A stretch of 64,000 bases of DNA from Streptomyces misionensis (GTDB lineage Bacteria; Actinomycetota; Actinomycetes; Streptomycetales; Streptomycetaceae), in contig NZ_FNTD01000004.1 in the NCBI RefSeq assembly GCF_900104815.1, positions 5,410,501 to 5,474,500 on the forward strand. Direction: 5' to 3'. This document shows positions 1 through 64,000 of the stretch, in pieces (the stretch's first letter is position 1; every line of letters starts with the position of its first letter). The notes under the pieces are model-generated. The model did not search any database. It saw only the letters and a program-made list of their open reading frames with translations, and had not been told where the DNA came from. Made by a program: the position numbers and the translations under genes.

Positions 1-585
1 AGCGGCACCGGCGTCTCCGCCGGCGAGAAGGAACGCCCTGACGGCACCCGCACCTCCGCGCTCTGCTTCTCCTCCACCCACCCCCTCGGCCTGATCGCCG
101 AGGGCGCCGGCTACTGGCGCTACGTCCCCGACGCGCAGGGCGTCCGCTTCCTGGCCGGCTACGACTACCGCCCGCGCGGCGGAGCCCCCGGCGCCGTCGT
201 CGACCGGCTGCTGGTCCGCCCGCTGCTCCGCTGGGCCACCGCCTGGTCCTTCGACCGCCTGCGGCTCTGGCTGGAGCGCGGCATCACCCCCGAGCGCGCC
301 CTGCGCAACTGGCTCGCCGAACTCGCCGTGCGCGCCTTGCTGCTCACCGTCTGCCTGGCCGGACTCGGCGCCCTGGAACCGCTGCTCGGCCTGTTCGGCC
401 CGTTCTCCGCCGCCATGGCCTACCTGTGCCCGGTGCTGCTGCTCGCCGCCGTCTGCGTCGCCCTGTTCAAGTCCCCGCTGGAGGGCACCCCGGCCGCCCG
501 CCGCTGTCTGCGCGCCCCCGCCACCCAGACCCGGGCGCCGCGCCTGCTGCGCGCCCTCCAGAACCGCACGGAGGCACCCGTATGA
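1..585 (+). CDS. C-terminal part of an unrecognised membrane protein (5' truncated)
   Basis: The reading frame is open from the first base of the window to a TGA at 583-585, so the gene begins upstream. The visible 194 residues start with a soluble stretch (LAGYDYRPRG near residue 50), then an Arg-rich amphipathic segment, two hydrophobic helices encoded around bases 330-470, and a basic tail. The stop overlaps the start of the next gene by 4 bases (ATGA), so the two are probably co-transcribed. I do not recognise the family. An internal ATG at 328 is not a credible start because the frame upstream has the same coding character. Confidence 0.7.
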   Translation, partial: SGTGVSAGEKERPDGTRTSALCFSSTHPLGLIAEGAGYWRYVPDAQGVRFLAGYDYRPRGGAPGAVVDRLLVRPLLRWATAWSFDRLRLWLERGITPERALRNWLAELAVRALLLTVCLAGLGALEPLLGLFGPFSAAMAYLCPVLLLAAVCVALFKSPLEGTPAARRCLRAPATQTRAPRLLRALQNRTEAPV

Positions 586-1229
586 GCCCCGAGACGGCCA
601 AGGCCCGGGAGACCAAGACCAGGCTGCTGGAGGGCGCCCTGCGCACGCTCACCGAGCAGGGCATCGCCAAGACCTCGGCCCGTACGGTGGCCGCCGCGGC
701 CGGCGTCAACCAGGCGCTGGTCTTCTACCACTTCGGCACCGTGGACGAGCTGCTCGCCGCCGCCTGCCGGTACGGCGCGGAGCAGGCCGTCGCCCGCTAC
801 CGGGAGCGGCTCGCCACCGTCACCTCCCTGTCCGAGCTGCTCGCCGTGGGCCGCGAGATCCACGCACGCGAGCGGGACGGCGGCCATGTCGCCCTCCTCG
901 GCCAGCTCCTCGCGGGCGCCCCGACCCACCCGGCGCTCGGACCCGCGACGGCGGCGGGACTGCGGCTGTGGATCGCCGAGATCGAACAGGTGCTCACCCG
1001 GTTGCTCGCCGCGACGCCGTTCGCCGAGTTCGTCGACCCCGCAGGGCTCGCGCGCGCGGTGGCCGCGTCCTTCGTGGGCATCGAGCTGTACGAGGGGGCC
1101 GACGAGGCGGGGGCGCGGGCGGCACTGGACGCGCTGGACCAGCTCGCGGCGCTGGTGGCCGCGGTGGAGGAGCTGGGTCCCGTGGCGCAGCGGGCGGTGC
1201 GGCACCGGCTGCGGAAGGCCGGGCGGTGA
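582..1229 (+). CDS. TetR/AcrR-family transcriptional regulator
   Basis: The protein has 215 residues. The N-terminal 50 residues form a typical TetR helix-turn-helix with core ARTVAAAAGVNQALVFYHFG. The rest is an all-helical ligand domain of ordinary TetR length. The ATG at 582 overlaps the stop of the preceding membrane-protein gene (ATGA), so the two are translationally coupled and the membrane protein is a plausible regulatory target. The ligand is unknown. A longer in-frame start at 426 would lie inside the upstream gene and is rejected. Confidence 0.9.
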   Translation: MSPETAKARETKTRLLEGALRTLTEQGIAKTSARTVAAAAGVNQALVFYHFGTVDELLAAACRYGAEQAVARYRERLATVTSLSELLAVGREIHARERDGGHVALLGQLLAGAPTHPALGPATAAGLRLWIAEIEQVLTRLLAATPFAEFVDPAGLARAVAASFVGIELYEGADEAGARAALDALDQLAALVAAVEELGPVAQRAVRHRLRKAGR

Positions 1230-1279
1230 GGGCCGGGGCGCGCCCGGTGATCGTCCGGCATCCGAAAGGCGAGACGGAG

Positions 1280-1308
1280 CTGACCGGCATATGACCGGCC
1301 GGTAGGGT
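1280..1308 (+). promoter_or_regulatory. Promoter of the MarR gene, leaderless type
   Basis: CTGACC (1280-1285), a 17-bp spacer, then TAGGGT (1303-1308) resembles the principal Streptomyces promoter (TTGACN, TAGGNT). The GTG start is only 8 bases after the -10 box, so transcription would begin at or next to the start codon. No ribosome binding site is visible. Confidence 0.6.
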
Positions 1309-1316
1309 CTGATGAC

Positions 1317-1826
1317 GTGCCCAAGCCACTCAGCCTCCCGTTCGACCCCATCGCCCGCGCCGACGAGCTGTGGCAGCAGCGCTGGGGAAACGTGCCCTCC
1401 ATGGCCGCGATCACCTCGATCATGCGGGCCCAGCAGATCCTGCTCGCCGAGGTGGACGCGGTGGTCAAGCCGTACGGGCTGACGTTCGCCCGCTACGAGG
1501 CGCTGGTGCTGCTCACCTTCTCCAAGGCCGGCGAACTGCCGATGTCCAAGATCGGCGAGCGGCTGATGGTGCATCCCACCTCCGTGACGAACACCGTGGA
1601 CCGGCTGGTGAAGTCCGGTCTGGTGGCGAAGCGGCCCAACCCCAACGACGGGCGCGGCACCCTCGCCGTGATCACCGACAAGGGCCGCGAGGTGGTCGAC
1701 GCGGCCACCCGCGACCTGATGGCCATGGACTTCGGCCTGGGGGTGTACGACGCGGAGGAGTGCCGGGAGATCTTCGCGATGTTCCGCCCGCTGCGGGTCG
1801 CGGCACTCGACTTCGACGAGGGGTGA
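1317..1826 (+). CDS. MarR-family transcriptional regulator
   Basis: The protein has 169 residues with a winged helix-turn-helix in the middle (GERLMVHPTSVTNTVDRLVK) followed by the wing DGRGTLAVITDKG, both typical of MarR. Helices before and after form the usual dimer interface. The GTG at 1317 lies next to a promoter, which suggests a leaderless transcript. The next genes on the same strand are a small membrane protein and icmA. Whether it controls them is unknown; no MarR-like operator was pinned down. Confidence 0.9.
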   Translation: MPKPLSLPFDPIARADELWQQRWGNVPSMAAITSIMRAQQILLAEVDAVVKPYGLTFARYEALVLLTFSKAGELPMSKIGERLMVHPTSVTNTVDRLVKSGLVAKRPNPNDGRGTLAVITDKGREVVDAATRDLMAMDFGLGVYDAEECREIFAMFRPLRVAALDFDEG

Positions 1827-1869
1827 CCCCGGCCAAGATCTCCCGGAACGGGTGGTTACGCTCGACTCC

Positions 1870-2208
1870 ATGAAGAAGAGCGTGCTGACCCGCTACCGCG
1901 TCATGGCCTACACCACGGGTGTCCTGCTGGTGCTGCTGTGCCTGAGCATGATCGCGAAGTACGGGCTGGACATCAGCGGCGCGGCCGACATGACCCGCGT
2001 CGTCGCCATCGCCCACGGCTGGCTGTACGTCGTCTACCTGGTCTTCGCCTTCGACCTGGGTTCCAAGGCGAAGTGGCCGGTCGGCAAGCAGCTGTGGGTG
2101 CTGCTGGCGGGCACGATCCCCACCGCCGCGTTCTTCGTGGAGCGGAAGATCAGCCGGGAGCTGGACGGCAAGGTCGCCGAGCGCACCCCGGCCGTCGCCA
2201 AGGCGTAG
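1870..2208 (+). CDS. DUF3817 small integral membrane protein
   Basis: The protein has 112 residues with three predicted membrane helices (about 9-31, 44-66 and 76-95). The segments RYRVMAYTTGVLLVLLC and AHGWLYVVYLVFAFDL match the DUF3817 family, which is widespread in actinobacteria and has no known biochemical role. I chose the ATG at 1870. A GTG at 1852 adds only six residues. TACGCT (1857-1862) could serve as a -10 box for a nearly leaderless transcript. Confidence 0.85.
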   Translation: MKKSVLTRYRVMAYTTGVLLVLLCLSMIAKYGLDISGAADMTRVVAIAHGWLYVVYLVFAFDLGSKAKWPVGKQLWVLLAGTIPTAAFFVERKISRELDGKVAERTPAVAKA

Positions 2209-2271
2209 GGCCCTTCGCCGGGGCCCTCACCGCCGTACGGGCAACCCGTACGGCGGTCTGCCGTCGACAGA

Positions 2272-2289
2272 TACTAGGACGTCCAAGTA
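2272..2289 (+). promoter_or_regulatory. Palindromic operator overlapping the icmA -10 box
   Basis: TACTAGGACGTCCAAGTA is an inverted repeat of two 9-bp arms with a single mismatch. The left arm contains TAGGAC (2275-2280), a good -10 hexamer, 20 bases before the icmA ATG. A protein bound here would block RNA polymerase. The size and symmetry suit a TetR-type dimer, and a TetR gene lies convergently just behind icmA. Confidence 0.6.
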
Positions 2290-2300
2290 AATTCGACGGT

Positions 2301-4001
2301 ATGGACGCTCACGCCATCGAGGAGGGCCGCCGGCGCTGGCAGGCCCGCTACGACGCCGCGCGCAAGCGTGACGCGGACTTCACCACGCTCTCCGGGGACC
2401 CGGTGGAGCCGGTGTACGGGCCCCGGCCCGGAGACACGTACGAGGGATTCGAGCGGATCGGCTGGCCGGGGGAGTACCCCTTCACCCGCGGCCTGCATCC
2501 GACCGGCTACCGCGGCCGCGCCTGGACCATCCGGCAGTTCGCCGGGTTCGGCACCGCCGAGCAGACCAACGAGCGGTACAAGATGATCCTCGCCGCGGGC
2601 GGCGGCGGGCTCTCCGTGGCGTTCGACATGCCGACGCTGATGGGCCGCGACTCCGACGACCCCCGCTCGCTCGGCGAGGTCGGCCACTGCGGGGTCGCGA
2701 TCGACTCGGCCGCCGACATGGAGGTCCTGTTCCGGGACATCCCGCTCGGCGAGGTCACCACGTCGATGACGATCAGCGGGCCCGCCGTGCCCGTCTTCTG
2801 CATGTACCTGGTCGCCGCCGAGCGGCAGGGCGTGGACCCGTCGGTGCTCGACGGCACGCTCCAGACCGACATCTTCAAGGAGTACATCGCCCAGAAGGAG
2901 TGGCTCTTCGGGCCCGGGCCGCATCTGCGGCTGATCGGCGACCTCATGGAGTACTGCACCGCCCGCATCCCCGCCTACAAGCCGCTGTCCGTCTCCGGCT
3001 ACCACATCCGCGAGGCCGGGGCGACGGCCGCGCAGGAGCTGGCGTACACGCTCGCGGACGGCTTCGGGTACGTCGAGCTGGGGCTCAGCCGCGGACTGGA
3101 CGTCGACGTCTTCGCACCCGGCCTGTCCTTCTTCTTCGACGCCCACGTCGACTTCTTCGAGGAGATCGCCAAGTTCCGCGCGGCGCGCCGGATCTGGGCG
3201 CGCTGGATGCGGGACGTGTACGGCGCGCGCGGCGAGAAGGCGCAGTGGCTGCGGTTCCACACGCAGACGGCCGGTGTCTCGCTCACCGCGCAGCAGCCGT
3301 ACAACAACGTGGTGCGCACCGCGGTGGAGGCGCTGGCCGCGGTGCTCGGCGGGACCAACTCGCTGCACACCAACGCCCTGGACGAGACGCTGGCGCTGCC
3401 CGGCGAGCAGGCCGCGGAGATCGCGCTGCGCACCCAGCAGGTGCTGATGGAGGAGACCGGTGTCGCCAACGTCGCGGACCCGCTCGGGGGTTCGTGGTAC
3501 GTCGAGCAGCTGACGGACCGGATCGAGGCGGCGGCGGAGGAGATCTTCCAGCGGATCAGGGAGCGCGGGCAGCGGGCGCATCCGGACGGACGGCACCCGA
3601 TCGGGCCGATGACCTCCGGCATCCTGCGCGGGATCGAGGACGGCTGGTTCACCGGGGAGATCGCCGAGTCGGCCTTCCGCCACCAACAGGCCCTGGAGAA
3701 GGGGGAGAAGAGGATCGTGGGCGTCAACGTTCACACCGGGTCCGTCACCGGCGACCTGGAGATCCTGCGGGTGGGCCACGAGGTGGAGCGGGAGCAGGTG
3801 AGGACCCTCGGCGAGCGCCGCGCGAAGCGGGACGGCACCGCCGTACGCGCCGCCCTCGACGGACTGCTCGCCGCCGCCCGGGACGGCTCGGGCATGATCG
3901 AGCCCATGCTGGCCGCGGTGCGCGCCGAGGCGACCCTCGGCGAGATCTGCGGGGTGCTGCGCGAGGAGTGGGGGGCGTACACGGAGCCCGCGGGGTTCTG
4001 A
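2301..4001 (+). CDS. icmA: Isobutyryl-CoA mutase large (catalytic) subunit
   Basis: The 566-residue product belongs to the coenzyme-B12-dependent acyl-CoA mutases. It interconverts isobutyryl-CoA and n-butyryl-CoA, linking valine breakdown with butyryl-CoA for polyketide and fatty-acid metabolism. Two specificity residues separate it from methylmalonyl-CoA mutase: Phe80 ([10 protein letters not shown]) replaces the mutase Tyr, and Gln198 (YIAQKEWLF) replaces the mutase Arg. The length equals that of known IcmA. The chain ends before any cobalamin-binding domain, so it needs the separate IcmB subunit, which is not in this window. The ATG at 2301 follows a palindromic operator; a much longer frame opening upstream is overlap with the DUF3817 gene. 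Confidence 0.95.
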
Positions 4002-4007
4002 CCGGGC

Positions 4008-4628
4008 TCAGGACGGGGCGGCCAGCCCCAGCAGCAGGACCCGGATGAAGCTGCGCACCCACGCCTCGTCGGCGGGCTTGCCGCTCACCAGGGTGCGGTG
4101 CACCACCGCGCCCGCCACCACGTCGAAGGTGAGGTCGACGGTGCGGGCCGCCTCCTCCTCGTCCTCGCTCTCCGGGGGCAGTTCACCGCGTTCCGCCGCC
4201 CGGGCCCGGCCCTCCAGAACCAGCCGTTTCTGGCGGTCCACGATGGAGGCGCGGATGCGTTCGCGCAGCAGGTCGTCGCGGGTGGACTCGGCGACGACCG
4301 CCATCAGGCCGCTGCGGCACTCGGGGCGGTCCAGCAGCGCCGCGAACTGGAGGACGACGCCCTCGATGTCGGCGGCCAGGCTGCCCCGGTCGGGCAGGCG
4401 CAGCTCGTCGAAGAGTTCCGCGACGGCGTCGACGACCAGCTCGTTCTTGCCGGCCCAGCGGCGGTAGAGGGTGGTCTTCGCAACCCCGGCGCGGGTCGCG
4501 ACGTCCTGGAGAGTGAGCTTGGACCACCCCAGTTCCACCAGCGCCTCCCTGGTCGCGGCCAGGATCGCGGCGTCCGCGGCGGCGCTGCGCGGGCGCCCGG
4601 GACGGCTGGCGGGGGTGCGGCTCTGCAT
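4008..4628 (-). CDS. TetR-family transcriptional regulator
   Basis: The protein has 206 residues. The helix-turn-helix reads LTLQDVATRAGVAKTTLYRRW, followed by a ligand-binding domain similar to the TetR_C_16 type. It is convergent with icmA, 6 bp away, and divergent from the thioredoxin-TPR gene. I chose the ATG at 4628 (MQSRTPASRPGRP) because the Arg/Pro-rich lead into the DNA-binding domain is typical; the frame also extends to 4709. Candidate targets are its own promoter (inverted repeat at 4712-4728) and the icmA palindrome. Neither link is shown by the sequence alone. Confidence 0.88.
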   Translation of the reverse strand: MQSRTPASRPGRPRSAAADAAILAATREALVELGWSKLTLQDVATRAGVAKTTLYRRWAGKNELVVDAVAELFDELRLPDRGSLAADIEGVVLQFAALLDRPECRSGLMAVVAESTRDDLLRERIRASIVDRQKRLVLEGRARAAERGELPPESEDEEEAARTVDLTFDVVAGAVVHRTLVSGKPADEAWVRSFIRVLLLGLAAPS

Positions 4629-4711
4629 CCCATGACCATAACCGGCGGGTTCTGCGGGGCCGTGAGGGAGATCACCGGGAAGAGCTGTCGTTCGCCCGCC
4701 CATTGCCATTA

Positions 4712-4728
4712 CGCTACGGGTCGTAGCG
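4712..4728 (+). promoter_or_regulatory. Inverted repeat CGCTAC-N5-GTAGCG, likely TetR operator
   Basis: Perfect 6-bp arms flank a 5-bp centre, in the space between the divergent TetR and thioredoxin-TPR genes. It lies 84 bases before the TetR ATG, where autoregulation sites of this family usually sit. Confidence 0.5.
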
Positions 4729-4838
4729 GAAAGCTCGCGAGGGACGTACGCGGGCGGAACGGCACGGCGCGGGTGGGGACCCGGCGCCGGACATCAAGGC
4801 TTTTTTCTTCAGACGCGGTATCGGGGGAGGATAGACGC

Positions 4839-5810
4839 ATGCAGCCACGGAACATGTCCATGAGCGGCGTGGTCGACCTCGCCGCGGTGAAGGCGGCCCA
4901 GGAGGCCAAGGCCAAGGCCGAGCAGGCGCGCGCCGAAGCCGCCCGGCAGGGCGGCACGGGTGCCGTATCCCCGGCCGATCTCGTCATCGACGTCGACGAA
5001 GCCGGCTTTGAACGCGAGATCCTCCAGCGCTCCGCAGAGGTACCGGTCGTCATCGACTTCTGGGCCGAGTGGTGTCAGCCCTGCAAGCAGCTGAGCCCGG
5101 TCCTGGAGCGGCTGGCCGTCGAGTACAACGGGCGCTTCCTGCTCGCCAAGATCGACGTCGACGCCAACCAGATGCTGATGCAGCAGTTCGGGGTGCAGGG
5201 CATCCCGGCGGTGTTCGCCGTCGTGGCCGGCCAGGCCCTGCCGCTGTTCCAGGGAGCGGCGAGCGAGGAGCAGATCCGCGGGACCCTCGACCAGCTGGTG
5301 CAGGTCGCCGAGCAGCGCTTCGGGCTGACCGGTCTGACCGTCGACCCGGAAGCGGAGCCGGGCGGCGCGACCGGTGCCGAGGCGCCGGAGGGACCGTACG
5401 ACGCGGCCCTGAACGCCGCCGCGCTGGCCCTGGACGCCGGCGATCTGGACGGCGCGGTGCGCGCGTACCAGAACGTCCTGGCCGACGACCCGGGCCACCC
5501 CGAGGCCAAGCTGGGCCTCGCGCAGGCGGAGTTGCTCCGCCGGGTGCAGCACATGGACCCGCAGAAGGTCCGCCGCGAGGCGGCGGAGAACCCGAAGGAC
5601 GCCGAGGCGCAGATCGCCGCCGCGGACCTGGATCTGGTGGGCGGTCATGTCGAGGACGCCTTCGGGCGGTTGATCGAGACGGTGCAGCGCACGGTGGGTG
5701 ACGACCGGGACGCGGTACGGCGCCGGCTGCTCGAACTGTTCGAGGTCGTGGGCTCCGAAGACCCGCGGGTGGTCGGTGCCCGCCGGGCGCTGGCGCGGGC
5801 GCTCTTCTGA
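4839..5810 (+). CDS. Thioredoxin-domain protein with TPR-like C-terminus (CnoX/YbbN type)
   Basis: The protein has 323 residues. A charged Ala/Lys/Glu-rich N-terminal helix (about 12-40) precedes a thioredoxin fold (about 50-160) with active site WCQPC and a cis-Pro in GVQGIPAVF. Residues about 185-323 form helical TPR-like repeats (YDAALNAAALALDAGDLDGA), as in the YbbN/CnoX co-chaperones. These protect substrates from oxidation and hand them to chaperones. The cytosolic location follows from the lack of a signal peptide. The intact CxxC suggests redox activity, unlike E. coli YbbN. GGGGAGG lies 9 bases before the ATG. Confidence 0.9.
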   Translation: MQPRNMSMSGVVDLAAVKAAQEAKAKAEQARAEAARQGGTGAVSPADLVIDVDEAGFEREILQRSAEVPVVIDFWAEWCQPCKQLSPVLERLAVEYNGRFLLAKIDVDANQMLMQQFGVQGIPAVFAVVAGQALPLFQGAASEEQIRGTLDQLVQVAEQRFGLTGLTVDPEAEPGGATGAEAPEGPYDAALNAAALALDAGDLDGAVRAYQNVLADDPGHPEAKLGLAQAELLRRVQHMDPQKVRREAAENPKDAEAQIAAADLDLVGGHVEDAFGRLIETVQRTVGDDRDAVRRRLLELFEVVGSEDPRVVGARRALARALF

Positions 5811-5884
5811 CCAGTCCGTAAACGCCACGGCCTGTGACGCCGGGGTGAAAGGTTTGCCGACAAGGCGTTGAGGCCGCTCCGCTT

Positions 5885-5899
5885 TACCAAATCTTGGTA
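5885..5899. repeat. Inverted repeat TACCAA-ATC-TTGGTA
   Basis: This is a perfect 6-bp inverted repeat with a 3-bp centre, 75 bases after the thioredoxin-TPR stop. It is small and AT-rich compared with its surroundings, so an operator is more likely than a terminator. Confidence 0.45.
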
Positions 5900-5912
5900 A
5901 TCGGGGCGGCTG

Positions 5913-5925
5913 TTACTCCGAGTAA
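5913..5925. repeat. Inverted repeat TTACT-CCG-AGTAA (copy 1)
   Basis: Five-bp arms TTACT/AGTAA flank a 3-bp centre. The same arms recur at 6041-6056, which makes a shared DNA-binding protein plausible. Confidence 0.45.
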
Positions 5926-5931
5926 ATCAGG

Positions 5932-5969
5932 GCCGTTGATCTGTCTGGTTTCGTACAGAGATCAACGGC
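5932..5969 (+). terminator. Stem-loop, probable terminator
   Basis: Arms GCCGTTGATCT (5932-5942) and AGATCAACGGC (5959-5969) pair perfectly over 11 bp. TTTGTTCT follows. This is the first strong hairpin downstream of the thioredoxin-TPR gene. Confidence 0.55.
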
Positions 5970-6040
5970 TTTGTTCTGCCCTGTGATGCGACCGAGTGTC
6001 GCGCTCCGAGATCACGCGGACGTTTCTCGGTTATCCGGCC

Positions 6041-6056
6041 GTTACTAGCCAGTAAC
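6041..6056. repeat. Inverted repeat GTTACT-AGCC-AGTAAC (copy 2)
   Basis: Perfect 6-bp arms with the same TTACT/AGTAA core as 5913-5925, 128 bp further toward the DUF6230 gene. Confidence 0.5.
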
Positions 6057-6433
6057 GAACCCCCTTGTGCGGGCGGCCAATTTGCACCACGATCGGCGAC
6101 GCTCGGTCCATTCCCGTACCCCGGCATCCGGTCGGGGCGAGGGAGACTCTGGGTCCCCACCGAGCAGAGCCGGCGGCAGTGGCGCCGGGTCTTGGGCAGG
6201 GGGGTCTTCGCCGGCCGGCGAAGCCTGTCCAGCAAGGTTGTGCGTGATGTGTGTCAGGCGCGACCAGTGGTTGTCGCTCGGGGGTGATCGCCGGTGATTC
6301 GGGCGCGGTTCGCGCCGCCGAGCGCGGGCGCTCTCCTTCCCGAGGACGTAGCACTTCTCCCATCCCTGCCCGGCTGAGCCGCCGTCCGTGGGCGAGACCG
6401 GGCCAGGAGATGTACGTCCGAGAAGGAGGAAAT

Positions 6434-7066
6434 ATGGAGTCCCAGGTGCGTGGCGGGACCAGATGGAAGCGGTTCGCTGTGGTCATGGTGCCCAGCGTGG
6501 CCGCCACGGCGTGCATAGGTGTCGCCCTCGCGCAGGGTGCGCTCGCCGCCTCGTTCAGCGTGTCCGGTCAGTCCTTCAAGGTGACCGCGGACAAGCTGGT
6601 CGGTCAGGGCTTCGAGCAGTACGGCGCGCTCGACAACGGCTACACCCTCAGCGGTGATCAGACCACCCACCCGGTGGCGGTCTCGGCCTTCAACTCGGCC
6701 AAGATCACCAACATGTGCCAGTCGGTCGTCACGCCCAACATCCCGGTGCTGGGCTCGGTGAGCCTCGTGCTGAAGGCGGGCGCGGACAAGCCGGTCCAGG
6801 CCAGCCAGCTGTACATCGACCTCGATGACCTCAGCGCCGACGCCACCTTCAAGAACATCGACATCGGTGTTGCCGCCAAGGACGCCGGCAAGGGTCCTGG
6901 CATGAAGGGTGGCAAGGAGCAGGCGAACCCGTTCGGCTTCGCGCAGCAGGCCGACTCGGCCACGCTGACCGGCGTGAAGCAGACGGCGTGGGCGACCACG
7001 GCCGGCACCTTCAAGCTCAGCGGTCTGCACATGTCCGTCTCGGCGGGCACGCACGAGTGCTACTAG
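6434..7066 (+). CDS. DUF6230 exported protein
   Basis: The protein has 210 residues. A basic start and a hydrophobic segment (FAVVMVPSVAATACIGVALA, about 15-34) form a signal peptide or anchor. The rest is a soluble beta-rich domain with two cysteines (MCQSVV and the C-terminal HECY). It matches the DUF6230 family, sometimes labelled cholesterol esterase; I see no GxSxG esterase motif, so that label is not supported. GAAGGAGGA lies 3 bases before the ATG. The DUF6114 gene follows 116 bp on, a common pairing in Streptomyces. Function unknown. Confidence 0.85.
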   Translation: MESQVRGGTRWKRFAVVMVPSVAATACIGVALAQGALAASFSVSGQSFKVTADKLVGQGFEQYGALDNGYTLSGDQTTHPVAVSAFNSAKITNMCQSVVTPNIPVLGSVSLVLKAGADKPVQASQLYIDLDDLSADATFKNIDIGVAAKDAGKGPGMKGGKEQANPFGFAQQADSATLTGVKQTAWATTAGTFKLSGLHMSVSAGTHECY

Positions 7067-7182
7067 GCACTCGATGACGGGCGGGGGAGCCGACGGCGCC
7101 CCCGCCCGCGCCACTTGGACCGCGTTTTCACACGCGGCACACATCACCACCACAGCAACGCTGCACCAGGGAGCTGTTTTCC

Positions 7183-7731
7183 ATGAGCGCCGAGACCCCT
7201 GCCGCCGACCCCGGCCAGTTCACCCGCCGGAGGCAGCAGTTCCGCGCCTGGCGGGGCACGCGTCCGTTCTGGGCCGGTGTGCTCGTCATCTTCGGCGGCT
7301 TTCTCATCCTGTACTTCCCGTACGCACACCTCCAGCTGGGCCATCTCTCGATGACGATGGGCACTCCCGGCGGCTCCAGTTCCCTGATCATCGGTGTGCT
7401 GCTCATCGTTCTCGGCATCACCCTCTGGGTCCAGCAGCACATCCGGGTCTTCGCGGGCATCGCGGCGATCCTGCTGGCGCTGGTGTCCATTCCGCTGTCC
7501 AACATCGGCGGCTTCATCGTCGGCTTCCTGTCCGCGCTGATCGGCGGAGCGATGGCCGTGGCCTGGGCGCCCGGCGCGACGCCGCAGCCGCAGCCGCCGG
7601 CCGGGGCGGCGCCCGCCGCGGGCGGGGCCCCCGACACCGCACCGCTGCCGGACCAGCGCATGGGCGAGCCGACCGACCTGTCAGGAACGAGCCCGGCCAA
7701 CGGGGCGAACGGGAGGCACAGTGCCGGCTGA
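7183..7731 (+). CDS. DUF6114 integral membrane protein
   Basis: The protein has 182 residues with four predicted membrane helices between about residues 28 and 128 (for example FWAGVLVIFGGFLILYFPYA) and a Pro/Ala-rich C-terminal tail. It matches DUF6114, which usually lies beside DUF6230. GGAGCTG sits before the ATG at 7183. The stop overlaps the next start, so the three genes form one unit. A membrane partner for the exported DUF6230 protein is an inference from position. Confidence 0.85.
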   Translation: MSAETPAADPGQFTRRRQQFRAWRGTRPFWAGVLVIFGGFLILYFPYAHLQLGHLSMTMGTPGGSSSLIIGVLLIVLGITLWVQQHIRVFAGIAAILLALVSIPLSNIGGFIVGFLSALIGGAMAVAWAPGATPQPQPPAGAAPAAGGAPDTAPLPDQRMGEPTDLSGTSPANGANGRHSAG

Positions 7732-9097
7732 CGAGGTGACGCGCGGGAGCGATACGGAGGAGCCCCGCGCCAGAACCGGACCCCGCCACGCGGCCCCCAG
7801 AAAGCCGCTGTTCACCAGATTCCACATGCCGGCCGGCAAGGCGATAGCCACCGTGGCGATGCCGACGGCCGTGCTGATGGGCATGGGCTTCACCTCCACG
7901 CTCGCCATCGCGGCGGGCGGCGGCAGCGGCAGCCCGTCCCCGTCGACCACGGCCAAGAGCCTGACGGCCGACGAGTACAAGGACTGCGTCAAGGCGCTGG
8001 ACGACGCCAAGGACCCCTCGGCCTCGCCCTCGCCGTCCGCCTCGGCGGACCGGTCCGAGTCGCCGACGCCGTCGCCCTCCGCGAGCACCGGCACGGGCGA
8101 GGACGCCGCCAAGGACTCCGGCAAGGACACGTCCGGGTCGTCGTCCTCCGGCTCCGGCTCCGCCGGCTCGGACTCGGCCGATTCAGGTTCGGCCGACTCG
8201 GGTTCGGCCGGGAAGAGCGCGCCGAAGCCGGCCGAGACCTCCGGGTCGGCCGGCTCGGACTCCGGTGCGACGACGCCCGGTCCGTCGGCGGGCCAGAACG
8301 GCGGCGGGCTGCTGGGCACCATCGGCGACACGCTCGGGAACATCCTCACCGGCGGGGCGAAGGACACCCCCACGGCGTCCGCGAGCCCCACGCCCACGGC
8401 GACCCCGTCCGCCTCGGCGTCTGGCTCGAAGCTCACCGACACCGTCAAGGACACCACGTCCAAGACCGTCAAGACGGTCGGGGACACGGTGAAGAACACC
8501 ACGGACACGGTCTCCAAGGCGGCCGACGACGCGGGCAAGGCGGTCAAGGACACGGCCGGGTCGGCCACCGCGAGCCCGTCCGCGAGCGCCGACCCGTCGG
8601 CGAGCGCGACCCCCTCGGCCGAGGACTGCCCGGCGGCCACCACCGCCGAGGGCGGCGTCGACAACCAGGTGCCGGTGGCGGACGACCCCTGGTACCTCAG
8701 CGCCAGCTCGCTGCTGCTGAAGGGCGCCGACTACCAGGGCATCGTCGAGGTCAGGGCGGCGAACGGCACCACCAAGAAGGCGCTGAAGTACGTGGTCTCC
8801 GACGGCACCGACATCGGCGACCTGCACCAGACGGTGGAGGACAAGCTCACCGGCAAGACGTACCACGTCCAGGCCGCCAAGGGCTCGACGTCGACGATCC
8901 GCGACGGCAAGACCGTGATGTACACCGAGAAGATCTCGGGCAACCTGTTCGGGCTGATCCCCATGACGTTCAGCCCCGACAGCCCGCCCCCGCTGAACCT
9001 CCCGCTGATCTACTTCACCAATGTGAAGGTGACCCAGGCGGCCCAGTTCGGCGGCACCCTGCACGTGCCCGGGATGCACGTGTACACGACCGGCTGA
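7721..9097 (+). CDS. Exported Ser/Ala/Pro-rich protein with conserved C-terminal domain
   Basis: The protein has 458 residues. The GTG at 7721 overlaps the DUF6114 stop, with GGGAGG before it. A hydrophobic export segment at about 45-65 (ATVAMPTAVLMGMGFTSTLA) is followed by about 240 residues of low complexity: runs of Ser-Ala-Asp, SASPSPSAS-type repeats and Lys/Thr-rich KDTTSKTVKTVGDTVKNTTD. This resembles a long extended wall-spanning stalk. The last 150 residues are a compact globular domain without a motif I recognise. The gene ends 40 bp before a very strong hairpin. A cell-surface protein is likely; its function is unknown. Confidence 0.8.
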   Translation: MPADEVTRGSDTEEPRARTGPRHAAPRKPLFTRFHMPAGKAIATVAMPTAVLMGMGFTSTLAIAAGGGSGSPSPSTTAKSLTADEYKDCVKALDDAKDPSASPSPSASADRSESPTPSPSASTGTGEDAAKDSGKDTSGSSSSGSGSAGSDSADSGSADSGSAGKSAPKPAETSGSAGSDSGATTPGPSAGQNGGGLLGTIGDTLGNILTGGAKDTPTASASPTPTATPSASASGSKLTDTVKDTTSKTVKTVGDTVKNTTDTVSKAADDAGKAVKDTAGSATASPSASADPSASATPSAEDCPAATTAEGGVDNQVPVADDPWYLSASSLLLKGADYQGIVEVRAANGTTKKALKYVVSDGTDIGDLHQTVEDKLTGKTYHVQAAKGSTSTIRDGKTVMYTEKISGNLFGLIPMTFSPDSPPPLNLPLIYFTNVKVTQAAQFGGTLHVPGMHVYTTG

Positions 9098-9136
9098 CCG
9101 GTCCCCGAGGCCCGTCCGGGAGCCGCGGCACAGCAG

Positions 9137-9165
9137 AGGGCGCCCCCCTTCGCGGGGGGCGCCCT
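9137..9165. terminator. Strong bidirectional terminator hairpin
   Basis: AGGGCGCCCCCC (9137-9148) and GGGGGGCGCCCT (9154-9165) pair perfectly over 12 bp around the loop TTCGC. It sits between the convergent DUF6230 operon and pyk and can serve both. Confidence 0.85.
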
Positions 9166-9195
9166 CAGCGCCGTACAAGACCCTCGTGGGGTACG

Positions 9196-10620
9196 TCAGT
9201 TGTCGCCGCCCAGGTGGTGCACCCGGATCATGTTGGTGGTGCCGGGGACGCCGGGGGGCGAGCCGGCGGTGATCACCACGGTGGCGCCCGTCTCGAAGCG
9301 GCCCAGCTTGGCCAGCTCCTGGTCCACCTGCTCGACCATGTCGTCGGTGGTGTTCACGAACGGCACCACGTGCGGCTCCACGCCCCAGCTCAGCGTGAGC
9401 TGGTTGCGGGTGCCCTCCTCGGTGGTGAAGGCGAGGATCGGCTGGGCGGCGCGGTAGCGCGACAGCCGGCGCGCGGTGTCACCGGACTTGGTGAACGCGA
9501 CCAGGCCCCGGCCGCCGAGGAAGTCGGCGATCTCGCAGGCCGCGCGGGCCACCGAACCGCCCTGGGTGCGCGGCTTCTTGCCCGGCACCAGCGGCTGGAG
9601 GCCCTTGGAGAGCAGCTCCTGCTCGGCGGCCTGGACGATCTTCGACATCGTCTTGACCGTCTCGATCGGGTAGGCGCCCACCGAGGACTCGGCGGACAGC
9701 ATCACCGCGTCGGCGCCGTCCAGGATCGCGTTGGCCACGTCGGAGGCCTCGGCGCGGGTCGGGCGGGAGTTGGTGATCATCGACTCCATCATCTGGGTCG
9801 CCACGATCACCGGCTTGGCGTTGCGCCGGCACAGCTCGATCAGGCGCTTCTGCACCATCGGGACCTTCTCGAGCGGGTACTCCACCGCGAGGTCGCCGCG
9901 GGCCACCATCACGGCGTCGAACGCCGCGACGACGTCCTGCATGTTCTCCACCGCCTGCGGCTTCTCCACCTTGGCGATGACCGGGACCCGGCGGCCCTCC
10001 TCGTCCATGACGCGGTGCACGTCCTGGACGTCCTTGGCGTCCCGCACGAAGGACAGCGCGACCAGGTCGCAGCCCATGCGCAGCGCGAACCGCAGGTCCT
10101 CGACATCCTTCTCGCTCAGCGCGGGCACGTTGACGGCCGCGCCGGGCAGGTTGATGCCCTTGTGGTCGGAGACGACACCGCCCTCGATGACGATGGTGCG
10201 GACCCGGGGGCCCTCCACGTCCACGACCTTCAGCTCGACGTTGCCGTCGTTGATCAGGACCTGGTCGCCGCGCGAGACGTCGCCCGGCAGCCCCTTGTAC
10301 GTCGTCCCGCAGATGTGCTTGTCGCCGGGCACGTCCTCGGTGGTGATGACGAACTCGTCACCGCGCTGGAGTTCGACCGGGCCCTCGGCGAAGGTCTCCA
10401 GACGGATCTTCGGGCCCTGGAGGTCGGCGAGGACGCCGATGGGCCGGCCGGTCTCCTTGGACGCGGCCCGGACGCGGTCGTACCGCGCCTGGTGCTCGGC
10501 GTGGGAGCCGTGGCTGAAGTTGAAGCGGGCCACGTTCATGCCCGCCTCGATCAGGGCGACGAGCATCTCGTGGGAGTCGACCGCGGGGCCGAGAGTACAG
10601 ACGATTTTCGAACGGCGCAT
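9196..10620 (-). CDS. pyk: Pyruvate kinase
   Basis: The protein has 474 residues and covers the full pyruvate kinase fold. It begins MRRSKIVCTLGPAVDS and carries NFSHGSHAEH, the ATP/PEP site residues in VMVARGDLAVEYPLEKVP, and MMESMITNSRPTRAEASDVANAILDG nearby. It makes pyruvate and ATP from PEP and ADP at the end of glycolysis. It lies 84 bp downstream of ackA on the same strand, but a TAGGAT box directly before its ATG gives it a promoter of its own. The neighbourhood (pfkA, pta, ackA) is a lower-glycolysis and acetate node. Confidence 0.97.
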   Translation of the reverse strand: MRRSKIVCTLGPAVDSHEMLVALIEAGMNVARFNFSHGSHAEHQARYDRVRAASKETGRPIGVLADLQGPKIRLETFAEGPVELQRGDEFVITTEDVPGDKHICGTTYKGLPGDVSRGDQVLINDGNVELKVVDVEGPRVRTIVIEGGVVSDHKGINLPGAAVNVPALSEKDVEDLRFALRMGCDLVALSFVRDAKDVQDVHRVMDEEGRRVPVIAKVEKPQAVENMQDVVAAFDAVMVARGDLAVEYPLEKVPMVQKRLIELCRRNAKPVIVATQMMESMITNSRPTRAEASDVANAILDGADAVMLSAESSVGAYPIETVKTMSKIVQAAEQELLSKGLQPLVPGKKPRTQGGSVARAACEIADFLGGRGLVAFTKSGDTARRLSRYRAAQPILAFTTEEGTRNQLTLSWGVEPHVVPFVNTTDDMVEQVDQELAKLGRFETGATVVITAGSPPGVPGTTNMIRVHHLGGDN

Positions 10621-10626
10621 GGGGCG

Positions 10627-10632
10627 ATCCTA
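10627..10632 (-). promoter_or_regulatory. pyk -10 box (TAGGAT), leaderless position
   Basis: On the minus strand TAGGAT lies 6 bases before the pyk ATG. No ribosome binding site fits, so the transcript probably starts at or within a few bases of the ATG. The -35 region is not consensus and coincides with a palindrome. Confidence 0.65.
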
Positions 10633-10647
10633 TCGGTTTGTTTCGCT

Positions 10648-10661
10648 ACGGAATATTCCGT
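10648..10661. promoter_or_regulatory. 14-bp perfect palindrome at the pyk -35 region
   Basis: ACGGAATATTCCGT is fully self-complementary and AT-rich in its centre. It sits about 16-29 bases upstream of the TAGGAT box, over the expected -35 element, which suits an activator or repressor site for pyk. Confidence 0.55.
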
Positions 10662-10704
10662 CTGGCGGAAGATACAAATGAGAGGCGTCCTGCTCAGGTG
10701 CTGC

Positions 10705-11913
10705 TCAATTGCTCTTTCCGACCAGCGCATAGGTCTGCGTCGCGATCTCCAGTTCTTCATCCGTCGGCACCACGGCCACGGCCACCCGCGCGGACGCCGG
10801 CGAAATCAGCCGTGCCCGCCCGTCGCGCACGGCGTTCAGCTCCGGGTCGACCGCCGCGCCCAGCCCCTCCAGGCCCGCGATCGCCGCCTCCCGCACGGGC
10901 GCCGCGTTCTCGCCGACCCCGGCGGTGAAGACGATCGCGTCCACCTTCCCGAGGACGGCGAAATAAGCGCCGATGTACTTCTTGAGCCGGTGAATGTAAA
11001 TGTCGAAGGCGAGAGCGGCCTCTTCGTCGCCCTCGTCGATCCGGCGGCGGATCTCGCGCATGTCGTTGTCCCCGCACAGACCGAACAGTCCGCTCCTCTT
11101 GTTGAGAAGAGTGTCGATCTCGTCCATGGACATTCCGCCAACCCGTGCCAAATGGAAGATGACGGCCGGGTCCAGATCACCGGATCGCGTACCCATCACC
11201 AGGCCCTCCAAAGGCGTCAGTCCCATGGAGGTGTCCACGCACCGGCCCCGCTCCACGGCGGAGGCCGAGGCGCCGTTGCCGAGGTGCAGCACGATCACGT
11301 TCGCCTCGGACGGGTCCTTGCCCAGCAGCCGCGCCGCCGCCCGCGAGACATAGGCGTGCGAGGTGCCGTGGAAGCCGTAGCGGCGCACGCGGTAGCGGTC
11401 GGCGATCCTCGGGTCGATCGCGTAGCGCGCGGCCGACTCCGGCATGGTGGTGTGGAACGCGGTGTCGAACACGGCGACCTGCGGCAGGTCGGGACGGAGC
11501 GCCCGGGCGGTGCGGATGCCGGTCAGATTGGCCGGGTTGTGCAGCGGGGCGACCGGGATCAGCCGCTCGATCTCGGTGATCACCCCGTCGTCGATCACCG
11601 TGGGCTCGGTGAAGAACATCCCGCCGTGCACCACCCGGTGCCCGATCGCGAGCAGGTCCGGCGAGTCGAGGCCCACGCCGTCCCGGGCCAGCTCCCCGGC
11701 GACCGCCTTGAGCGCCGCGTCGTGGTCGGCGATCGGGCCGTTCTGCTCCCGCGTCTCGCCGCCGGGGACGCAGGTGTGCTCGATCCGGGAGGTCTGCTCG
11801 CCGATCCGCTCGACCAGCCCGACGGCGAGCCGGCTCGCGTCCCGCATGTCGAGCAGCTGGTACTTCAGCGAGGAGGAACCGGAGTTGAGGACGAGGACAC
11901 GGGTCGCGGTCAC
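10705..11913 (-). CDS. ackA: Acetate kinase
   Basis: The protein has 402 residues, the usual length. Family signatures are NSGSSSLKYQLLD at the start, HRVVHGG, HNPANLTGI, FDTAFHTTMP, GTSHAYVSRAAA, HLGNGASASAV and FTAGVGENA. It exchanges acetyl phosphate and ADP with acetate and ATP. The GTG at 11913 overlaps the pta stop by 4 bases (GTGA), so the two are translationally coupled and together form the acetate switch. Overlong frames here that run into pta are artefacts. Confidence 0.97.
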   Translation of the reverse strand: MTATRVLVLNSGSSSLKYQLLDMRDASRLAVGLVERIGEQTSRIEHTCVPGGETREQNGPIADHDAALKAVAGELARDGVGLDSPDLLAIGHRVVHGGMFFTEPTVIDDGVITEIERLIPVAPLHNPANLTGIRTARALRPDLPQVAVFDTAFHTTMPESAARYAIDPRIADRYRVRRYGFHGTSHAYVSRAAARLLGKDPSEANVIVLHLGNGASASAVERGRCVDTSMGLTPLEGLVMGTRSGDLDPAVIFHLARVGGMSMDEIDTLLNKRSGLFGLCGDNDMREIRRRIDEGDEEAALAFDIYIHRLKKYIGAYFAVLGKVDAIVFTAGVGENAAPVREAAIAGLEGLGAAVDPELNAVRDGRARLISPASARVAVAVVPTDEELEIATQTYALVGKSN

Positions 11914-14009
11914 GGTACGGGCACGCTCTCTGCTCGGTCGGCGGATGTCTGGGCCTGGATGGCGGTGATGGCCACGGTCGTCACGATGTCCTGCACCAGG
12001 GCGCCCCGGGACAGGTCGTTGACCGGCTTGCGCAGCCCCTGGAGGACCGGGCCGACGGCGATCGCGCCGGCCGAGCGCTGCACGGCCTTGTAGGTGTTGT
12101 TGCCGGTGTTGAGGTCCGGGAAGATCAGCACGGTGGCCTGTCCGGCGACCTCGGAGCCGGGAAGCTTGGTGGCGGCGACGGACGGCTCCACCGCCGCGTC
12201 GTACTGGATCGGCCCCTCGATCTTCAGGTCGGGCCGGCGGGCCCGCACCAGTTCGGTGGCCGCGCGCACCTTGTCGACGTCGGCGCCCGAGCCGGAGGTG
12301 CCCGTGGAGTACGACAGCATCGCGATCCGCGGCTCCACCCCGAACCGGGCCGCGGTGACGGCCGACTGGACGGCGATGTCCGCCAGCTGCTCGGCGTCCG
12401 GGTCCGGGTTGACCGCGCAGTCGCCGTAGACCAGCACCTTGTCGGCCAGGCACATGAAGAACACCGAGGAGACGATCGAGGCCTCCGGGCGGGTCTTGAT
12501 GATCTCGAAGGCCGGGCGGATGGTGGCCGCCGTGGAGTGCACCGAACCGGAGACCATGCCGTCGGCCAGGCCCTCCTCGACCATCAGGGTGCCGAAGTAG
12601 TTCACGTCCGAGACCACGTCGTACGCCAGCTCGACCGTGACGCCCTTGTGGGCGCGCAGGGCCGCGTACTTCTCGGCGAAGGCGTCGCGCAGCTCGGAGG
12701 TGGCCGGGTCGATCAGCCGGGTGTCGCCGAGGTCGATGCCGAGGTCGGCGGCCTGCTTGCGGATCCGGTCGACGGGCCCCAGCAGGGTCAGCTCGCACAC
12801 GCCCCGGCGCATCAGCACCTCGGCCGCGTGCAGCACCCGCTCCTCGGTGCCCTCCGGCAGCACCACCCGGCGCCGGTCGGCGCGGGCCCGCTCCAGCAGC
12901 TTGTGCTCGAACATCATCGGGGTGACCCGGTCGCCGCTGGACGCCGCGACCCGGCTCGCCAGGTCCACGGTGTCGACATGGCGCTCGAACAGGCCCAGCG
13001 CGGTCTCCGCCTTGCGCGGGGTGGCGGCCGTCATCCGGCCCTCCAGCGAGAACAGCCGCTCGGCCGTCGGGAAGCTGTTGCCGCGCACGGACAGCACCGG
13101 GGTGCCGGGGGCGAGCCGGGCCGCCAGGGTGAGGATCTCCTCGCTCGGCACCTCGTCCAGGGTGAGCAGCACACCGGCTATGGGCGGGGTGCCGGCGCTG
13201 TGCGCGGCCAGCGCGCCGACGACCAGGTCGGCGCGGTCGCCGGGGGTGACGACCAGGCAGCCCGGGGTCAGCGCGGGCAGGAAGTTCGGCAGCATCGCGC
13301 CGCCGAAGACGAAGTCGAGGGTGTCCCGGGCGAGCCCGGAGTCGTCGCCGAGCAGCACCTTGGCGTCGAGGGCCTGGGCGATCTGGGCGACGGTCGGCGC
13401 GGACAGCGCGGGCTCGTCGGGCAGCACGTAGCAGGGCACCGGAAGCCGGGAGGACAGCCGTGCGGCGAGGTCGTCGCGGTCCTCCCGGGCCACCCGGTTG
13501 GCGATCATCGCGAGCACGTCGCAGCCGAGGCCGTGGTAGGCCCTATAGGCGTTGCGGACCTCCGCGCGCACCGACTCGGCGGAGTGGGCGCGGCCGCCGA
13601 CCACCGGGAGCACGGAGGCGCCGAACTCGTTGGCGAGGCGGGCGTTGAGGGCCAGCTCGTCCGGGAGCTGGGTGGCGGCGTAGTCGGTGCCGAGGACGAG
13701 GACCACGTCGTAGTCGCGGGCCAGCCGGTGGAAGCGGTCGACGAGGGCGGAGACCAGCTCGTCGGTGCCGCGCTCGGCCTGGAGCGCGGACGCCTCGCGG
13801 TAGTCCATGCCGACCACGGTCGCGGGGTCCTGGGAGAGGCGGTAGCGCGCCCGCAGCAGGTCGAACATCCGGTCGGGCCCGTCGTGCACGAGCGGACGGA
13901 AGACGCCCACCCGGTCGGCCTGCCGGGTCAGGAGTTCCATGACCCCCAGCTCCACGACCTGGCGGCCGTCGCCCCGGTCGATGCCGGTCACGTACACGCT
14001 GCGCGTCAC
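11910..14009 (-). CDS. pta: Phosphate acetyltransferase, long form
   Basis: The protein has 699 residues in three parts: an N-terminal P-loop/BioD-like domain (about 1-210, VYVTGIDRGDGRQ), a central DRTGG-like domain (about 215-330), and the C-terminal PTA catalytic domain (about 380-699) with PEGTEERVLHAAEV, YSTGTSGSG and FPDLNTGNNTYK. It converts acetyl-CoA and phosphate into acetyl phosphate for AckA. I chose the GTG at 14009 because GGAGTGGA precedes it; upstream in-frame sequence lacks coding character. It is divergent from pfkA. Confidence 0.95.
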   Translation of the reverse strand: MTRSVYVTGIDRGDGRQVVELGVMELLTRQADRVGVFRPLVHDGPDRMFDLLRARYRLSQDPATVVGMDYREASALQAERGTDELVSALVDRFHRLARDYDVVLVLGTDYAATQLPDELALNARLANEFGASVLPVVGGRAHSAESVRAEVRNAYRAYHGLGCDVLAMIANRVAREDRDDLAARLSSRLPVPCYVLPDEPALSAPTVAQIAQALDAKVLLGDDSGLARDTLDFVFGGAMLPNFLPALTPGCLVVTPGDRADLVVGALAAHSAGTPPIAGVLLTLDEVPSEEILTLAARLAPGTPVLSVRGNSFPTAERLFSLEGRMTAATPRKAETALGLFERHVDTVDLASRVAASSGDRVTPMMFEHKLLERARADRRRVVLPEGTEERVLHAAEVLMRRGVCELTLLGPVDRIRKQAADLGIDLGDTRLIDPATSELRDAFAEKYAALRAHKGVTVELAYDVVSDVNYFGTLMVEEGLADGMVSGSVHSTAATIRPAFEIIKTRPEASIVSSVFFMCLADKVLVYGDCAVNPDPDAEQLADIAVQSAVTAARFGVEPRIAMLSYSTGTSGSGADVDKVRAATELVRARRPDLKIEGPIQYDAAVEPSVAATKLPGSEVAGQATVLIFPDLNTGNNTYKAVQRSAGAIAVGPVLQGLRKPVNDLSRGALVQDIVTTVAITAIQAQTSADRAESVPVP

Positions 14010-14083
14010 GTGTCCACTCCGTTTCTCATGTCGGCACAAAAGGGTCGGCACAAAAATCGCCCACCGAGGTGAGCAGAACCCTC

Positions 14084-14112
14084 TTGACAGTACCCCTCGG
14101 CCGGGATAAGGC
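14084..14112 (+). promoter_or_regulatory. Candidate pfkA promoter
   Basis: TTGACA (14084-14089), a 17-bp spacer and TAAGGC (14107-14112) lie about 90 bases before the pfkA ATG. The -35 is perfect and the -10 is weak. Confidence 0.4.
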
Positions 14113-14201
14113 GCCCGTCAGGATCGAGGGGGCGCCCGGCGGACGTGAAAGAATCGGAGACGGCGCACGCACGGACCACAGCGAGCAGGAGACAGAGCAC
14201 G

Positions 14202-15227
14202 ATGCGCATCGGAGTACTCACCGCGGGCGGCGACTGCCCCGGCCTCAACGCCGTGATCCGTTCGGTCGTGCACCGGGCGGTGACGCAGTACGACGACGAG
14301 ATCATCGGTTTCGAGGACGGCTACCGGGGTCTGCTGGACCGCCACTACCGGACCCTCGACCTGGACGCGGTCGGCGGCATCCTGGCCCTCGGCGGCACCA
14401 TCCTCGGCTCGTCCCGCCTGGAGCGCGACCGGCTCCGGGAGGCCTGTGAGCGGGCCACCGACATGGCCGAGGAGTTCGGCATCGACGCGCTGATCCCGAT
14501 CGGCGGCGAGGGCACCCTGACGGCGGCCCGGATGCTGTCCGACGCGGGGCTGCCGGTCGTCGGTGTGCCCAAGACGATCGACAACGACATCTCCTCCACC
14601 GACCGCACCTTCGGCTTCGACACCGCCGTCGGGGTCGCCACCGAGGCGATGGACCGGCTGAAGACCACCGCCGAGTCCCACCAGCGCGTGATGGTCGTCG
14701 AGGTCATGGGGCGGCACGCGGGCTGGATCGCCCTGGAGTCCGGCATGGCCGCCGGCGCCCACGGCATCTGCCTGCCCGAGCGGCCCTTCGACCCGGCCGA
14801 CCTGGTCAAGATGGTCGAGGAGCGCTTCGCCCGCGGCAAGAAGTTCGCCGTCATCTGCGTCGCCGAGGGCGCCCACCCGGCCGAGGGCACCATGGACTAC
14901 GGCAAGGGCGAGATCGACCAGTACGGCCACGAGCGCTTCCAGGGCATCGGCACCGCGCTGGCGTACGAGCTGGAGCGGCGCCTCGGCAAGGAGGCCAAGC
15001 CGGTCATCCTCGGCCATGTGCAGCGCGGCGGCGTGCCCACCGCGTACGACCGCGTCCTCGCCACCCGCTTCGGCTGGCACGCCGTGGAGGCCGCCCACCG
15101 CGGGGACTTCGGCAAGATGACCGCCCTGCGCGGCACCGACGTCGTGATGGTCCCGCTGGCGGAGGCGGTCACCGAGCTGAAGACGGTCCCGAAGAGCCGG
15201 ATGGAGGAGGCGGAGTCGGTCTTCTGA
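14202..15227 (+). CDS. pfkA: ATP-dependent 6-phosphofructokinase
   Basis: The protein has 341 residues. It phosphorylates fructose 6-phosphate, the committed step of glycolysis. The N-terminus MRIGVLTAGGDCPGLNAVIR and PKTIDNDISSTDRTFGF hold the substrate and Mg sites. Residue 104 is Gly (GGEGT), which marks ATP as phosphoryl donor, while residue 124 is Lys (PKTID), normally a pyrophosphate-enzyme residue. This G104/K124 mix is the known actinobacterial type. The ATG at 14202 follows AGGAGACAG; earlier in-frame starts add a poorly coding leader. It is divergent from pta-ackA. Confidence 0.95.
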   Translation: MRIGVLTAGGDCPGLNAVIRSVVHRAVTQYDDEIIGFEDGYRGLLDRHYRTLDLDAVGGILALGGTILGSSRLERDRLREACERATDMAEEFGIDALIPIGGEGTLTAARMLSDAGLPVVGVPKTIDNDISSTDRTFGFDTAVGVATEAMDRLKTTAESHQRVMVVEVMGRHAGWIALESGMAAGAHGICLPERPFDPADLVKMVEERFARGKKFAVICVAEGAHPAEGTMDYGKGEIDQYGHERFQGIGTALAYELERRLGKEAKPVILGHVQRGGVPTAYDRVLATRFGWHAVEAAHRGDFGKMTALRGTDVVMVPLAEAVTELKTVPKSRMEEAESVF

Positions 15228-15243
15228 CCGGCCCGCGCCGCCA

Positions 15244-15269
15244 GGGGAGCCGCCGGACGGCGGCACCCC
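15244..15269. terminator. Hairpin between convergent pfkA and permease genes
   Basis: GGGGAGCCGCCG and CGGCGGCACCCC pair with one mismatch around a very short loop, 17 bp after the pfkA stop and 17 bp after the permease stop on the other strand. Confidence 0.55.
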
Positions 15270-15285
15270 CGGCGGTCGCCCGGCG

Positions 15286-16113
15286 TCAGCCCTTGACCGC
15301 GCCGCCCAGCGCGAAGCCGTTGCCCAGGCGGCGGGCGACCAGCGCGTAGAGCAGGATCACCGGGGTCGAGTAGACGACGGAGAAGGCGGCCAACTGCCCG
15401 TAGGCGACCATGCCGCGGTTGCCGAAGAAGTCGTTGACGCTGACCGAGGCCGGCATCCGGTCCGGGCTGAGCAGCAGCATGAAGGGGACGAAGAAGTTCC
15501 CCCACATCATCACGAACGAGAACACCGTGACGACGGCGAGGCCCGGCCCCATCAGCGGCAGCACGATCCGCAGCAGCGACTGGAGCGGGGAGGCCCCGTC
15601 GGTCCAGGCCGCCTCCTCCAGCTCCCTCGGCACCCCGTCCATGAAGTTCTTCGTCAGCCAGATGGCGAACGGGAGCTGGGTGGCGGCGAAGAACAGGATC
15701 GTGCCCTCGAAGGTGTCGATCAGGTTCACCCGCACGAACAGCGCGTAGACCGGCACCATGATCGCCGTGATGGGCAGGCTGGTGGCGAACAGGATCGTCA
15801 GCAGGAACGGCCGGTTGAGCCGGGAGCGGAACCGCGACAGCGGATAGGCGGCCAGCGCGGCGCAGGCGACGGTCAGCGCGGTGGCGAACCCGCACAGCAC
15901 CAGGCTGTTGAGCATCGGGGTGTAGGTGATGTCCGGGGTCAGGATCGCCCGGAAGTTGCCCAGGGTGAGCGGGTGCGGGAGCCGCACCCGCAGACCGGCG
16001 TGTGGGTCCACGGCGGCCAGTACCACCCAGGCCAGCGGCAGCGCGAACGCGGCGGCCACCAGCAGCAGACAGGCGTCCGCGGCGAGCCTGCGGGCGGGGC
16101 GGGAGCGGGCCAT
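15286..16113 (-). CDS. Carbohydrate ABC transporter permease, MalG type
   Basis: The protein has 275 residues with six predicted membrane helices. The EAA loop ELEEAAWTDGASPLQSLLRI, which contacts the ATPase, lies at about 185-205. This is the C-terminal-type sugar permease (MalG/UgpE class). Its ATG shares one base with the stop of the preceding permease (TGATG), so they are translationally coupled. It forms the membrane channel with the next upstream gene. The substrate is not evident. The operon encodes no ATPase. Confidence 0.93.
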   Translation of the reverse strand: MARSRPARRLAADACLLLVAAAFALPLAWVVLAAVDPHAGLRVRLPHPLTLGNFRAILTPDITYTPMLNSLVLCGFATALTVACAALAAYPLSRFRSRLNRPFLLTILFATSLPITAIMVPVYALFVRVNLIDTFEGTILFFAATQLPFAIWLTKNFMDGVPRELEEAAWTDGASPLQSLLRIVLPLMGPGLAVVTVFSFVMMWGNFFVPFMLLLSPDRMPASVSVNDFFGNRGMVAYGQLAAFSVVYSTPVILLYALVARRLGNGFALGGAVKG

Positions 16114-16970
16114 CAGACCTCCGTCCGCAGCAGCCGCAGGTACACGACCGAGAACAGGGAGCCGACCAGCAGCAGGAGCAGGGCGACCGCGGTGCCGTAG
16201 CCGATCATGCTGTTCTGGAAGGCCTGTTCGTACATGAACAGCGGCAGGGTCTGGCTCCTGTCGCCCGGACCGCCCCGTGTCATCACCCAGATCAGCCCGA
16301 ACACCGAGAGGGTCTGGAGGGTGTTGAGCATGAGGTTGGTGCCGATGGAGCGGCGGATCATCGGCAGGGTGACGTGCCACAGCCGCCGCCAGCCGCCCGC
16401 CCCGTCCACCTCGGCGGCCTCCGTGATCTCGGCCGGGATCTCGTCCAGCGCCGCCGAGTAGACCAGCATCGAGAACGCGGTCCCGCGCCACACGTTGGCG
16501 AACGACACCGCGAGGATCGGCAGCGTGTACAGCCAGTTCTGGCGGGGCAGGTGGAGCCAGCCGAGGACGGCGTCCAGGGTGCCCTCGCGCCGGAAGAACG
16601 CGTACAGCAGGAACCCCGCGACCACCTCCGGCAGCACCCAGGCGGTGACCACCACCGCGCCGGTCACCGCCCGCACCGGCCGCGACGCCCGCCTCATCAG
16701 CGCGGCCAGCGCGAGCCCCAGGGTGTTCTGCCCGACGATCGAGGACAGCACGGTGAACACCAGCGTCAGCCATACCGCGTTGAGGAAACCGGCGTCCCCG
16801 AAGGCCCGGCGGAAGTTGGCGAGCCCCACGAAGGAGGAGTGCGCCTGGCCGGTCAGCTGCAGATCGGTGAAGGCGATGAGGACGCAGTAGGCGATGGGTC
16901 CGGCGAGGAAGAGCAGCAGCAGGACGACGGCGGGCGCGACCGGGAGCGTCCGGGTGAGCCGCTGCCTCAC
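16113..16970 (-). CDS. Carbohydrate ABC transporter permease, MalF type
   Basis: The protein has 285 residues with six predicted helices, beginning at VAPAVVLLLLFLAGPIAYC. The EAA loop EITEAAEVDGAGGWRRLWHV is at about 190-210. It is the N-terminal-type sugar permease (MalF/UgpA class). The GTG at 16970 overlaps the end of the binding-protein gene (GTGA), and its own stop overlaps the MalG-type permease. Gene order binding protein, MalF, MalG is standard. Confidence 0.93.
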   Translation of the reverse strand: MRQRLTRTLPVAPAVVLLLLFLAGPIAYCVLIAFTDLQLTGQAHSSFVGLANFRRAFGDAGFLNAVWLTLVFTVLSSIVGQNTLGLALAALMRRASRPVRAVTGAVVVTAWVLPEVVAGFLLYAFFRREGTLDAVLGWLHLPRQNWLYTLPILAVSFANVWRGTAFSMLVYSAALDEIPAEITEAAEVDGAGGWRRLWHVTLPMIRRSIGTNLMLNTLQTLSVFGLIWVMTRGGPGDRSQTLPLFMYEQAFQNSMIGYGTAVALLLLLVGSLFSVVYLRLLRTEV

Positions 16971-18334
16971 CTGCGCACCACCTGGCCGCCGGTGACGTCC
17001 TTGAGCGTGGCGTCGTAGTCACCCGCCGCCTGCGCCACCGACCGGTCGCCGGTCGTCACGCCTTCCATCGCCTCCTGGATGGCCGTCGACACCTTCGGGT
17101 ACGCGGGGAACGCGGGCCGGTAGTGGGTCGTCGCCACCAGCTCGGTGAAGAACCTGATCCCGGGCTGGGCGCCGGTGTACGCGGGGTCGGCGGCGACGTC
17201 CTTGCGCACGGCGATGCCGGAGTTGGCGATGTACCACTTACGCGCGTTGTCCTTGGTCTGGAGCGTCTTGACGAAGTCGAAGGCGAGGTCGGGATGGGCC
17301 GCGCGGGCCGGGACGGACCAGGCCCAGCCGCCGGACATGCTCACCTTGCCGGGCGCCTGTCCGTGCTGGGTGGGCATGTAGGCGAGCCCCAGCCGCTTCG
17401 ACCAGTCGGGCCATTCGTGTCCGCTGCCGGGCAGCCAGTCCTGCGGCAGCCAGGAACCGTCCAGATCGATGCCGAGCCTGCCCTGGGGGAGGAGTTCGCC
17501 GCGCACGGTGGTGGCGTAGTTGGGGTCGAGGGCGTCGGAGACGTCCGGGCCGAGCTTCTCCCGGAAGACCGTCCGCAGGAAGGCGAGCGAGTCCTGGAAG
17601 CCCCGGCTGCCGGTGATCCACTTCTTGCTCGTGGCGTCGTACAGCGGATCGCTCCGGCCGTCGTTCGTGCCGTAGAGCAACTCCTCGAAGCCCTGCATGG
17701 TGGCCTCTTCGCCCGCGGGCTTGCCGGTGTAGACGTTGAGCGGGGTGACGCCGGGCACCTTCCGCCTGATGGTGCGGGCGGCGGCGAGGATGTCGTCCCA
17801 GGTCCTCGGCTGCCAGTCGACGGGCAGCCCCGCCTTGCGGAACACCCGCTTGTCGTACCAGAGTCCGCGGGTGTCCGTGCCGTCCGGGACGCCGTACGTC
17901 CTGCCGTCCGCCCCCTTGACCGCGGCCGTCGCGGTGTCGATGAACCGCCCCCACTCCGGCCACGTGCGCAGATACGCGTCGAGGGGCTTCAGATACCCGC
18001 TGGTGATGTCGGAGTTGATGAGGAAGGTGTCCTCGTAGACCAGGTCGGGGGCGGTGCGCGGCGAGCGCAGCATCTGCTGGAGCTTGGTGTAGTACTCCGA
18101 GTCCGGCGCCTTGATCGGCACCAACTCGACCTTCTTTCCCGGATGTTCGCGCTCGAACTGCTTCTTGATCCCGGCGAGGTAGGTGTCCATCACCTTGACC
18201 GAGTTGTCGGTGGACTGCTTGTACGACACCTTCAGCGTGTTCGGTCCGGAGCCGGAACCGGTGCCGCACGCGGTGAGGGCGCAGGCGGCGAGGACGGTGG
18301 TGAGGAGGGCGGAGAGAGCGGCGGTGGGGCGCAC
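16967..18334 (-). CDS. Sugar ABC transporter solute-binding lipoprotein
   Basis: The protein has 455 residues. The signal peptide ends in lipobox LTAC, so the mature protein begins at Cys and is lipid-anchored outside the membrane. The body is a family-1 extracellular solute-binding protein (WYDKRVFRKAGLPVDWQPRT, GGWAWSVPARAAHPDLAFDF). I prefer the GTG at 18334 because AGGAGG then lies at an ideal 8-base spacing; the ATG at 18340 has only 2 bases and a GTG at 18358 lacks a site. The first gene of a three-gene import operon; the ligand is probably an oligosaccharide. Confidence 0.92.
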   Translation of the reverse strand: MRPTAALSALLTTVLAACALTACGTGSGSGPNTLKVSYKQSTDNSVKVMDTYLAGIKKQFEREHPGKKVELVPIKAPDSEYYTKLQQMLRSPRTAPDLVYEDTFLINSDITSGYLKPLDAYLRTWPEWGRFIDTATAAVKGADGRTYGVPDGTDTRGLWYDKRVFRKAGLPVDWQPRTWDDILAAARTIRRKVPGVTPLNVYTGKPAGEEATMQGFEELLYGTNDGRSDPLYDATSKKWITGSRGFQDSLAFLRTVFREKLGPDVSDALDPNYATTVRGELLPQGRLGIDLDGSWLPQDWLPGSGHEWPDWSKRLGLAYMPTQHGQAPGKVSMSGGWAWSVPARAAHPDLAFDFVKTLQTKDNARKWYIANSGIAVRKDVAADPAYTGAQPGIRFFTELVATTHYRPAFPAYPKVSTAIQEAMEGVTTGDRSVAQAAGDYDATLKDVTGGQVVRR

Positions 18335-18455
18335 GGGCATGACCTCCTGCGGGCGCACGTGGAAAGTGGCCTCGGTGGTAGCCGTGAAGGTAAGAGCGGC
18401 GGTCCGGCCGGGTCAATGCGTGTGCACCGTAAGGAAGTTCGCGATCTCCGCCGGC

Positions 18456-19145
18456 TCAGTGCCGCTGCGGCACCCAGCGGTACACCAGCTCCGGCCGTCC
18501 CACCTGGCCGTACAGCGGGCTGCGCGCGGCCCGGCCGGTGTCCACCAGGTGCTCCAGGTAGCGGCGCGCGGTGATCCGGGAGATGCCCACGGACTCGGCG
18601 ACCCCGGCCGCGGTGAGACCGCCGGCCGCCTGCCGCAGCACGCCGGTCACGCGCTCCAGGGTGGGCCCGCTGAGCCCCTTGGGCAGCGCGGCCGGCGCCG
18701 GGGCCCGCAGCACCGCGAGCGCCCGGTCCACCTCGTCCTGCCCGCTCGCCTCGCCCGCCGCGGCCCGGAACTCGGCGTAGCGCACCAGCCGGTCCCGCAG
18801 GGTGGCGAAGGTGAACGGCTTGAGCACGTACTGCACCACGCCCAGCGAGACGCCCTCGCGCACCATCGCCAGATCCCGGGCCGACGTCACCGCGATCACG
18901 TCCGCGTGATGGCCCGAGGCGCGCAGCGAGCGGGCGAACTGGAGGCCGTGCACATCCGGCAGATGCAGATCGAGCAGGAGCAGGTCCACCTCCGTGCGGT
19001 CCAGGACGCGCCGGGCCTCGGCGCCCGTGCGGGCCTTGGCGACCGCGGTGAAGCCGGGCACCCGGCCCACGTACAGCTCGTGCGCGTCGGCGGCGACGGG
19101 ATCGTCCTCCACCACGAGCACCCTGATGGGTCTGCCGTCCGTCAC
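18456..19145 (-). CDS. CitB/DcuR-type response regulator
   Basis: The protein has 229 residues. The receiver domain (1-120) has the acidic pair VVEDDP, the phosphorylated Asp in LLLDLHLPD (about residue 57) and the Lys in YVLKPF. The C-terminal half holds a helix-turn-helix (AAGVAESVGISRITARRYLEHL) of the CitB/DpiA/DcuR kind. The GTG at 19145 overlaps the kinase stop by 4 bases. Such systems sense C4-dicarboxylates or citrate and control their transport, and divergent dctA is the obvious target. Confidence 0.92.
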   Translation of the reverse strand: MTDGRPIRVLVVEDDPVAADAHELYVGRVPGFTAVAKARTGAEARRVLDRTEVDLLLLDLHLPDVHGLQFARSLRASGHHADVIAVTSARDLAMVREGVSLGVVQYVLKPFTFATLRDRLVRYAEFRAAAGEASGQDEVDRALAVLRAPAPAALPKGLSGPTLERVTGVLRQAAGGLTAAGVAESVGISRITARRYLEHLVDTGRAARSPLYGQVGRPELVYRWVPQRH

Positions 19146-20770
19146 GCGGCACCGCCCTCGGCCAGGGCGGGCGCCGGGCGCAGCGGCAGCCGCACCTCGA
19201 AGACCGCGCCCCCCTCCGGCGACGCGCCGGTGACCGTCAGCGTGCCCTCGTGCCGGGTCACCGCCTGCCGCACCAGGGCGAGCCCGAGCCCCCGCCCGCC
19301 GGGTCCGGCCGGCTTGGTGGAGAAGCCGCGCTGGAACACCAGGTCGGCGTGGCCGGGGTCGACGCCGGGACCGGTGTCCGTGACCCGGAGCACCAGTTCG
19401 GCCGCCGAGGCGTACGCCGTCACGGTCACCCGCGCCCGCGCGCTGCCCCGCGCCGCGTCCACCGCGTTGTCGATCAGGTTGCCGAGGATGGTCACCAGGT
19501 CCCGGGCGGGCAGCTCGTCGGGCAGCAGACCGTCGTCCAGGCGGCTGTCGGAGGACACCACCAGCTCCACGCCCCGCTCGTTGGCCTGGGAGGTCTTGCC
19601 CAGCAGCAGCGCCGCGAGCACCGGCTCGCTCACCGCCGCCACCACCTGGTCGGTCAGCGCCTGCGCCAGCTCCAGCTCGGCGGTGGCGAACTCCACGGCC
19701 TCCTGGGCCCGGCCCAGCTCGATCAGCGACACCACGGTGTGCAGCCGGTTCGCCGCCTCGTGGGCCTGCGAGCGCAGCGCCTGGGTGAAGCCCCGCTCGG
19801 TGTCCAGCTCGCCCATCAGCGACTGGAGTTCGGTGACGTCGCGCAGGGTGACGACCGTGCCGCGGTGCTCGCCGCCGGAGACGGGGGAGGTGTTGACCAC
19901 CAGCACCCGGGAGGCGGTCAGGTGCACCTCGTCCACCCGGGGGTGGGAGGACAGCAGCGCACCGGTCAGCGGGGCGGGCAGGCCGAGCCCGGCGACCGAG
20001 CGGCCCACCACGTCCTCGCCCACGCCCAGAAGCTCCCGCCCGCCGTCGTTGATCAGCGCCACCCGGTACCGTCCGTCCAGCATCAGCAGCCCCTCGCGGA
20101 CCGCGTGCAGCGCCGCCTGGTGGTAGTCGTGCATCCGGCTCAGCTCGGTCGCGTTCATGTTGTGGGTGTGGCGGCGCAGCCGGGCATTGACGACGTACGT
20201 GCCGACCGCGCCCAGCAGCAGCGCCCCGCCGGCCACCCCGAGCAGCGCCGTGACCTGGTCCTGGAGGCGCTCGCTTATCCGGTCCACGGTGATGCCGGCG
20301 CTGACCAGGCCGACGATCCGGCCGCCGTCCGTGACCGGGGTCACCGCGCGCACGGAGGGGCCGAGGGTGCCGGTGTAGGTCTCGGTGAAGGTGCGCCCCT
20401 GCCGGGCGGGGGCGGTGGTGCCGAGGAAGCGTCTGCCGATCTGGCGGCGGTCCGGGTGGGTCCAGCGGATTCCGGCCGGGTTCATGATCGTGACGAAGTC
20501 GACGTTGGCGTCCCGGGTGACCTTCAGGGCGTACGGCTCCAGCAGCGCGGTCGGGTCCGGGGTGCGGATCGCGTCGCGGACCGCGGGGGAGTCGGCGATC
20601 GAGCGGGCCACCGCGGTGGCCTGCCGGGCGGCCGCGTCCTCGGCCTGCCGCCGGTCGCTGACGTAGGTGAACAGCGCGTATCCGGCCACGACCACCGCTA
20701 TCAGCACGGCCTGCATGGCGAACAGCTGGCCCGCCAGGCTGCGGGGACGGGGCAGGGACGGAAGACGCAT
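19142..20770 (-). CDS. CitA/DcuS-type sensor histidine kinase
   Basis: The protein has 542 residues. Two membrane helices (about 17-38 and 175-197) flank an extracytoplasmic Cache/PDC-like sensor with SIADSPAVRDAI and RFLGTTAPARQGRTF, typical of CitA/DcuS. A cytoplasmic PAS domain (about 215-310) follows. The dimerisation box is SQAHEAANRLHTVVSLIELG, and the ATPase domain has DNAVDAA, DTGPGV and GGRGLGLALV. It probably senses an external dicarboxylate. The start at 20770 lies 156 bp from divergent dctA. Confidence 0.93.
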   Translation of the reverse strand: MRLPSLPRPRSLAGQLFAMQAVLIAVVVAGYALFTYVSDRRQAEDAAARQATAVARSIADSPAVRDAIRTPDPTALLEPYALKVTRDANVDFVTIMNPAGIRWTHPDRRQIGRRFLGTTAPARQGRTFTETYTGTLGPSVRAVTPVTDGGRIVGLVSAGITVDRISERLQDQVTALLGVAGGALLLGAVGTYVVNARLRRHTHNMNATELSRMHDYHQAALHAVREGLLMLDGRYRVALINDGGRELLGVGEDVVGRSVAGLGLPAPLTGALLSSHPRVDEVHLTASRVLVVNTSPVSGGEHRGTVVTLRDVTELQSLMGELDTERGFTQALRSQAHEAANRLHTVVSLIELGRAQEAVEFATAELELAQALTDQVVAAVSEPVLAALLLGKTSQANERGVELVVSSDSRLDDGLLPDELPARDLVTILGNLIDNAVDAARGSARARVTVTAYASAAELVLRVTDTGPGVDPGHADLVFQRGFSTKPAGPGGRGLGLALVRQAVTRHEGTLTVTGASPEGGAVFEVRLPLRPAPALAEGGAA

Positions 20771-20926
20771 GCCAGCCAGTGTGCCCCCCGGCCGTGGCGT
20801 GAACTAAATGAACGCAAGCGTGACCGCCCTCACAGGCCGGGAGATAGTCACCGCGTTCCCCAGCACCACCCCGGACGTGAGCCGCACGCCGGTCGTGCAC
20901 CGACGAAGACGTCAAGGAGGGCAGTC

Positions 20927-22303
20927 GTGGCCGCCACCACTCCCGATACGGCACCTGCCGCACCCCGCGCCAAGCGGGACCGGACCCATTACCTGTACAT
21001 CGCCGTCATCGTGGCGGTCGTGATCGGCATCGCGGTCGGTCTGATCTGGCCGGACGCCGCGGTGAAGCTCCAGCCGCTGGGCGCCGGGTTCGTCAACCTG
21101 ATCAAGATGATGATCTCGCCGATCATCTTCTGCACCATCGTGCTCGGCATCGGGTCCGTGCGGAAGGCGGCCAAGGTGGGTGCCGTCGGCGGCATAGCCC
21201 TCGGCTACTTCCTCGTGATGTCGCTGGTCGCCCTCGCCATCGGCCTCGTCGTCGGCAATGTGCTGCACCCCGGCTCCGGGCTCCATCTGACGGACGCCCT
21301 CAAGCAGACGGGGCAGGCGCAGGTCGGCAAGGACGCGCTGCCGCCCGTGGACTTCGTGCTGTCGATCATCCCCAAGACGTTCGTGTCCGCCTTCACCGAG
21401 GGCCAGGTCCTCCAGACGCTGCTGGTCGCCCTGCTCGCCGGGTTCGCCCTCCAGGCCATGGGCGCGGCCGGGCAGCCGGTGCTGCGCGGCGTCGAGCACC
21501 TCCAGCGGCTGGTCTTCCGCATCCTGTCCATGGTGATGTGGGCGGCGCCCGTCGGCGCGTTCGGCGCGATCGCGGCGGTCACCGGCTCGGCGGGCCTGGA
21601 CGCGCTCAAGAGCCTCGCGGTGCTGATGCTCGGCTTCTACCTCACCTGTGTCCTGTTCGTCTTCGTGGTGCTCGGCGCGGTGCTGCGGCTGGTGGCCGGG
21701 GTCAACGTCTTCTCCCTGTGCAAGTACCTGGCGCGGGAGTTCCTGCTGATCCTGTCCACGTCCTCCTCCGAGTCCGCGCTGCCCCGGCTGATCGCGAAGA
21801 TGGAGCACCTGGGCGTGAGCAAGCCGGTCGTCGGCATCACCGTGCCGACCGGCTACTCCTTCAACCTCGACGGCACGATGATCTACATGACCATGGCGTC
21901 GCTGTTCATCGCGGACGCGCTGGGCACCCCGATGTCGGTGGGCGAGCAGATTCCGCTGCTGCTGTTCCTGCTGCTGGCGTCCAAGGGCGCGGCCGGCGTC
22001 AGCGGGGCGGGCCTCGCCACCCTGGCCGGCGGTCTGCAGTCGCACAAGCCCGCGCTGGTGGACGGCGTCGGTCTGATCGTCGGAATCGACCGGTTCATGA
22101 GCGAGGCGCGGGCGCTGACGAACTTCGCGGGCAACGCGATCGCCACCGTGCTGGTGGGCACGTGGACCAAGGAGATCGACAAGGCGCGGGTGCGGCAGGT
22201 GCTCGCCGGCGAGCTGCCGTTCGACGAGGCGGCGTTCGACGTGCAGACGAGTACGGTTGCCCCGGTTCCCGAGCCCCGGGAGGAGAAGCTGGCCAGGGCC
22301 TAG
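20927..22303 (+). CDS. dctA: C4-dicarboxylate:cation symporter
   Basis: The protein has 458 residues, the standard length of the DAACS family. It imports succinate, fumarate and malate with protons or sodium. Diagnostic motifs are the serine-rich loop STSSSESALPRLIAKME, the cation/substrate segment GYSFNLDGTMIYMTMA and SKGAAGVSGAG. The GTG at 20927 has AAGGAGGG 7 bases upstream. It is divergent from the CitA/CitB-type system that likely regulates it. An IS481 element sits immediately behind its stop codon; the coding sequence is intact, but its terminator is displaced by about 1.06 kb. Confidence 0.95.
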   Translation: MAATTPDTAPAAPRAKRDRTHYLYIAVIVAVVIGIAVGLIWPDAAVKLQPLGAGFVNLIKMMISPIIFCTIVLGIGSVRKAAKVGAVGGIALGYFLVMSLVALAIGLVVGNVLHPGSGLHLTDALKQTGQAQVGKDALPPVDFVLSIIPKTFVSAFTEGQVLQTLLVALLAGFALQAMGAAGQPVLRGVEHLQRLVFRILSMVMWAAPVGAFGAIAAVTGSAGLDALKSLAVLMLGFYLTCVLFVFVVLGAVLRLVAGVNVFSLCKYLAREFLLILSTSSSESALPRLIAKMEHLGVSKPVVGITVPTGYSFNLDGTMIYMTMASLFIADALGTPMSVGEQIPLLLFLLLASKGAAGVSGAGLATLAGGLQSHKPALVDGVGLIVGIDRFMSEARALTNFAGNAIATVLVGTWTKEIDKARVRQVLAGELPFDEAAFDVQTSTVAPVPEPREEKLARA

Positions 22304-22304
22304 C
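22299..22304. repeat. Target-site duplication CCTAGC (left copy)
   Basis: CCTAGC here and at 23364-23369 flanks the IS481 element exactly. The TAG within it is the dctA stop codon. Confidence 0.85.
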
Positions 22305-22329
22305 TGTGCTGTCCCGGGACGTTGGTGAC
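22305..22329 (+). repeat. Left terminal inverted repeat of the IS481 element
   Basis: It pairs with 23339-23363. The outer 8 bases (TGTGCTGT) and inner 9 bases (GTTGGTGAC) are identical in both ends; the middle 8 match at 3 positions. Confidence 0.85.
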
Positions 22330-22414
22330 ACGCGTGCTGGGTGCTTGAACAGGTGAGGGCCTTCTGGGTTCGGTGTGGATTGCGACATCTACCGCCGACC
22401 GCCAGGAGGCCCTC

Positions 22415-23368
22415 GTGTCCCACCGTAACGCCCCGCTGACGCCGACTGGGAGGCTGCGTCTGGCCCGGTGTGTCGTGGACGACGGCTGGCCGCTGCGCCG
22501 GGCCGCGGAACGCTTCCAGGTCAGCCACACCACAGCCGCACGCTGGGCCAGCCGCTACCGGCAGCTGGGCGAGGCGGGCATGCACGACCGCTCCAGCCGC
22601 CCGCACCATCAACCCCGCCGCACCCCGGCTGCCGTCGAGGCACAGGTTCTGCGGCTGCGGCGCGAGCACCGGATCGGCCCGCTGCGACTCGCCGCCCGCA
22701 CCGGCATCGCCGCATCCACCGTCCACCGCATCCTCGTCCGCCACGGCCTGCCTGCCCTGGCCGCCTGCGACCGGGCCACCGGCGAACCCGTCCGCCGCTA
22801 CGAACGCGCCCGGCCCGGCGAACTCATCCACATCGACGTCAAGAAGCTCGGCCGCATCCCAGAAGGCGGCGGGCACCGCACCCAGGGCCGTGCCGAAGGC
22901 CGACGCAACCGCACCGGAGTCGGCTACGCCTACCTGCACACCGCCCTGGACGACCACACCCGCCTCGCCTACACCGAAGACCTGCCCGACGAGACCGCCA
23001 CCACCTGCGCCGGCTTCCTACGACGAGCAACTGCCTGGTTCGCCCGGCAAGGCGTCATCGTCGAGCGGGTCCTGACCGACAACGCCTGGGCCTACACCAA
23101 GAACACCTGGCGCCAGACTTGCCGCGACCTGGGCATCAGCCCCCGCTGGACCAGGCCCTGGCGGCCCCAGACCAATGGCAAGGTCGAACGCTTCCACCGC
23201 ACCCTGCTCGACGAATGGGCCTACATCCGGCCCTACACCTCAGACACCGAACGACAAGCGGCGTTCCCCGACTGGCTGGACTGGTACAACTACCACCGAC
23301 CCCACACCGGCATCGGCGGCCACCCACCAGCCAGCCGCGTCACCAACCTGTCCGAACAGCACACCTAG
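22415..23368 (+). CDS. IS481-family transposase
   Basis: The protein has 317 residues. An N-terminal helix-turn-helix (AAERFQVSHTTAARWASRYR) binds the ends, and an integrase-core domain carries the DDE triad: Asp in HIDVKKLGRI, Asp in VLTDNAWAYTKN, Glu in TNGKVERFHRTL. The GTG at 22415 follows CCAGGAGGCC; a frame open from 22373 lacks a site. The last residue's codon straddles the element's right end, and the TAG stop (23366-23368) lies in the duplicated target, so the host sequence supplies the stop. Confidence 0.93.
   Translation: MSHRNAPLTPTGRLRLARCVVDDGWPLRRAAERFQVSHTTAARWASRYRQLGEAGMHDRSSRPHHQPRRTPAAVEAQVLRLRREHRIGPLRLAARTGIAASTVHRILVRHGLPALAACDRATGEPVRRYERARPGELIHIDVKKLGRIPEGGGHRTQGRAEGRRNRTGVGYAYLHTALDDHTRLAYTEDLPDETATTCAGFLRRATAWFARQGVIVERVLTDNAWAYTKNTWRQTCRDLGISPRWTRPWRPQTNGKVERFHRTLLDEWAYIRPYTSDTERQAAFPDWLDWYNYHRPHTGIGGHPPASRVTNLSEQHT
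23339..23363 (-). repeat. Right terminal inverted repeat of the IS481 element
   Basis: It is the complement of the left end and overlaps the last codons of the transposase gene. Confidence 0.85.
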
Positions 23369-23369
23369 C
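23364..23369. repeat. Target-site duplication CCTAGC (right copy)
   Basis: Same 6 bp as 22299-22304. It provides the transposase stop codon TAG. Confidence 0.85.
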
Positions 23370-23384
23370 CCCGCCCTTCGCACT

Positions 23385-23425
23385 CCGGATGTCCGGCCCC
23401 GCCTGAACCGGGGCCGGGCATCCGG
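23385..23425 (+). terminator. Original dctA terminator, displaced by the IS
   Basis: CCGGATGTCCGGCCCC and GGGGCCGGGCATCCGG pair over 16 bp with one G-U, loop of 9. Before insertion it would have begun about 20 bp behind dctA; now it terminates the IS transcript. It also lies just behind the convergent TetR gene. Confidence 0.75.
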
Positions 23426-23435
23426 CATTTCGGCG

Positions 23436-24059
23436 TCAGGAGCCGGAACTCACCTCGGCCACCAGGGCGGTGGCCGTCTCGGCGGGCACGCCGGCCGCGG
23501 TCAGGACGGTGACCGTGGCGGAGCGGCCCGCCTCCTGCGCCGGCAGCAGCCCGTCGTTGACGGCCTCCATCACCGCGAACAGGGTCTGCTCGTGCACGTA
23601 GGCCAGGGCGGGCGCGGGCAGCGGCGAGGTGAACACCCCTTCGTCCAGGCCCTGCTGGAGCACCCTGATCTTGGCCGCGCGCACCGGGGCGAGCCGCTCG
23701 CGGATGCCCTGGACGGTGACCGTGCGCTGGGCGAGCGCGATCAGCAGCCGGTACCGGTCCGCGGTCGCCCACACCGCCAGCACCGAGCGGGCCAGGGCCC
23801 TCGCCGGGTCGTCCGCCCCCGTGCGCACCGCCGCGTCCGCTTCCCCCAGGGCCCGCACGGCCTCGTCGGTGAGGGTGCTGATCAGCGCCTCACGGCTCGG
23901 GAAGTGACCGTACACGGTCCGTCGTACGACTCCGGCGGCGCGCGCGATCTGGTCCATGGAGGCATCCGGGTCGCGCAGCAGCTCGGCGAGGGCGACGTCG
24001 AGGATGCGGCGCCGGTTCGCGTCGGCGCGGCTGGGGTTACCCGTGGTCATGGCAGTCAT
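23436..24059 (-). CDS. TetR-family repressor of the adjacent MFS pump
   Basis: The protein has 207 residues. The helix-turn-helix reads SMDQIARAAGVVRRTVYGHFPS, followed by a helical ligand domain. I chose the ATG at 24059 because GGGAGG lies 9 bases upstream; a later ATG at 24050 is also possible. It is divergent from an MFS exporter, and the 119-bp gap carries three tandem TTGCAC/GTGCAA palindromes, the expected arrangement for a drug-responsive repressor acting on itself and the pump. Confidence 0.92.
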   Translation of the reverse strand: MTAMTTGNPSRADANRRRILDVALAELLRDPDASMDQIARAAGVVRRTVYGHFPSREALISTLTDEAVRALGEADAAVRTGADDPARALARSVLAVWATADRYRLLIALAQRTVTVQGIRERLAPVRAAKIRVLQQGLDEGVFTSPLPAPALAYVHEQTLFAVMEAVNDGLLPAQEAGRSATVTVLTAAGVPAETATALVAEVSSGS

Positions 24060-24078
24060 TCTGCACGTCCTCCCATGA

Positions 24079-24142
24079 GTTGCACAGCACTGTGCAACGG
24101 CGTACATTGCACATCGTTGTGCAATTGCACGCTGCTGTGCAA
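24079..24142. promoter_or_regulatory. Triple palindromic operator between TetR and MFS genes
   Basis: Site 1 (24079-24098) is GTTGCACAGCACTGTGCAAC with perfect 9-bp arms. Site 2 (24106-24125) is ATTGCACA-TCGT-TGTGCAAT with perfect 8-bp arms. Site 3 (24125-24142) is TTGCAC-N6-GTGCAA. Centres are 27 and 18 bp apart. For the MFS gene, TTGCAC (24080-24085), 17 bp, TACATT (24103-24108) could be the promoter, embedded in sites 1-2. Confidence 0.8.
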
Positions 24143-24178
24143 GTACCGACGTGAATCCGAGGAAGGCAAACCGCTGCC

Positions 24179-25858
24179 ATGCGACTCGTCATGACCGAAC
24201 CGGTCGAGAAGATGGAGCGCCCGTACGCCCGGCGCTGGTGGGCCCTGCTGGTGCTCTGCCTGAGCCTGCTGATCATCGTGATGGCGAACACCGCCCTCAC
24301 GGTCGCGGCGCCCGACATGACGAAGGACCTCGGCCTGTCCAGCGCCGACCTCCAGTGGGTGATCGACGGCTACACCGTCCCCTACGCGGCGCTGATGCTG
24401 CTGCTCGGGGCGATCGGCGACAAGTACAGCCGGCGCGGGGCGCTCGTGCTCGGCCTGCTCGTCTTCGGCGGCGGCGCCGTCTTCGGCTACCTCGCCGACA
24501 GCGCCGCGACCGTGATCGCCGCCCGCGCGGTGATGGGCGTCGGCGCGGCGCTGATCATGCCGGCCACGCTGTCGCTGCTCGCGGCGACCTTCCCGCGGGC
24601 CGAGCGGGCCAAGGCGATCACGCTGTGGACCGCCACCGCCGGTCTCGCCATCGCCGCCGGACCGGTGGTCGCCGGCGCCCTGCTGCGGGACCACGGCTGG
24701 TCCTCGACCTTCCTCATCAACGTGCCGATCGCGGCCGTGGCCCTGGTCGCCGCCTTCGTCCTGGTCCCGCCGTCCAAGGCCGGCCACCACGACCGCATCG
24801 ACTACGTGGGCGGCCTGCTGTCCGTGCTCTGGACTGGTGCGCTCGTCTACATGATCATCCAGGGCCCGCACTTCGGCTGGGGCGCCAAGGCCGTCACGGC
24901 CGCCGTGATCGCGGGCGCCGGACTGGTCGCGTTCGTCCTGTGGGAGCTGCGCCACCCGCGTCCGATCCTGGACGTCCGCCGCTTCGCGAACCGCCGCTTC
25001 GCCGGCTCCAACCTGGCCGTGGCCCTGTTCTTCCTGGCCGTCTTCGGCGCGTTCTACTTCCTCACCCAGCACCTCCAGTTCGTCCTCGGCTACGACGCCC
25101 TGCAGACCGGCGTGCGGATGCTGCCGCTGGCCGGCGCGGTCTTCGTCGGCTCGGCCCTGACCGGCTGGCTCACCCCGCGCGTCGGCATGAAGTGGACGGT
25201 CGGCGCGGGCATGGTCCTCGGCACGGTGGCGCTCGCCCTGCTCACCCGGGTGGACGCGGGCTCCACGTACGGCGACTTCCTGGCCCCGCTGATCATCCTG
25301 GGCCTCGCCATCGGCCTCGCCCTCTCGCCCTGCACCGACGCGATCATGGGCGCCTTCCCGGAGTCCGAACTGGGCGTCGGCGGCGCGGTCAACGACACCT
25401 CGCTGGAGCTGGGCGGCTCGCTCGGCATCGCCATCCTCGGCTCGCTGCTCGCGACGTCGTACGGCAACCACCTCGGTGACGCCACCGCCGGCAGCAAGCT
25501 CCCGCCGAGCGCCCTCGACACCGCCCAGGACTCGGTCGGCGCCGGGTACGCCGTCGCGCAGGGCATCGCCGACAAGGCGCACCAGGTCGCCGCGCAGGCC
25601 GCCCACGCGAGCAGCCCGCAGCAGGCCGCCCAGCTCAAGCAGCAGGCCGGCGAACTGGCCGCCGGCGCCCGCCAGATGGCCGACGCGGTCGGCTCCTCCT
25701 TCTCCGACGCCGTCGCCCACACCAGCCTCGTCGGCGCGGTCGTGCTCGGCGTCGGCACGGTCCTGGTCGCCCTGCTGCTGCCGGGCCACTCCACCGCGGC
25801 GCGGGCGGCGCAGGTGACGGAAGCGGAGAAGGAGCCGGCGGACACCTCGGCTCGCTGA
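24179..25858 (+). CDS. MFS drug exporter, DHA2 (14-helix) family
   Basis: The protein has 559 residues. The first helices end in motif GAIGDKYSRRG (motif A of the superfamily), and the later MGVGAALIMPATLSLLAATFP and LGGSLGIAILGSLLATSYGNH are typical of EmrB/QacA exporters with 14 helices. A hydrophilic Ala/Gln-rich insertion (about 450-510) precedes the last helix. It probably pumps a lipophilic compound using the proton gradient. The ATG at 24179 has a distant GAGGAAGG; the ATG at 24191 is an alternative. Controlled by the divergent TetR gene. Confidence 0.93.
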   Translation: MRLVMTEPVEKMERPYARRWWALLVLCLSLLIIVMANTALTVAAPDMTKDLGLSSADLQWVIDGYTVPYAALMLLLGAIGDKYSRRGALVLGLLVFGGGAVFGYLADSAATVIAARAVMGVGAALIMPATLSLLAATFPRAERAKAITLWTATAGLAIAAGPVVAGALLRDHGWSSTFLINVPIAAVALVAAFVLVPPSKAGHHDRIDYVGGLLSVLWTGALVYMIIQGPHFGWGAKAVTAAVIAGAGLVAFVLWELRHPRPILDVRRFANRRFAGSNLAVALFFLAVFGAFYFLTQHLQFVLGYDALQTGVRMLPLAGAVFVGSALTGWLTPRVGMKWTVGAGMVLGTVALALLTRVDAGSTYGDFLAPLIILGLAIGLALSPCTDAIMGAFPESELGVGGAVNDTSLELGGSLGIAILGSLLATSYGNHLGDATAGSKLPPSALDTAQDSVGAGYAVAQGIADKAHQVAAQAAHASSPQQAAQLKQQAGELAAGARQMADAVGSSFSDAVAHTSLVGAVVLGVGTVLVALLLPGHSTAARAAQVTEAEKEPADTSAR

Positions 25859-25882
25859 GGGCTTCCCACCCGCATCGGTTAA

Positions 25883-25913
25883 CGTGCCGTTCCGGACCGA
25901 CCGGAACGGCACG
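25883..25913 (+). terminator. Terminator hairpin after the MFS gene
   Basis: CGTGCCGTTCCGG and CCGGAACGGCACG pair perfectly over 13 bp around ACCGA, 24 bp past the stop. Confidence 0.75.
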
Positions 25914-25952
25914 CCGCCGCGTGGCGTCACAGAGAGCATGGAGGCACGGGGG

Positions 25953-26717
25953 ATGAAGATCGACTGGGACCGGCGCACCTGCGCCCGCAAGGGGCACGTC
26001 ACCTACGCGCCCGACGACCCCCGGCTGCGGGTGCGGCTGCACGCGCGGACCGGGCTCGGGGACGTCTGGCGCTGTCTGCGCTGCGGCGACTTCGTGCTCG
26101 GCGAGCCCGACGGCTCGGGGCCGGCCGAGGACGCGCCGCTGGTGCCGCGCGGCAAGGTGCTGCGGGACCTGTTCATCCTGCGCTTCCTCGCGATCGAGCG
26201 GGCCGTGCGCGGGGTGTTCATAGTGCTGGTCGCGGTGGCGGTGTGGAAGTTCAGCAACAGCCAGGACGCGGTACGCCGGCTGTTCAACGAGTACCTGACC
26301 GTCCTGCGGCCGGTGTTCCGCCACTTCCACTACGACCTCGACCACTCACCCGTGGTCGGCTCCATCCAGAAGGCCTTCGGCTACAAGCACTCCACGCTGC
26401 TCCTGGTCGCCGGTGTGCTCCTGGCCTACGCCCTGATCGAACTGGTCGAGGCGGTCGGCCTGTGGCGCGCCAAGCGCTGGGCGGAATACCTCACGGTCGT
26501 CGCCACGGCCGCGTTCCTCCCGCTGGAGATCTACGAGCTGACGGAGAAGATCAGCTACCTCAAGATCGCCACCCTCACCCTCAACATCCTCGCCGTCCTC
26601 TACATCGCCCTCGCCAAGCGCCTGTTCGGCCTGCGCGGCGGCCGCCGCAAATTCGACGAGGAACGCCACAGCGCGTCTTTGCTGGAGGTGGAGGAGTCGG
26701 CGGGGGTGCTGGTCTGA
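25953..26717 (+). CDS. DUF2127 membrane protein with N-terminal CxxC
   Basis: The protein has 254 residues. The first 60 are soluble, with WRCLRCGDFVLGE resembling a zinc ribbon half-site. Four membrane helices follow (about 85-105, 155-175, 180-205 and 215-235), with ELVEAVGLWRAKRWAEYLTV and PLEIYEL matching DUF2127. Function is unknown. The ATG at 25953 (MKIDWDRRTC) is favoured over an earlier frame opening because GAGGCACGGGGG precedes it. It stands alone between two terminators or promoters. Confidence 0.85.
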   Translation: MKIDWDRRTCARKGHVTYAPDDPRLRVRLHARTGLGDVWRCLRCGDFVLGEPDGSGPAEDAPLVPRGKVLRDLFILRFLAIERAVRGVFIVLVAVAVWKFSNSQDAVRRLFNEYLTVLRPVFRHFHYDLDHSPVVGSIQKAFGYKHSTLLLVAGVLLAYALIELVEAVGLWRAKRWAEYLTVVATAAFLPLEIYELTEKISYLKIATLTLNILAVLYIALAKRLFGLRGGRRKFDEERHSASLLEVEESAGVLV

Positions 26718-26728
26718 CATCCGGCCGC

Positions 26729-26759
26729 TTGCCTTGACCCCGGCGTCAACGCCTACCGT
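26729..26759 (+). promoter_or_regulatory. MerR-type promoter with 19-bp spacer and dyad
   Basis: TTGCCT (26729-26734), 19 bp, TACCGT (26754-26759). The perfect dyad TTGAC-N6-GTCAA (26734-26749) fills the spacer. An overlong spacer with an internal dyad is the signature of MerR-activated promoters. The start codon at 26767 is 7 bases after the -10 box, so the transcript is nearly leaderless. Confidence 0.65.
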
Positions 26760-26766
26760 CGCACGC

Positions 26767-27195
26767 ATGCGAATCGGCGAGCTGGCCGCCCGGGCCGGGA
26801 CCACGACGCGTGCCCTGCGTTATTACGAGGCGCGTGGGCTGCTTCCGGCGCGGCGGGACGAGAAGGGGCATCGCAGGTACGACGAGGAAGACCTCGGACT
26901 CCTGCGGCAGATCCGGGTGCTCCAGGACTTCGGGTTCGAGCTGGAGGAGACGCGGCCGTTCGTGGAGTGTCTGCGGGCGGGGCATCCGCAGGGCGACGCG
27001 TGTCCCGCGTCGCTCGTGGTCTACCGGCGCAAGCTCGCGGAGCTGGACGCGCTGATCGGGCAGCTGACGGCGGTGCGGGAGACGGTCGCGGGGCAGTTGC
27101 GGCGGGCCGAGCGGGCCCGGGACGAGCTGGCCGCCGAGGCATCGGTTCCGGGGGGTCCGGAACCCGTGTGCGAACTGGGAGGGCAGCGGTTGTGA
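26767..27195 (+). CDS. MerR-family regulator, cysteine-containing
   Basis: The protein has 142 residues. The N-terminal winged helix is RIGELAARAGTTTRALRYYE with the Arg-rich wing GHRRYDEEDL; a dimerisation coiled coil follows. Cys68 and Cys79 (VECLRAGHPQGDAC) lie at the start of the coiled coil, and a third Cys is near the end, so metal or redox sensing is possible. The stop overlaps the start of a thioredoxin gene (GTGA), a pairing that favours a redox role. The ATG at 26767 directly follows its MerR-type promoter. Confidence 0.9.
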   Translation: MRIGELAARAGTTTRALRYYEARGLLPARRDEKGHRRYDEEDLGLLRQIRVLQDFGFELEETRPFVECLRAGHPQGDACPASLVVYRRKLAELDALIGQLTAVRETVAGQLRRAERARDELAAEASVPGGPEPVCELGGQRL

Positions 27196-27524
27196 GTGTG
27201 ACGAGCGCAGTGGCCGAGGTGTCCGACGCCGACTTCGAGGCGGAGGTGCTCGGCGCTGAGCTGCCGGTGCTGGTGCAGTTCACGGCCGAGTGGTGCGGGC
27301 CGTGCCGGCAGCTGGCACCGGTGCTGAGGGACATCGCCGCCGAGGAGGGCGACCGGCTGAAGGTCGTCCAGGTGGACGTGGACCGCAGTCCGCGGACCAC
27401 CATGGCCCACGGGGTGCTGGCGACGCCCACGCTCATGGTCTTCCGCGGCGGTGAGCCGGTGCGGTCGATGGTGGGGGCGCGGGCGAAGCGGCGGCTGCTG
27501 GCCGAGCTGGCGGACGTGCTCTGA
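27192..27524 (+). CDS. Thioredoxin
   Basis: The protein has 110 residues, a single thioredoxin fold with active site WCGPC in FTAEWCGPCRQLAPVL and cis-Pro in GVLATPTLMVF. It reduces protein disulfides in the cytosol. The GTG at 27192 overlaps the MerR stop by 4 bases; a GTG at 27198 is a possible alternative. Coupling to a cysteine-bearing MerR regulator suggests stress-induced expression from the MerR promoter. A perfect 14-bp hairpin follows. Confidence 0.93.
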   Translation: MSVTSAVAEVSDADFEAEVLGAELPVLVQFTAEWCGPCRQLAPVLRDIAAEEGDRLKVVQVDVDRSPRTTMAHGVLATPTLMVFRGGEPVRSMVGARAKRRLLAELADVL

Positions 27525-27541
27525 GCGGACCGAGAGACACG

Positions 27542-27575
27542 GAAATCCCCCGGGCAATTGCGCCCGGGGGATTTC
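27542..27575 (+). terminator. Perfect 14-bp terminator hairpin
   Basis: GAAATCCCCCGGGC and GCCCGGGGGATTTC pair around AATTGC, followed by TTTG. It ends the MerR-thioredoxin operon, 17 bp past the stop. Confidence 0.9.
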
Positions 27576-27662
27576 TTTGCGTATATTCGGTGGTTCGTGA
27601 CTTCCTGTTCACAGGGTCACCGAAAAGCTTTGTGAGCACAGTATATCCGGGCGGGAGCGGAA

Positions 27663-29927
27663 TTGTCAAACACCGAATTTCCAGACGATGAATTGCGCCG
27701 CGAACAGGAATTCATCGACGGCCTGTACGCGCGCGTGGACGTGCTGCGCGGGGAGGCGGAGGCCTCGGTCGGGGACGCGCTCGCGCAGGGCGACAAGCCC
27801 ATGCAGGCCCGGCTGGAGCGGGACATCCTGGTGGCCGAGCGGTCCGGGCTGCTCGCCGCGCTGAACGCCGTGGACGGATCGCTGTGCTTCGGACGCATCG
27901 ATCTCGCCGACGGCGCGAGCCATCACATCGGGCGGATCGGACTGCGGAAGGACGACGCCGAGCGCACCCCCGTGCTGGTCGACTGGCGGGCCGAGGTCGC
28001 CCGGCCGTTCTACCTGGCCACCGGCCACACCCCGATGGGGCTGCGGCGGCGCCGCCACATCGCCACCGAGGGACGCACCGTCACCGCCCTGCACGACGAG
28101 ATCCTGGACCTCGGCGACGCCACCCGCACCGGGCACGAGGACCACAACGGCGACGCCGTGCTGCTGGCCGCGCTGAACTCGGCGCGCACCGGCCGGATGG
28201 GCGACATCGTGCGGACCATCCAGGCCGACCAGGACCGCATCATCCGGGCGCCGCACCGCGGCGTGCTGGTGGTGGAGGGCGGCCCGGGCACCGGCAAGAC
28301 CGCCGTGGCGCTGCACCGGGCGGCGTACCTGCTGTACGAGCACCGGGAGTTGCTGGCCCGCCGTGCCGTGCTGATCGTCGGACCCAACCCGGCCTTCCTC
28401 GGCTACATCGGCGAGGTGCTGCCCTCCCTCGGCGAGACCGGTGTGCTGCTGGCCACGGTCGGCGAGCTGTTCCCCGGGGTGAAGGCCACCGCCGCCGACA
28501 CCCCGGAGGCGGCCGCCGTCAAGGGCGGCGCCGCGATGGCCGACGTGCTCGCCGAGGTGGTGCGCGACCGGCAGGCGCTGCCCGACCCGGTCATCGCGAT
28601 CGAGCACGACCGCGAGGTGCTGATGCTGGACGACGGCCTGGTGAGCGTCGCCCGTGAACGCACCCGGGCCGCGAAGCTGCCGCACAACGCGGCCCGCGAG
28701 CACTTCGAGGGCCACATCCTCAACACCCTCACCGAGCTGTACGCCGAGCGGGTCGGCACCGACCCCTACGACGGCGGCAGTCTGCTGGACGCCTCCGACA
28801 TCACCCAGATCCGCGACGAACTCGCACAGAACCCCGAGGTCTGGGACGCCATCGACCGGCTGTGGCCCCGCATCACCCCGCAGCGGCTGGTCGCCGACTT
28901 CCTGGCCGAGCCCGAGGGGTACCTCTGTGCCGAGGACGCCGCCGCGATCCGCCGCCCGGTGACCCGCGCGTGGACCGTCGCCGACGTACCGCTCCTCGAC
29001 GAGGCCGCCGAACTCCTCGGCGAGGACGACCGGCTGGCCCGCTCCCGCGCGGAGCGGGAGCGCGCGGCGCAGATCGCGTACGCGCAGGGGGTGCTGGACG
29101 TGTCGTACGCCTCGCGGACCTACGAGTTCGAGGACAAGGAGGACGACGACCCGGAAGCCTCGGAGGTGCTGTCCGCGCACGACATCATCGACGCCGAGCG
29201 GTTCGCCGAGCGGCAGGAGGAGGCCGACCACCGCAGCGCGGCCGAGCGGGCCGCCGCGGACCGGACCTGGGCGTTCGGGCACATCATCGTGGACGAGGCG
29301 CAGGAGCTGTCGCCGATGGCCTGGCGGCTGCTGATGCGGCGCTGCCCGACCCGCTCCATGACCCTGGTCGGCGACCCGGCGCAGACCGCGGAGGCGGCCG
29401 GCGTCGGCTCCTGGGCGAAGATCCTCGCCCCGTACGTCGAGGACCGTTACGAGCACACGCGCCTCGGCGTCAACTACCGCACCCCGTCCGAGATCATGGA
29501 CCTCGCCGCGGCCGTGGTCCGGGCCGAGGACCCCGGGTTCCAGCCGCCGAGTTCGGTGCGCTCCACGGGCGTACGGCCCTGGGTGCGCCGGGCAGACGAC
29601 GACCTGCCCGCCGCGGTGGCCGAGGCGGTCGCCGAACTCACCCCGGCCGAGGGCCGCCTGGCGGTCATCGCCCCGCGCCGCCTGCACCGGGCGGTCGCCG
29701 CCCGCCTCGACGGCGTCACGGCCGGCGCGGAACCCGACCTCACCCGGACGGTCGTCCTGCTGGACCCCCGCCAGTCGAAGGGCCTGGAGTTCGACTCGGT
29801 CCTGGTGGTCGAGCCGGGCGAGTACGGCACCAGCGACCTCTACGTGGCCCTGACCAGGGCGACCCAGCGGCTGGGGGTGCTGTACACCGGCGAGCTGCCC
29901 GCGGCCCTGGCCGGGCAGCCCGCGTAG
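27663..29927 (+). CDS. HelD/HelR-like UvrD-family helicase (RNA polymerase recycling factor type)
   Basis: The protein has 754 residues. The N-terminal helical arm (about 1-70, EQEFIDGLYARVDVLRGEAE) is typical of HelD rather than DNA helicases. The ATPase core has Walker A GGPGTGKTAVALHR, Walker B FGHIIVDEAQELSPM, motif LVGDPAQT and late motifs VVLLDPRQSKGLEFDSVLVV and YVALTRATQ. HelD proteins pry stalled RNA polymerase from DNA, and HelR members protect it from rifamycins. Start TTG at 27663 with GGGAG upstream. No rifamycin-associated element was seen before it, so HelD versus HelR is unresolved. Confidence 0.85.
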   Translation: MSNTEFPDDELRREQEFIDGLYARVDVLRGEAEASVGDALAQGDKPMQARLERDILVAERSGLLAALNAVDGSLCFGRIDLADGASHHIGRIGLRKDDAERTPVLVDWRAEVARPFYLATGHTPMGLRRRRHIATEGRTVTALHDEILDLGDATRTGHEDHNGDAVLLAALNSARTGRMGDIVRTIQADQDRIIRAPHRGVLVVEGGPGTGKTAVALHRAAYLLYEHRELLARRAVLIVGPNPAFLGYIGEVLPSLGETGVLLATVGELFPGVKATAADTPEAAAVKGGAAMADVLAEVVRDRQALPDPVIAIEHDREVLMLDDGLVSVARERTRAAKLPHNAAREHFEGHILNTLTELYAERVGTDPYDGGSLLDASDITQIRDELAQNPEVWDAIDRLWPRITPQRLVADFLAEPEGYLCAEDAAAIRRPVTRAWTVADVPLLDEAAELLGEDDRLARSRAERERAAQIAYAQGVLDVSYASRTYEFEDKEDDDPEASEVLSAHDIIDAERFAERQEEADHRSAAERAAADRTWAFGHIIVDEAQELSPMAWRLLMRRCPTRSMTLVGDPAQTAEAAGVGSWAKILAPYVEDRYEHTRLGVNYRTPSEIMDLAAAVVRAEDPGFQPPSSVRSTGVRPWVRRADDDLPAAVAEAVAELTPAEGRLAVIAPRRLHRAVAARLDGVTAGAEPDLTRTVVLLDPRQSKGLEFDSVLVVEPGEYGTSDLYVALTRATQRLGVLYTGELPAALAGQPA

Positions 29928-29945
29928 CGGGCCCGGCGCCCGAGG

Positions 29946-29982
29946 CCGGGCGCTCCGCGGCGGCGTGCCGCGGGGCGCCCGG
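29946..29982. terminator. Bidirectional terminator between helicase and glgB
   Basis: CCGGGCGCTCCGCGG and CCGCGGGGCGCCCGG pair over 15 bp with one wobble around CGGCGTG. An alternative smaller hairpin GCGCCCG/CGGGCGC overlaps its left arm. Confidence 0.75.
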
Positions 29983-29985
29983 CCG

Positions 29986-32193
29986 TCAGGCCGGCCGCAG
30001 CCACACCGTGGCCGAGGGGGGCAGGGTCAGGCGGACGGAGGCCGGGTGGCCGTGGGCGGCCCGGGGCTCCGCCTTCAGCGGCCCCGGATTGGTCACACCG
30101 CTCCCGCCGTAGCGCTCGGCGTCCGTGTTCAGCATCTCCGACCAGGCCGGGACGTCGTCCGGGACGCCGATCGCGTAGTCGGGGCGGGGCACCGGGGAGA
30201 AGTGGCAGACGACGAGTACGGGGGCGCCGGCGGCGGAGAGCCGGAGGAAGGCGAGCACGTTGTCGTCGGCCGCGTCGCCGGTGATCCACCGGAACCCGGA
30301 CGGATCGGTGTCCCGCTGCCACAGCGCCGCGGTGGCCCGGTAGCGGGCGTTGAGATCGCGCACGAGGTCGCGGACGCCCCGGTGGTCGGGCTCGGCGGGA
30401 TACGACGGGTCGAGGAGCCACCAGTCCGGGCCGTGCGCCTCGGACCACTCGGCGCCCTGGGCGAACTCCTGCCCCATGAACAGGAGTTGCTTGCCCGGGT
30501 GGGCCCACATGAAGCCCAGGTAGGCGCGCAGGTCCGCGCGTTGCCGCCACCAGTCGCCCGGCATCTTGGAGACCAGGGACCGCTTGCCGTGCACCACCTC
30601 GTCGTGGGAGATCGGCAGGACGTAGTTCTCGCTGTACGCGTACATCATCGAGAAGGTCATCTCGTGGTGGTGGTACGCGCGGTGCACGGGGTCGTGGGAC
30701 ATGTACTGGAGCGAGTCGTGCATCCAGCCCATGTTCCACTTCAGCCCGAAGCCCAGCCCGCCGCTGTCGGTCGGCCGGGTCACCCCGTCCCAGGCGGTGG
30801 ACTCCTCGGCGACGGTGACCACGCCCGGGCAGCGCCGGTACACGGTGGCGTTCATCTCCTGGAGGAACGCGACCGCGTCCAGGTTCTCCCGGCCGCCGTG
30901 CTCGTTCGGCGTCCACCGGCCCGGCTCGCGCGAGTAGTCCAGGTAGAGCATGGAGGCGACCGCGTCCACCCGCAGGCCGTCCACGTGGAACTCCTCGCAC
31001 CAGTACACGGCGTTCGCCACCAGGAAGTTGCGCACCTCGGGCCGGCCCAGGTCGAACTCCAGCGTGCCCCAGTCGGGGTGCGCCGCCCGCAGCGGATCGG
31101 GGTGCTCGTACAGCGGGCGCCCGTCGAACTCGGCCAACGCCCACGCGTCGCGCGGGAAATGGGCCGGCACCCAGTCCATCAGCACGCCGATGCCGGCCTG
31201 GTGCAGCCGGTCCACCAGGTACTTGAAGTCGTCCGGGGTGCCCAGGCGGGCCGTCGGCGCGTAGAAGCCGGTGACCTGGTAGCCCCACGAGCCGCCGAAG
31301 GGGTGCTCGGCGACCGGCATCAGTTCCACATGGGTGAAGCCCATCTCCGTGACATAAGCGGGCAGTTGCTCCGCGAGGTCCCGGTAGGTCAGGCCGGGGC
31401 GCCAGGACGGCAGATGGACCTCGTAGACCGAGAACGGCGCCTCGTGCACCGGTACGTCCCCCCGGCGGGCCATCCACTCCGCGTCGTCCCACACGTGGTG
31501 CGAGACGTGCACGACCGACGCGGTGGCCGGCGGTGCCTCGGTGCGGCGGGCCAGCGGGTCGGCGCGCAGGGTGCGGGAGCCGTCGGGCCGGGTGATCTCG
31601 AACTTGTACAGCTCGCCCTCGCCGATCCCCGGTACGAACAGCTCCCAGACCCCGGAGGAACCCAGTGAACGCATCGGGAAGCCGGTGCCGTCCCAGAAGT
31701 CGAAGTCCCCGGCGACCCGCACCCCCCGGGCATCGGGCGCCCACACCGCGAACCGGGTGCCCCTCACCCCCTGGTGGGTCAGGACGTGGGCGCCGAGGGC
31801 CCGCCACAGCTGCTCGTGCCGGCCCTCGCCGATCAGATGCAGGTCCAGCTCGCCGAGCGTGGGCAGGAAGCGGTAGGGGTCCTCCGTCTCGTGCACCCCG
31901 CCGTCGTACGCCACCCGCAGCCGGTAGGCGTCCGGTACGGCGGTCAGCGGGAGCAGGCCGGAGAAGAAGCCGTCGCCGTCGTCGCGCAGCTCGGCGCGCA
32001 ATTCGCCGGTGACGACGGTGACCGAGCGGGCGCCCGGGCGCAGGGCCCGGAAGACCACGCCGTCCGGCGCCGGATGGGCGCCGAGTACGGCGTGCGGGTC
32101 GTGGTGGGTGCCGTGCAGCAGCCGGTCGCGGTCCCCGGCCTCCCAGGGCGCGGCGGTCCCGGCAGCGGCGGATACGTGGTTCTTCGACGTCAC
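29986..32193 (-). CDS. glgB: 1,4-alpha-glucan branching enzyme
   Basis: The protein has 735 residues. Two N-terminal beta-sandwich (CBM48-like) domains precede the GH13 barrel. The nucleophile is Asp410 ([13 protein letters not shown]), the acid/base Glu463 ([12 protein letters not shown]), and the third Asp lies in ISHDEVVHG; these sit 5 residues later than in E. coli GlgB. It introduces alpha-1,6 branches into the linear glucan built by GlgE. The GTG start at 32193 is 27 bp behind mak. Last gene of the glgE-treS-mak-glgB operon. Confidence 0.97.
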
Positions 32194-32220
32194 GAGCGAG
32201 TCTCCCGGGCGTGGATCGGG

Positions 32221-33588
32221 TCAGTTCGGGTCGGACGCGGCGAGGCGGCGGACCGCCGACAGCGGCACGGGCAGCCAGTCGGGGCGGTGGCGGGCCTCGT
32301 ACACCACCTCGTAGACGGCCTTGTCGGTCTCGTAGGCGCGCAGCATGACCGGATCGGTGCGCGGGTCGCGCCCGGTCACCTCCGCGTACCCGGAGCAGTA
32401 GGCGGCCCGGCAGTCGTGCGCCCAGCGCGGTGCGGGCGGGCTCGCCGAGCGGGCCGCGTAGTCGAAGGAGCGGAGCATCCCCGCGATGTCCCGCACCGGT
32501 GGCTGCGGCATCCGCCGCTCGGCCGGCGGCCGGGCCGGCTCCCCCTCGAAGTCGATCAGGGACCAGTCGCCGGACGGCGCGCGCAGGCACTGCCCGAGGT
32601 GCAGGTCCCCGTGCACCCGCTGCGCCGTCCAGGTCCGGCCCTGGGTCACCAGCTCGCCCAGCGCCGTGTACGCCGAGCGCAGCCCCTCCTCGTAGGGCAC
32701 CAGCGCGGGCACCGCCTGGACGGCCGCCGCCAGCCGCTCGGTCATTCCCTGGACCAGCGGCCCCAGTTGGGCCGGGCCGAGGGTGACCGTCGGCAGGGCG
32801 CGGGCGAGCGCGGTGTGCACCTCCGCGGTGGCCCGGCCCAGCGCCCGCGCCTCGGGGGCGAAGCCCTCGCCCTTGGCGAGGGCGCGCAACGCCAGCTCCC
32901 AGCCGTCGGCGGCCGCGCTCACGAACGGCTGGAGCACCGCCAGCACATGCGGCTCCCCGTCCAGTTCGGTGTGCAGCCAGGCCGTCGGCGCGGGCACCCG
33001 GGGGCAGCCCTCACGGGCCAGCGCCAGCGGCAGTTCCAGGTCGGGGTTGATCCCGGGGACCACCCGGCGCAGCACCTTCAGGATGTACGCGTCCCCGTAC
33101 ACCACCGAGGAGTTGGACTGCTCGGCGGCCAGCAGCCGGGCCACCAGGTGCGGCCGGATCTCCCGGCGCGGGTCCCGCTCGAAGACGAGCCCGCCGATGC
33201 GGGCACTGGTGCGCAGGGCCTCCAGGAGCACTTCGGCGGGCCGGGGGTCGTGGAGGGCGTCGTACACCGTGTGTCCGGCGAGCGGGCCCCTGTCCACATG
33301 GCCGATCAGCGCGGGCGCCAGCCTGGGCGGCAGCGCCTCGCGCACGCCTATGAGGAGCTGGTAGCAGTGGCCGGGCTGCGGCCCCGGTGGCTGATGGACC
33401 CGCACCAGGACGTGGTACAGGCCCAACCGCCCCTCGGGCGGCAGGAGTTGGGTGACGGCCACCGGGGTGATGCCGGTGACCGGGCGCCCCTTGCCCGCGA
33501 ACCAGCGCTGCCGGGGCAGCCAGGCGCGCAGCAGGGGGGCCAGTGCGTCGAGGGTGGTGCTCGTCGGAGGGGTGACCGCTTCCGTCAT
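32221..33588 (-). CDS. mak: Maltokinase
   Basis: The protein has 455 residues, the same as the Streptomyces Pep2 protein I remember. It phosphorylates maltose to maltose 1-phosphate with ATP. The kinase fold resembles aminoglycoside phosphotransferases: VHGDLHLGQCL holds the catalytic Asp and LIDFEGEPARP the metal-binding Asp. The N-terminal cap contains LPRQRWFAGKGRPV. It is a separate protein, not fused to TreS. The ATG at 33588 has AAAGGA 10 bases upstream. It lies 92 bp after treS. Confidence 0.95.
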   Translation of the reverse strand: MTEAVTPPTSTTLDALAPLLRAWLPRQRWFAGKGRPVTGITPVAVTQLLPPEGRLGLYHVLVRVHQPPGPQPGHCYQLLIGVREALPPRLAPALIGHVDRGPLAGHTVYDALHDPRPAEVLLEALRTSARIGGLVFERDPRREIRPHLVARLLAAEQSNSSVVYGDAYILKVLRRVVPGINPDLELPLALAREGCPRVPAPTAWLHTELDGEPHVLAVLQPFVSAAADGWELALRALAKGEGFAPEARALGRATAEVHTALARALPTVTLGPAQLGPLVQGMTERLAAAVQAVPALVPYEEGLRSAYTALGELVTQGRTWTAQRVHGDLHLGQCLRAPSGDWSLIDFEGEPARPPAERRMPQPPVRDIAGMLRSFDYAARSASPPAPRWAHDCRAAYCSGYAEVTGRDPRTDPVMLRAYETDKAVYEVVYEARHRPDWLPVPLSAVRRLAASDPN

Positions 33589-33680
33589 GGGCGTCACGTC
33601 CTTTCCCCGGGTCGTCGGGGTGTCACTGTCGCGTGCCCGGGGCGGGGCGGGGGAAACGCCCCGCGGCGCGAGCGGCCGGA

Positions 33681-35377
<1,697 letters not shown>

Positions 35378-35381
<4 letters not shown>

Positions 35382-37477
35382 GTGATGGGTGACCCTCCGA
35401 TCTGCGGGTTGGACGGTCGCAGGACGGTGAAGACGTGCGCGGGCCGGCGGCCCGGTTCGAGGCGCACATAGTTGGCCCTGCCCCAGTGGTAGGTCTCGCC
35501 GGTGAGCTCGTCGCGCACCGGCACCGACTCGTGCCATTCCAGGCCGAGTTGCGGCATGTCCAACGAGACCGTGGCCTCCTGGGTGTGGTGGGGGTCGAGG
35601 TTGGCGACGACCAGAACCGTGTTCGAGCCGCCGCGCTTCGAGTAGGCGATCACGGCGTCCTGGTCGGCGTGGTGGAAGTGCAGGTCGCGCAGCTGGCGTA
35701 GGGCGGGGCTGCGGCGCCGGATGTGGTTGAGGCGGGTGATCAGCGGGGCGATGGTGCGGCCCTCGCGTGCGGCGGTGTCCCAGTCGCGTGGGGTGAGCTG
35801 GTACTTCTCGGAGTCGAGGTATTCCTCGGAGCCTTCGCGCAGGGGGGTGTTCTCGCACAGTTCGTAGCCGCTGTAGATGCCCCAGCTGGGGGAGAGGGTG
35901 GCGGCGAGGACCGCGCGGACCTCGAAGGCGGGGCGGCCGCCGTGCTGGAGGTAGGCGTGCAGGATGTCGGGGGTGCTGGGGAAGAGGTTGGGCCGCATGT
36001 AGGCGGCCGCCTCGCCGGTCAACTCGGTGAGGTATTCGGTGAGTTCGGCTTTGGTGGTGCGCCAGGTGAAGTAGGTGTAGGACTGCTGGAAGCCGATCTG
36101 GGCCAGGGTGTGCATCATGGCGGGGCGGGTGAAGGCCTCGGCCAGGAAGATCACGTCGGGGTCGCGGCCGTTGATCTCGGTGATGACGCGTTCCCAGAAG
36201 ACGACCGGTTTGGTGTGGGGGTTGTCGACGCGGAAGATCCGCACTCCGTGGTCCATCCAGTGCCGCAGCACGCGCACGGTCTCGGCGACGAGGCCGTCCA
36301 TGTCGGCGTCGAAGGCGATGGGGTAGATGTCCTGGTACTTCTTCGGCGGGTTCTCGGCGTGGGCGATGGTGCCGTCGGGCCGGTGGTGGAACCACTCGGG
36401 GTGCTTGTGCACCCAGGGGTGGTCGGGGGAGCACTGGAGGGCGAAGTCGAGGGCGATCTCCAGGCCCAGCGCGCGGGCTTGGCCGACGAAGTGGTCGAAG
36501 TCCTCGATGGTGCCGAGTTGGGGGTGGACGGTGTCGTGTCCGCCCTCGGGGGAGCCGATGGCCCAGGGCACGCCGACGTCGTCGGGGGTGGCGGTGAGGC
36601 TGTTGTTGCGGCCCTTGCGGAAGGTGTGGCCGATCGGGTGGATCGGGGGCAGGTAGACGACGTCGAAGCCCATGTCCGCGATCGGCTTCAGCCGCCGCGC
36701 GGCGGTGCGGAAGGTGCCGTGCGGGCACTGCTCGGTGCCCTCGCTGCGGGGGAAGAACTCGTACCAGGAGCCGAAGAGCGCGCGTTCACGCTCGACCAGC
36801 AGCGGCATCGGGTCCGACGCGGTCACCAACTCCCGCAGCGGAAACCGCGCGAGCACGTCCCGCACCTCCGGCCGCAGCGCCTCCGCCAGCCGCCAGGCGG
36901 CCGGGCGCTCCTCGTCCCGCAGGGCGCGGGCCGCCTCCAGCACGCGCCGGCGCCGTGCCCCGGGGACCCCGGCGGCGGCGCGCTCGTAGAGCCGGGCGCC
37001 CTCCTCCAGGACGAGTTCGGTGTCGATCCCGGCCGGGATCTTGATCCGGGCGTGGTTCTGCCAGGTGGTGAGCGGATCGGCCCAGGCCTCCACGGTGTAC
37101 GTCCAGCGGCCGGGCGCGCCCGCCGTGACGGTGGCGCCCCAGCGGTCGGTGCCCGGGGCGAGTTCCCGCATCGGCGTCCACGGGCCGGCCCGGCCCGCCG
37201 GGTCGCGCAGCACCACGTTCGCCGCGACCGCGTCGTGCCCCTCCCGGAACACGGTGGCCGACACCTCGAAGGACTCCCCGGTCACCGCCTTGGCGGGCCG
37301 GCGCCCGTGCTGCACCGCGGGGCGCACGTCGAGGACCGGGATGCGGCCCGTCACGGGGGCGGGCCCCGGTGGCTTGGGGGCGGGGGACTTCGGACGTTTC
37401 CGGTCCGCAGGCTTCTTCCCGGACGCCGTGGCCCTGGGGCCCGGCGGGGTTGCTGACGAATGGTTCGTGGCGGGCAT
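35378..37477 (-). CDS. glgE: Alpha-1,4-glucan:maltose-1-phosphate maltosyltransferase
   Basis: The protein has 699 residues. GlgE transfers maltosyl units from maltose 1-phosphate to a growing alpha-1,4-glucan. The Lys/Pro-rich N-terminus (1-45) is followed by the DUF3416 domain and the GH13_3 barrel. Asp418 ([13 protein letters not shown]) and Glu447 ([11 protein letters not shown]) match the S. coelicolor nucleophile Asp394 and acid Glu423 with a constant 24-residue offset, so this copy has a longer N-terminus. I chose the ATG at 37477 because AGGAG lies 6-8 bases upstream. First gene of the operon, divergent from glgP. Confidence 0.97.
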
Positions 37478-37807
37478 GACCGCTCCTGTCCGCGTCAACG
37501 TGGCTGTGGGCGGATGACTATGGGGAGGTGGGTCCTGCGGGAGGTGCTGGGCGCGACCTGTGGGGTGGATATGGAGGAGCCTTCCCACCCTTTTCGGGTG
37601 GGCAATCCGGAACTTTGTTAACTACTCGCGCGTATGTCCACCCGCAAGACCGGCCCACTTCCGCGAGTGCCCCGGCGCCGCCTCCCCACGCCCCGACACC
37701 CCCGTTGGTACGTCCCCACCGACGCCCCGGTAACCACTACCGTCGGGAGGGACGAACGAGACGTACCCCGCGGTACGTCTCATCCCGTAACGCGTCCGAG
37801 GTGGAAT
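37478..37807. promoter_or_regulatory. 330-bp divergent promoter region of glgE and glgP
   Basis: It carries a 7-bp hairpin (CCCACCC-TTTTC-GGGTGGG, 37584-37602) nearer glgE and a perfect 10-bp inverted repeat nearer glgP. A frame open from 37634 would add 58 Arg/Pro-rich residues to GlgP but crosses the inverted repeat and lacks family similarity. Confidence 0.6.
37758..37781. promoter_or_regulatory. 10-bp perfect inverted repeat upstream of glgP
   Basis: GAGACGTACC (37758-37767), CCGC, GGTACGTCTC (37772-37781). It ends 26 bases before the glgP GTG, so a bound protein or an RNA stem here would affect glgP expression. Confidence 0.6.
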
Positions 37808-40426
37808 GTGAAGGCGATCCGTCGGTTCACCGTCCGTCCCGTTCTCCCCGAACCCCTCCGGCCGCTGAGCGACCTCGCGCACAATCTGCGCTGGTCCTGG
37901 CATGCGGAAACGCGCGACCTGTTCCAGTCCGTCGACCCCGAGGCATGGGCCGCGGCCGGCTGCGACCCGGTGCGGCTGCTGGGCCGGGTGCGGCCCGCGC
38001 GGCTGGCCGAGCTGGCCGGGGACCGGCGGTTCCGGCGCCGGCTGAACGCCGCCGCCGACGACCTGGACGACTATCTGACCGGCGACCGCTGGTACCAGGC
38101 CCAGACCGAGGGCCTGCCCGCCGCGGTGGCCTATTTCTCCCCGGAGTTCGGCATCACCGCCGCGCTGCCCCAGTACTCCGGCGGGCTCGGCATCCTCGCC
38201 GGCGACCACCTCAAGGCGGCCAGCGACCTCGGGGTGCCGCTGATCGGGGTCGGACTGCTGTACCGGCACGGCTACTTCCGGCAGACCCTGTCCCGCGACG
38301 GCTGGCAGCAGGAGCACTACCCGGTGCTCGACCCGAACGAACTGCCCCTCACCCGGCTGAAGGAGGCCGACGGCACCTGTGCGCGCGTCTGTCTCGCCCT
38401 GCCCGGCGGCCGGGCCCTGCACGCCCGGATCTGGCTGGCCCAGGTCGGCAGGGTGCCCCTGCTGCTGCTCGACTCCGACGTGGAGGAGAACGACCTCGGC
38501 GAACGCTCCGTCACCGACCGGCTCTACGGCGGCGGCAGCGAGCACCGGCTGCTCCAGGAGATGCTGCTCGGCATAGGAGGGGTCCGCGCGGTGCGCGCGT
38601 ACTGCAGGCTCACCGGGCACCCGGAGCCGGAGGTGTTCCACACCAACGAGGGGCACGCCGGCTTCCTCGGCCTGGAGCGGATCGCCGAACTGTGCGCCGG
38701 CGGGCTGGAGTTCGACGCGGCGCTGGAGGCGGTGCGGGGCGGCACGGTGTTCACCACGCACACCCCCGTCCCGGCCGGCATCGACCGCTTCGAACGGGAC
38801 CTGGTCGCCCGGCACTTCGGGCCGGACGCCGAGTTGCCCGGGATCGAGACGCAGCGGATCCTCGCGCTCGGCATGGAGACCTACCCGGGCGGCGAGCCGA
38901 ACCTGTTCAACATGGCCGTGATGGGGCTGCGCCTCGCGCAGCGGGCCAACGGGGTGTCGCTGCTGCACGGCCGGGTCAGCCGGGAGATGTTCGCCGGACT
39001 GTGGCCGGGATTCGACGCCGAGGAGGTGCCGATCACCTCCGTGACCAACGGGGTGCACGCGCCCACCTGGGTGGCCCCGGAGGTGCTGCGGCTCGGCGCC
39101 CGGCGGATCGGCACCCAGCGGGCCGAGGACGCGCTGACCGTCGGCGGCTCCGAGCGCTGGGACGCGGCGGCGGACATCCCGGACCAGGACGTCTGGGAGC
39201 TGCGCCGCACCCTGCGCGAACAACTGGTGCTGGAGGTGCGGGAGCGGCTGCGCGCCTCCTGGCGGCAACGCGGGGCGGGCAACGCCGAGCTGGGCTGGAT
39301 CGACGGCGTGCTCGACCCGGACGTGCTCACGATCGGGTTCGCCCGGCGCGTGCCGTCGTACAAACGGCTCACCCTGATGCTCCGCGACCGCGACCGGCTG
39401 CGGGCGCTGCTGCTGCATCCGGAGCGGCCGGTGCAGATCGTGGTGGCGGGCAAGGCGCACCCGGCCGACGACGGCGGCAAGCGCCTCGTCCAGGAACTGG
39501 TCCGGTTCGCCGACGACCCGAAGGTGCGCCACCGGATCGTCTTCCTGCCCGACTACGGCATGGCGATGGCGCAGAAGCTCTACCCGGGCTGCGACGTCTG
39601 GCTGAACAACCCGCTGCGCCCGCTGGAGGCCTGCGGCACCTCCGGGATGAAGGCGGCGCTCAACGGCTGTCTGAACCTCTCGGTGCGCGACGGCTGGTGG
39701 GACGAGTGGTTCCGGCCGGACTTCGGCTGGGCCGTCCCGACCGCCGACGGCCCCGGCACGGACCCGGAACGGCGCGACGACATCGAGGCGGCGGCCCTGT
39801 ACGACCTGCTGGAGCAGCGGATCACCCCGCGCTTCTACGAGCGCGGCCGGGGCGGACTGCCGGACCGCTGGATCCAGATGGTCCGCCAGACCCTCACCCT
39901 GCTCGGCCCCAAGGTGCTGGCCGGCCGCATGGTCCGGGAGTACGTCGACCGGCTCTACACCCCGGCCGCCCGCTCGCACCGCGCGCTGACCCCGGACGCC
40001 GCGCGGGAGCTGGCCGGGTGGAAGGCGCGGGTGCGACAGGCCTGGCACGGGGTGAGCGTCGACCACGTGGAGACCACCGAGACCACGGCCACGGCCGAAC
40101 TGGGCACGACGCTGGGACTGCGGGTCCGGGTCGGCCTCGGGGGGCTGTCCCCCGACGACGTGGAGGTGCAGGCGGTGTCCGGGCGGGTGGACGCGCAGGA
40201 CCGCATCACCGACGCCACCGTCGTCCCGCTGAAGCCGGCCGGCGCCCCCGACCTGGAGGGCCGCCAGCTCTACGAGGGCCCCCTCGCCCTCGACCGCACC
40301 GGCCCCTACGGCTACACGGTCCGCATCCTGCCCGCCCACCGCCTGCTGGCCTCCGGCGCGGAACTGGGCCTGGTGGCACTGCCGTCGGAGGAACTGGTCG
40401 AGCACGCGGGGGTGTTGCTGCGGTGA
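37808..40426 (+). CDS. glgP: Alpha-glucan (maltodextrin/glycogen) phosphorylase
   Basis: The protein has 872 residues. It releases glucose 1-phosphate from the ends of alpha-1,4-glucan. An N-terminal DUF3417 segment (LSDLAHNLRWSWHAETRDLF) leads into the GT35 fold; TSVTNGVHAPTW and the pyridoxal-phosphate lysine in EACGTSGMKAALNG are clear. The DUF3417 arrangement marks the actinobacterial type rather than animal-type glycogen phosphorylase. I chose the GTG at 37808 because GAGGTGG precedes it and the family similarity starts there. It is divergent from glgE, so synthesis and breakdown share one control region. Confidence 0.95.
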   Translation: MKAIRRFTVRPVLPEPLRPLSDLAHNLRWSWHAETRDLFQSVDPEAWAAAGCDPVRLLGRVRPARLAELAGDRRFRRRLNAAADDLDDYLTGDRWYQAQTEGLPAAVAYFSPEFGITAALPQYSGGLGILAGDHLKAASDLGVPLIGVGLLYRHGYFRQTLSRDGWQQEHYPVLDPNELPLTRLKEADGTCARVCLALPGGRALHARIWLAQVGRVPLLLLDSDVEENDLGERSVTDRLYGGGSEHRLLQEMLLGIGGVRAVRAYCRLTGHPEPEVFHTNEGHAGFLGLERIAELCAGGLEFDAALEAVRGGTVFTTHTPVPAGIDRFERDLVARHFGPDAELPGIETQRILALGMETYPGGEPNLFNMAVMGLRLAQRANGVSLLHGRVSREMFAGLWPGFDAEEVPITSVTNGVHAPTWVAPEVLRLGARRIGTQRAEDALTVGGSERWDAAADIPDQDVWELRRTLREQLVLEVRERLRASWRQRGAGNAELGWIDGVLDPDVLTIGFARRVPSYKRLTLMLRDRDRLRALLLHPERPVQIVVAGKAHPADDGGKRLVQELVRFADDPKVRHRIVFLPDYGMAMAQKLYPGCDVWLNNPLRPLEACGTSGMKAALNGCLNLSVRDGWWDEWFRPDFGWAVPTADGPGTDPERRDDIEAAALYDLLEQRITPRFYERGRGGLPDRWIQMVRQTLTLLGPKVLAGRMVREYVDRLYTPAARSHRALTPDAARELAGWKARVRQAWHGVSVDHVETTETTATAELGTTLGLRVRVGLGGLSPDDVEVQAVSGRVDAQDRITDATVVPLKPAGAPDLEGRQLYEGPLALDRTGPYGYTVRILPAHRLLASGAELGLVALPSEELVEHAGVLLR

Positions 40427-40765
40427 GCGCTGCTGCTTTGGCGAGGTCGGGTTGACGGTCGGTCCTGCCGCCGACCGATGATCTGTTCCCGGCAACCGGT
40501 CAGACAAAAGCGCTTGGCTCCCGTAAAAATTTGCTGTCGTAGAACTTCCGTGTGGCGTCTGGCGTCGTGTGCAGTCCGGCGCCGCATGCCACAGGCCTGC
40601 GACCTTCACCAGAGATTATGTAGGTGAAGTGAAGGATTGTGGTGAAAATGTGCAACTAGCGATCGTACAGCCGTTTATGGCCAAGAGCCCTCACTAACAC
40701 CCACAGTGCCACGCCAGTATGCTCTTCGGGTCCTTGAGTCATGACCAGTCGACCAGGAGTACCTG
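40427..40765. other. 339-bp AT-richer intergenic region
   Basis: It holds a hairpin CGGTCGG/CCGACCG (40456-40477) that could end glgP transcription and a second inverted repeat CTTCACC/GGTGAAG (40604-40629). GC content falls here and stays low until about 44.2 kb. No coding frame is convincing. Confidence 0.5.
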
Positions 40766-41122
40766 ATGCCCAAAGCCCGGATGACCATGGCGGTCACGAT
40801 CTTCTCAGCGGTGGCGGCCGGCGCCCTCCTTCCGGGTTGCTCGGCGTCGGTCGAGGTCAAGAAGCCAACGCCGCCGAAGCTCTCCGCGGAGAAGCTCTCC
40901 AGCACACTTTCGGAAAAGCTCGCCGCCGCCACAGGACGGCCGAAGCCGCATATCACCTGCCCCGAAGATTTGGTCGGCAAGGTTGGCACCACCATGCGGT
41001 GCACGCTCGTGGCCGACGACGGCAGCACGCTGGGCGTATCCGTAAATGTCACGTCTGTGAGCGGGGATAAGATCAACTACGACTTCAAGGCCGATGACAA
41101 GGCTTCCCCTGCGGGTCATTGA
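40766..41122 (+). CDS. DUF4333-type small lipoprotein
   Basis: The protein has 118 residues. The signal peptide ends in lipobox LLPGC (Cys25), so the mature protein is lipid-anchored outside the membrane. The mature part contains ITCPEDLVGKVGTTMRCTLVADDG, with two cysteines 14 residues apart, characteristic of DUF4333 proteins, which are common in actinobacteria and unassigned. CAGGAG lies 6 bases before the ATG. First gene of a low-GC block with WXG100-like and LpqN-like genes. Confidence 0.85.
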   Translation: MPKARMTMAVTIFSAVAAGALLPGCSASVEVKKPTPPKLSAEKLSSTLSEKLAAATGRPKPHITCPEDLVGKVGTTMRCTLVADDGSTLGVSVNVTSVSGDKINYDFKADDKASPAGH

Positions 41123-41253
41123 CGTCTGGCCGTGGCTGATTGGTTTCGGCTCTCGTGCTGCCCTGGGCGAGATAGCGCTACGGTGCGACGGCCCGTCGTA
41201 AACGAGGGGCTACCACGCCGGCGCCCAGTGATGGCGAACAGGGGAGGCAACTC

Positions 41254-41694
41254 ATGGCAGGTGCGGAGCAGGCCCAGCCGGGAAGCGGCGGGGCAGTGCA
41301 GCCCGTCGGGATGCGGCTGAACCAGGTGCCGGGCGATATCGGAACGGGTCCTGCTTTTCCGGGGCAGGTCGGAGGGCAGAAGCTGGTTTCAACGCCCGCG
41401 GAGAAGAAGGCTGCAGCCAACTTCATCGAGCAACACATTGAGCCCGACACTCATGAGGCAGGAGGTTGGGCGGATAAGGACACCATTACGGCCGTCAACG
41501 CCTTCTGTCCGGGGTGGCACACGTCGGGTGCTCTGAAGGAGGCGCACGATGCTTGGGCAGACCAGGTGAAGAACCTGATGCACATGCTCGTGGGGGACAA
41601 GCAGGCGCTGCGCAGCGCCAATACCACGCTGCAGTCGACGGACTTTCAAGTCGGTGAGAAAACGAGCTCGGTGTCGGTGCTCTACGGATACTGA
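41254..41694 (+). CDS. WXG100-like small protein
   Basis: The protein has 146 residues. The first 45 are Gly/Pro/Gln-rich and flexible. The second half is helical with FCPGWHTSGALKEAHDAW, which resembles the WxG turn of type VII (ESX) substrates, then DQVKNLMHMLVGDKQAL. There is no signal peptide. GGGAGGC precedes the ATG at 41254. It is followed 73 bp on by a larger WXG-like protein, so the pair may form the heterodimer needed for ESX export. No ESX core gene (EccC ATPase) lies in the window. Confidence 0.65.
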   Translation: MAGAEQAQPGSGGAVQPVGMRLNQVPGDIGTGPAFPGQVGGQKLVSTPAEKKAAANFIEQHIEPDTHEAGGWADKDTITAVNAFCPGWHTSGALKEAHDAWADQVKNLMHMLVGDKQALRSANTTLQSTDFQVGEKTSSVSVLYGY

Positions 41695-41767
41695 ACGACC
41701 GTTTCAGTCACCAACTTTTGATTCACCGCACAAACCCGACAGTCTGTTGTGTGATAACGGGGATCCC

Positions 41768-43090
41768 ATGCCGACTTACCGCGAGATCATGACCACCGAC
41801 CTGTCCGCCCTCACCGCAGCAGCGGACAGCTGGGACGGGATGGCGAAGAAGTTTCACACGCAGGAACTGGCATATCACAGACACGTATGCGGTATCACTC
41901 TGAACCAGAACTGGATCGCGGTGAGTGCCGACGCGGCGCGGGAGCGTTTCAACGTCACGTTCAGGCAGTTCCAGGCCGCGCAGACCGAGGCCAAGGCGGT
42001 AGCCTCACTGCTGCGTGAGGCGCACACAGATTTCACCGGTCTCAGGAAGAAGCTGGAGTCCGCTCAGGCGGACGCCGTCAAGGCAGGCATGGTGGTGTCG
42101 GAGGAAGGTGTGGTCTCCTACGACACCGCGAAACTGAGTGAAAACGAACGCGCTGCTCTCCATCATGATCCGGATTACCAGCAGTCCGTAGGTAAATCTG
42201 TCGCCTCGTGGCAGGCGGAGATCAATCGTCTTGTGAAGGAAATGGGCCACATCGACGCAGAGGTCGAAAACGCCCTCAAGCGGGTGATGGTCGACACTGA
42301 CGTCAGGGACGGCACGCTTACCGGCTTCAACGGCCAGGCCCATGGAGACATCAAAACGTACGAGGACGAGGCCAAGCGCGAGGCCCGTACCAAAGCCGAC
42401 GGCTGGGTGTCCAAAGGAAAGTCAGACGCGTCCGGTCCCGATAAGGGATGGGATGCGAGCGGTCCCGATCTCAAAAACGGCAAACTGGGGGAGGTGGAAG
42501 CGCACGGCGACCTCGGGAGCGCTGAAGGGGAGGGCTCGCTCACCAGGGGGCCATGGAAGCTCGACGGGAAGGCCGACGTTTACGCGGGGGCCAAGGGTTC
42601 CGCCAGTGCTGAGGCATCCAAGGACGGCATCACAGGGGACGCGAGCGTCTTCGCGGGGGGCGAAGGCTCGGCCGAGGGTTCCGTGGAGGTCGGCCCTGCC
42701 AGCGTCTCCGGAAAAACGGAAGCCACGGTGGGCGGAGAGGCCAGCGCCAGCGTCGGGGCAGGTAAGGACGGTGCCCACGTTGGCGCAGAGGCGTTCGCGG
42801 GAGCCAAGGGCGGTGGCGAAATCGGGGCTGACGTAGGCGGAATTTCGGCCGGTTTCTCCGCCGAAGGGTGGGCCGGCCCCGGTGCCGAAGCCGAGTGGGG
42901 ATACAAGAGGAGCGACCAAGGAGTGTGGAGTTTCGAAGGGAGCGTGGGTCTCTCCCCCGCCCTTGGTGGCGAGATGGGCTTTGATTTCAACATCGATCCG
43001 AACAAGGTTGCTCACACGGCGGATGACCTGGCTGGTGCTGTGGGCAACGGAGCGCGTTCCCTCGGGCATGCCATCAGTAACGTGTTCTGA
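41768..43090 (+). CDS. Large WXG-like protein with Gly/Ala-rich repeat C-terminus
   Basis: The protein has 440 residues. Residues 1-210 are helical, with a WXG100-like hairpin centred on LNQNWIAVSADAARERF. A charged linker (about 210-260, Lys/Asp/Gly-rich) leads to about 150 residues of alternating Gly-Ala-Ser-Glu/Val segments (for example GKTEATVGGEASASVGAG), predicted to be a regular beta structure. No catalytic motif or toxin fold is recognisable. GGGGA precedes the ATG at 41768. Base composition is less GC-rich than in neighbouring genes. A secreted effector or surface protein is an inference. Confidence 0.7.
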   Translation: MPTYREIMTTDLSALTAAADSWDGMAKKFHTQELAYHRHVCGITLNQNWIAVSADAARERFNVTFRQFQAAQTEAKAVASLLREAHTDFTGLRKKLESAQADAVKAGMVVSEEGVVSYDTAKLSENERAALHHDPDYQQSVGKSVASWQAEINRLVKEMGHIDAEVENALKRVMVDTDVRDGTLTGFNGQAHGDIKTYEDEAKREARTKADGWVSKGKSDASGPDKGWDASGPDLKNGKLGEVEAHGDLGSAEGEGSLTRGPWKLDGKADVYAGAKGSASAEASKDGITGDASVFAGGEGSAEGSVEVGPASVSGKTEATVGGEASASVGAGKDGAHVGAEAFAGAKGGGEIGADVGGISAGFSAEGWAGPGAEAEWGYKRSDQGVWSFEGSVGLSPALGGEMGFDFNIDPNKVAHTADDLAGAVGNGARSLGHAISNVF

Positions 43091-43139
43091 ACCGATGACA
43101 CGTGGTCGTGAGTGAACCGACGCAGAGAGGGACCCCTGA

Positions 43140-43637
43140 ATGTCGACGAATCTGCCGGCACCGATCACATTCGACTTGCCGAAGGGCTGGCAAGTGGCCC
43201 CTCCAGACAAACTCGGCGCGCCTGACGCGTCATTCGTTGCTGTTCACCTTCCGCCGGATGACGGCTTCACTGCGAATATAACGATTGATGGCGAGTATCG
43301 GCCGGATACTGCGACTCTTCCTGAGATCGCCGACGAGTCGGTGGAGCACATGGACCAGGCAGCCTCGCCGGTCGTAGTCACCGATCGCTGCGAGGCCGGG
43401 TCCTCGGACGCGCCAGGCTTCACGCAGACACTGGCCTTCTCGATTTCTGTCGCAGGGAAGAGCCGCGCCCTCGTCCAGTCCCAGGCATACCTGTCCCTGT
43501 TGGACATTGAGGACCCGCACAAGCGGGTAGTGATCAGATTTGTGCTCACCTCCACCGAATCGCAGCATCCGACTGTTCTGGACGATTTCAGGGCACTCCT
43601 GGGAACCGTCCGTCCGGGCGATGGCGGGGCGCCTTAA
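43140..43637 (+). CDS. LpqN/DcrB-like protein
   Basis: The protein has 165 residues. The pattern ITFDLPKGWQVAPP near the start, an alternating beta core, and HPTVLDDFRALLGTVRP at the end match the LpqN/DcrB/PsbP-like fold. Mycobacterial LpqN is an exported lipoprotein, but here no signal peptide or lipobox is present, so a cytosolic binding or chaperone role for the preceding protein is possible. It follows the 440-residue gene by 49 bp, with AGAGAGGG before the ATG. Confidence 0.7.
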   Translation: MSTNLPAPITFDLPKGWQVAPPDKLGAPDASFVAVHLPPDDGFTANITIDGEYRPDTATLPEIADESVEHMDQAASPVVVTDRCEAGSSDAPGFTQTLAFSISVAGKSRALVQSQAYLSLLDIEDPHKRVVIRFVLTSTESQHPTVLDDFRALLGTVRPGDGGAP

Positions 43638-43696
43638 GTGATCCCCGAAGTGGCCGAGCCTTGTGTCGGCGGCCACGCTTTTCATAGTCTGACTTC

Positions 43697-44209
43697 ATGG
43701 GACTTTTCGACAGACTCACCGGTACCCAGCATCCAGCGGAGGGCGTTTCGCCGGTCACGCGGGAGGAGATGAGGGGTGTTCTGCTCGGTCTCAATCAGCC
43801 TGATGTTCCCTACGTGATCCGGTACAGCGCCGGGGAGCAGTGTGACCTGGTGGCAGAGTGGCGCCTGACAGAGCCTGCATGGCGGCAGGTCTTCGCGGAG
43901 TCCCAGATCACTCACGCCGTTCGGATCAGGATGCGACTGGTCCGGGAAGGCAATGAGGTTCGAGCACTCGAAGAGCAGTGGGAGATCGCTCGAAACGGGT
44001 CTCCGGCGGCCCTCGAGCTGTCGAAACAGTATACGCGCGGGCCGAGTCGGACCGTCAGTCGTCGCTGGACTGTCGGCCGTAGGGAGAACGGTCACCTGGA
44101 AATGGCGGAAACCTTCCGCTTCGATAGCGCGCAGCTGCGCGATCCGCTGCGGGACACCGTCCTCCAGTCCGGTTGGACCTGGCGGGGTGTGGTCTTCGGG
44201 AAGCTGTGA
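43697..44209 (+). CDS. Conserved hypothetical protein
   Basis: The protein has 170 residues, cytosolic, mixed alpha/beta, with MGLFDRLTG at the start, DLVAEWRLTEPAWRQVF in the middle and WTWRGVVFGKL at the end. I recall similar proteins in Streptomyces, without an assigned function. TAGTCT (43685-43690) could be a -10 box for a nearly leaderless transcript. Last gene of the low-GC block, convergent with the DUF1990 gene. Confidence 0.75.
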   Translation: MGLFDRLTGTQHPAEGVSPVTREEMRGVLLGLNQPDVPYVIRYSAGEQCDLVAEWRLTEPAWRQVFAESQITHAVRIRMRLVREGNEVRALEEQWEIARNGSPAALELSKQYTRGPSRTVSRRWTVGRRENGHLEMAETFRFDSAQLRDPLRDTVLQSGWTWRGVVFGKL

Positions 44210-44235
44210 GGTCTGCATCTCCACGGCCATCGAGG

Positions 44236-44757
44236 TCACTCCTCCGTCAGCCCCTCGCACAGCCTGCGCAGGGCCGCGCCGCAGCGGCGGGCGTAGGCGT
44301 GTTGCAGCCCCCGGGTGGCGGGGCCGCCGGCCCTGGCGTACCAGCTGGCGGGTTTGCTGAACGCGGCGACCGTCAGCCAGACCGTGCCGTCGCCGGTGCG
44401 GTCGACGACGAAGGCCTCCTCGCCGCACTCGGGGTGGCCGGCGAGGGTGCCGTAGGCCCATCCCGCGCGGCGCGGCTCCTCGGTGGTCCAGATGATCCGG
44501 CAGGGGGCCCTGACCAGGCCGGCCAGGGAGACCGTGACGTCCACTCCGGGGGCGGCGCGGTCGGCGGCGGCGGTTATGCCGACGCCTATCGCGCGGTGCA
44601 TCTCCCAGGTGAGGACCGCCTCGGCGGCCCGGTCGAAGACCCGCCGGCCCTCGCCGAGGCGGGCGCGCACCAGCAGGGGGCGGTAGCCGGGCGGGCAGAA
44701 GGTCAGGTCGTCGCGGGTCGCTCCGACCGGTTCGTGGGTGAAGGGTGCCGAGGACAT
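44236..44757 (-). CDS. DUF1990 family protein
   Basis: The protein has 173 residues. Family patterns are GYRPLLVRARLGEGRRVFDRA, AVLTWEMHRAIGV and the late GHPECGEEAFVV and FSKPASWYARAGGPATR. Function is unknown; plant and bacterial members are single-domain. The ATG at 44757 lies 8 bases after TACTCT (44766-44771 on the minus strand), so the transcript is probably leaderless. Confidence 0.88.
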   Translation of the reverse strand: MSSAPFTHEPVGATRDDLTFCPPGYRPLLVRARLGEGRRVFDRAAEAVLTWEMHRAIGVGITAAADRAAPGVDVTVSLAGLVRAPCRIIWTTEEPRRAGWAYGTLAGHPECGEEAFVVDRTGDGTVWLTVAAFSKPASWYARAGGPATRGLQHAYARRCGAALRRLCEGLTEE

Positions 44758-44770
44758 GGGGCCCAAGAGT

Positions 44771-44810
44771 AGGGCGGCACCCGGAGGAGATCCGCTCCGG
44801 GTGCCGCCCT
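44771..44810 (-). terminator. Perfect 16-bp terminator hairpin behind the protease gene
   Basis: AGGGCGGCACCCGGAG (44771-44786) and CTCCGGGTGCCGCCCT (44795-44810) pair perfectly with an 8-base loop, 19 bp past the M4 protease stop. The DUF1990 -10 box abuts its far arm. Confidence 0.85.
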
Positions 44811-44829
44811 CTTCACAACCCTGCCGGGG

Positions 44830-46485
44830 TCAGCTGACGTTGACCGCCGACCAGGCCGCCGCCACCGCGTTGTACTCGGTGCTGCCGGAGCCGTACAGGG
44901 CGGCCGCCGCGGACAGCGTGCCCGTGCGGGCCGACTTGTAGTTGGTGGTCGACGTGAAGTACGTCGTCAGCGCCTTGTACCAGATCTGGAGCGCCTTGTC
45001 CCGGCCGATGCCGGTGACCGTGGAGCCGTTGTAGGTCGGGGAGTTGTACGACACCCCGTTGACCGTCTTCGCGCCGCTGCCCTCGGACAGCAGGTAGAAG
45101 AAGTGGTTGGCGACGCCGGACGAGTAGTGGACGTCCAGGTTGCCGACGGAGGAGGACCAGTAGTCCGCCGAGCCGCCGTCCTTGCTGGGCTTGTCCATGT
45201 AGCGCAGCGGGGTGCCGTCGCCGTTGATGTTGATCTTCTCGCCGATGAGGTAGTCGCCCTTGTCGGTCGAGTTGTTGGCGTAGAACTCCACGCCGGTGCC
45301 GAAGATGTCCGAGGTGGCCTCGTTGAGGCCGCCGGACTCGCCGCTGTAGTTGAGGCCCGCGGTGTTGGAGGTGACACCGTGGCTCATCTCGTGGCCGGCC
45401 ACGTCCAGCGCGGTCAGCGGGTGGGTGTTCCCGGAGCCGTCGCCGTACGTCATGCAGAAGCAGCTGTCGTCCCAGAACGCGTTCACGTACGAGTTGCCGT
45501 AGTGGACGCGGGAGTAGGCGCCGACGCCGTTGTTCTTGATGCCGTTGCGGCCGAACGTGTTCTTGTAGAAGTCCCAGGTCTCCTGGGCGCCGTAGGCGGC
45601 GTCCGCGGCGGCCGTCTGGTCCGTCGAGGAGCTGGAGGCGGCGCCGGTGCCCCACACGTTGTCGGCGTCGGTGAACAGCGTGCCGGTGCCGCTCGTCTTG
45701 TGGGCCAGGTTGTAGGTCTTGTGGCCGCCCCGGGTGGCGTCGGTGAGCTGGTACGTCGAGCCCGACAGGGTGGTGTCGAGGCTGACGGTGCCGGAGTACA
45801 GGGTCTTGCCCGTGCCGGTCGCGTTCTCGATGCCCTGGTACTCGAAGAGCTTCTTGCCGGTGGCCGCGTCGGTGATGACGTGCAGCTGGTTCGGGGTGCC
45901 GTCGTCCTGGAGGCCGCCGACGACGGTCTCGTAGGCGAGGACGGGCGTGCCGGAGCCGGCCCAGATCACCTTGCGGGCGCCGTCCGCGGTGGACTGCGCG
46001 GAGCCGAGGGCCTTGGCGGCGGACACGGCCTGCTTCTCGGCCTTGGCCGGGGTGAGCTTGGGCGTGAGCGAGGCCACCTTGATGGTCGCCTTGTTCGCCT
46101 TGGTGACGCCCTCGGTCTTGCCGGCCTTGGACGTGTGGACGACCAGGTCGCCACCGAGGACCGGCAGGCCCGCGTAGGTGCGCTCGTAGCGGGTGTGGAC
46201 CGTGCCGTCGAGGTCCTTGACGACGTCCTTGACGACCAGCTTCTCCTTGGCGCCGAGACCTATCTGCTGCGCGGTCTCGGGGGCGTCGGCCTGCGCCTGC
46301 TTGATCAGCGAGGTGTGGGCCGAGGCGGACAGCATCGCCGGGGCGGCGGCGGGCGTCTTGGCGGCGGCCGGGGCGGGGGTGGCCGAGGCGCTCGTGGCCA
46401 TTCCGGCGGAGATCAGGGCTCCGGCGGCGACGGCGGTGGCGATGGCGAGGGTGGTGCGCTTGTGACGCGCGTAGAGGGGGCTCAC
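44830..46485 (-). CDS. Secreted thermolysin-like (M4) zinc metalloprotease
   Basis: The protein has 551 residues. The signal peptide (basic start, then TLAIATAVAAGALISAGMA) is cut near ASA-TPAP. An FTP/PepSY propeptide (about 50-200) folds and inhibits the enzyme. The mature domain has the zinc motif VAGHEMSHGV, the third ligand Glu in GGLNEATSDIFG, and catalytic His in DVHYSSGVANHFFYLL. It is an extracellular neutral endopeptidase. The GTG at 46485 has GAAGGAG 6 bases upstream. Confidence 0.96.
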   Translation of the reverse strand: MSPLYARHKRTTLAIATAVAAGALISAGMATSASATPAPAAAKTPAAAPAMLSASAHTSLIKQAQADAPETAQQIGLGAKEKLVVKDVVKDLDGTVHTRYERTYAGLPVLGGDLVVHTSKAGKTEGVTKANKATIKVASLTPKLTPAKAEKQAVSAAKALGSAQSTADGARKVIWAGSGTPVLAYETVVGGLQDDGTPNQLHVITDAATGKKLFEYQGIENATGTGKTLYSGTVSLDTTLSGSTYQLTDATRGGHKTYNLAHKTSGTGTLFTDADNVWGTGAASSSSTDQTAAADAAYGAQETWDFYKNTFGRNGIKNNGVGAYSRVHYGNSYVNAFWDDSCFCMTYGDGSGNTHPLTALDVAGHEMSHGVTSNTAGLNYSGESGGLNEATSDIFGTGVEFYANNSTDKGDYLIGEKININGDGTPLRYMDKPSKDGGSADYWSSSVGNLDVHYSSGVANHFFYLLSEGSGAKTVNGVSYNSPTYNGSTVTGIGRDKALQIWYKALTTYFTSTTNYKSARTGTLSAAAALYGSGSTEYNAVAAAWSAVNVS

Positions 46486-46836
46486 GCAAGCTCCTTCTCG
46501 TGGGGGAGACCGGTCAGCGTGGGGTTACTGGCCGGGAAGTATTTCGCTGTGAAGCTGCTGTGCTGCTTGCGGCGTGGAGAGAGAGTGACATCAAGGGCGC
46601 GTACATGTCATGACCCTGAAGTGATGTTGGCTGGAAGTCGACTGTCCGGTGAATGTTGCGGGTGTGTGAACAGGGGTACTACGAGAGGCACGTGTCCCTC
46701 AACGACCTTGAATTACCAGGGCTTTGGGGGGTGATTCACAGGAACGTCAGGTTCCGGTCGCCTCGGGCGCCTACGCCGGGCGTGGCCGAAACGCGTCCCC
46801 GAGAACTTCTCCGTTGTTGGCCGATTCGCCCACCGG
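46486..46836. promoter_or_regulatory. 351-bp upstream region of the M4 protease
   Basis: It is less GC-rich than the flanking genes and probably holds the regulated protease promoter. A small inverted repeat GGAAC-GTCAG-GTTCC lies at 46741-46755, and GTCATGAC occurs near 46606. I could not assign -35/-10 boxes with confidence. Confidence 0.4.
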
Positions 46837-48600
46837 TCATGGCCGGAGGGCGCCCTGGTGCCACGTCCGCCACAGCGCCGCGTAGGCGCCGCCGGCCGCC
46901 ACCAACTCCTCGTGCGTGCCCAGTTCGGTCAGCCGGCCCCCCTCCATCACCGCCACCCGGTCCGCGTCGTGCGCGGTGTGCAGGCGGTGGGCCACGGCGA
47001 TGACGGTACGGCCGCGCAGCACGGCGGCGAGGGCGCGCTCGGTGTGCCGGGCCGTCGCCGGGTCGAGCAGCGCGGTCGCCTCGTCCAGGATCAGGGTGTG
47101 CGGATCGGCCAGCACCACGCGGGCCAGCGCCAGTTGCTGCGCCTGGGAGCCGTCGGTCGGGCGGCCCCCCGCGCCGAGGCGGGTGTCGAGCCCGTCGGGC
47201 AGCTCGCCGACCCAGCCGTCGGCGCCCACGGCCGCCAGCGCCGCCCACAACCGCTCGTCCGTGGCGTCCGGTTCGGCGATGCGCAGGTTGTCCCGGACGG
47301 TGCCCAGGAACACATGGTGCTCCTGGGTGACCAGGACGACCTGGCGGCGCAGCAGTTCCGGGGACAGCCCGGCGACCGGCACCCCGCCCACCGTCACCGT
47401 GCCGCTCCCGGGCCGGTCGACGCCCGCGATCAGCCGGCTCAGCGTCGTCTTCCCGGCGCCCGAGGGGCCCACCACGGCGAGGCGTTCACCGGGGCGCACG
47501 GCCAGGTCCACCCCGCGCAGCACCTCGTCGCCGTGCTCGTAGGCGTAGCGCACGCCGCGCACCTCGATCCGGTCGTCCGCGGGCCTCGCGCCGTCGCCGT
47601 CCGCCGCGCCGCCCGGAGCCGGGGCCAGCCCCTCCACCCGGGCGAACGAGGCCCCGCCGGACTGCATCTGCTCCACCCGCATCAGGATCTGGTCCAACGG
47701 CTCCACCAGCTGGCGCAGATACAGCGCCGCCGCCACCACCGCGCCGACCCCGACCGCGCCCCGCGTGTACAGCCAGCCGCCCAGCAGCAGCACGCCGACC
47801 GTCGGGACGGTGTACGTCGTCTCGACCACCGGGAAGAACACCGTGCGCAGGAACAGCGTGTACAACCGGGCCCGCCGGGACCGGTCGAGGGCGTCCCGGC
47901 TCGCCGCGGTCCGCCGCCCGGCGAGACCGAACGCCTCGACGGTACGGGCGCCCTCGGCCGTCGTCGCGATGATCTCGGCGACCGCGGAACCGGCCGCGCC
48001 CTCGGCGAGATAGCCGTCGCGGGCGCGCCGCAGGTACCAGCGCAGCACCAGCCAGATCGGGGTCAGCCCGAGCACCCCGAACGCGCCGAGCAGCGGATCG
48101 AGCGCGAACACCGCGCCCAGCACGAACAGCCCCTGCACGGTGTTCACCAGCAGCTCGGGGCCCGCGTCCCGCAGGGTGTCGCCGACGGCCGTCACATCCG
48201 CCGTGCCGCGCGCCGTCAGATCGCCGGTGCCGGCCCGCTCCACCACGGCGGAGGGCAGCGCCAGCACCCGCTCGACGTAACTCTCGCGCACCCGCGCGAG
48301 CGTCCGCTCGCCGAACCGGTAGCCCGCCCGGCGCGCCCAGCGGGCCAGCACCAGCTGGGCCAGCGCGCACAGCAGGATCCACAGGGCCAGCCGGTCCACC
48401 GCGCCGACCCCGCGCCCGGCCCGCACCTCGTCGACGATCCGGCCGACCAGCCACGGCCCGGCGAGCCCCGCGGCCGCGGCGAGCACGTTCAGCGACAGCG
48501 TCCCGGCGAACGCCCGCAGATCGGCGCGCACCAACCGCGCCACCGCCCGCCGCACCTGCGCCCGCCCGGCGACCGGCAGCGGCGTCTCGTCCGTGGTCAT
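46837..48600 (-). CDS. ABC exporter half B (canonical Walker motifs, lost signature)
   Basis: The protein has 587 residues: six membrane helices (about 30-310) and an ATPase domain. Walker A GPSGAGKT (378-385), Q-loop Gln426, Walker B LILDE (503-507, with catalytic Glu) and switch His538 are intact, but the signature LSGGQ is replaced by TDGSQAQ (482-488). Its start overlaps the stop of the partner gene by 4 bases. Together they form a heterodimeric exporter with one working ATP site. Substrate unknown. Confidence 0.93.
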   Translation of the reverse strand: MTTDETPLPVAGRAQVRRAVARLVRADLRAFAGTLSLNVLAAAAGLAGPWLVGRIVDEVRAGRGVGAVDRLALWILLCALAQLVLARWARRAGYRFGERTLARVRESYVERVLALPSAVVERAGTGDLTARGTADVTAVGDTLRDAGPELLVNTVQGLFVLGAVFALDPLLGAFGVLGLTPIWLVLRWYLRRARDGYLAEGAAGSAVAEIIATTAEGARTVEAFGLAGRRTAASRDALDRSRRARLYTLFLRTVFFPVVETTYTVPTVGVLLLGGWLYTRGAVGVGAVVAAALYLRQLVEPLDQILMRVEQMQSGGASFARVEGLAPAPGGAADGDGARPADDRIEVRGVRYAYEHGDEVLRGVDLAVRPGERLAVVGPSGAGKTTLSRLIAGVDRPGSGTVTVGGVPVAGLSPELLRRQVVLVTQEHHVFLGTVRDNLRIAEPDATDERLWAALAAVGADGWVGELPDGLDTRLGAGGRPTDGSQAQQLALARVVLADPHTLILDEATALLDPATARHTERALAAVLRGRTVIAVAHRLHTAHDADRVAVMEGGRLTELGTHEELVAAGGAYAALWRTWHQGALRP

Positions 48601-50459
48601 GGGGTGCTCGCCTCCGTGCCGGTGATGCCGGTGATGCCGGTGTCGCGGGCCACCAGGGCGCGGTAGCCCGGTTCCTCCGCCAGCAGCCGCCGGTGCGGGC
48701 CGCTCGCGACGACCTTGCCGTCGGCCAGGAACACCACGGTGTCCGCCCGGTCGAGCACGAGCGGGGAGGTGCTGGTGACCAGGGTGGTGCGGCCGTCCCG
48801 GGCCGCGCGCAGGCGCCCGGCCACCGTCGCCTCCGTGTGCGCGTCCAGCGCGGAGGTCGGCTCGACGGCCAGCAGCACCTCGGGGTCGGCCAGCAGCGCC
48901 CGCACCAGCCGCAACCGCTGGCGCTGCCCGCCGGACAGACTGCGGCCCTGCCCGGAGACCACCGAGTCCAGCCCCTCGGGCAGCCCGCGCACGACGTCCT
49001 CCGCGGCGGCCGTGTAGATCGCCCGGCGCAGGGCGTCCGCACCGCGCGGGCGTTCGGCGCCCGGCGCCCGCGGCGACGCGCCGGCCACCGGACGGCCGGT
49101 GCCGGGGGCGGCCGCCGCCCGGTGCGGGGCGCTCCCACCGGGCAGGCCCGTACCGGTCGCCGCCCCGCCCCCGCCGGACAGCTCCCCCGTGGCCAGCATC
49201 TCGCGCAGCGGGCCGGCGAAGAGGTGGGCCTCGTGGTCCGCGACCAGGACGCGGCGACGCACCTCGGCCAGGGGGATCGCGTCCAGCCGGACCCCGCCCC
49301 AGGTGGCCTCGGTCGGGCCGTAGCGGCCGAGCCGGTCGACGACGGCGGTGGCGTCGGCGGGGCGGGCGGCGGCCAGGGCGGTGAGCCGGCCCGGCGTCAC
49401 CCGCAACCCCGAGGCCGGGTCGTACAGTTCGGCCGGTCCGGCGGGCGCGGGCAGCGTGCCCTCGTCCGGGTCGGGCGCCAGCCGCAGCAGCCCCACGACA
49501 CGGCGCGCGGCGACCACGCCCCGGTTGAGGTCGTAGGCCATCTCCACGAAGAACGTCACCGGCCCCACCAGCACCGCGACATAGCCGTACACCGCGACCA
49601 GCCGGCCCACGCTCAGCTCGCCCTGGGCCGCCATCCGGGCCGCCAGCCAGGCGACGACGGCGAGGAACAGGGTGGGCAGCCCCACGGCGAGCGCCTGCAC
49701 CCAGCTGGCCACCGCGCCCACCCGGTAGCCCTGGTCGAGCAGCCGCCGCGAGTCCGCGCGGAAGGCGTCCGCCACCAGCCCCTTGCCGCCGAGGCCCCCC
49801 AACACCCGCAGCCCGCCCGCGAGATCGGCGATCCGGGCGGTGAGCACGGCCTGCCGCTCCCGGTACTCGCCCTCCACGCCCTGAAGCCTGCGCGTGAGCG
49901 GACCGGTGACCAGCGCGAGCACCGGCAGACCGAGCAGCACCACCAGGGCGAGCAGCGGGGACACCGTCACCAGCAGCCCGGCCACCACCCCGTAGAAGAC
50001 GAGCGAGCCGACGCCCGGCCCGACCATGGTGAGCGCGTCCGAGACGGACTTCACGTCGCCGACGCCGATCGTCACCACCTCGCCGGCCCCGGTCCGGTCG
50101 GACAGCGCGGCGCCCAGCCGCACCACGTGCCCCACGACCACCTTCGCCGTACGGAAAGAGGCGTCCATGCGCAGCCGGGTCATCGTCCGGTGCCGCAGGA
50201 CGCTCAGCCAGGCGGTCACCGCCCCCACCGCGAGCATCACCCCGGCCCACCCGGCCAGCGCCCCCGGCCGCCCGGGCACCAGAGCGTCGTCCACGGCCCG
50301 TTGCATCAGGTACGGCTGCGCGGCCAGCAGCGTCATCCACACGATGCCGAGGCCCGCCCCGGCCGCCGCCCGCCCGGGCTGCCGCGCCACCAGCCACCAC
50401 AGGTACCACCAGCCACCGCGCGTATCGGGCGTCCCCGGATCCTCGTACGCGTCGACCAT
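48597..50459 (-). CDS. ABC exporter half A (intact signature, lost Walker A/B and H-loop)
   Basis: The protein has 620 residues: six membrane helices and an ATPase domain. The Walker A position reads AAARPADATA (about 363-372), without the P-loop Lys; the Walker B Asp is Val532 (VLLAVEP), and the switch His is missing (VTSTSP). The signature SLSGGQRQ (507-514) is perfect. A Gly/Pro/Ala-rich insert (about 426-470) lies in the ATPase domain. It can complete only the ATP site of its partner. The ATG at 50459 has GGGGGTCGG before it. Confidence 0.92.
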   Translation of the reverse strand: MVDAYEDPGTPDTRGGWWYLWWLVARQPGRAAAGAGLGIVWMTLLAAQPYLMQRAVDDALVPGRPGALAGWAGVMLAVGAVTAWLSVLRHRTMTRLRMDASFRTAKVVVGHVVRLGAALSDRTGAGEVVTIGVGDVKSVSDALTMVGPGVGSLVFYGVVAGLLVTVSPLLALVVLLGLPVLALVTGPLTRRLQGVEGEYRERQAVLTARIADLAGGLRVLGGLGGKGLVADAFRADSRRLLDQGYRVGAVASWVQALAVGLPTLFLAVVAWLAARMAAQGELSVGRLVAVYGYVAVLVGPVTFFVEMAYDLNRGVVAARRVVGLLRLAPDPDEGTLPAPAGPAELYDPASGLRVTPGRLTALAAARPADATAVVDRLGRYGPTEATWGGVRLDAIPLAEVRRRVLVADHEAHLFAGPLREMLATGELSGGGGAATGTGLPGGSAPHRAAAAPGTGRPVAGASPRAPGAERPRGADALRRAIYTAAAEDVVRGLPEGLDSVVSGQGRSLSGGQRQRLRLVRALLADPEVLLAVEPTSALDAHTEATVAGRLRAARDGRTTLVTSTSPLVLDRADTVVFLADGKVVASGPHRRLLAEEPGYRALVARDTGITGITGTEASTP

Positions 50460-50554
50460 CCGACCCCCGATCGCCTCGGACCTCCCGGGAAATCCCGACG
50501 GTAGTGGGGGCGACGGCGGCGGCTCCATCGAATAAAGCGCGCCGCGAACGGGCC

Positions 50555-51196
50555 CTAGCCGAGGATGCCCCGGTCGTACGCCACCGCCACCGCCGCCGCG
50601 CGGTCGTTGACGCCCAGCTTGGCGTACAGATGGGTCAGGTGGGTCTTGACCGTGGCCTCGCTGATGAAGAGCTCGCGGGCGATCTCGCGGTTGGCGGTGC
50701 CCCTGGCGACCAGGGCGAGGACCTCGCGCTCGCGGGCGGACAGCGGCTCGTTGCCGGGGACGGGGGCGCGGACCGCCCGCACCAGCCGGGAGGCGATGGC
50801 GGGGGAGAGCACCGTACGGCCCTCGGCGGCGGCGCGCACCGCGGTGAACAGCTCGTCGCGCGGGGCGTCCTTGAGGAGGTAGCCGGTGGCGCCCGCCTCG
50901 ATCGCGGGCAGGGTGTCGGAGTCGGTGTCGTACGTGGTGAGGACCAGCACCTTGGCGCGGGCGCCGCGCCGGGTCAGCTCGCGGATCGCGGCCACGCCGG
51001 AGCCGCCCGGCATGCGCAGGTCCATCAGGACGACGTCGGGGTCCAGTTCCGCCGCCCGGGCCACCCCCTCCGGGCCGCTCGCGGCCTCGCCGAGCACCCG
51101 GAAGCCGGGCGCCGACTCGAACATGCCTCGCAGCCCGTCGCGGACCACCGGGTGGTCGTCGACGATCAGCAGCGTGATGAGGGATTCACTGGTCAT
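50555..51196 (-). CDS. NarL/FixJ-family response regulator
   Basis: The protein has 213 residues. The receiver has IVDDHPVVRDGL, phosphorylated Asp in VVLMDLRMPG and Lys in GYLLKDAP. The LuxR-type helix-turn-helix is LSAREREVLALVARGTANREIA with EATVKTHLTHLYAKL. Its ATG overlaps the end of the kinase gene by 11 bases. The ABC-2 transporter genes lie just upstream on the same strand, so the four genes form one operon. Confidence 0.95.
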   Translation of the reverse strand: MTSESLITLLIVDDHPVVRDGLRGMFESAPGFRVLGEAASGPEGVARAAELDPDVVLMDLRMPGGSGVAAIRELTRRGARAKVLVLTTYDTDSDTLPAIEAGATGYLLKDAPRDELFTAVRAAAEGRTVLSPAIASRLVRAVRAPVPGNEPLSAREREVLALVARGTANREIARELFISEATVKTHLTHLYAKLGVNDRAAAVAVAYDRGILG

Positions 51197-52436
51197 CGCG
51201 GACCAACGGTACGCGAGCCGACACCGCCGTGCCGTGCCCCGGCTCGGACTCCACGGTGAGCGTGCCCGCGATCCGCTCGGCGCGCGCCCGCATGCCGTCC
51301 AGGCCGAAGCCGCCGGCCCGGGTGCGGACAGGGACGGCGGCCGGGTCGAAGCCGGTGCCGTCGTCGCGGATGTCCAGGCTGACCTCGTCGCCCATGAAGG
51401 ACAGGGTGAGGCCGAGACGGCTCGCGCGGGCGTGCCGGGCCGCGTTGGACAGCGCCTCCTGGGCTATCCGCAGCAGCGTCGCCGAGACCTCCTCGTGCAG
51501 CGTCTCGACGGTGCCGGTGACGGTGAACTCGGCCCGCACACCGGTGCGTTCGCCCCACTCGGCGACCGTCTTGCGCAGTGCCTCGGGCAGCCCGGCGGCG
51601 GCCAGCTCGACCGGGGCCAGATTGTGCACCGAGCGCCGGGCCTCGCCCAGGCTGTGCCGGGCGAGCGCGGCGGCGCGCTCCAGATGGGTGCGGGCGGTGG
51701 TCAGGTCGGGAGCGCCGGCGACCACCTGGAGCTGGGCGATGATGCCGGTCAGGCCCTGCGCGATGGTGTCGTGGATCTCGGCGGCGAGCCGCCGCCGCTC
51801 GTCCGCGACGCCCGCCTCCCGGGCCTGCACCAGCAACTGGGCGTGCAGCGCGGCGTTCTCGTCCAGCGCCCGCTGCAACGCCGCGTTGGTACGCTCCAGC
51901 TCGCCGATGGTGTCGGCCTGCACCACGGCGTGCTCCTGCTCCTGCTGGGCGTACCGCGTGAACACGCTGACCATGCCCATGTTGACGGCGAGGACGAGGA
52001 AGAAGCCCAGCCACAGGACCAGGCCGTGCGGCGGCCAGCCGCCGATCTCGCTGCCCGACATGGTGACGGCGGTCAGGAACAGGCCGGGCAGCACCAAGCG
52101 GCGGGGCAGGTCGAGGCCCGCGGTGTAGTAGCCGGTCACCGCGTAGAAGGCGAAGAACGGGTTGGCCCAGGTCAGCACGAAGCCGATGGCCCAGCGCAGG
52201 GCGTAGAGGCACACGCCCGTCCGGCTCGGGCCCGGCTGCCGGCGCCGCACCCACGCCCAGCACCCCTGGAGCACGACGGCCGCGGGCACCAGCACCACCG
52301 ACACGACCGCCCCGGTACGGTCCATGCCGGTCGCCCGGGCGGACATGGCCGCCGCGACGACACTGACGCCCAGCAGCGCCCAGGGCCCCCACCTGTTGAA
52401 GGAGACCCGGGGCTGCTGTCGAGCGGTGTTCGTCAT
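51186..52436 (-). CDS. NarL-type sensor histidine kinase (HisKA_3)
   Basis: The protein has 416 residues. Several membrane helices (about 15-175) form the sensor, and a coiled coil (about 180-215) leads to the HisKA_3 box with ERRRLAAEIHDTIAQGLTGI, where His is phosphorylated. The ATPase domain has EALSNAARHARAS, DDGTGFDP and GGFGLDGMRAR. No extracellular domain is evident, so it probably senses membrane state, as antibiotic-responsive kinases beside ABC-2 transporters often do. The ATG at 52436 is preferred over the longer frame. Confidence 0.93.
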   Translation of the reverse strand: MTNTARQQPRVSFNRWGPWALLGVSVVAAAMSARATGMDRTGAVVSVVLVPAAVVLQGCWAWVRRRQPGPSRTGVCLYALRWAIGFVLTWANPFFAFYAVTGYYTAGLDLPRRLVLPGLFLTAVTMSGSEIGGWPPHGLVLWLGFFLVLAVNMGMVSVFTRYAQQEQEHAVVQADTIGELERTNAALQRALDENAALHAQLLVQAREAGVADERRRLAAEIHDTIAQGLTGIIAQLQVVAGAPDLTTARTHLERAAALARHSLGEARRSVHNLAPVELAAAGLPEALRKTVAEWGERTGVRAEFTVTGTVETLHEEVSATLLRIAQEALSNAARHARASRLGLTLSFMGDEVSLDIRDDGTGFDPAAVPVRTRAGGFGLDGMRARAERIAGTLTVESEPGHGTAVSARVPLVRDDQ

Positions 52437-52461
52437 GTCCACAGTGTCGGCCACCCCACGC

Positions 52462-53196
52462 TCACTCCCAGCGGAACCAGCGGGCCGCGGCCGCCGTGAG
52501 CAGCACCGTCCAGGCCGCGAGCACACCGAGGTGCCCCCAGCCGGGCCAGTCCCCGGCCGCCGCCTCGCCCAGCGCGCGGGCCGCCGCCCCGAACGGGGTC
52601 AGCTCCACCACGCGCGCCATCGCGTGCGGCATCTCCTGCACCGGCAGCCACACACCCGCGCAGAACATCATCGGGAAGAACACCGCCGTGCCGATCGCGC
52701 TCGCCATCTTCGTGGTCCGGGACAGCGCCGAGACGACGGAGCCGAGGGCGAGCGCCGACGCGGCGGCCAGGAGCAGGGCCAGCAGATACCCGGCCGGCTG
52801 GGCGGGCAGCCGTACACCGAAGGCGAGCCGGCCGACGACCAGCGCGAGCAGCGCCGAGGCCAGTGCCACCGTGCCCGTCATGACCATCTGCGCGGACAAC
52901 AGCACGACGGGCCGCACCGGGGTGAGCCGCATCCGGCGCAGGATCCCGCGCTCCCGGTGCCCGGTCAGGACCTGGGGCAGCGACTGCACCCCGGACATGA
53001 TCAGGGCGATCAGCACCGCGATGGGCACGTAGGCGTCGACCGGCCGCAGCCCGCCCAGGGCCTCGTCCGCATCCCGGAAGGAGGGGATCGAGCCGAGGAT
53101 CACCAGCAGCAGCGTCGGGAACAGGAAGATCCAGAACACGGCGCCGGGCTCCCGGCGGAACAGCCGGAACTCCGTGCGCAGGACGGCGGTGTTCAT
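52462..53196 (-). CDS. ABC-2 type transporter permease
   Basis: The protein has 244 residues with six predicted helices. The start FRLFRREPGAVFWIFLFP and the late FFPMMFCAGVWLPVQEMP are typical of ABC-2 permeases used for drug or lipid export. Its start overlaps the stop of the ATPase gene by 4 bases. It lies 25 bp upstream of the kinase gene. Confidence 0.93.
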   Translation of the reverse strand: MNTAVLRTEFRLFRREPGAVFWIFLFPTLLLVILGSIPSFRDADEALGGLRPVDAYVPIAVLIALIMSGVQSLPQVLTGHRERGILRRMRLTPVRPVVLLSAQMVMTGTVALASALLALVVGRLAFGVRLPAQPAGYLLALLLAAASALALGSVVSALSRTTKMASAIGTAVFFPMMFCAGVWLPVQEMPHAMARVVELTPFGAAARALGEAAAGDWPGWGHLGVLAAWTVLLTAAAARWFRWE

Positions 53197-54101
53197 GCCG
53201 TGGCCTCCTTGGTCAGGTCGAGGAACGCGTCGTCGAGCGTGGCGTCGGTGACGCGCAGCTCATGGGCGGTGACACGGTGGCGGACGAGCAGGGTGACGAC
53301 CGCGTTCACGGTCTCGTCCGTGCCCGAGAGGGTGATCCGGCCGTCCTTGCGGGCGATCGAGGCGACGGCCGGCAGGGCGGCGAGGTCGTGGTCGTCCAGC
53401 GGGGCCGACGGGGTGAAGCTGATGACGGTGGCGCCCGCCGAGCGGCGGATGAGCCCGGCCGGGGTGTCAAGGGCGGCGACCCGCCCCTTGTCGAGCACCG
53501 CGATCCGGTCGCACAGCCGCTGCGCCTCCTCCATGAAATGGGTGACGAGCAGCACGGTGACCCCGCCCCCGCGGACGTCCTCGATCAGCTGCCAGGTGTC
53601 CCGGCGGGCGCGCGGGTCGAGGCCGGTGGTCAGCTCGTCCAGCACGACGACCCGCGGGTTCCCGATGAGCGCCAGCGCGATGAACAGACGCTGGCGCTGA
53701 CCGCCGGACAGCTTGGCGAACCGGGTGCCGAGCCTGGCGGTGAGCCCGAGGCGTTCGGCGAGCGGCCGCCAGTCGGCCGGGTCCGGGTAGAACGACGCGT
53801 ACAGCTCCAGCGCCTCGCGCACGGTCAGCTTCGGTTGCAGCTCGCTCTGCTGGAGCTGGGCGCCGAGCACGCGGGCGACCCGCTCGTGGTCCGCCACGGG
53901 ATCGAACCCGGCGACCCGGACCCGGCCGGCGTCGGGCTCCCGCAGCCCCTCCACGCACTCGACGGTGGTGGTCTTGCCCGCCCCGTTCGGGCCGAGGATC
54001 CCGAAGATCTCGCCCTCCTCGACGGCGAACGAGACCCCGTCGACCACGGCGCGGCCCGCGTACGACTTGCGCAGATCGGTGACTTCGATGACGGATGGCA
54101 T
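53193..54101 (-). CDS. ABC transporter ATPase (DrrA-like)
   Basis: The protein has 302 residues. Walker A GILGPNGAGKTTTVE, signature KLSGGQRQRL, Walker B VVVLDELTTGLDP and switch His in LLVTHFMEEAQ are all present; the C-terminal domain matches drug-export ATPases. It energises the following permease. The ATG at 54101 has GGGAG 9 bases upstream; an in-frame start at 54161 is less likely. First gene of the operon with the permease and the two-component system. Confidence 0.95.
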   Translation of the reverse strand: MPSVIEVTDLRKSYAGRAVVDGVSFAVEEGEIFGILGPNGAGKTTTVECVEGLREPDAGRVRVAGFDPVADHERVARVLGAQLQQSELQPKLTVREALELYASFYPDPADWRPLAERLGLTARLGTRFAKLSGGQRQRLFIALALIGNPRVVVLDELTTGLDPRARRDTWQLIEDVRGGGVTVLLVTHFMEEAQRLCDRIAVLDKGRVAALDTPAGLIRRSAGATVISFTPSAPLDDHDLAALPAVASIARKDGRITLSGTDETVNAVVTLLVRHRVTAHELRVTDATLDDAFLDLTKEATA

Positions 54102-54282
54102 GCTCCGAGGCTCCCGCGCGGGCCGGGCGCGCGGCATCGGCCGGCCCGCTCGAACCGGCATCGGCCGATCGGATGATGCGCCCTACGACCCCTCGGACGG
54201 GGCCGGGACCCGGCACGGTCGTAGGACCAGCGGCCGATCCGGGTCCGGCCAAAACTCGGTGGGCGAGGCCGGGGCCGGTCCG

Positions 54283-54288
54283 TACGCT
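54283..54288 (+). promoter_or_regulatory. -10 box of the ABC exporter pair, leaderless position
   Basis: TACGCT lies 8 bases before the ATG at 54297 (or 5 before GTG 54294). No ribosome binding site is visible, so the mRNA probably starts at the start codon. Confidence 0.5.
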
Positions 54289-54296
54289 CGCCTGTG

Positions 54297-56078
54297 ATGC
54301 CCACGACACCCGCAACCACCCAGGACCGCTCCGCCGTACGCACCCTGCTGCGGCTGTGGCCGTATGTGCGGCCCGTGCGCGCCCGGCTGTGCACGGCCGC
54401 CTTCGTGGCGGTCGTCGCCTCCTGCACGGGGCTGGTGATCCCGCTCGTCCTCAAGTGGATGGTGGACGGCCCGGTGGCCGGCCGGGACCCGGCCGGGGTC
54501 TGGCTCGGCGCGCTGTACCTGCTGCTGCTCGGGATCGCCGAGGCCGTGCTGTTCGGCGTCCGGCGCTGGCTGGTGGCCCGGCCGCTGTCGCGCGTCGAGG
54601 CGGACATGCGGTCCTCGCTCTACCGGCACCTGCAACGGCTGCCGGTCGCCTTCCACGACCGCTGGGCCTCCGGCCAGTTGCTGTCGCGCGGCACCACCGA
54701 CCTGATGCTGCTGCGCATGTTCCTCGCCTTTCCGCTGACCTTCCTGCTGGTCAACGGCGTCACGATCCTCGTCGGGGTGGCCATCATGCTCGCCCAGGAC
54801 TGGGTGCTCGGGCTGGTCGTGCTCGGGCCCGCCGTTCCGGTGCTGTGGACGTGCGTGGTCTTCGAGGGGCGGTACGCGCGGGCGGCCAGGCGGGCGCAGG
54901 ACCAGGTGGGCGATCTGACCACGCTGGTCGAGGAGAGCGTGCTCGGCATCCGCATCGTCAAGGGGTTCGGGCGGCACCGCGCCCAGACGCGGGCGTTCTC
55001 CGCCCTCTGTGCCGAACTGCGCGGCACCGAACTGCACAAGGCACGGCTGCTGGCGACGATCTGGGGGGTCATCGTCACGCTGCCCGAGCTGGCGATCGGG
55101 GCGGCGCTGGTGCTGGGCGTGGTGCGGGTCGCCGACGGGGGACTGTCGGCGGGGACGCTGGTGGCCTTCCTCAGCACGGCGCTCGCGCTGCGCTGGCCGG
55201 TCGACTCCATCGGGTTCCTGCTGGCGATGAGCCAGGAGGCCGCGACCGCCACCGAGCGGTACTTCGAGGCGATGGACGAGGAGCCGGAGGACCGGCGGGT
55301 CCCGGCCCGGACCACCGGCCGGGGCAGGCCGGGCGACGGGCTGCGCTTCGAGGGCGTCCGGTTCCGCTACCCCGACGCGCCCCCCGACTCCCCGCCCCTG
55401 CTGACCGGCATCGACCTCCACATCCGCCCCGGCGAGTCCATGGCGCTGGTCGGCGCCACCGGCAGCGGCAAGACCACGCTCACCTCCCTCGTCCCCCGCC
55501 TGCACGAGATCACCTCGGGCCGGATCACCCTGAACGGCGTCGACATCACCGAGATGCCCCGCGAGGAACTGCGGAAGAAGGTCGCCGTGGCCTTCGAGGA
55601 ACCGACCCTGTTCTCCACGACCGTCGGCGAGAACGTCCTGATGGGCGCCCCGGAGGGGACCGGCGCGGCCGAGCTCGACCGCGCCCTCGCCATCGCCCAG
55701 GCCGACTTCGCCCACGCCCTCCCGCAGGGCACCGGCACCCGGGTCGGCGAGCAGGGCCTGAGCCTGTCCGGCGGCCAGCGCCAGCGGCTCGCGCTGGCCC
55801 GCGCGGTCGTCGGCCGGCCGGAGTTCCTGGTACTGGACGACCCCCTGTCCGCCCTGGACGTGCACACCGAGGCCGCCGTGGAGGCCGCGCTGCGCCGGGT
55901 GCTCGCCGACACCACCGCGCTGATCGTGGCCCACCGCCCCTCCACCGTGCTGCTCGCCGACCGGGTCGCCCTGCTGTCCGGCGGCCGGATCGCCGCCGTC
56001 GGCACCCACCAGGAACTACTGCGCGGCAACGCCGAGTACGCCCACCTCATGTCCGGGGAACAGGAGGACTCCCGTTGA
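54297..56078 (+). CDS. ABC exporter half 1 (catalytic Glu replaced by Asp)
   Basis: The protein has 593 residues: six membrane helices, then an ATPase domain with Walker A GATGSGKTTL, signature LSLSGGQRQR and His in IVAHRPST. The residue after the Walker B Asp is Asp515 (LVLDDPLSALD) instead of catalytic Glu, and the Q-loop reads AFEEPTLFS (Glu for Gln). This is the degenerate-site half of a heterodimeric exporter such as BmrC/D. Start ATG 54297, or GTG 54294. The stop overlaps the next start. Confidence 0.93.
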   Translation: MPTTPATTQDRSAVRTLLRLWPYVRPVRARLCTAAFVAVVASCTGLVIPLVLKWMVDGPVAGRDPAGVWLGALYLLLLGIAEAVLFGVRRWLVARPLSRVEADMRSSLYRHLQRLPVAFHDRWASGQLLSRGTTDLMLLRMFLAFPLTFLLVNGVTILVGVAIMLAQDWVLGLVVLGPAVPVLWTCVVFEGRYARAARRAQDQVGDLTTLVEESVLGIRIVKGFGRHRAQTRAFSALCAELRGTELHKARLLATIWGVIVTLPELAIGAALVLGVVRVADGGLSAGTLVAFLSTALALRWPVDSIGFLLAMSQEAATATERYFEAMDEEPEDRRVPARTTGRGRPGDGLRFEGVRFRYPDAPPDSPPLLTGIDLHIRPGESMALVGATGSGKTTLTSLVPRLHEITSGRITLNGVDITEMPREELRKKVAVAFEEPTLFSTTVGENVLMGAPEGTGAAELDRALAIAQADFAHALPQGTGTRVGEQGLSLSGGQRQRLALARAVVGRPEFLVLDDPLSALDVHTEAAVEAALRRVLADTTALIVAHRPSTVLLADRVALLSGGRIAAVGTHQELLRGNAEYAHLMSGEQEDSR

Positions 56079-57919
56079 CCGCCCCCACCCCCGCGAACAC
56101 CACCGCGCCGCCCGGCGGCCGGGACGGCGACGACCCCTTCGACCGGGACGTCCTGCCCACCCCGCCCGGCGCCACGGCCGCCCTGCTGCGCTCCCTGCTC
56201 GCCCCGATGCGGGCCCGCGTCGCCCTCACCAGCACCCTGCTGCTGCTCCAGCAGGCGGCGGTGCAGGCGGGCCCGCTGCTGGTGGCGTACGCCATCGACC
56301 GCGCCGTACCGGCGTTCCGCGACCACCGGCACGGGCCGCTGATCGCGGTGGGCGCCGGCTATCTGCTGTGCGCGCTGGTCTCCGGCGGACTCCAGGTCGC
56401 GTTCGTCCAGACCTCCGCGCGGGTCAGCCAGGACGTCCTGCTCGACCTGCGCGGACGCATCTTCCGGCACGCACAGGCGCTGAGCGTCGACTTCCACGAG
56501 CGGTACACCTCCGGGCGGCTGATCTCCCGCTCCACCACGGACGTCGAGTCCCTGCGCGAACTCCTGGAGGAGGGGCTCCAGGAACTGGTCACGGTCGTGC
56601 TGTCGTTCGTCTACATCGCGGCCATGCTGCTCTGGCTGGACCTCGGGCTCGGCGCGGTCGCGGTGGCCTCCTTCGTGCCGCTGTACTTCCTGGTCCGGCT
56701 CTACCAGCGGCGCGCGGGACGGGTCTTCAGGGTGCGCTCCACGGCGATCGCGGCGGTGATCGTGAAGTTCGTGGAGACGATGAACGGCATCCGGCCGGTG
56801 CGCGCGTTCCGCCGGGAGGCCGCCAACGACGCCGAGTTCGCGGTGCTCAACCGCCGGCACGAACGGGCCAACGGCGACTCGCTGCTGGAGATGGCCCGCT
56901 ATGTGGTGGGCTCCCGGCTGGTCGCCAACACGGCGGTCGCGGGGATCGTGCTCTGGGGCGCCTACCGGGTGGCGGACGGCACGCTGGAGCTGGGCGTGCT
57001 GGCGGCGGCCGTGCTGTACCTGCGCCGGCTGTACGACCCGATCGACCGGCTCGGCATGTTCCTCAACTCCTACCAGTCGGCCGCCGCCTCCCTGGAGAAG
57101 ATCGCGGGCCTGCTGGCGCAGACGCCGTCGGTGCCCGAACCCCGCGAGCCGCGCGAACTCCCGGCCGCCGCGCGGGACTTCCCGGGCCGCGAGGTGGTCT
57201 TCGAGGGGGTCCGCTTCGCCTACCGCACCGGCGGCGAGGTGCTGCCCCGCTTCGACCTGACCCTCCCGGCCGGGCAGACGGTGGCCGTCGTCGGCTCCAC
57301 AGGCGCGGGCAAGTCCACGCTGGCCAAGCTGCTCGCCCGCTTCTACGACCCCACCGAAGGAAGGGTGCTGCTGGACGGGGTGGACCTGCGCGACCTGCCC
57401 ACGGCCGAGCTGCGGCGCGGGGTGGTGATGGTCACCCAGGAGGCGTTCCTGTTCTCCGGCACGGTCGCCGACAACATCGCGATCGGCCGCCCGGACGCGA
57501 GCCGGGCGGAGATCGAACGGGCCGCGAAGGTCATCGGCGCCCACGAGTTCATCAGCGCCCTGCCCGACGGCTACGACACCGACGTCCGCAAGCGCGGCGG
57601 CCGCATCTCCGCCGGTCAGCGCCAACTCGTCGCGTTCGCCCGGGCGTTGCTCGCCGACCCGGCCGTCCTGATCCTGGACGAGGCCACCAGTTCCCTCGAC
57701 ATCCCCGGCGAACGGGCCGTGCAGCGCGCGATGTCCACGGTGCTGCGCGGCCGTACCGCCGTCGTCATCGCGCACCGCCTGTCCACCGTCGAGATCGCCG
57801 ACCGCGTCCTGGTGATGGCCGAGGGCCGGATCATCGAGGACGGCCGCCCCGCCGAACTCGTCGCCGGCAGCGGGAACTTCGCGGGCCTGCACAAGGCCTG
57901 GCGGGACAGCCTGGCCTGA
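56075..57919 (+). CDS. ABC exporter half 2 (canonical catalytic residues)
   Basis: The protein has 614 residues: a Pro/Asp-rich N-terminus (1-35), six membrane helices, and an ATPase with Walker A GSTGAGKSTL, Q-loop VTQEAFLFSG, signature RISAGQRQ, Walker B LILDEATSSLD (Glu536) and His in VIAHRLST. The TTG at 56075 overlaps the preceding stop (TTGA), with CAGGAGGA upstream. With half 1 it forms an exporter with one fully active site. Substrate unknown. Confidence 0.93.
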   Translation: MTAPTPANTTAPPGGRDGDDPFDRDVLPTPPGATAALLRSLLAPMRARVALTSTLLLLQQAAVQAGPLLVAYAIDRAVPAFRDHRHGPLIAVGAGYLLCALVSGGLQVAFVQTSARVSQDVLLDLRGRIFRHAQALSVDFHERYTSGRLISRSTTDVESLRELLEEGLQELVTVVLSFVYIAAMLLWLDLGLGAVAVASFVPLYFLVRLYQRRAGRVFRVRSTAIAAVIVKFVETMNGIRPVRAFRREAANDAEFAVLNRRHERANGDSLLEMARYVVGSRLVANTAVAGIVLWGAYRVADGTLELGVLAAAVLYLRRLYDPIDRLGMFLNSYQSAAASLEKIAGLLAQTPSVPEPREPRELPAAARDFPGREVVFEGVRFAYRTGGEVLPRFDLTLPAGQTVAVVGSTGAGKSTLAKLLARFYDPTEGRVLLDGVDLRDLPTAELRRGVVMVTQEAFLFSGTVADNIAIGRPDASRAEIERAAKVIGAHEFISALPDGYDTDVRKRGGRISAGQRQLVAFARALLADPAVLILDEATSSLDIPGERAVQRAMSTVLRGRTAVVIAHRLSTVEIADRVLVMAEGRIIEDGRPAELVAGSGNFAGLHKAWRDSLA

Positions 57920-57929
57920 GCGGGAACCC

Positions 57930-58523
57930 GTGACCGACACCCCGCTCTGGCCGAGCGCCACCCCCGTGACGACGGCCCGCCTGCGCCTCGAACCGCTGCG
58001 GGTGGAGCACGCCCGCGAGGCCGTCACCCTCCTCGACGACGTACGCCTGCACGAATGGACCGGCGGGGCGCCGTGCACCCTCGACGAGCTGGAGGCGAAG
58101 TACCGGCGGCAGTCGGTCGGGCGGTCCCCGGACGGCCGGCACGGCTGGCTGAACTGGATGCTGCGGCGGCTCGCCGACGGGCGGCTCGTCGGCACCGTCC
58201 AGGCCACCCTCTCCCGCCCCGAGCGGGGCGGTCCGGTAGCCGAACTGGCCTGGGTGACCGGCGTCGCCCACCAGGGCCGGGGCTACGGCGGCGAAGGGGC
58301 CCTGGCCATGGCCCGCTGGCTGGGCGACCACGGGGTGGAGACACTGACCGCCCACATCCACCCCGGGCACCGGGCGTCGGCCGGCATCGCCCGGTCGCTC
58401 GGGCTGCGCGCGACGGACCGGGTGGACGAGGGCGAGGTGCTGTGGCGGGGCACGGTCACGGCACTCCCAGCTCGAACAGCGCGTACCCCGCGTACGAGCC
58501 GGAGGCCAGCGCCGCCACCGTGA
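57930..58523 (+). CDS. GNAT-family N-acetyltransferase
   Basis: The protein has 197 residues. VTTARLRLEPLRVEHAREAV at the start and the acetyl-CoA loop GVAHQGRGYGGEGALAMARW (motif A, Q/RxxGxG/A) mark a GNAT of the RimJ/RimL-like group; HIHPGHRASAGIARSLGLR is the usual C-terminal motif. Substrate unknown. The GTG at 57930 lies 10 bp behind the ABC exporter gene. Its last 23 codons overlap the convergent membrane-protein gene by 68 bp. Confidence 0.88.
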   Translation: MTDTPLWPSATPVTTARLRLEPLRVEHAREAVTLLDDVRLHEWTGGAPCTLDELEAKYRRQSVGRSPDGRHGWLNWMLRRLADGRLVGTVQATLSRPERGGPVAELAWVTGVAHQGRGYGGEGALAMARWLGDHGVETLTAHIHPGHRASAGIARSLGLRATDRVDEGEVLWRGTVTALPARTARTPRTSRRPAPPP

Positions 58524-59697
58524 GCAGGGTGCACAGCGCGGGCAGGGAGAGCCGGCGCAGGGCCGTGGCGAGCGGCAGGAACAGCGGGAAACAGGGCAGC
58601 AGATAGCGCGAGACGTTGGCGAAGATCTGCTGGCTGCCGAGGACCAGCGCGAGGGTCAGCACGGTGTACACGACCAGCACCGCCGGCGGGCGCAGCCGCA
58701 GCAGCAGCGGCAGCAGCGCGAAGGCGAGCACCACGACGGCGACCCCGATCATGTCCGCGAACGGGTACGCGAACAGATAGCCGCCGAAGTGGCCCACCGG
58801 CACCGAGGTCAGCACGTCCAGGGTCTGGCTGCCGAAGTCGAAGCTGTGCGCCCACGCGCCCGACTGGAGCTTGAAGTAACCGCCGAGGTCGCCCATCCGG
58901 TCGCCGACCCACAGCAGATAGCCGAGCAGCCCGAGCGGGGCGACGGCCAGCGCGAGCAGCGGGCGCAGCACCCCGTCCTCGCGGCGGCGCAGCGCCAGCA
59001 GCGCGGCCACGGCGAGCGCGGCGATCAGCGCGCCGGCCGTGGGCCGGTTCAGGCCGGCCGCGAAGGCGAGCACCCCGGCGGTGAGCCAGCGCCGGGTCAG
59101 CACGGCGTGGCAGGCCCAGGCGGCCAGGGCCACGTAGAGGGAGTCGGAGTAGACCGCCCACTCCACGCCCGAGCCCGGCCACACCGCCCACAGCCCGGCC
59201 GCGGCCAGCCCGGCACGCCGGCCGCCGAAGCGTTCCGCCACCGCGTGGACGCCGAGCGCCGCCGCGAAGGACGCGAGGACCGACACCAGCATTCCGGCGC
59301 CGTACGCGCCGAGTCCGGTCACCGCGGAGGTCAGCCGCATCAGCGCGGGGTACAGCGGGAAGAACGCCGCCGAGTTGCCCTCCAGCGTGATCAGACCGGT
59401 GGCGCCCGGCACGGGGACCAGCTTCGGGTCGTACCCGTGCAGCGCGATCTGCTGGTACCACCAGCCGTCCCAGGTGGCCAGCACGTCCCAGGCGTGCGCG
59501 CCGCCGCCGAACCGGGGGTCCTTGGCGCGGTAGTCCCCGGCGGAGGACAGCAGGTACATGAACGAGCAGAAACCGGTCAGCTTCAGTGCCCCGAACAGGG
59601 CGAGCACCGGGCCGTGCCGGCGGGCCGCCGCCCGGAACCGGGAGCCGGGCCCGGTGGCCGGGGCGAGGGGCCGCGGGCGCGGCAGGGTCGCGGTCAC
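58456..59697 (-). CDS. Membrane mannosyltransferase-like protein (PIG-V-like)
   Basis: The protein has 413 residues with about ten predicted membrane helices. The first outer loop holds TWDGWWYQQIALHGYDP, and later come NSAAFFPLYPALMRL and a Trp/Pro/Asp pattern (WAVWPGSGVEWAVYSDSLY) that resemble PIG-V-type mannosyltransferases using polyprenyl-phosphate sugars. The GTG at 59697 overlaps the stop of the family-2 glycosyltransferase gene by 4 bases, a matching supply of lipid-linked sugar. Confidence 0.85.
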   Translation of the reverse strand: MTATLPRPRPLAPATGPGSRFRAAARRHGPVLALFGALKLTGFCSFMYLLSSAGDYRAKDPRFGGGAHAWDVLATWDGWWYQQIALHGYDPKLVPVPGATGLITLEGNSAAFFPLYPALMRLTSAVTGLGAYGAGMLVSVLASFAAALGVHAVAERFGGRRAGLAAAGLWAVWPGSGVEWAVYSDSLYVALAAWACHAVLTRRWLTAGVLAFAAGLNRPTAGALIAALAVAALLALRRREDGVLRPLLALAVAPLGLLGYLLWVGDRMGDLGGYFKLQSGAWAHSFDFGSQTLDVLTSVPVGHFGGYLFAYPFADMIGVAVVVLAFALLPLLLRLRPPAVLVVYTVLTLALVLGSQQIFANVSRYLLPCFPLFLPLATALRRLSLPALCTLLTVAALASGSYAGYALFELGVP

Positions 59698-60497
59698 AGG
59701 GCCGCACCCTGGCGGCGGCGGGCCGCGGCCAGGGTGCGCCGCATCCGGACGATGCCACGCAGGTCGGCCAGCGCGGTGGCGAGGATGTCGACGCTGCTGT
59801 CCGGGTCGTCCACCCAGTCCACCGGCACCTCGTGGATCCTGAGCCCGGCCCGCTCGGCCAGCACCAGCAGCTCGGTGTCGAAGAACCACTCGCCGTCCCG
59901 CACCAGCGGCAGCAGCCGCTCGGCGGCCTCGCGCCGCACCGCCTTGAACCCGCACTGCGCGTCCGAGAAGCCGACGGCGAGCGTGCAGCGCAGCAGCGTG
60001 TTGTAGCAGCGCGAGATGACCTCGCGCTTGGGGCCGCGCACCACCCGGGCGCCGCTCGCCAGCCGGGTGCCGATGGCCAGGTCGGAGTGGCCCGATATCA
60101 GCGGGGCGACCAGCGGCAGCAACGCCGTCAGACCGGTGGACAGATCGACGTCCAGATACGCGAGCACGGGCGCCCGCGAACCCGACCAGGCCGCCCGCAG
60201 CGCCCGGCCGCGGCCCTTGCGGGGCAGCCGCAGCGAGGTCACCTCCGCGATGTCGGAGGCCAGCTCGGCGGCGATGAGCGGGGTGCGGTCGGTGCTCGCG
60301 TTGTCGGCGATCGTGATCCGGTAGGGGTACGGGAACGTGTCCCGCAGGTGGGCGTGCAGCCTGCGGACGTTCGGCGCCAGGTCCTTCTCCTCGTTGAACA
60401 CCGGCACGACCACGTCCAGTACGGGCTCGTCGTGGTGCGTGGGCAGCGGGGCGCGCCGGAGCGCCGGGGCCGGGACCCGGCCCGGTCGGAGGTTCAT
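59694..60497 (-). CDS. Family-2 glycosyltransferase (polyprenyl-phosphate sugar synthase type)
   Basis: The protein has 267 residues. LDVVVPVFNEEKDLAPNVRRL, ADNASTDRT and AYLDVDLSTGL (the DxD metal site) are the GT2 signature of dolichol/polyprenyl-phosphate mannose or glucose synthases. It would transfer a hexose from a nucleotide sugar to polyprenyl phosphate on the inner face of the membrane. Coupled by overlap to the membrane glycosyltransferase gene. The ATG at 60497 (MNLRPGR) was chosen; the frame extends upstream without coding support. Confidence 0.92.
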   Translation of the reverse strand: MNLRPGRVPAPALRRAPLPTHHDEPVLDVVVPVFNEEKDLAPNVRRLHAHLRDTFPYPYRITIADNASTDRTPLIAAELASDIAEVTSLRLPRKGRGRALRAAWSGSRAPVLAYLDVDLSTGLTALLPLVAPLISGHSDLAIGTRLASGARVVRGPKREVISRCYNTLLRCTLAVGFSDAQCGFKAVRREAAERLLPLVRDGEWFFDTELLVLAERAGLRIHEVPVDWVDDPDSSVDILATALADLRGIVRMRRTLAAARRRQGAAL

Positions 60498-60511
60498 CAG
60501 GTGGTTCCCCG

Positions 60512-60979
60512 TCAACGGTGGGCGGACATGGTGGCGGTGGGCGGCGGCGCGATGCTCGTCGTGGGGCCGGCCGGCGGGTACGACGTGGTCGGCGTCGAAC
60601 TCGGCCGGTCGGTCGGCGTCGAACCGGGCGAGGCGCCGGGCGGGCTCGGGGGCGGCGTGGCCGGCGAGGGCGTCCGGGAGACGGACGGCCCGGGGGCCGG
60701 ACTGGTGGCGGGCCCCGGCACCGGCGCGCCCGGCAGGTTCTCGGTGTGCCCGTGCGGCCACAGGAACAGGCCGAGCCCGAGCCCCGCCACCACCGCCGCC
60801 GAGCCCGCGGCCCGGTACACCGCGCGCACCCGGCGGCGGGCACGCACTCCCGCGCGCAGCCGCTCGCGGTGCCGGGGCTCGAACGGGGCCGGCCGCAGCG
60901 TGCCGTGCATCAGCGTCGCCAGCCGCCGCTCGAATCCGTCCCCGCCGTCGATCTCGTCCACATGACTCCCGGGCTTCAT
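60512..60979 (-). CDS. Small membrane protein downstream of the ECF sigma factor
   Basis: The protein has 155 residues. The N-terminal 50 are charged and cytosolic (DGFERRLATLMHGTLRP), one helix follows (about 60-78, AVVAGLGLGLFLWP), then a 75-residue Pro/Ser/Thr-rich outer tail. It starts 8 bp after the sigma gene, with GAGAGGGG before the ATG. The position suggests an anti-sigma or membrane-tethered regulator, but no zinc anti-sigma motif (HxxxCxxC) is present, so this is only positional. Confidence 0.75.
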   Translation of the reverse strand: MKPGSHVDEIDGGDGFERRLATLMHGTLRPAPFEPRHRERLRAGVRARRRVRAVYRAAGSAAVVAGLGLGLFLWPHGHTENLPGAPVPGPATSPAPGPSVSRTPSPATPPPSPPGASPGSTPTDRPSSTPTTSYPPAGPTTSIAPPPTATMSAHR

Positions 60980-60987
60980 GACCCCTC

Positions 60988-61494
60988 TCACCCCACCGGC
61001 TCGATGACGTCCGACAGCAGTTGCCGCAGCCGGGCCACCCCGCGCGCGGCATGGGACCGGGCGGTGCCCACCGGGCAGCCCAGCGTCTGGGCGACCTGCC
61101 GGTCCGGCAGGTCCTGGTAGTAGCGCAGCACGACGGCGGCCCGCTGCCGCGGCGTCAGCCGGGCCAGCGCCGCCTCCAGCCGGGAGCGTTCGGCCACGGT
61201 CGCCGACAGATCACCGGCCGCCGCCACCTCGGGCAGCTCCTCCACCGGCCGCTCGCCCCACCAGCGCCGGCGGGCCGAGCGGGCCGCGGCCCGCGCCAGC
61301 ACCGTGCGCACATACGCCTCCGGCGCCTCGTCGGCCACCCGCGGCCAGGCGAACCACAGCTTGACCAGGGCCTCCTGCAACAGGTCCTCGGCACGGTGCC
61401 GATCGCCCCCGGTGAGCAGACGGGCCAGGTGGCACAGGACCGACCAGCGGGCCGCCACGAACGCGTCGTACTCACCGGCCCGAGCCTGCTCCAT
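60988..61494 (-). CDS. SigE-family ECF RNA polymerase sigma factor
   Basis: The protein has 168 residues. Region 2 (LLQEALVKLWFAWPRV) and region 4 (LTPRQRAAVVLRYYQDLPDRQVAQTLGCPVGTARSHAARGVARL) are those of the SigE-family subgroup of ECF factors in streptomycetes. It redirects RNA polymerase to an unknown regulon. I chose the ATG at 61494 because GGGGA lies 9 bases upstream; the GTG at 61500 is too close to it. Confidence 0.93.
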   Translation of the reverse strand: MEQARAGEYDAFVAARWSVLCHLARLLTGGDRHRAEDLLQEALVKLWFAWPRVADEAPEAYVRTVLARAAARSARRRWWGERPVEELPEVAAAGDLSATVAERSRLEAALARLTPRQRAAVVLRYYQDLPDRQVAQTLGCPVGTARSHAARGVARLRQLLSDVIEPVG

Positions 61495-61606
61495 TCCCAC
61501 GGTCCCCGTTCTCGCCGGCGTTCTTCACAAGGGGAAAGGCCCTGGAACCCCTCGTACGCTGCACCCGGCGGGCGTGATCCACGTCACGCGTGGCAGACCC
61601 CCGCCG

Positions 61607-63826
<2,220 letters not shown>

Positions 63827-64000
63827 CTGTCGGCCCCTCTTCCCGTGGCTCGGCCCGGGAGCGGCGCGGGCCGCCGCGCCGGGCCGCCGGCCCCTTCGGC
63901 CACCCGGTGCGGCCACGGCCCGGCGGCTTCGGTGCGGGCGCGGCTTCCCTGACGTGTCGTCCTTCCCACTGTTCTGCCCACCGCATGGCTCGCACTCACG

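Follow-up and report, generated by a model that had tools for sequence, protein, structure and literature searches.

In polymorphic toxins of the WXG, T7SS_signal and RHS types, a modular N-terminal trafficking domain precedes a swappable C-terminus, small genes lie downstream and a common insertion site is used, as set out in the available part of PMC3482391. In the same text, PsbP/MOG1-like genes that neighbour T6SS toxins are considered possible adaptors, and PsbP/MOG1 appears as one of the domains fused to an immunity family; the accessible portion of a further paper calls the PsbP/MOG1 fold diagnostic of T6SS (PMC12419801). In Staphylococcus aureus, the LXG toxin EsxX, with LapX3/4, ExiAB and ExiCD, has two kinds of protective partner: the soluble ExiAB lie with EsxX in all cases analysed and neutralise it in the cytosol, and the immunity genes for ExiCD are found as orphans as well (available text of PMC12744356).

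Here we analysed a window of 64,000 nt from the genome of Streptomyces misionensis and describe in it a cassette of five genes, all on the + strand, encoding proteins of 118 (a DUF4333 lipoprotein), 146, 440, 165 and 170 aa. The cassette shares the features listed above with the WXG/T7SS_signal/RHS toxins as the accessible text presents them, and differs from those toxins in that the C-terminal half of its 440-aa protein (the C-half) lies outside Pfam families and the surrounding genes are others. With EsxX it shares a helical N-terminal targeting domain (predicted here), small partner genes, helical in EsxX and putatively so here, a Gly-rich C-terminal effector (a candidate one here), and the pattern by which one partner group lies with the effector, in every EsxX case analysed, and the other is also found as orphans. 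This likeness is drawn from descriptions, with no sequence comparison behind it, and it crosses system types, EsxX belonging to T7SSb and the present cassette to T7SSa. The EsxX toxin is a glycine-zipper helix, whereas the C-half is a predicted beta-meander, and ExiAB (DUF5085 proteins) and ExiCD (polytopic membrane proteins) are unlike the cassette partners, judged from the part of the paper available (PMC12744356). The cassette is not described in the accessible portions of the open-licence literature retrieved on Streptomyces T7SS toxins, LpqN/T7SS, Mog1/T7SS, T7SS beta-barrel toxins and DUF4333, and a Streptomyces genome paper that treats the ESX machine names, in its available part, no LpqN, polymorphic toxins or effector of this kind (PMC8401907).

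The five genes make up an effector cassette rather than a secretion system; its module structure and mobility are well supported, and the sequences make a T7SS effector cassette highly likely. With reasonable though lesser assurance, we read it as a mobile polymorphic effector cassette of the T7SS (ESX) with the following mechanism. The 146-aa partner and the PPE-like N-terminal half of the 440-aa protein (the N-half) would form a helical export complex, which would be recognised by one of two ESX machines whose genes lie in other parts of the genome. The C-half would supply the effector activity, most likely that of an antibacterial toxin, and because it has long amphipathic strands we propose that it could form a beta-sheet or barrel inserted into a competitor's membrane. 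Before export, the 165-aa Mog1/PsbP-fold protein would bind the C-half in the producer cytosol, in the way that Eag chaperones bind T6SS effectors, and the 170-aa protein and the DUF4333 lipoprotein would protect against the effector. Export, toxicity, membrane action and the role of each partner are the parts of this scheme that we infer. If it is true, it provides Streptomyces ESX systems with a testable antibacterial cargo, adds a family of effector domains that has no name in Pfam, and shows a T7SS employing the PsbP/Mog1 fold, which the available text of PMC3482391 and PMC12419801 links to T6SS.

Putative delivery and effector blocks

The 440-aa gene joins the N-half (residues 1–212; 41,768–42,403, + strand), a PPE-like helical targeting domain by its predicted structure, to the C-half (residues 213–440; 42,404–43,090, + strand), a Gly/Ala-rich candidate toxin domain. 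To follow the two halves we used 150 genomes of the genus, the window genome included; matches to the 440-aa protein were listed down to about 4e-7, with 11 candidates scored per genome, so weak C-half matches may be missing from the genus counts. The protein had a single match in the 8.47-Mb host genome and was matched in 92 of the 150 genomes, most of the listed matches covering the N-half only, which there sits on longer proteins with other C-termini (mostly frames of 400–1000 codons). Of 56 homologues of the 146-aa protein, at least 55 lay less than 1200 bp from an N-half match among those listed, and 43 of the 55 adjoin N-half proteins that have no C-half. The C-half itself had at least 33 matches in 32 genomes, and all 33 C-half matches listed had a 165-aa homologue within 200 bp, bearing out the first-pass annotation, which had paired a repeat effector with an LpqN-like protein. 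The 165-aa gene had 34 matches in the 150 genomes, 33 of them beside a C-half and the 34th a fragment. A second collection, of named genomes, contained 35 loci with a 165-aa gene or a piece of it, and 31 of these had a C-half match; no C-half was present in the stretch fetched for L119 and L144, which have the 165-aa gene, or for L145 and L147, which have a piece only.

We then compared protein distances across 57 distinct C-half loci, the window's included, of which 44 hold all five parts; L134 (C-half in three pieces), L148 and duplicates were omitted, and for a split 146-aa match the nearer piece was used. Over the 44 loci, the Mantel correlation was 0.94 between the 146-aa protein and the N-half, and 0.70, 0.69 and 0.63 for C-half/165, C-half/170 and 165/170, respectively. 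Across the blocks it ranged from −0.03 to 0.13, the largest values being N-half/C-half (0.13, reached by 8 of 999 permutations) and 146/C-half (0.11, reached by 13 of 999), so that the cross-block correlations are small rather than nil. DUF4333 genes, present in 28 of the 57 loci, followed the effector block, their distances at 19 loci correlating at 0.47–0.55 with the C-half, 165-aa and 170-aa proteins and at 0.11 with the N-half. The loci L116 and L117 illustrate the separation, with C-halves 87% identical and N-halves 23% identical. Because the distances of the two blocks vary separately, the 440-aa gene is the product of recombination between a delivery block and an effector block. Exchangeable C-termini are found here on a trafficking N-terminus, and by sequence comparison this is domain swapping of the polymorphic-toxin kind. 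The secretion or surface module of the first-pass annotation is not supported by these comparisons, a surface role retaining a low probability. A secretion-system or housekeeping surface module is rejected, since the neighbourhood contains no machine gene and recombination shuffles the parts as two blocks.

The C-half and its 165-aa partner are not unique to the window genome: beyond the 32 genus genomes, 295 further genomes from the class were searched with a C-half profile, and 6 of them contain C-half-like domains. The C-half also stands on T7SS_signal N-termini (PF21725 in L107, E 7e-30, and in L219 and L220), and of the class-wide proteins L221 and L223 had weak WXG100-type N-terminal matches and L222 none. 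In L219, L220 and L224 the gene after the C-half encodes a relative of the 165-aa protein (E 4e-37 to 3e-24), and in L221 its product belongs to the LpqN family (E 2e-13). Comparison of the 165-aa profile with the next genes gave probabilities of 44% for L221, 73% for L223 and 8% for L222, and for the latter two such kinship is suggestive only. In L221 two hydrophobic segments are followed by a 170-like domain (88% probability), and weaker matches occurred in L224 (E 7e-6) and L219 (E 6e-4); the 170-aa profile comparison gave 21% for L219 and 6% for L220, which is again suggestive only. DUF4333 genes lie beside the C-half genes of L219, L220 and L224.

The N-half and the ESX machines

The N-half was modelled with AlphaFold as a PPE-like helical hairpin that aligns to PPE41 over 158 residues at 3.4 Å, PPE similarity being tied with BAR domains in the fold comparison. 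A hairpin is thus predicted in one of the two proteins whose sequences had been taken for WXG100-like. The window protein had no match to PF00823 (PPE) at E ≤ 1, and the best relative scanned reached 19.7 bits against a cut-off of 26; the homologue P0199 carries a precomputed PF00823 assignment. The 146-aa protein (41,254–41,694, + strand), which had no Pfam match, belongs with the N-half by linkage and co-variation and may be a PE/WXG-like export partner. This arrangement resembles the mycobacterial PE/PPE substrates of ESX (PE25-PPE41) in its PPE41-like N-half model and in the small partner gene upstream, and departs from them in an N-half below the Pfam PPE cut-off that is fused to interchangeable C-termini, a partner outside Pfam and a YxxxD/E export motif that is not conserved. 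The motif occurred in 6 of the 30 partners and in 21 of the 64 N-halves examined, a frequency that speaks against an ESX substrate of the textbook kind.

Two loci in the host genome contain EccB, EccC-like (three FtsK_SpoIIIE stretches) and EccD genes; at one of them (C4:5.74–5.75 Mb) these are accompanied by a subtilase gene and two WXG100 genes. Neither core locus is near the window and no machine gene is near the cassette, in keeping with the dependence on a secretion system elsewhere that had been expected.

The C-half and its partner proteins

The 165-aa protein (43,140–43,637, + strand) was modelled with AlphaFold in the PsbP/Mog1 fold common to LpqN and the T6SS Eag chaperones, and the fold match spans the whole domain; it showed no signal peptide or lipobox by eye, in agreement with its first description as an LpqN-like protein lacking a signal peptide. 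Its structural matches include EagT6 and SciW, with alignments at 12–17% identity. In PDB sequence searches with the 165-aa family, the best full-length match was 3lyd at E 0.11, the others being short and at chance level. Like the Eag chaperones as the available text presents them (PMC7773334), the protein combines the PsbP/Mog1 fold and no visible signal peptide with a gene beside one effector; Eag chaperones bind N-terminal transmembrane helices in the T6SS, whereas here the predicted pairing is with a C-terminal beta domain in the T7SS. From the mycobacterial lipoprotein LpqN it differs in that neither signal peptide nor lipobox was seen and in its linkage to an effector. We somewhat favour, by analogy, a role as effector chaperone or cytosolic neutraliser. 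Three Streptomyces plasmids carry 165-aa homologues at 52–55% identity, and on one of them a 1311-bp gene precedes the homologue and a recombinase gene is ~3 kb away.

By analogy with EsxX, the part of cytosolic partner would fall to the 165-aa protein, and the 170-aa protein (43,697–44,209, + strand) and the DUF4333 lipoprotein (40,766–41,122, + strand) would be the products of protection genes, the lipoprotein possibly acting at the extracellular face. The DUF4333 identity holds (PF14230, E 1.4e-14), and this gene, whose lipoprotein status is read from its sequence, is the only family match in the host genome and the sole cassette member above a Pfam cut-off. The other small proteins (146, 165 and 170 aa) returned little or nothing in Pfam and NCBIfam searches, and matches to DUF6033, TerB_C, BT_MCC_alpha and similar domains were discarded for their weak scores. 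The soluble 170-aa protein had no Pfam match at E ≤ 1, the best among 46 relatives being E 0.0049, and its family had no PDB match by sequence at E ≤ 1.

The 170-aa gene had 48 matches in the 150 genomes (including two pieces of a split gene, G099:C291, and two short fragments, in G047 and G080), and 24 of them lie more than 10 kb from any C-half match listed. Fifteen genomes have the gene with no C-half among the matches listed, and seven C-half genomes have no 170-aa match. Among the 57 C-half loci, 10 have no 170-aa gene nearby, 9 of these with a T7SS_signal-type N-terminus. In L100 the 170-aa gene is present in tandem. We read 19 of the 24 orphan loci: two contain 165-aa fragments, three an adjoining DUF4333 gene (one partial), and seven share one chromosomal position near what are presumably sugar-transporter genes, so these seven may represent a vertically inherited 170-aa gene with another role. 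The proposal that the 170-aa protein is an immunity protein, made by analogy, is evenly balanced.

The roles could also be exchanged, the 165-aa Mog1-fold protein conferring immunity and the 170-aa and DUF4333 proteins being accessory or guarding against a second effector. This has some backing in a similar fold within the T6SS immunity proteins Tsi3 and TplEi; we nevertheless consider it unlikely, since LpqN and Eag outscore the Tsi3/TplEi-type structural matches, and the 165-aa gene is never a full-length orphan in the 150 genomes, unlike the 170-aa gene, an orphan in half of its matches. Against our main scheme, hydropathy shows no transmembrane segment in either the 165-aa or the 170-aa protein, and soluble proteins of this kind would be unusual for immunity to a pore acting from outside.

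The C-half, which has no Pfam family and no match to a known toxin family, was modelled with AlphaFold as an amphipathic beta-meander at low confidence (pTM 0.50; block pLDDT 52–79 for residues 211–410 and below 40 in the last 20 residues). Foldseek with this model returned nothing at E ≤ 0.001, TM-scores to porins were ~0.1, and no known pore-forming toxin appeared among the C-half rows shown in the fold comparison. The sequence itself alternates in hydrophobicity with a two-residue period (1.50, compared with 0.50 ± 0.11 after shuffling; reached by 0 of 5000 shuffles), and residues 213–410 consist of 23% Gly, 15% Ala and 11% Ser with a 48-residue (two-strand) periodicity. The C-half represents a candidate effector-domain family that Pfam does not name. 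Our best reading is that of an antibacterial effector exported by the T7SS and probably acting on membranes; from the sequence comparisons we hold it to be a good candidate for a toxin, and the formation of a beta-pore is a tentative suggestion from the model.

The same Gly/Ala/Ser composition and 48-residue periodicity occur in structural or adhesive repeats, and could point to a non-toxic surface or structural protein, a Gly/Ala beta-sheet protein that the T7SS would export to the cell wall or aerial hyphae; the 165-aa protein would then serve as chaperone for it, and the other genes would be accessory. The C-half without a known toxin match and the ordinary GC of the relatives' cassettes are compatible with such a surface protein. 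Against it stand the swapping of the C-half between delivery types, an insertion site shared with recognised toxins, the orphan and duplicated 170-aa genes and the patchy presence in 32 of 150 genomes, and we judge it improbable, a little more so than the exchange of roles. Returning to the effector reading, its most far-reaching form would be a new class of actinobacterial T7SS antibacterial effector, in which a self-contained amphipathic beta-meander forms a membrane barrel or sheet, an Eag-like PsbP/Mog1 chaperone keeps it harmless in the producer, the cytosolic 170-aa protein and the DUF4333 lipoprotein give compartment-specific protection, and swapping onto different T7SS delivery domains has spread it through Actinomycetes. 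We offer this full combination as speculation that is rather unlikely to hold in every part.

Composition and insertion site

The cassette occupies an interval (40,427–44,235, no strand assigned) between a gene on the left that we take to be glgP (37,634–40,426, + strand), whose homologue adjoins the DUF1990 gene in relatives, and the DUF1990 gene on the right (44,236–44,766, − strand; PF09348, E 1.7e-56). Its genes have a GC3 of 0.71–0.80 and a codon adaptation index (CAI) of 0.27–0.40, compared with 0.93–0.99 and 0.69–0.86 in the six flanking genes measured, and the five-gene low-GC cassette of the first-pass annotation is therefore real and foreign to its flanks. Elsewhere cassettes occupy many other places, and their GC there is ordinary, with a mean difference of −0.4% and a value below the surroundings in 32 of 60 loci (duplicates and L148, the window's own partial copy, included), so low GC is a property of the window copy.

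The low CAI, together with truncated relics elsewhere (L179, L186 and L147), might suggest a horizontally acquired cassette that is decaying and no longer functional; this is very improbable, as all five frames are intact and the homologues of the 165-, 440- and 170-aa proteins (best 120 of each list) keep similar lengths at 43–77% identity. An origin from a phage or conjugative element was rejected: the 440-aa protein had no phage match, the 165-aa protein had no confirmed viral-contig relative, and the window contains no tRNA and no convincing flanking repeat, the repeats found being short and imperfect, among them an unremarkable 22-nt inverted pair (82%) at 40,440/44,367.

We surveyed the site in 36 other genomes of the genus. 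Seven have no DUF1990 match and 13 a more distant one only, with neither glgP nor an M4-protease gene beside DUF1990 in the members fetched, so the site was judged in the 16 genomes with a close DUF1990 gene and an M4-protease neighbour. The window's cassette is absent from the site in all 16, which, with the foreign codon usage, upholds the acquisition first suggested and argues against a cassette native to this locus throughout Streptomyces. In seven relatives glgP and DUF1990 are adjacent at an empty site, with a gap of 3–150 bp, and in two more the gap is 264 and 758 bp with no cassette gene inside. Three hold unrelated genes: L200 a gene for a GNAT/8xMP protein, L203 three small ORFs and L204 an AAA + VWA gene group; in L202 no glgP was found within the 10 kb read, and in L201 the contig ends.

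The remaining two relatives hold recognised toxins on the DUF1990 side of the site. In L206, a 107-aa gene is followed by a T7SS_signal-CdiA_C protein (CdiA_C, E 1.1e-21; T7SS_signal barely above its cut-off), and in L205, where glgP lies outside the stretch read, a 203-aa gene stands beside a T7SS_signal-RHS-Ntox28 protein (Ntox28, E 9.2e-53). The site can thus take up T7SS toxin cassettes of more than one kind, and it is identified as a chromosomal insertion site whose polymorphic toxins vary from strain to strain.

Toxin genes at the insertion site

The site on the DUF1990 side, at which the cassette is inserted, is a toxin hotspot, being occupied in one genome by a T7SS_signal-RHS-Ntox28 toxin (L205:4403-9735) and in another by a T7SS_signal-CdiA_C toxin (L206:8047-10309).

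Alternative C-termini and the 440- and 146-residue families

The PPE-like N-terminal half of the 440-residue protein carries several other C-termini, found in locus L071 (678-1895) and in the relatives of this half at loci L072-L090. These comprise a second Gly-rich domain, recognized by eye, at L071:678-1895, a DUF6571-like domain (E 2.5e-7) at L078, and a hydrophobic region, also seen by eye, at L089, and small genes lie downstream of such fusions in the L071-L090 set. At L213:6169-8028, a distant N-half-like protein matches the alpha/beta hydrolase family PF06259 (E 8.8e-34) in one of its domains, and its gene adjoins a homologue of the 170-residue candidate immunity gene. The public record of P0125, a homologue of the 440-residue protein, reads "putative sodium/potassium/calcium exchanger", which is probably a misannotation.

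In the alignment of the 146-residue partner family (A4), two tryptophans are invariant, and many members end, as judged by eye, in an S-x-L-D-x-[YF]-like sequence, possibly an export or recognition tail.

Dispersed 170- and 165-residue homologues

Orphan 170-residue genes, lying >10 kb from any listed match to the Gly/Ala-rich C-terminal half, share one conserved position in L183, L208, L209, L211, L212, L215 and L216, sometimes accompanied by a DUF4333 gene. This position is flanked by what we take to be exonuclease-like and phosphotransferase-like genes, near presumed sugar-transporter genes. At L221:2573-3367, directly 3′ of an LpqN-like gene, two hydrophobic segments precede a 170-like domain, and this protein may be a membrane-anchored version of the 170-residue protein.

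The linear Streptomyces albus plasmid NZ_CP103061.1 (L225) encodes a homologue of the 165-residue LpqN/Mog1/PsbP-fold protein. The gene for this homologue follows one of 1311 bp, and a tyrosine recombinase is encoded ~3 kb away.
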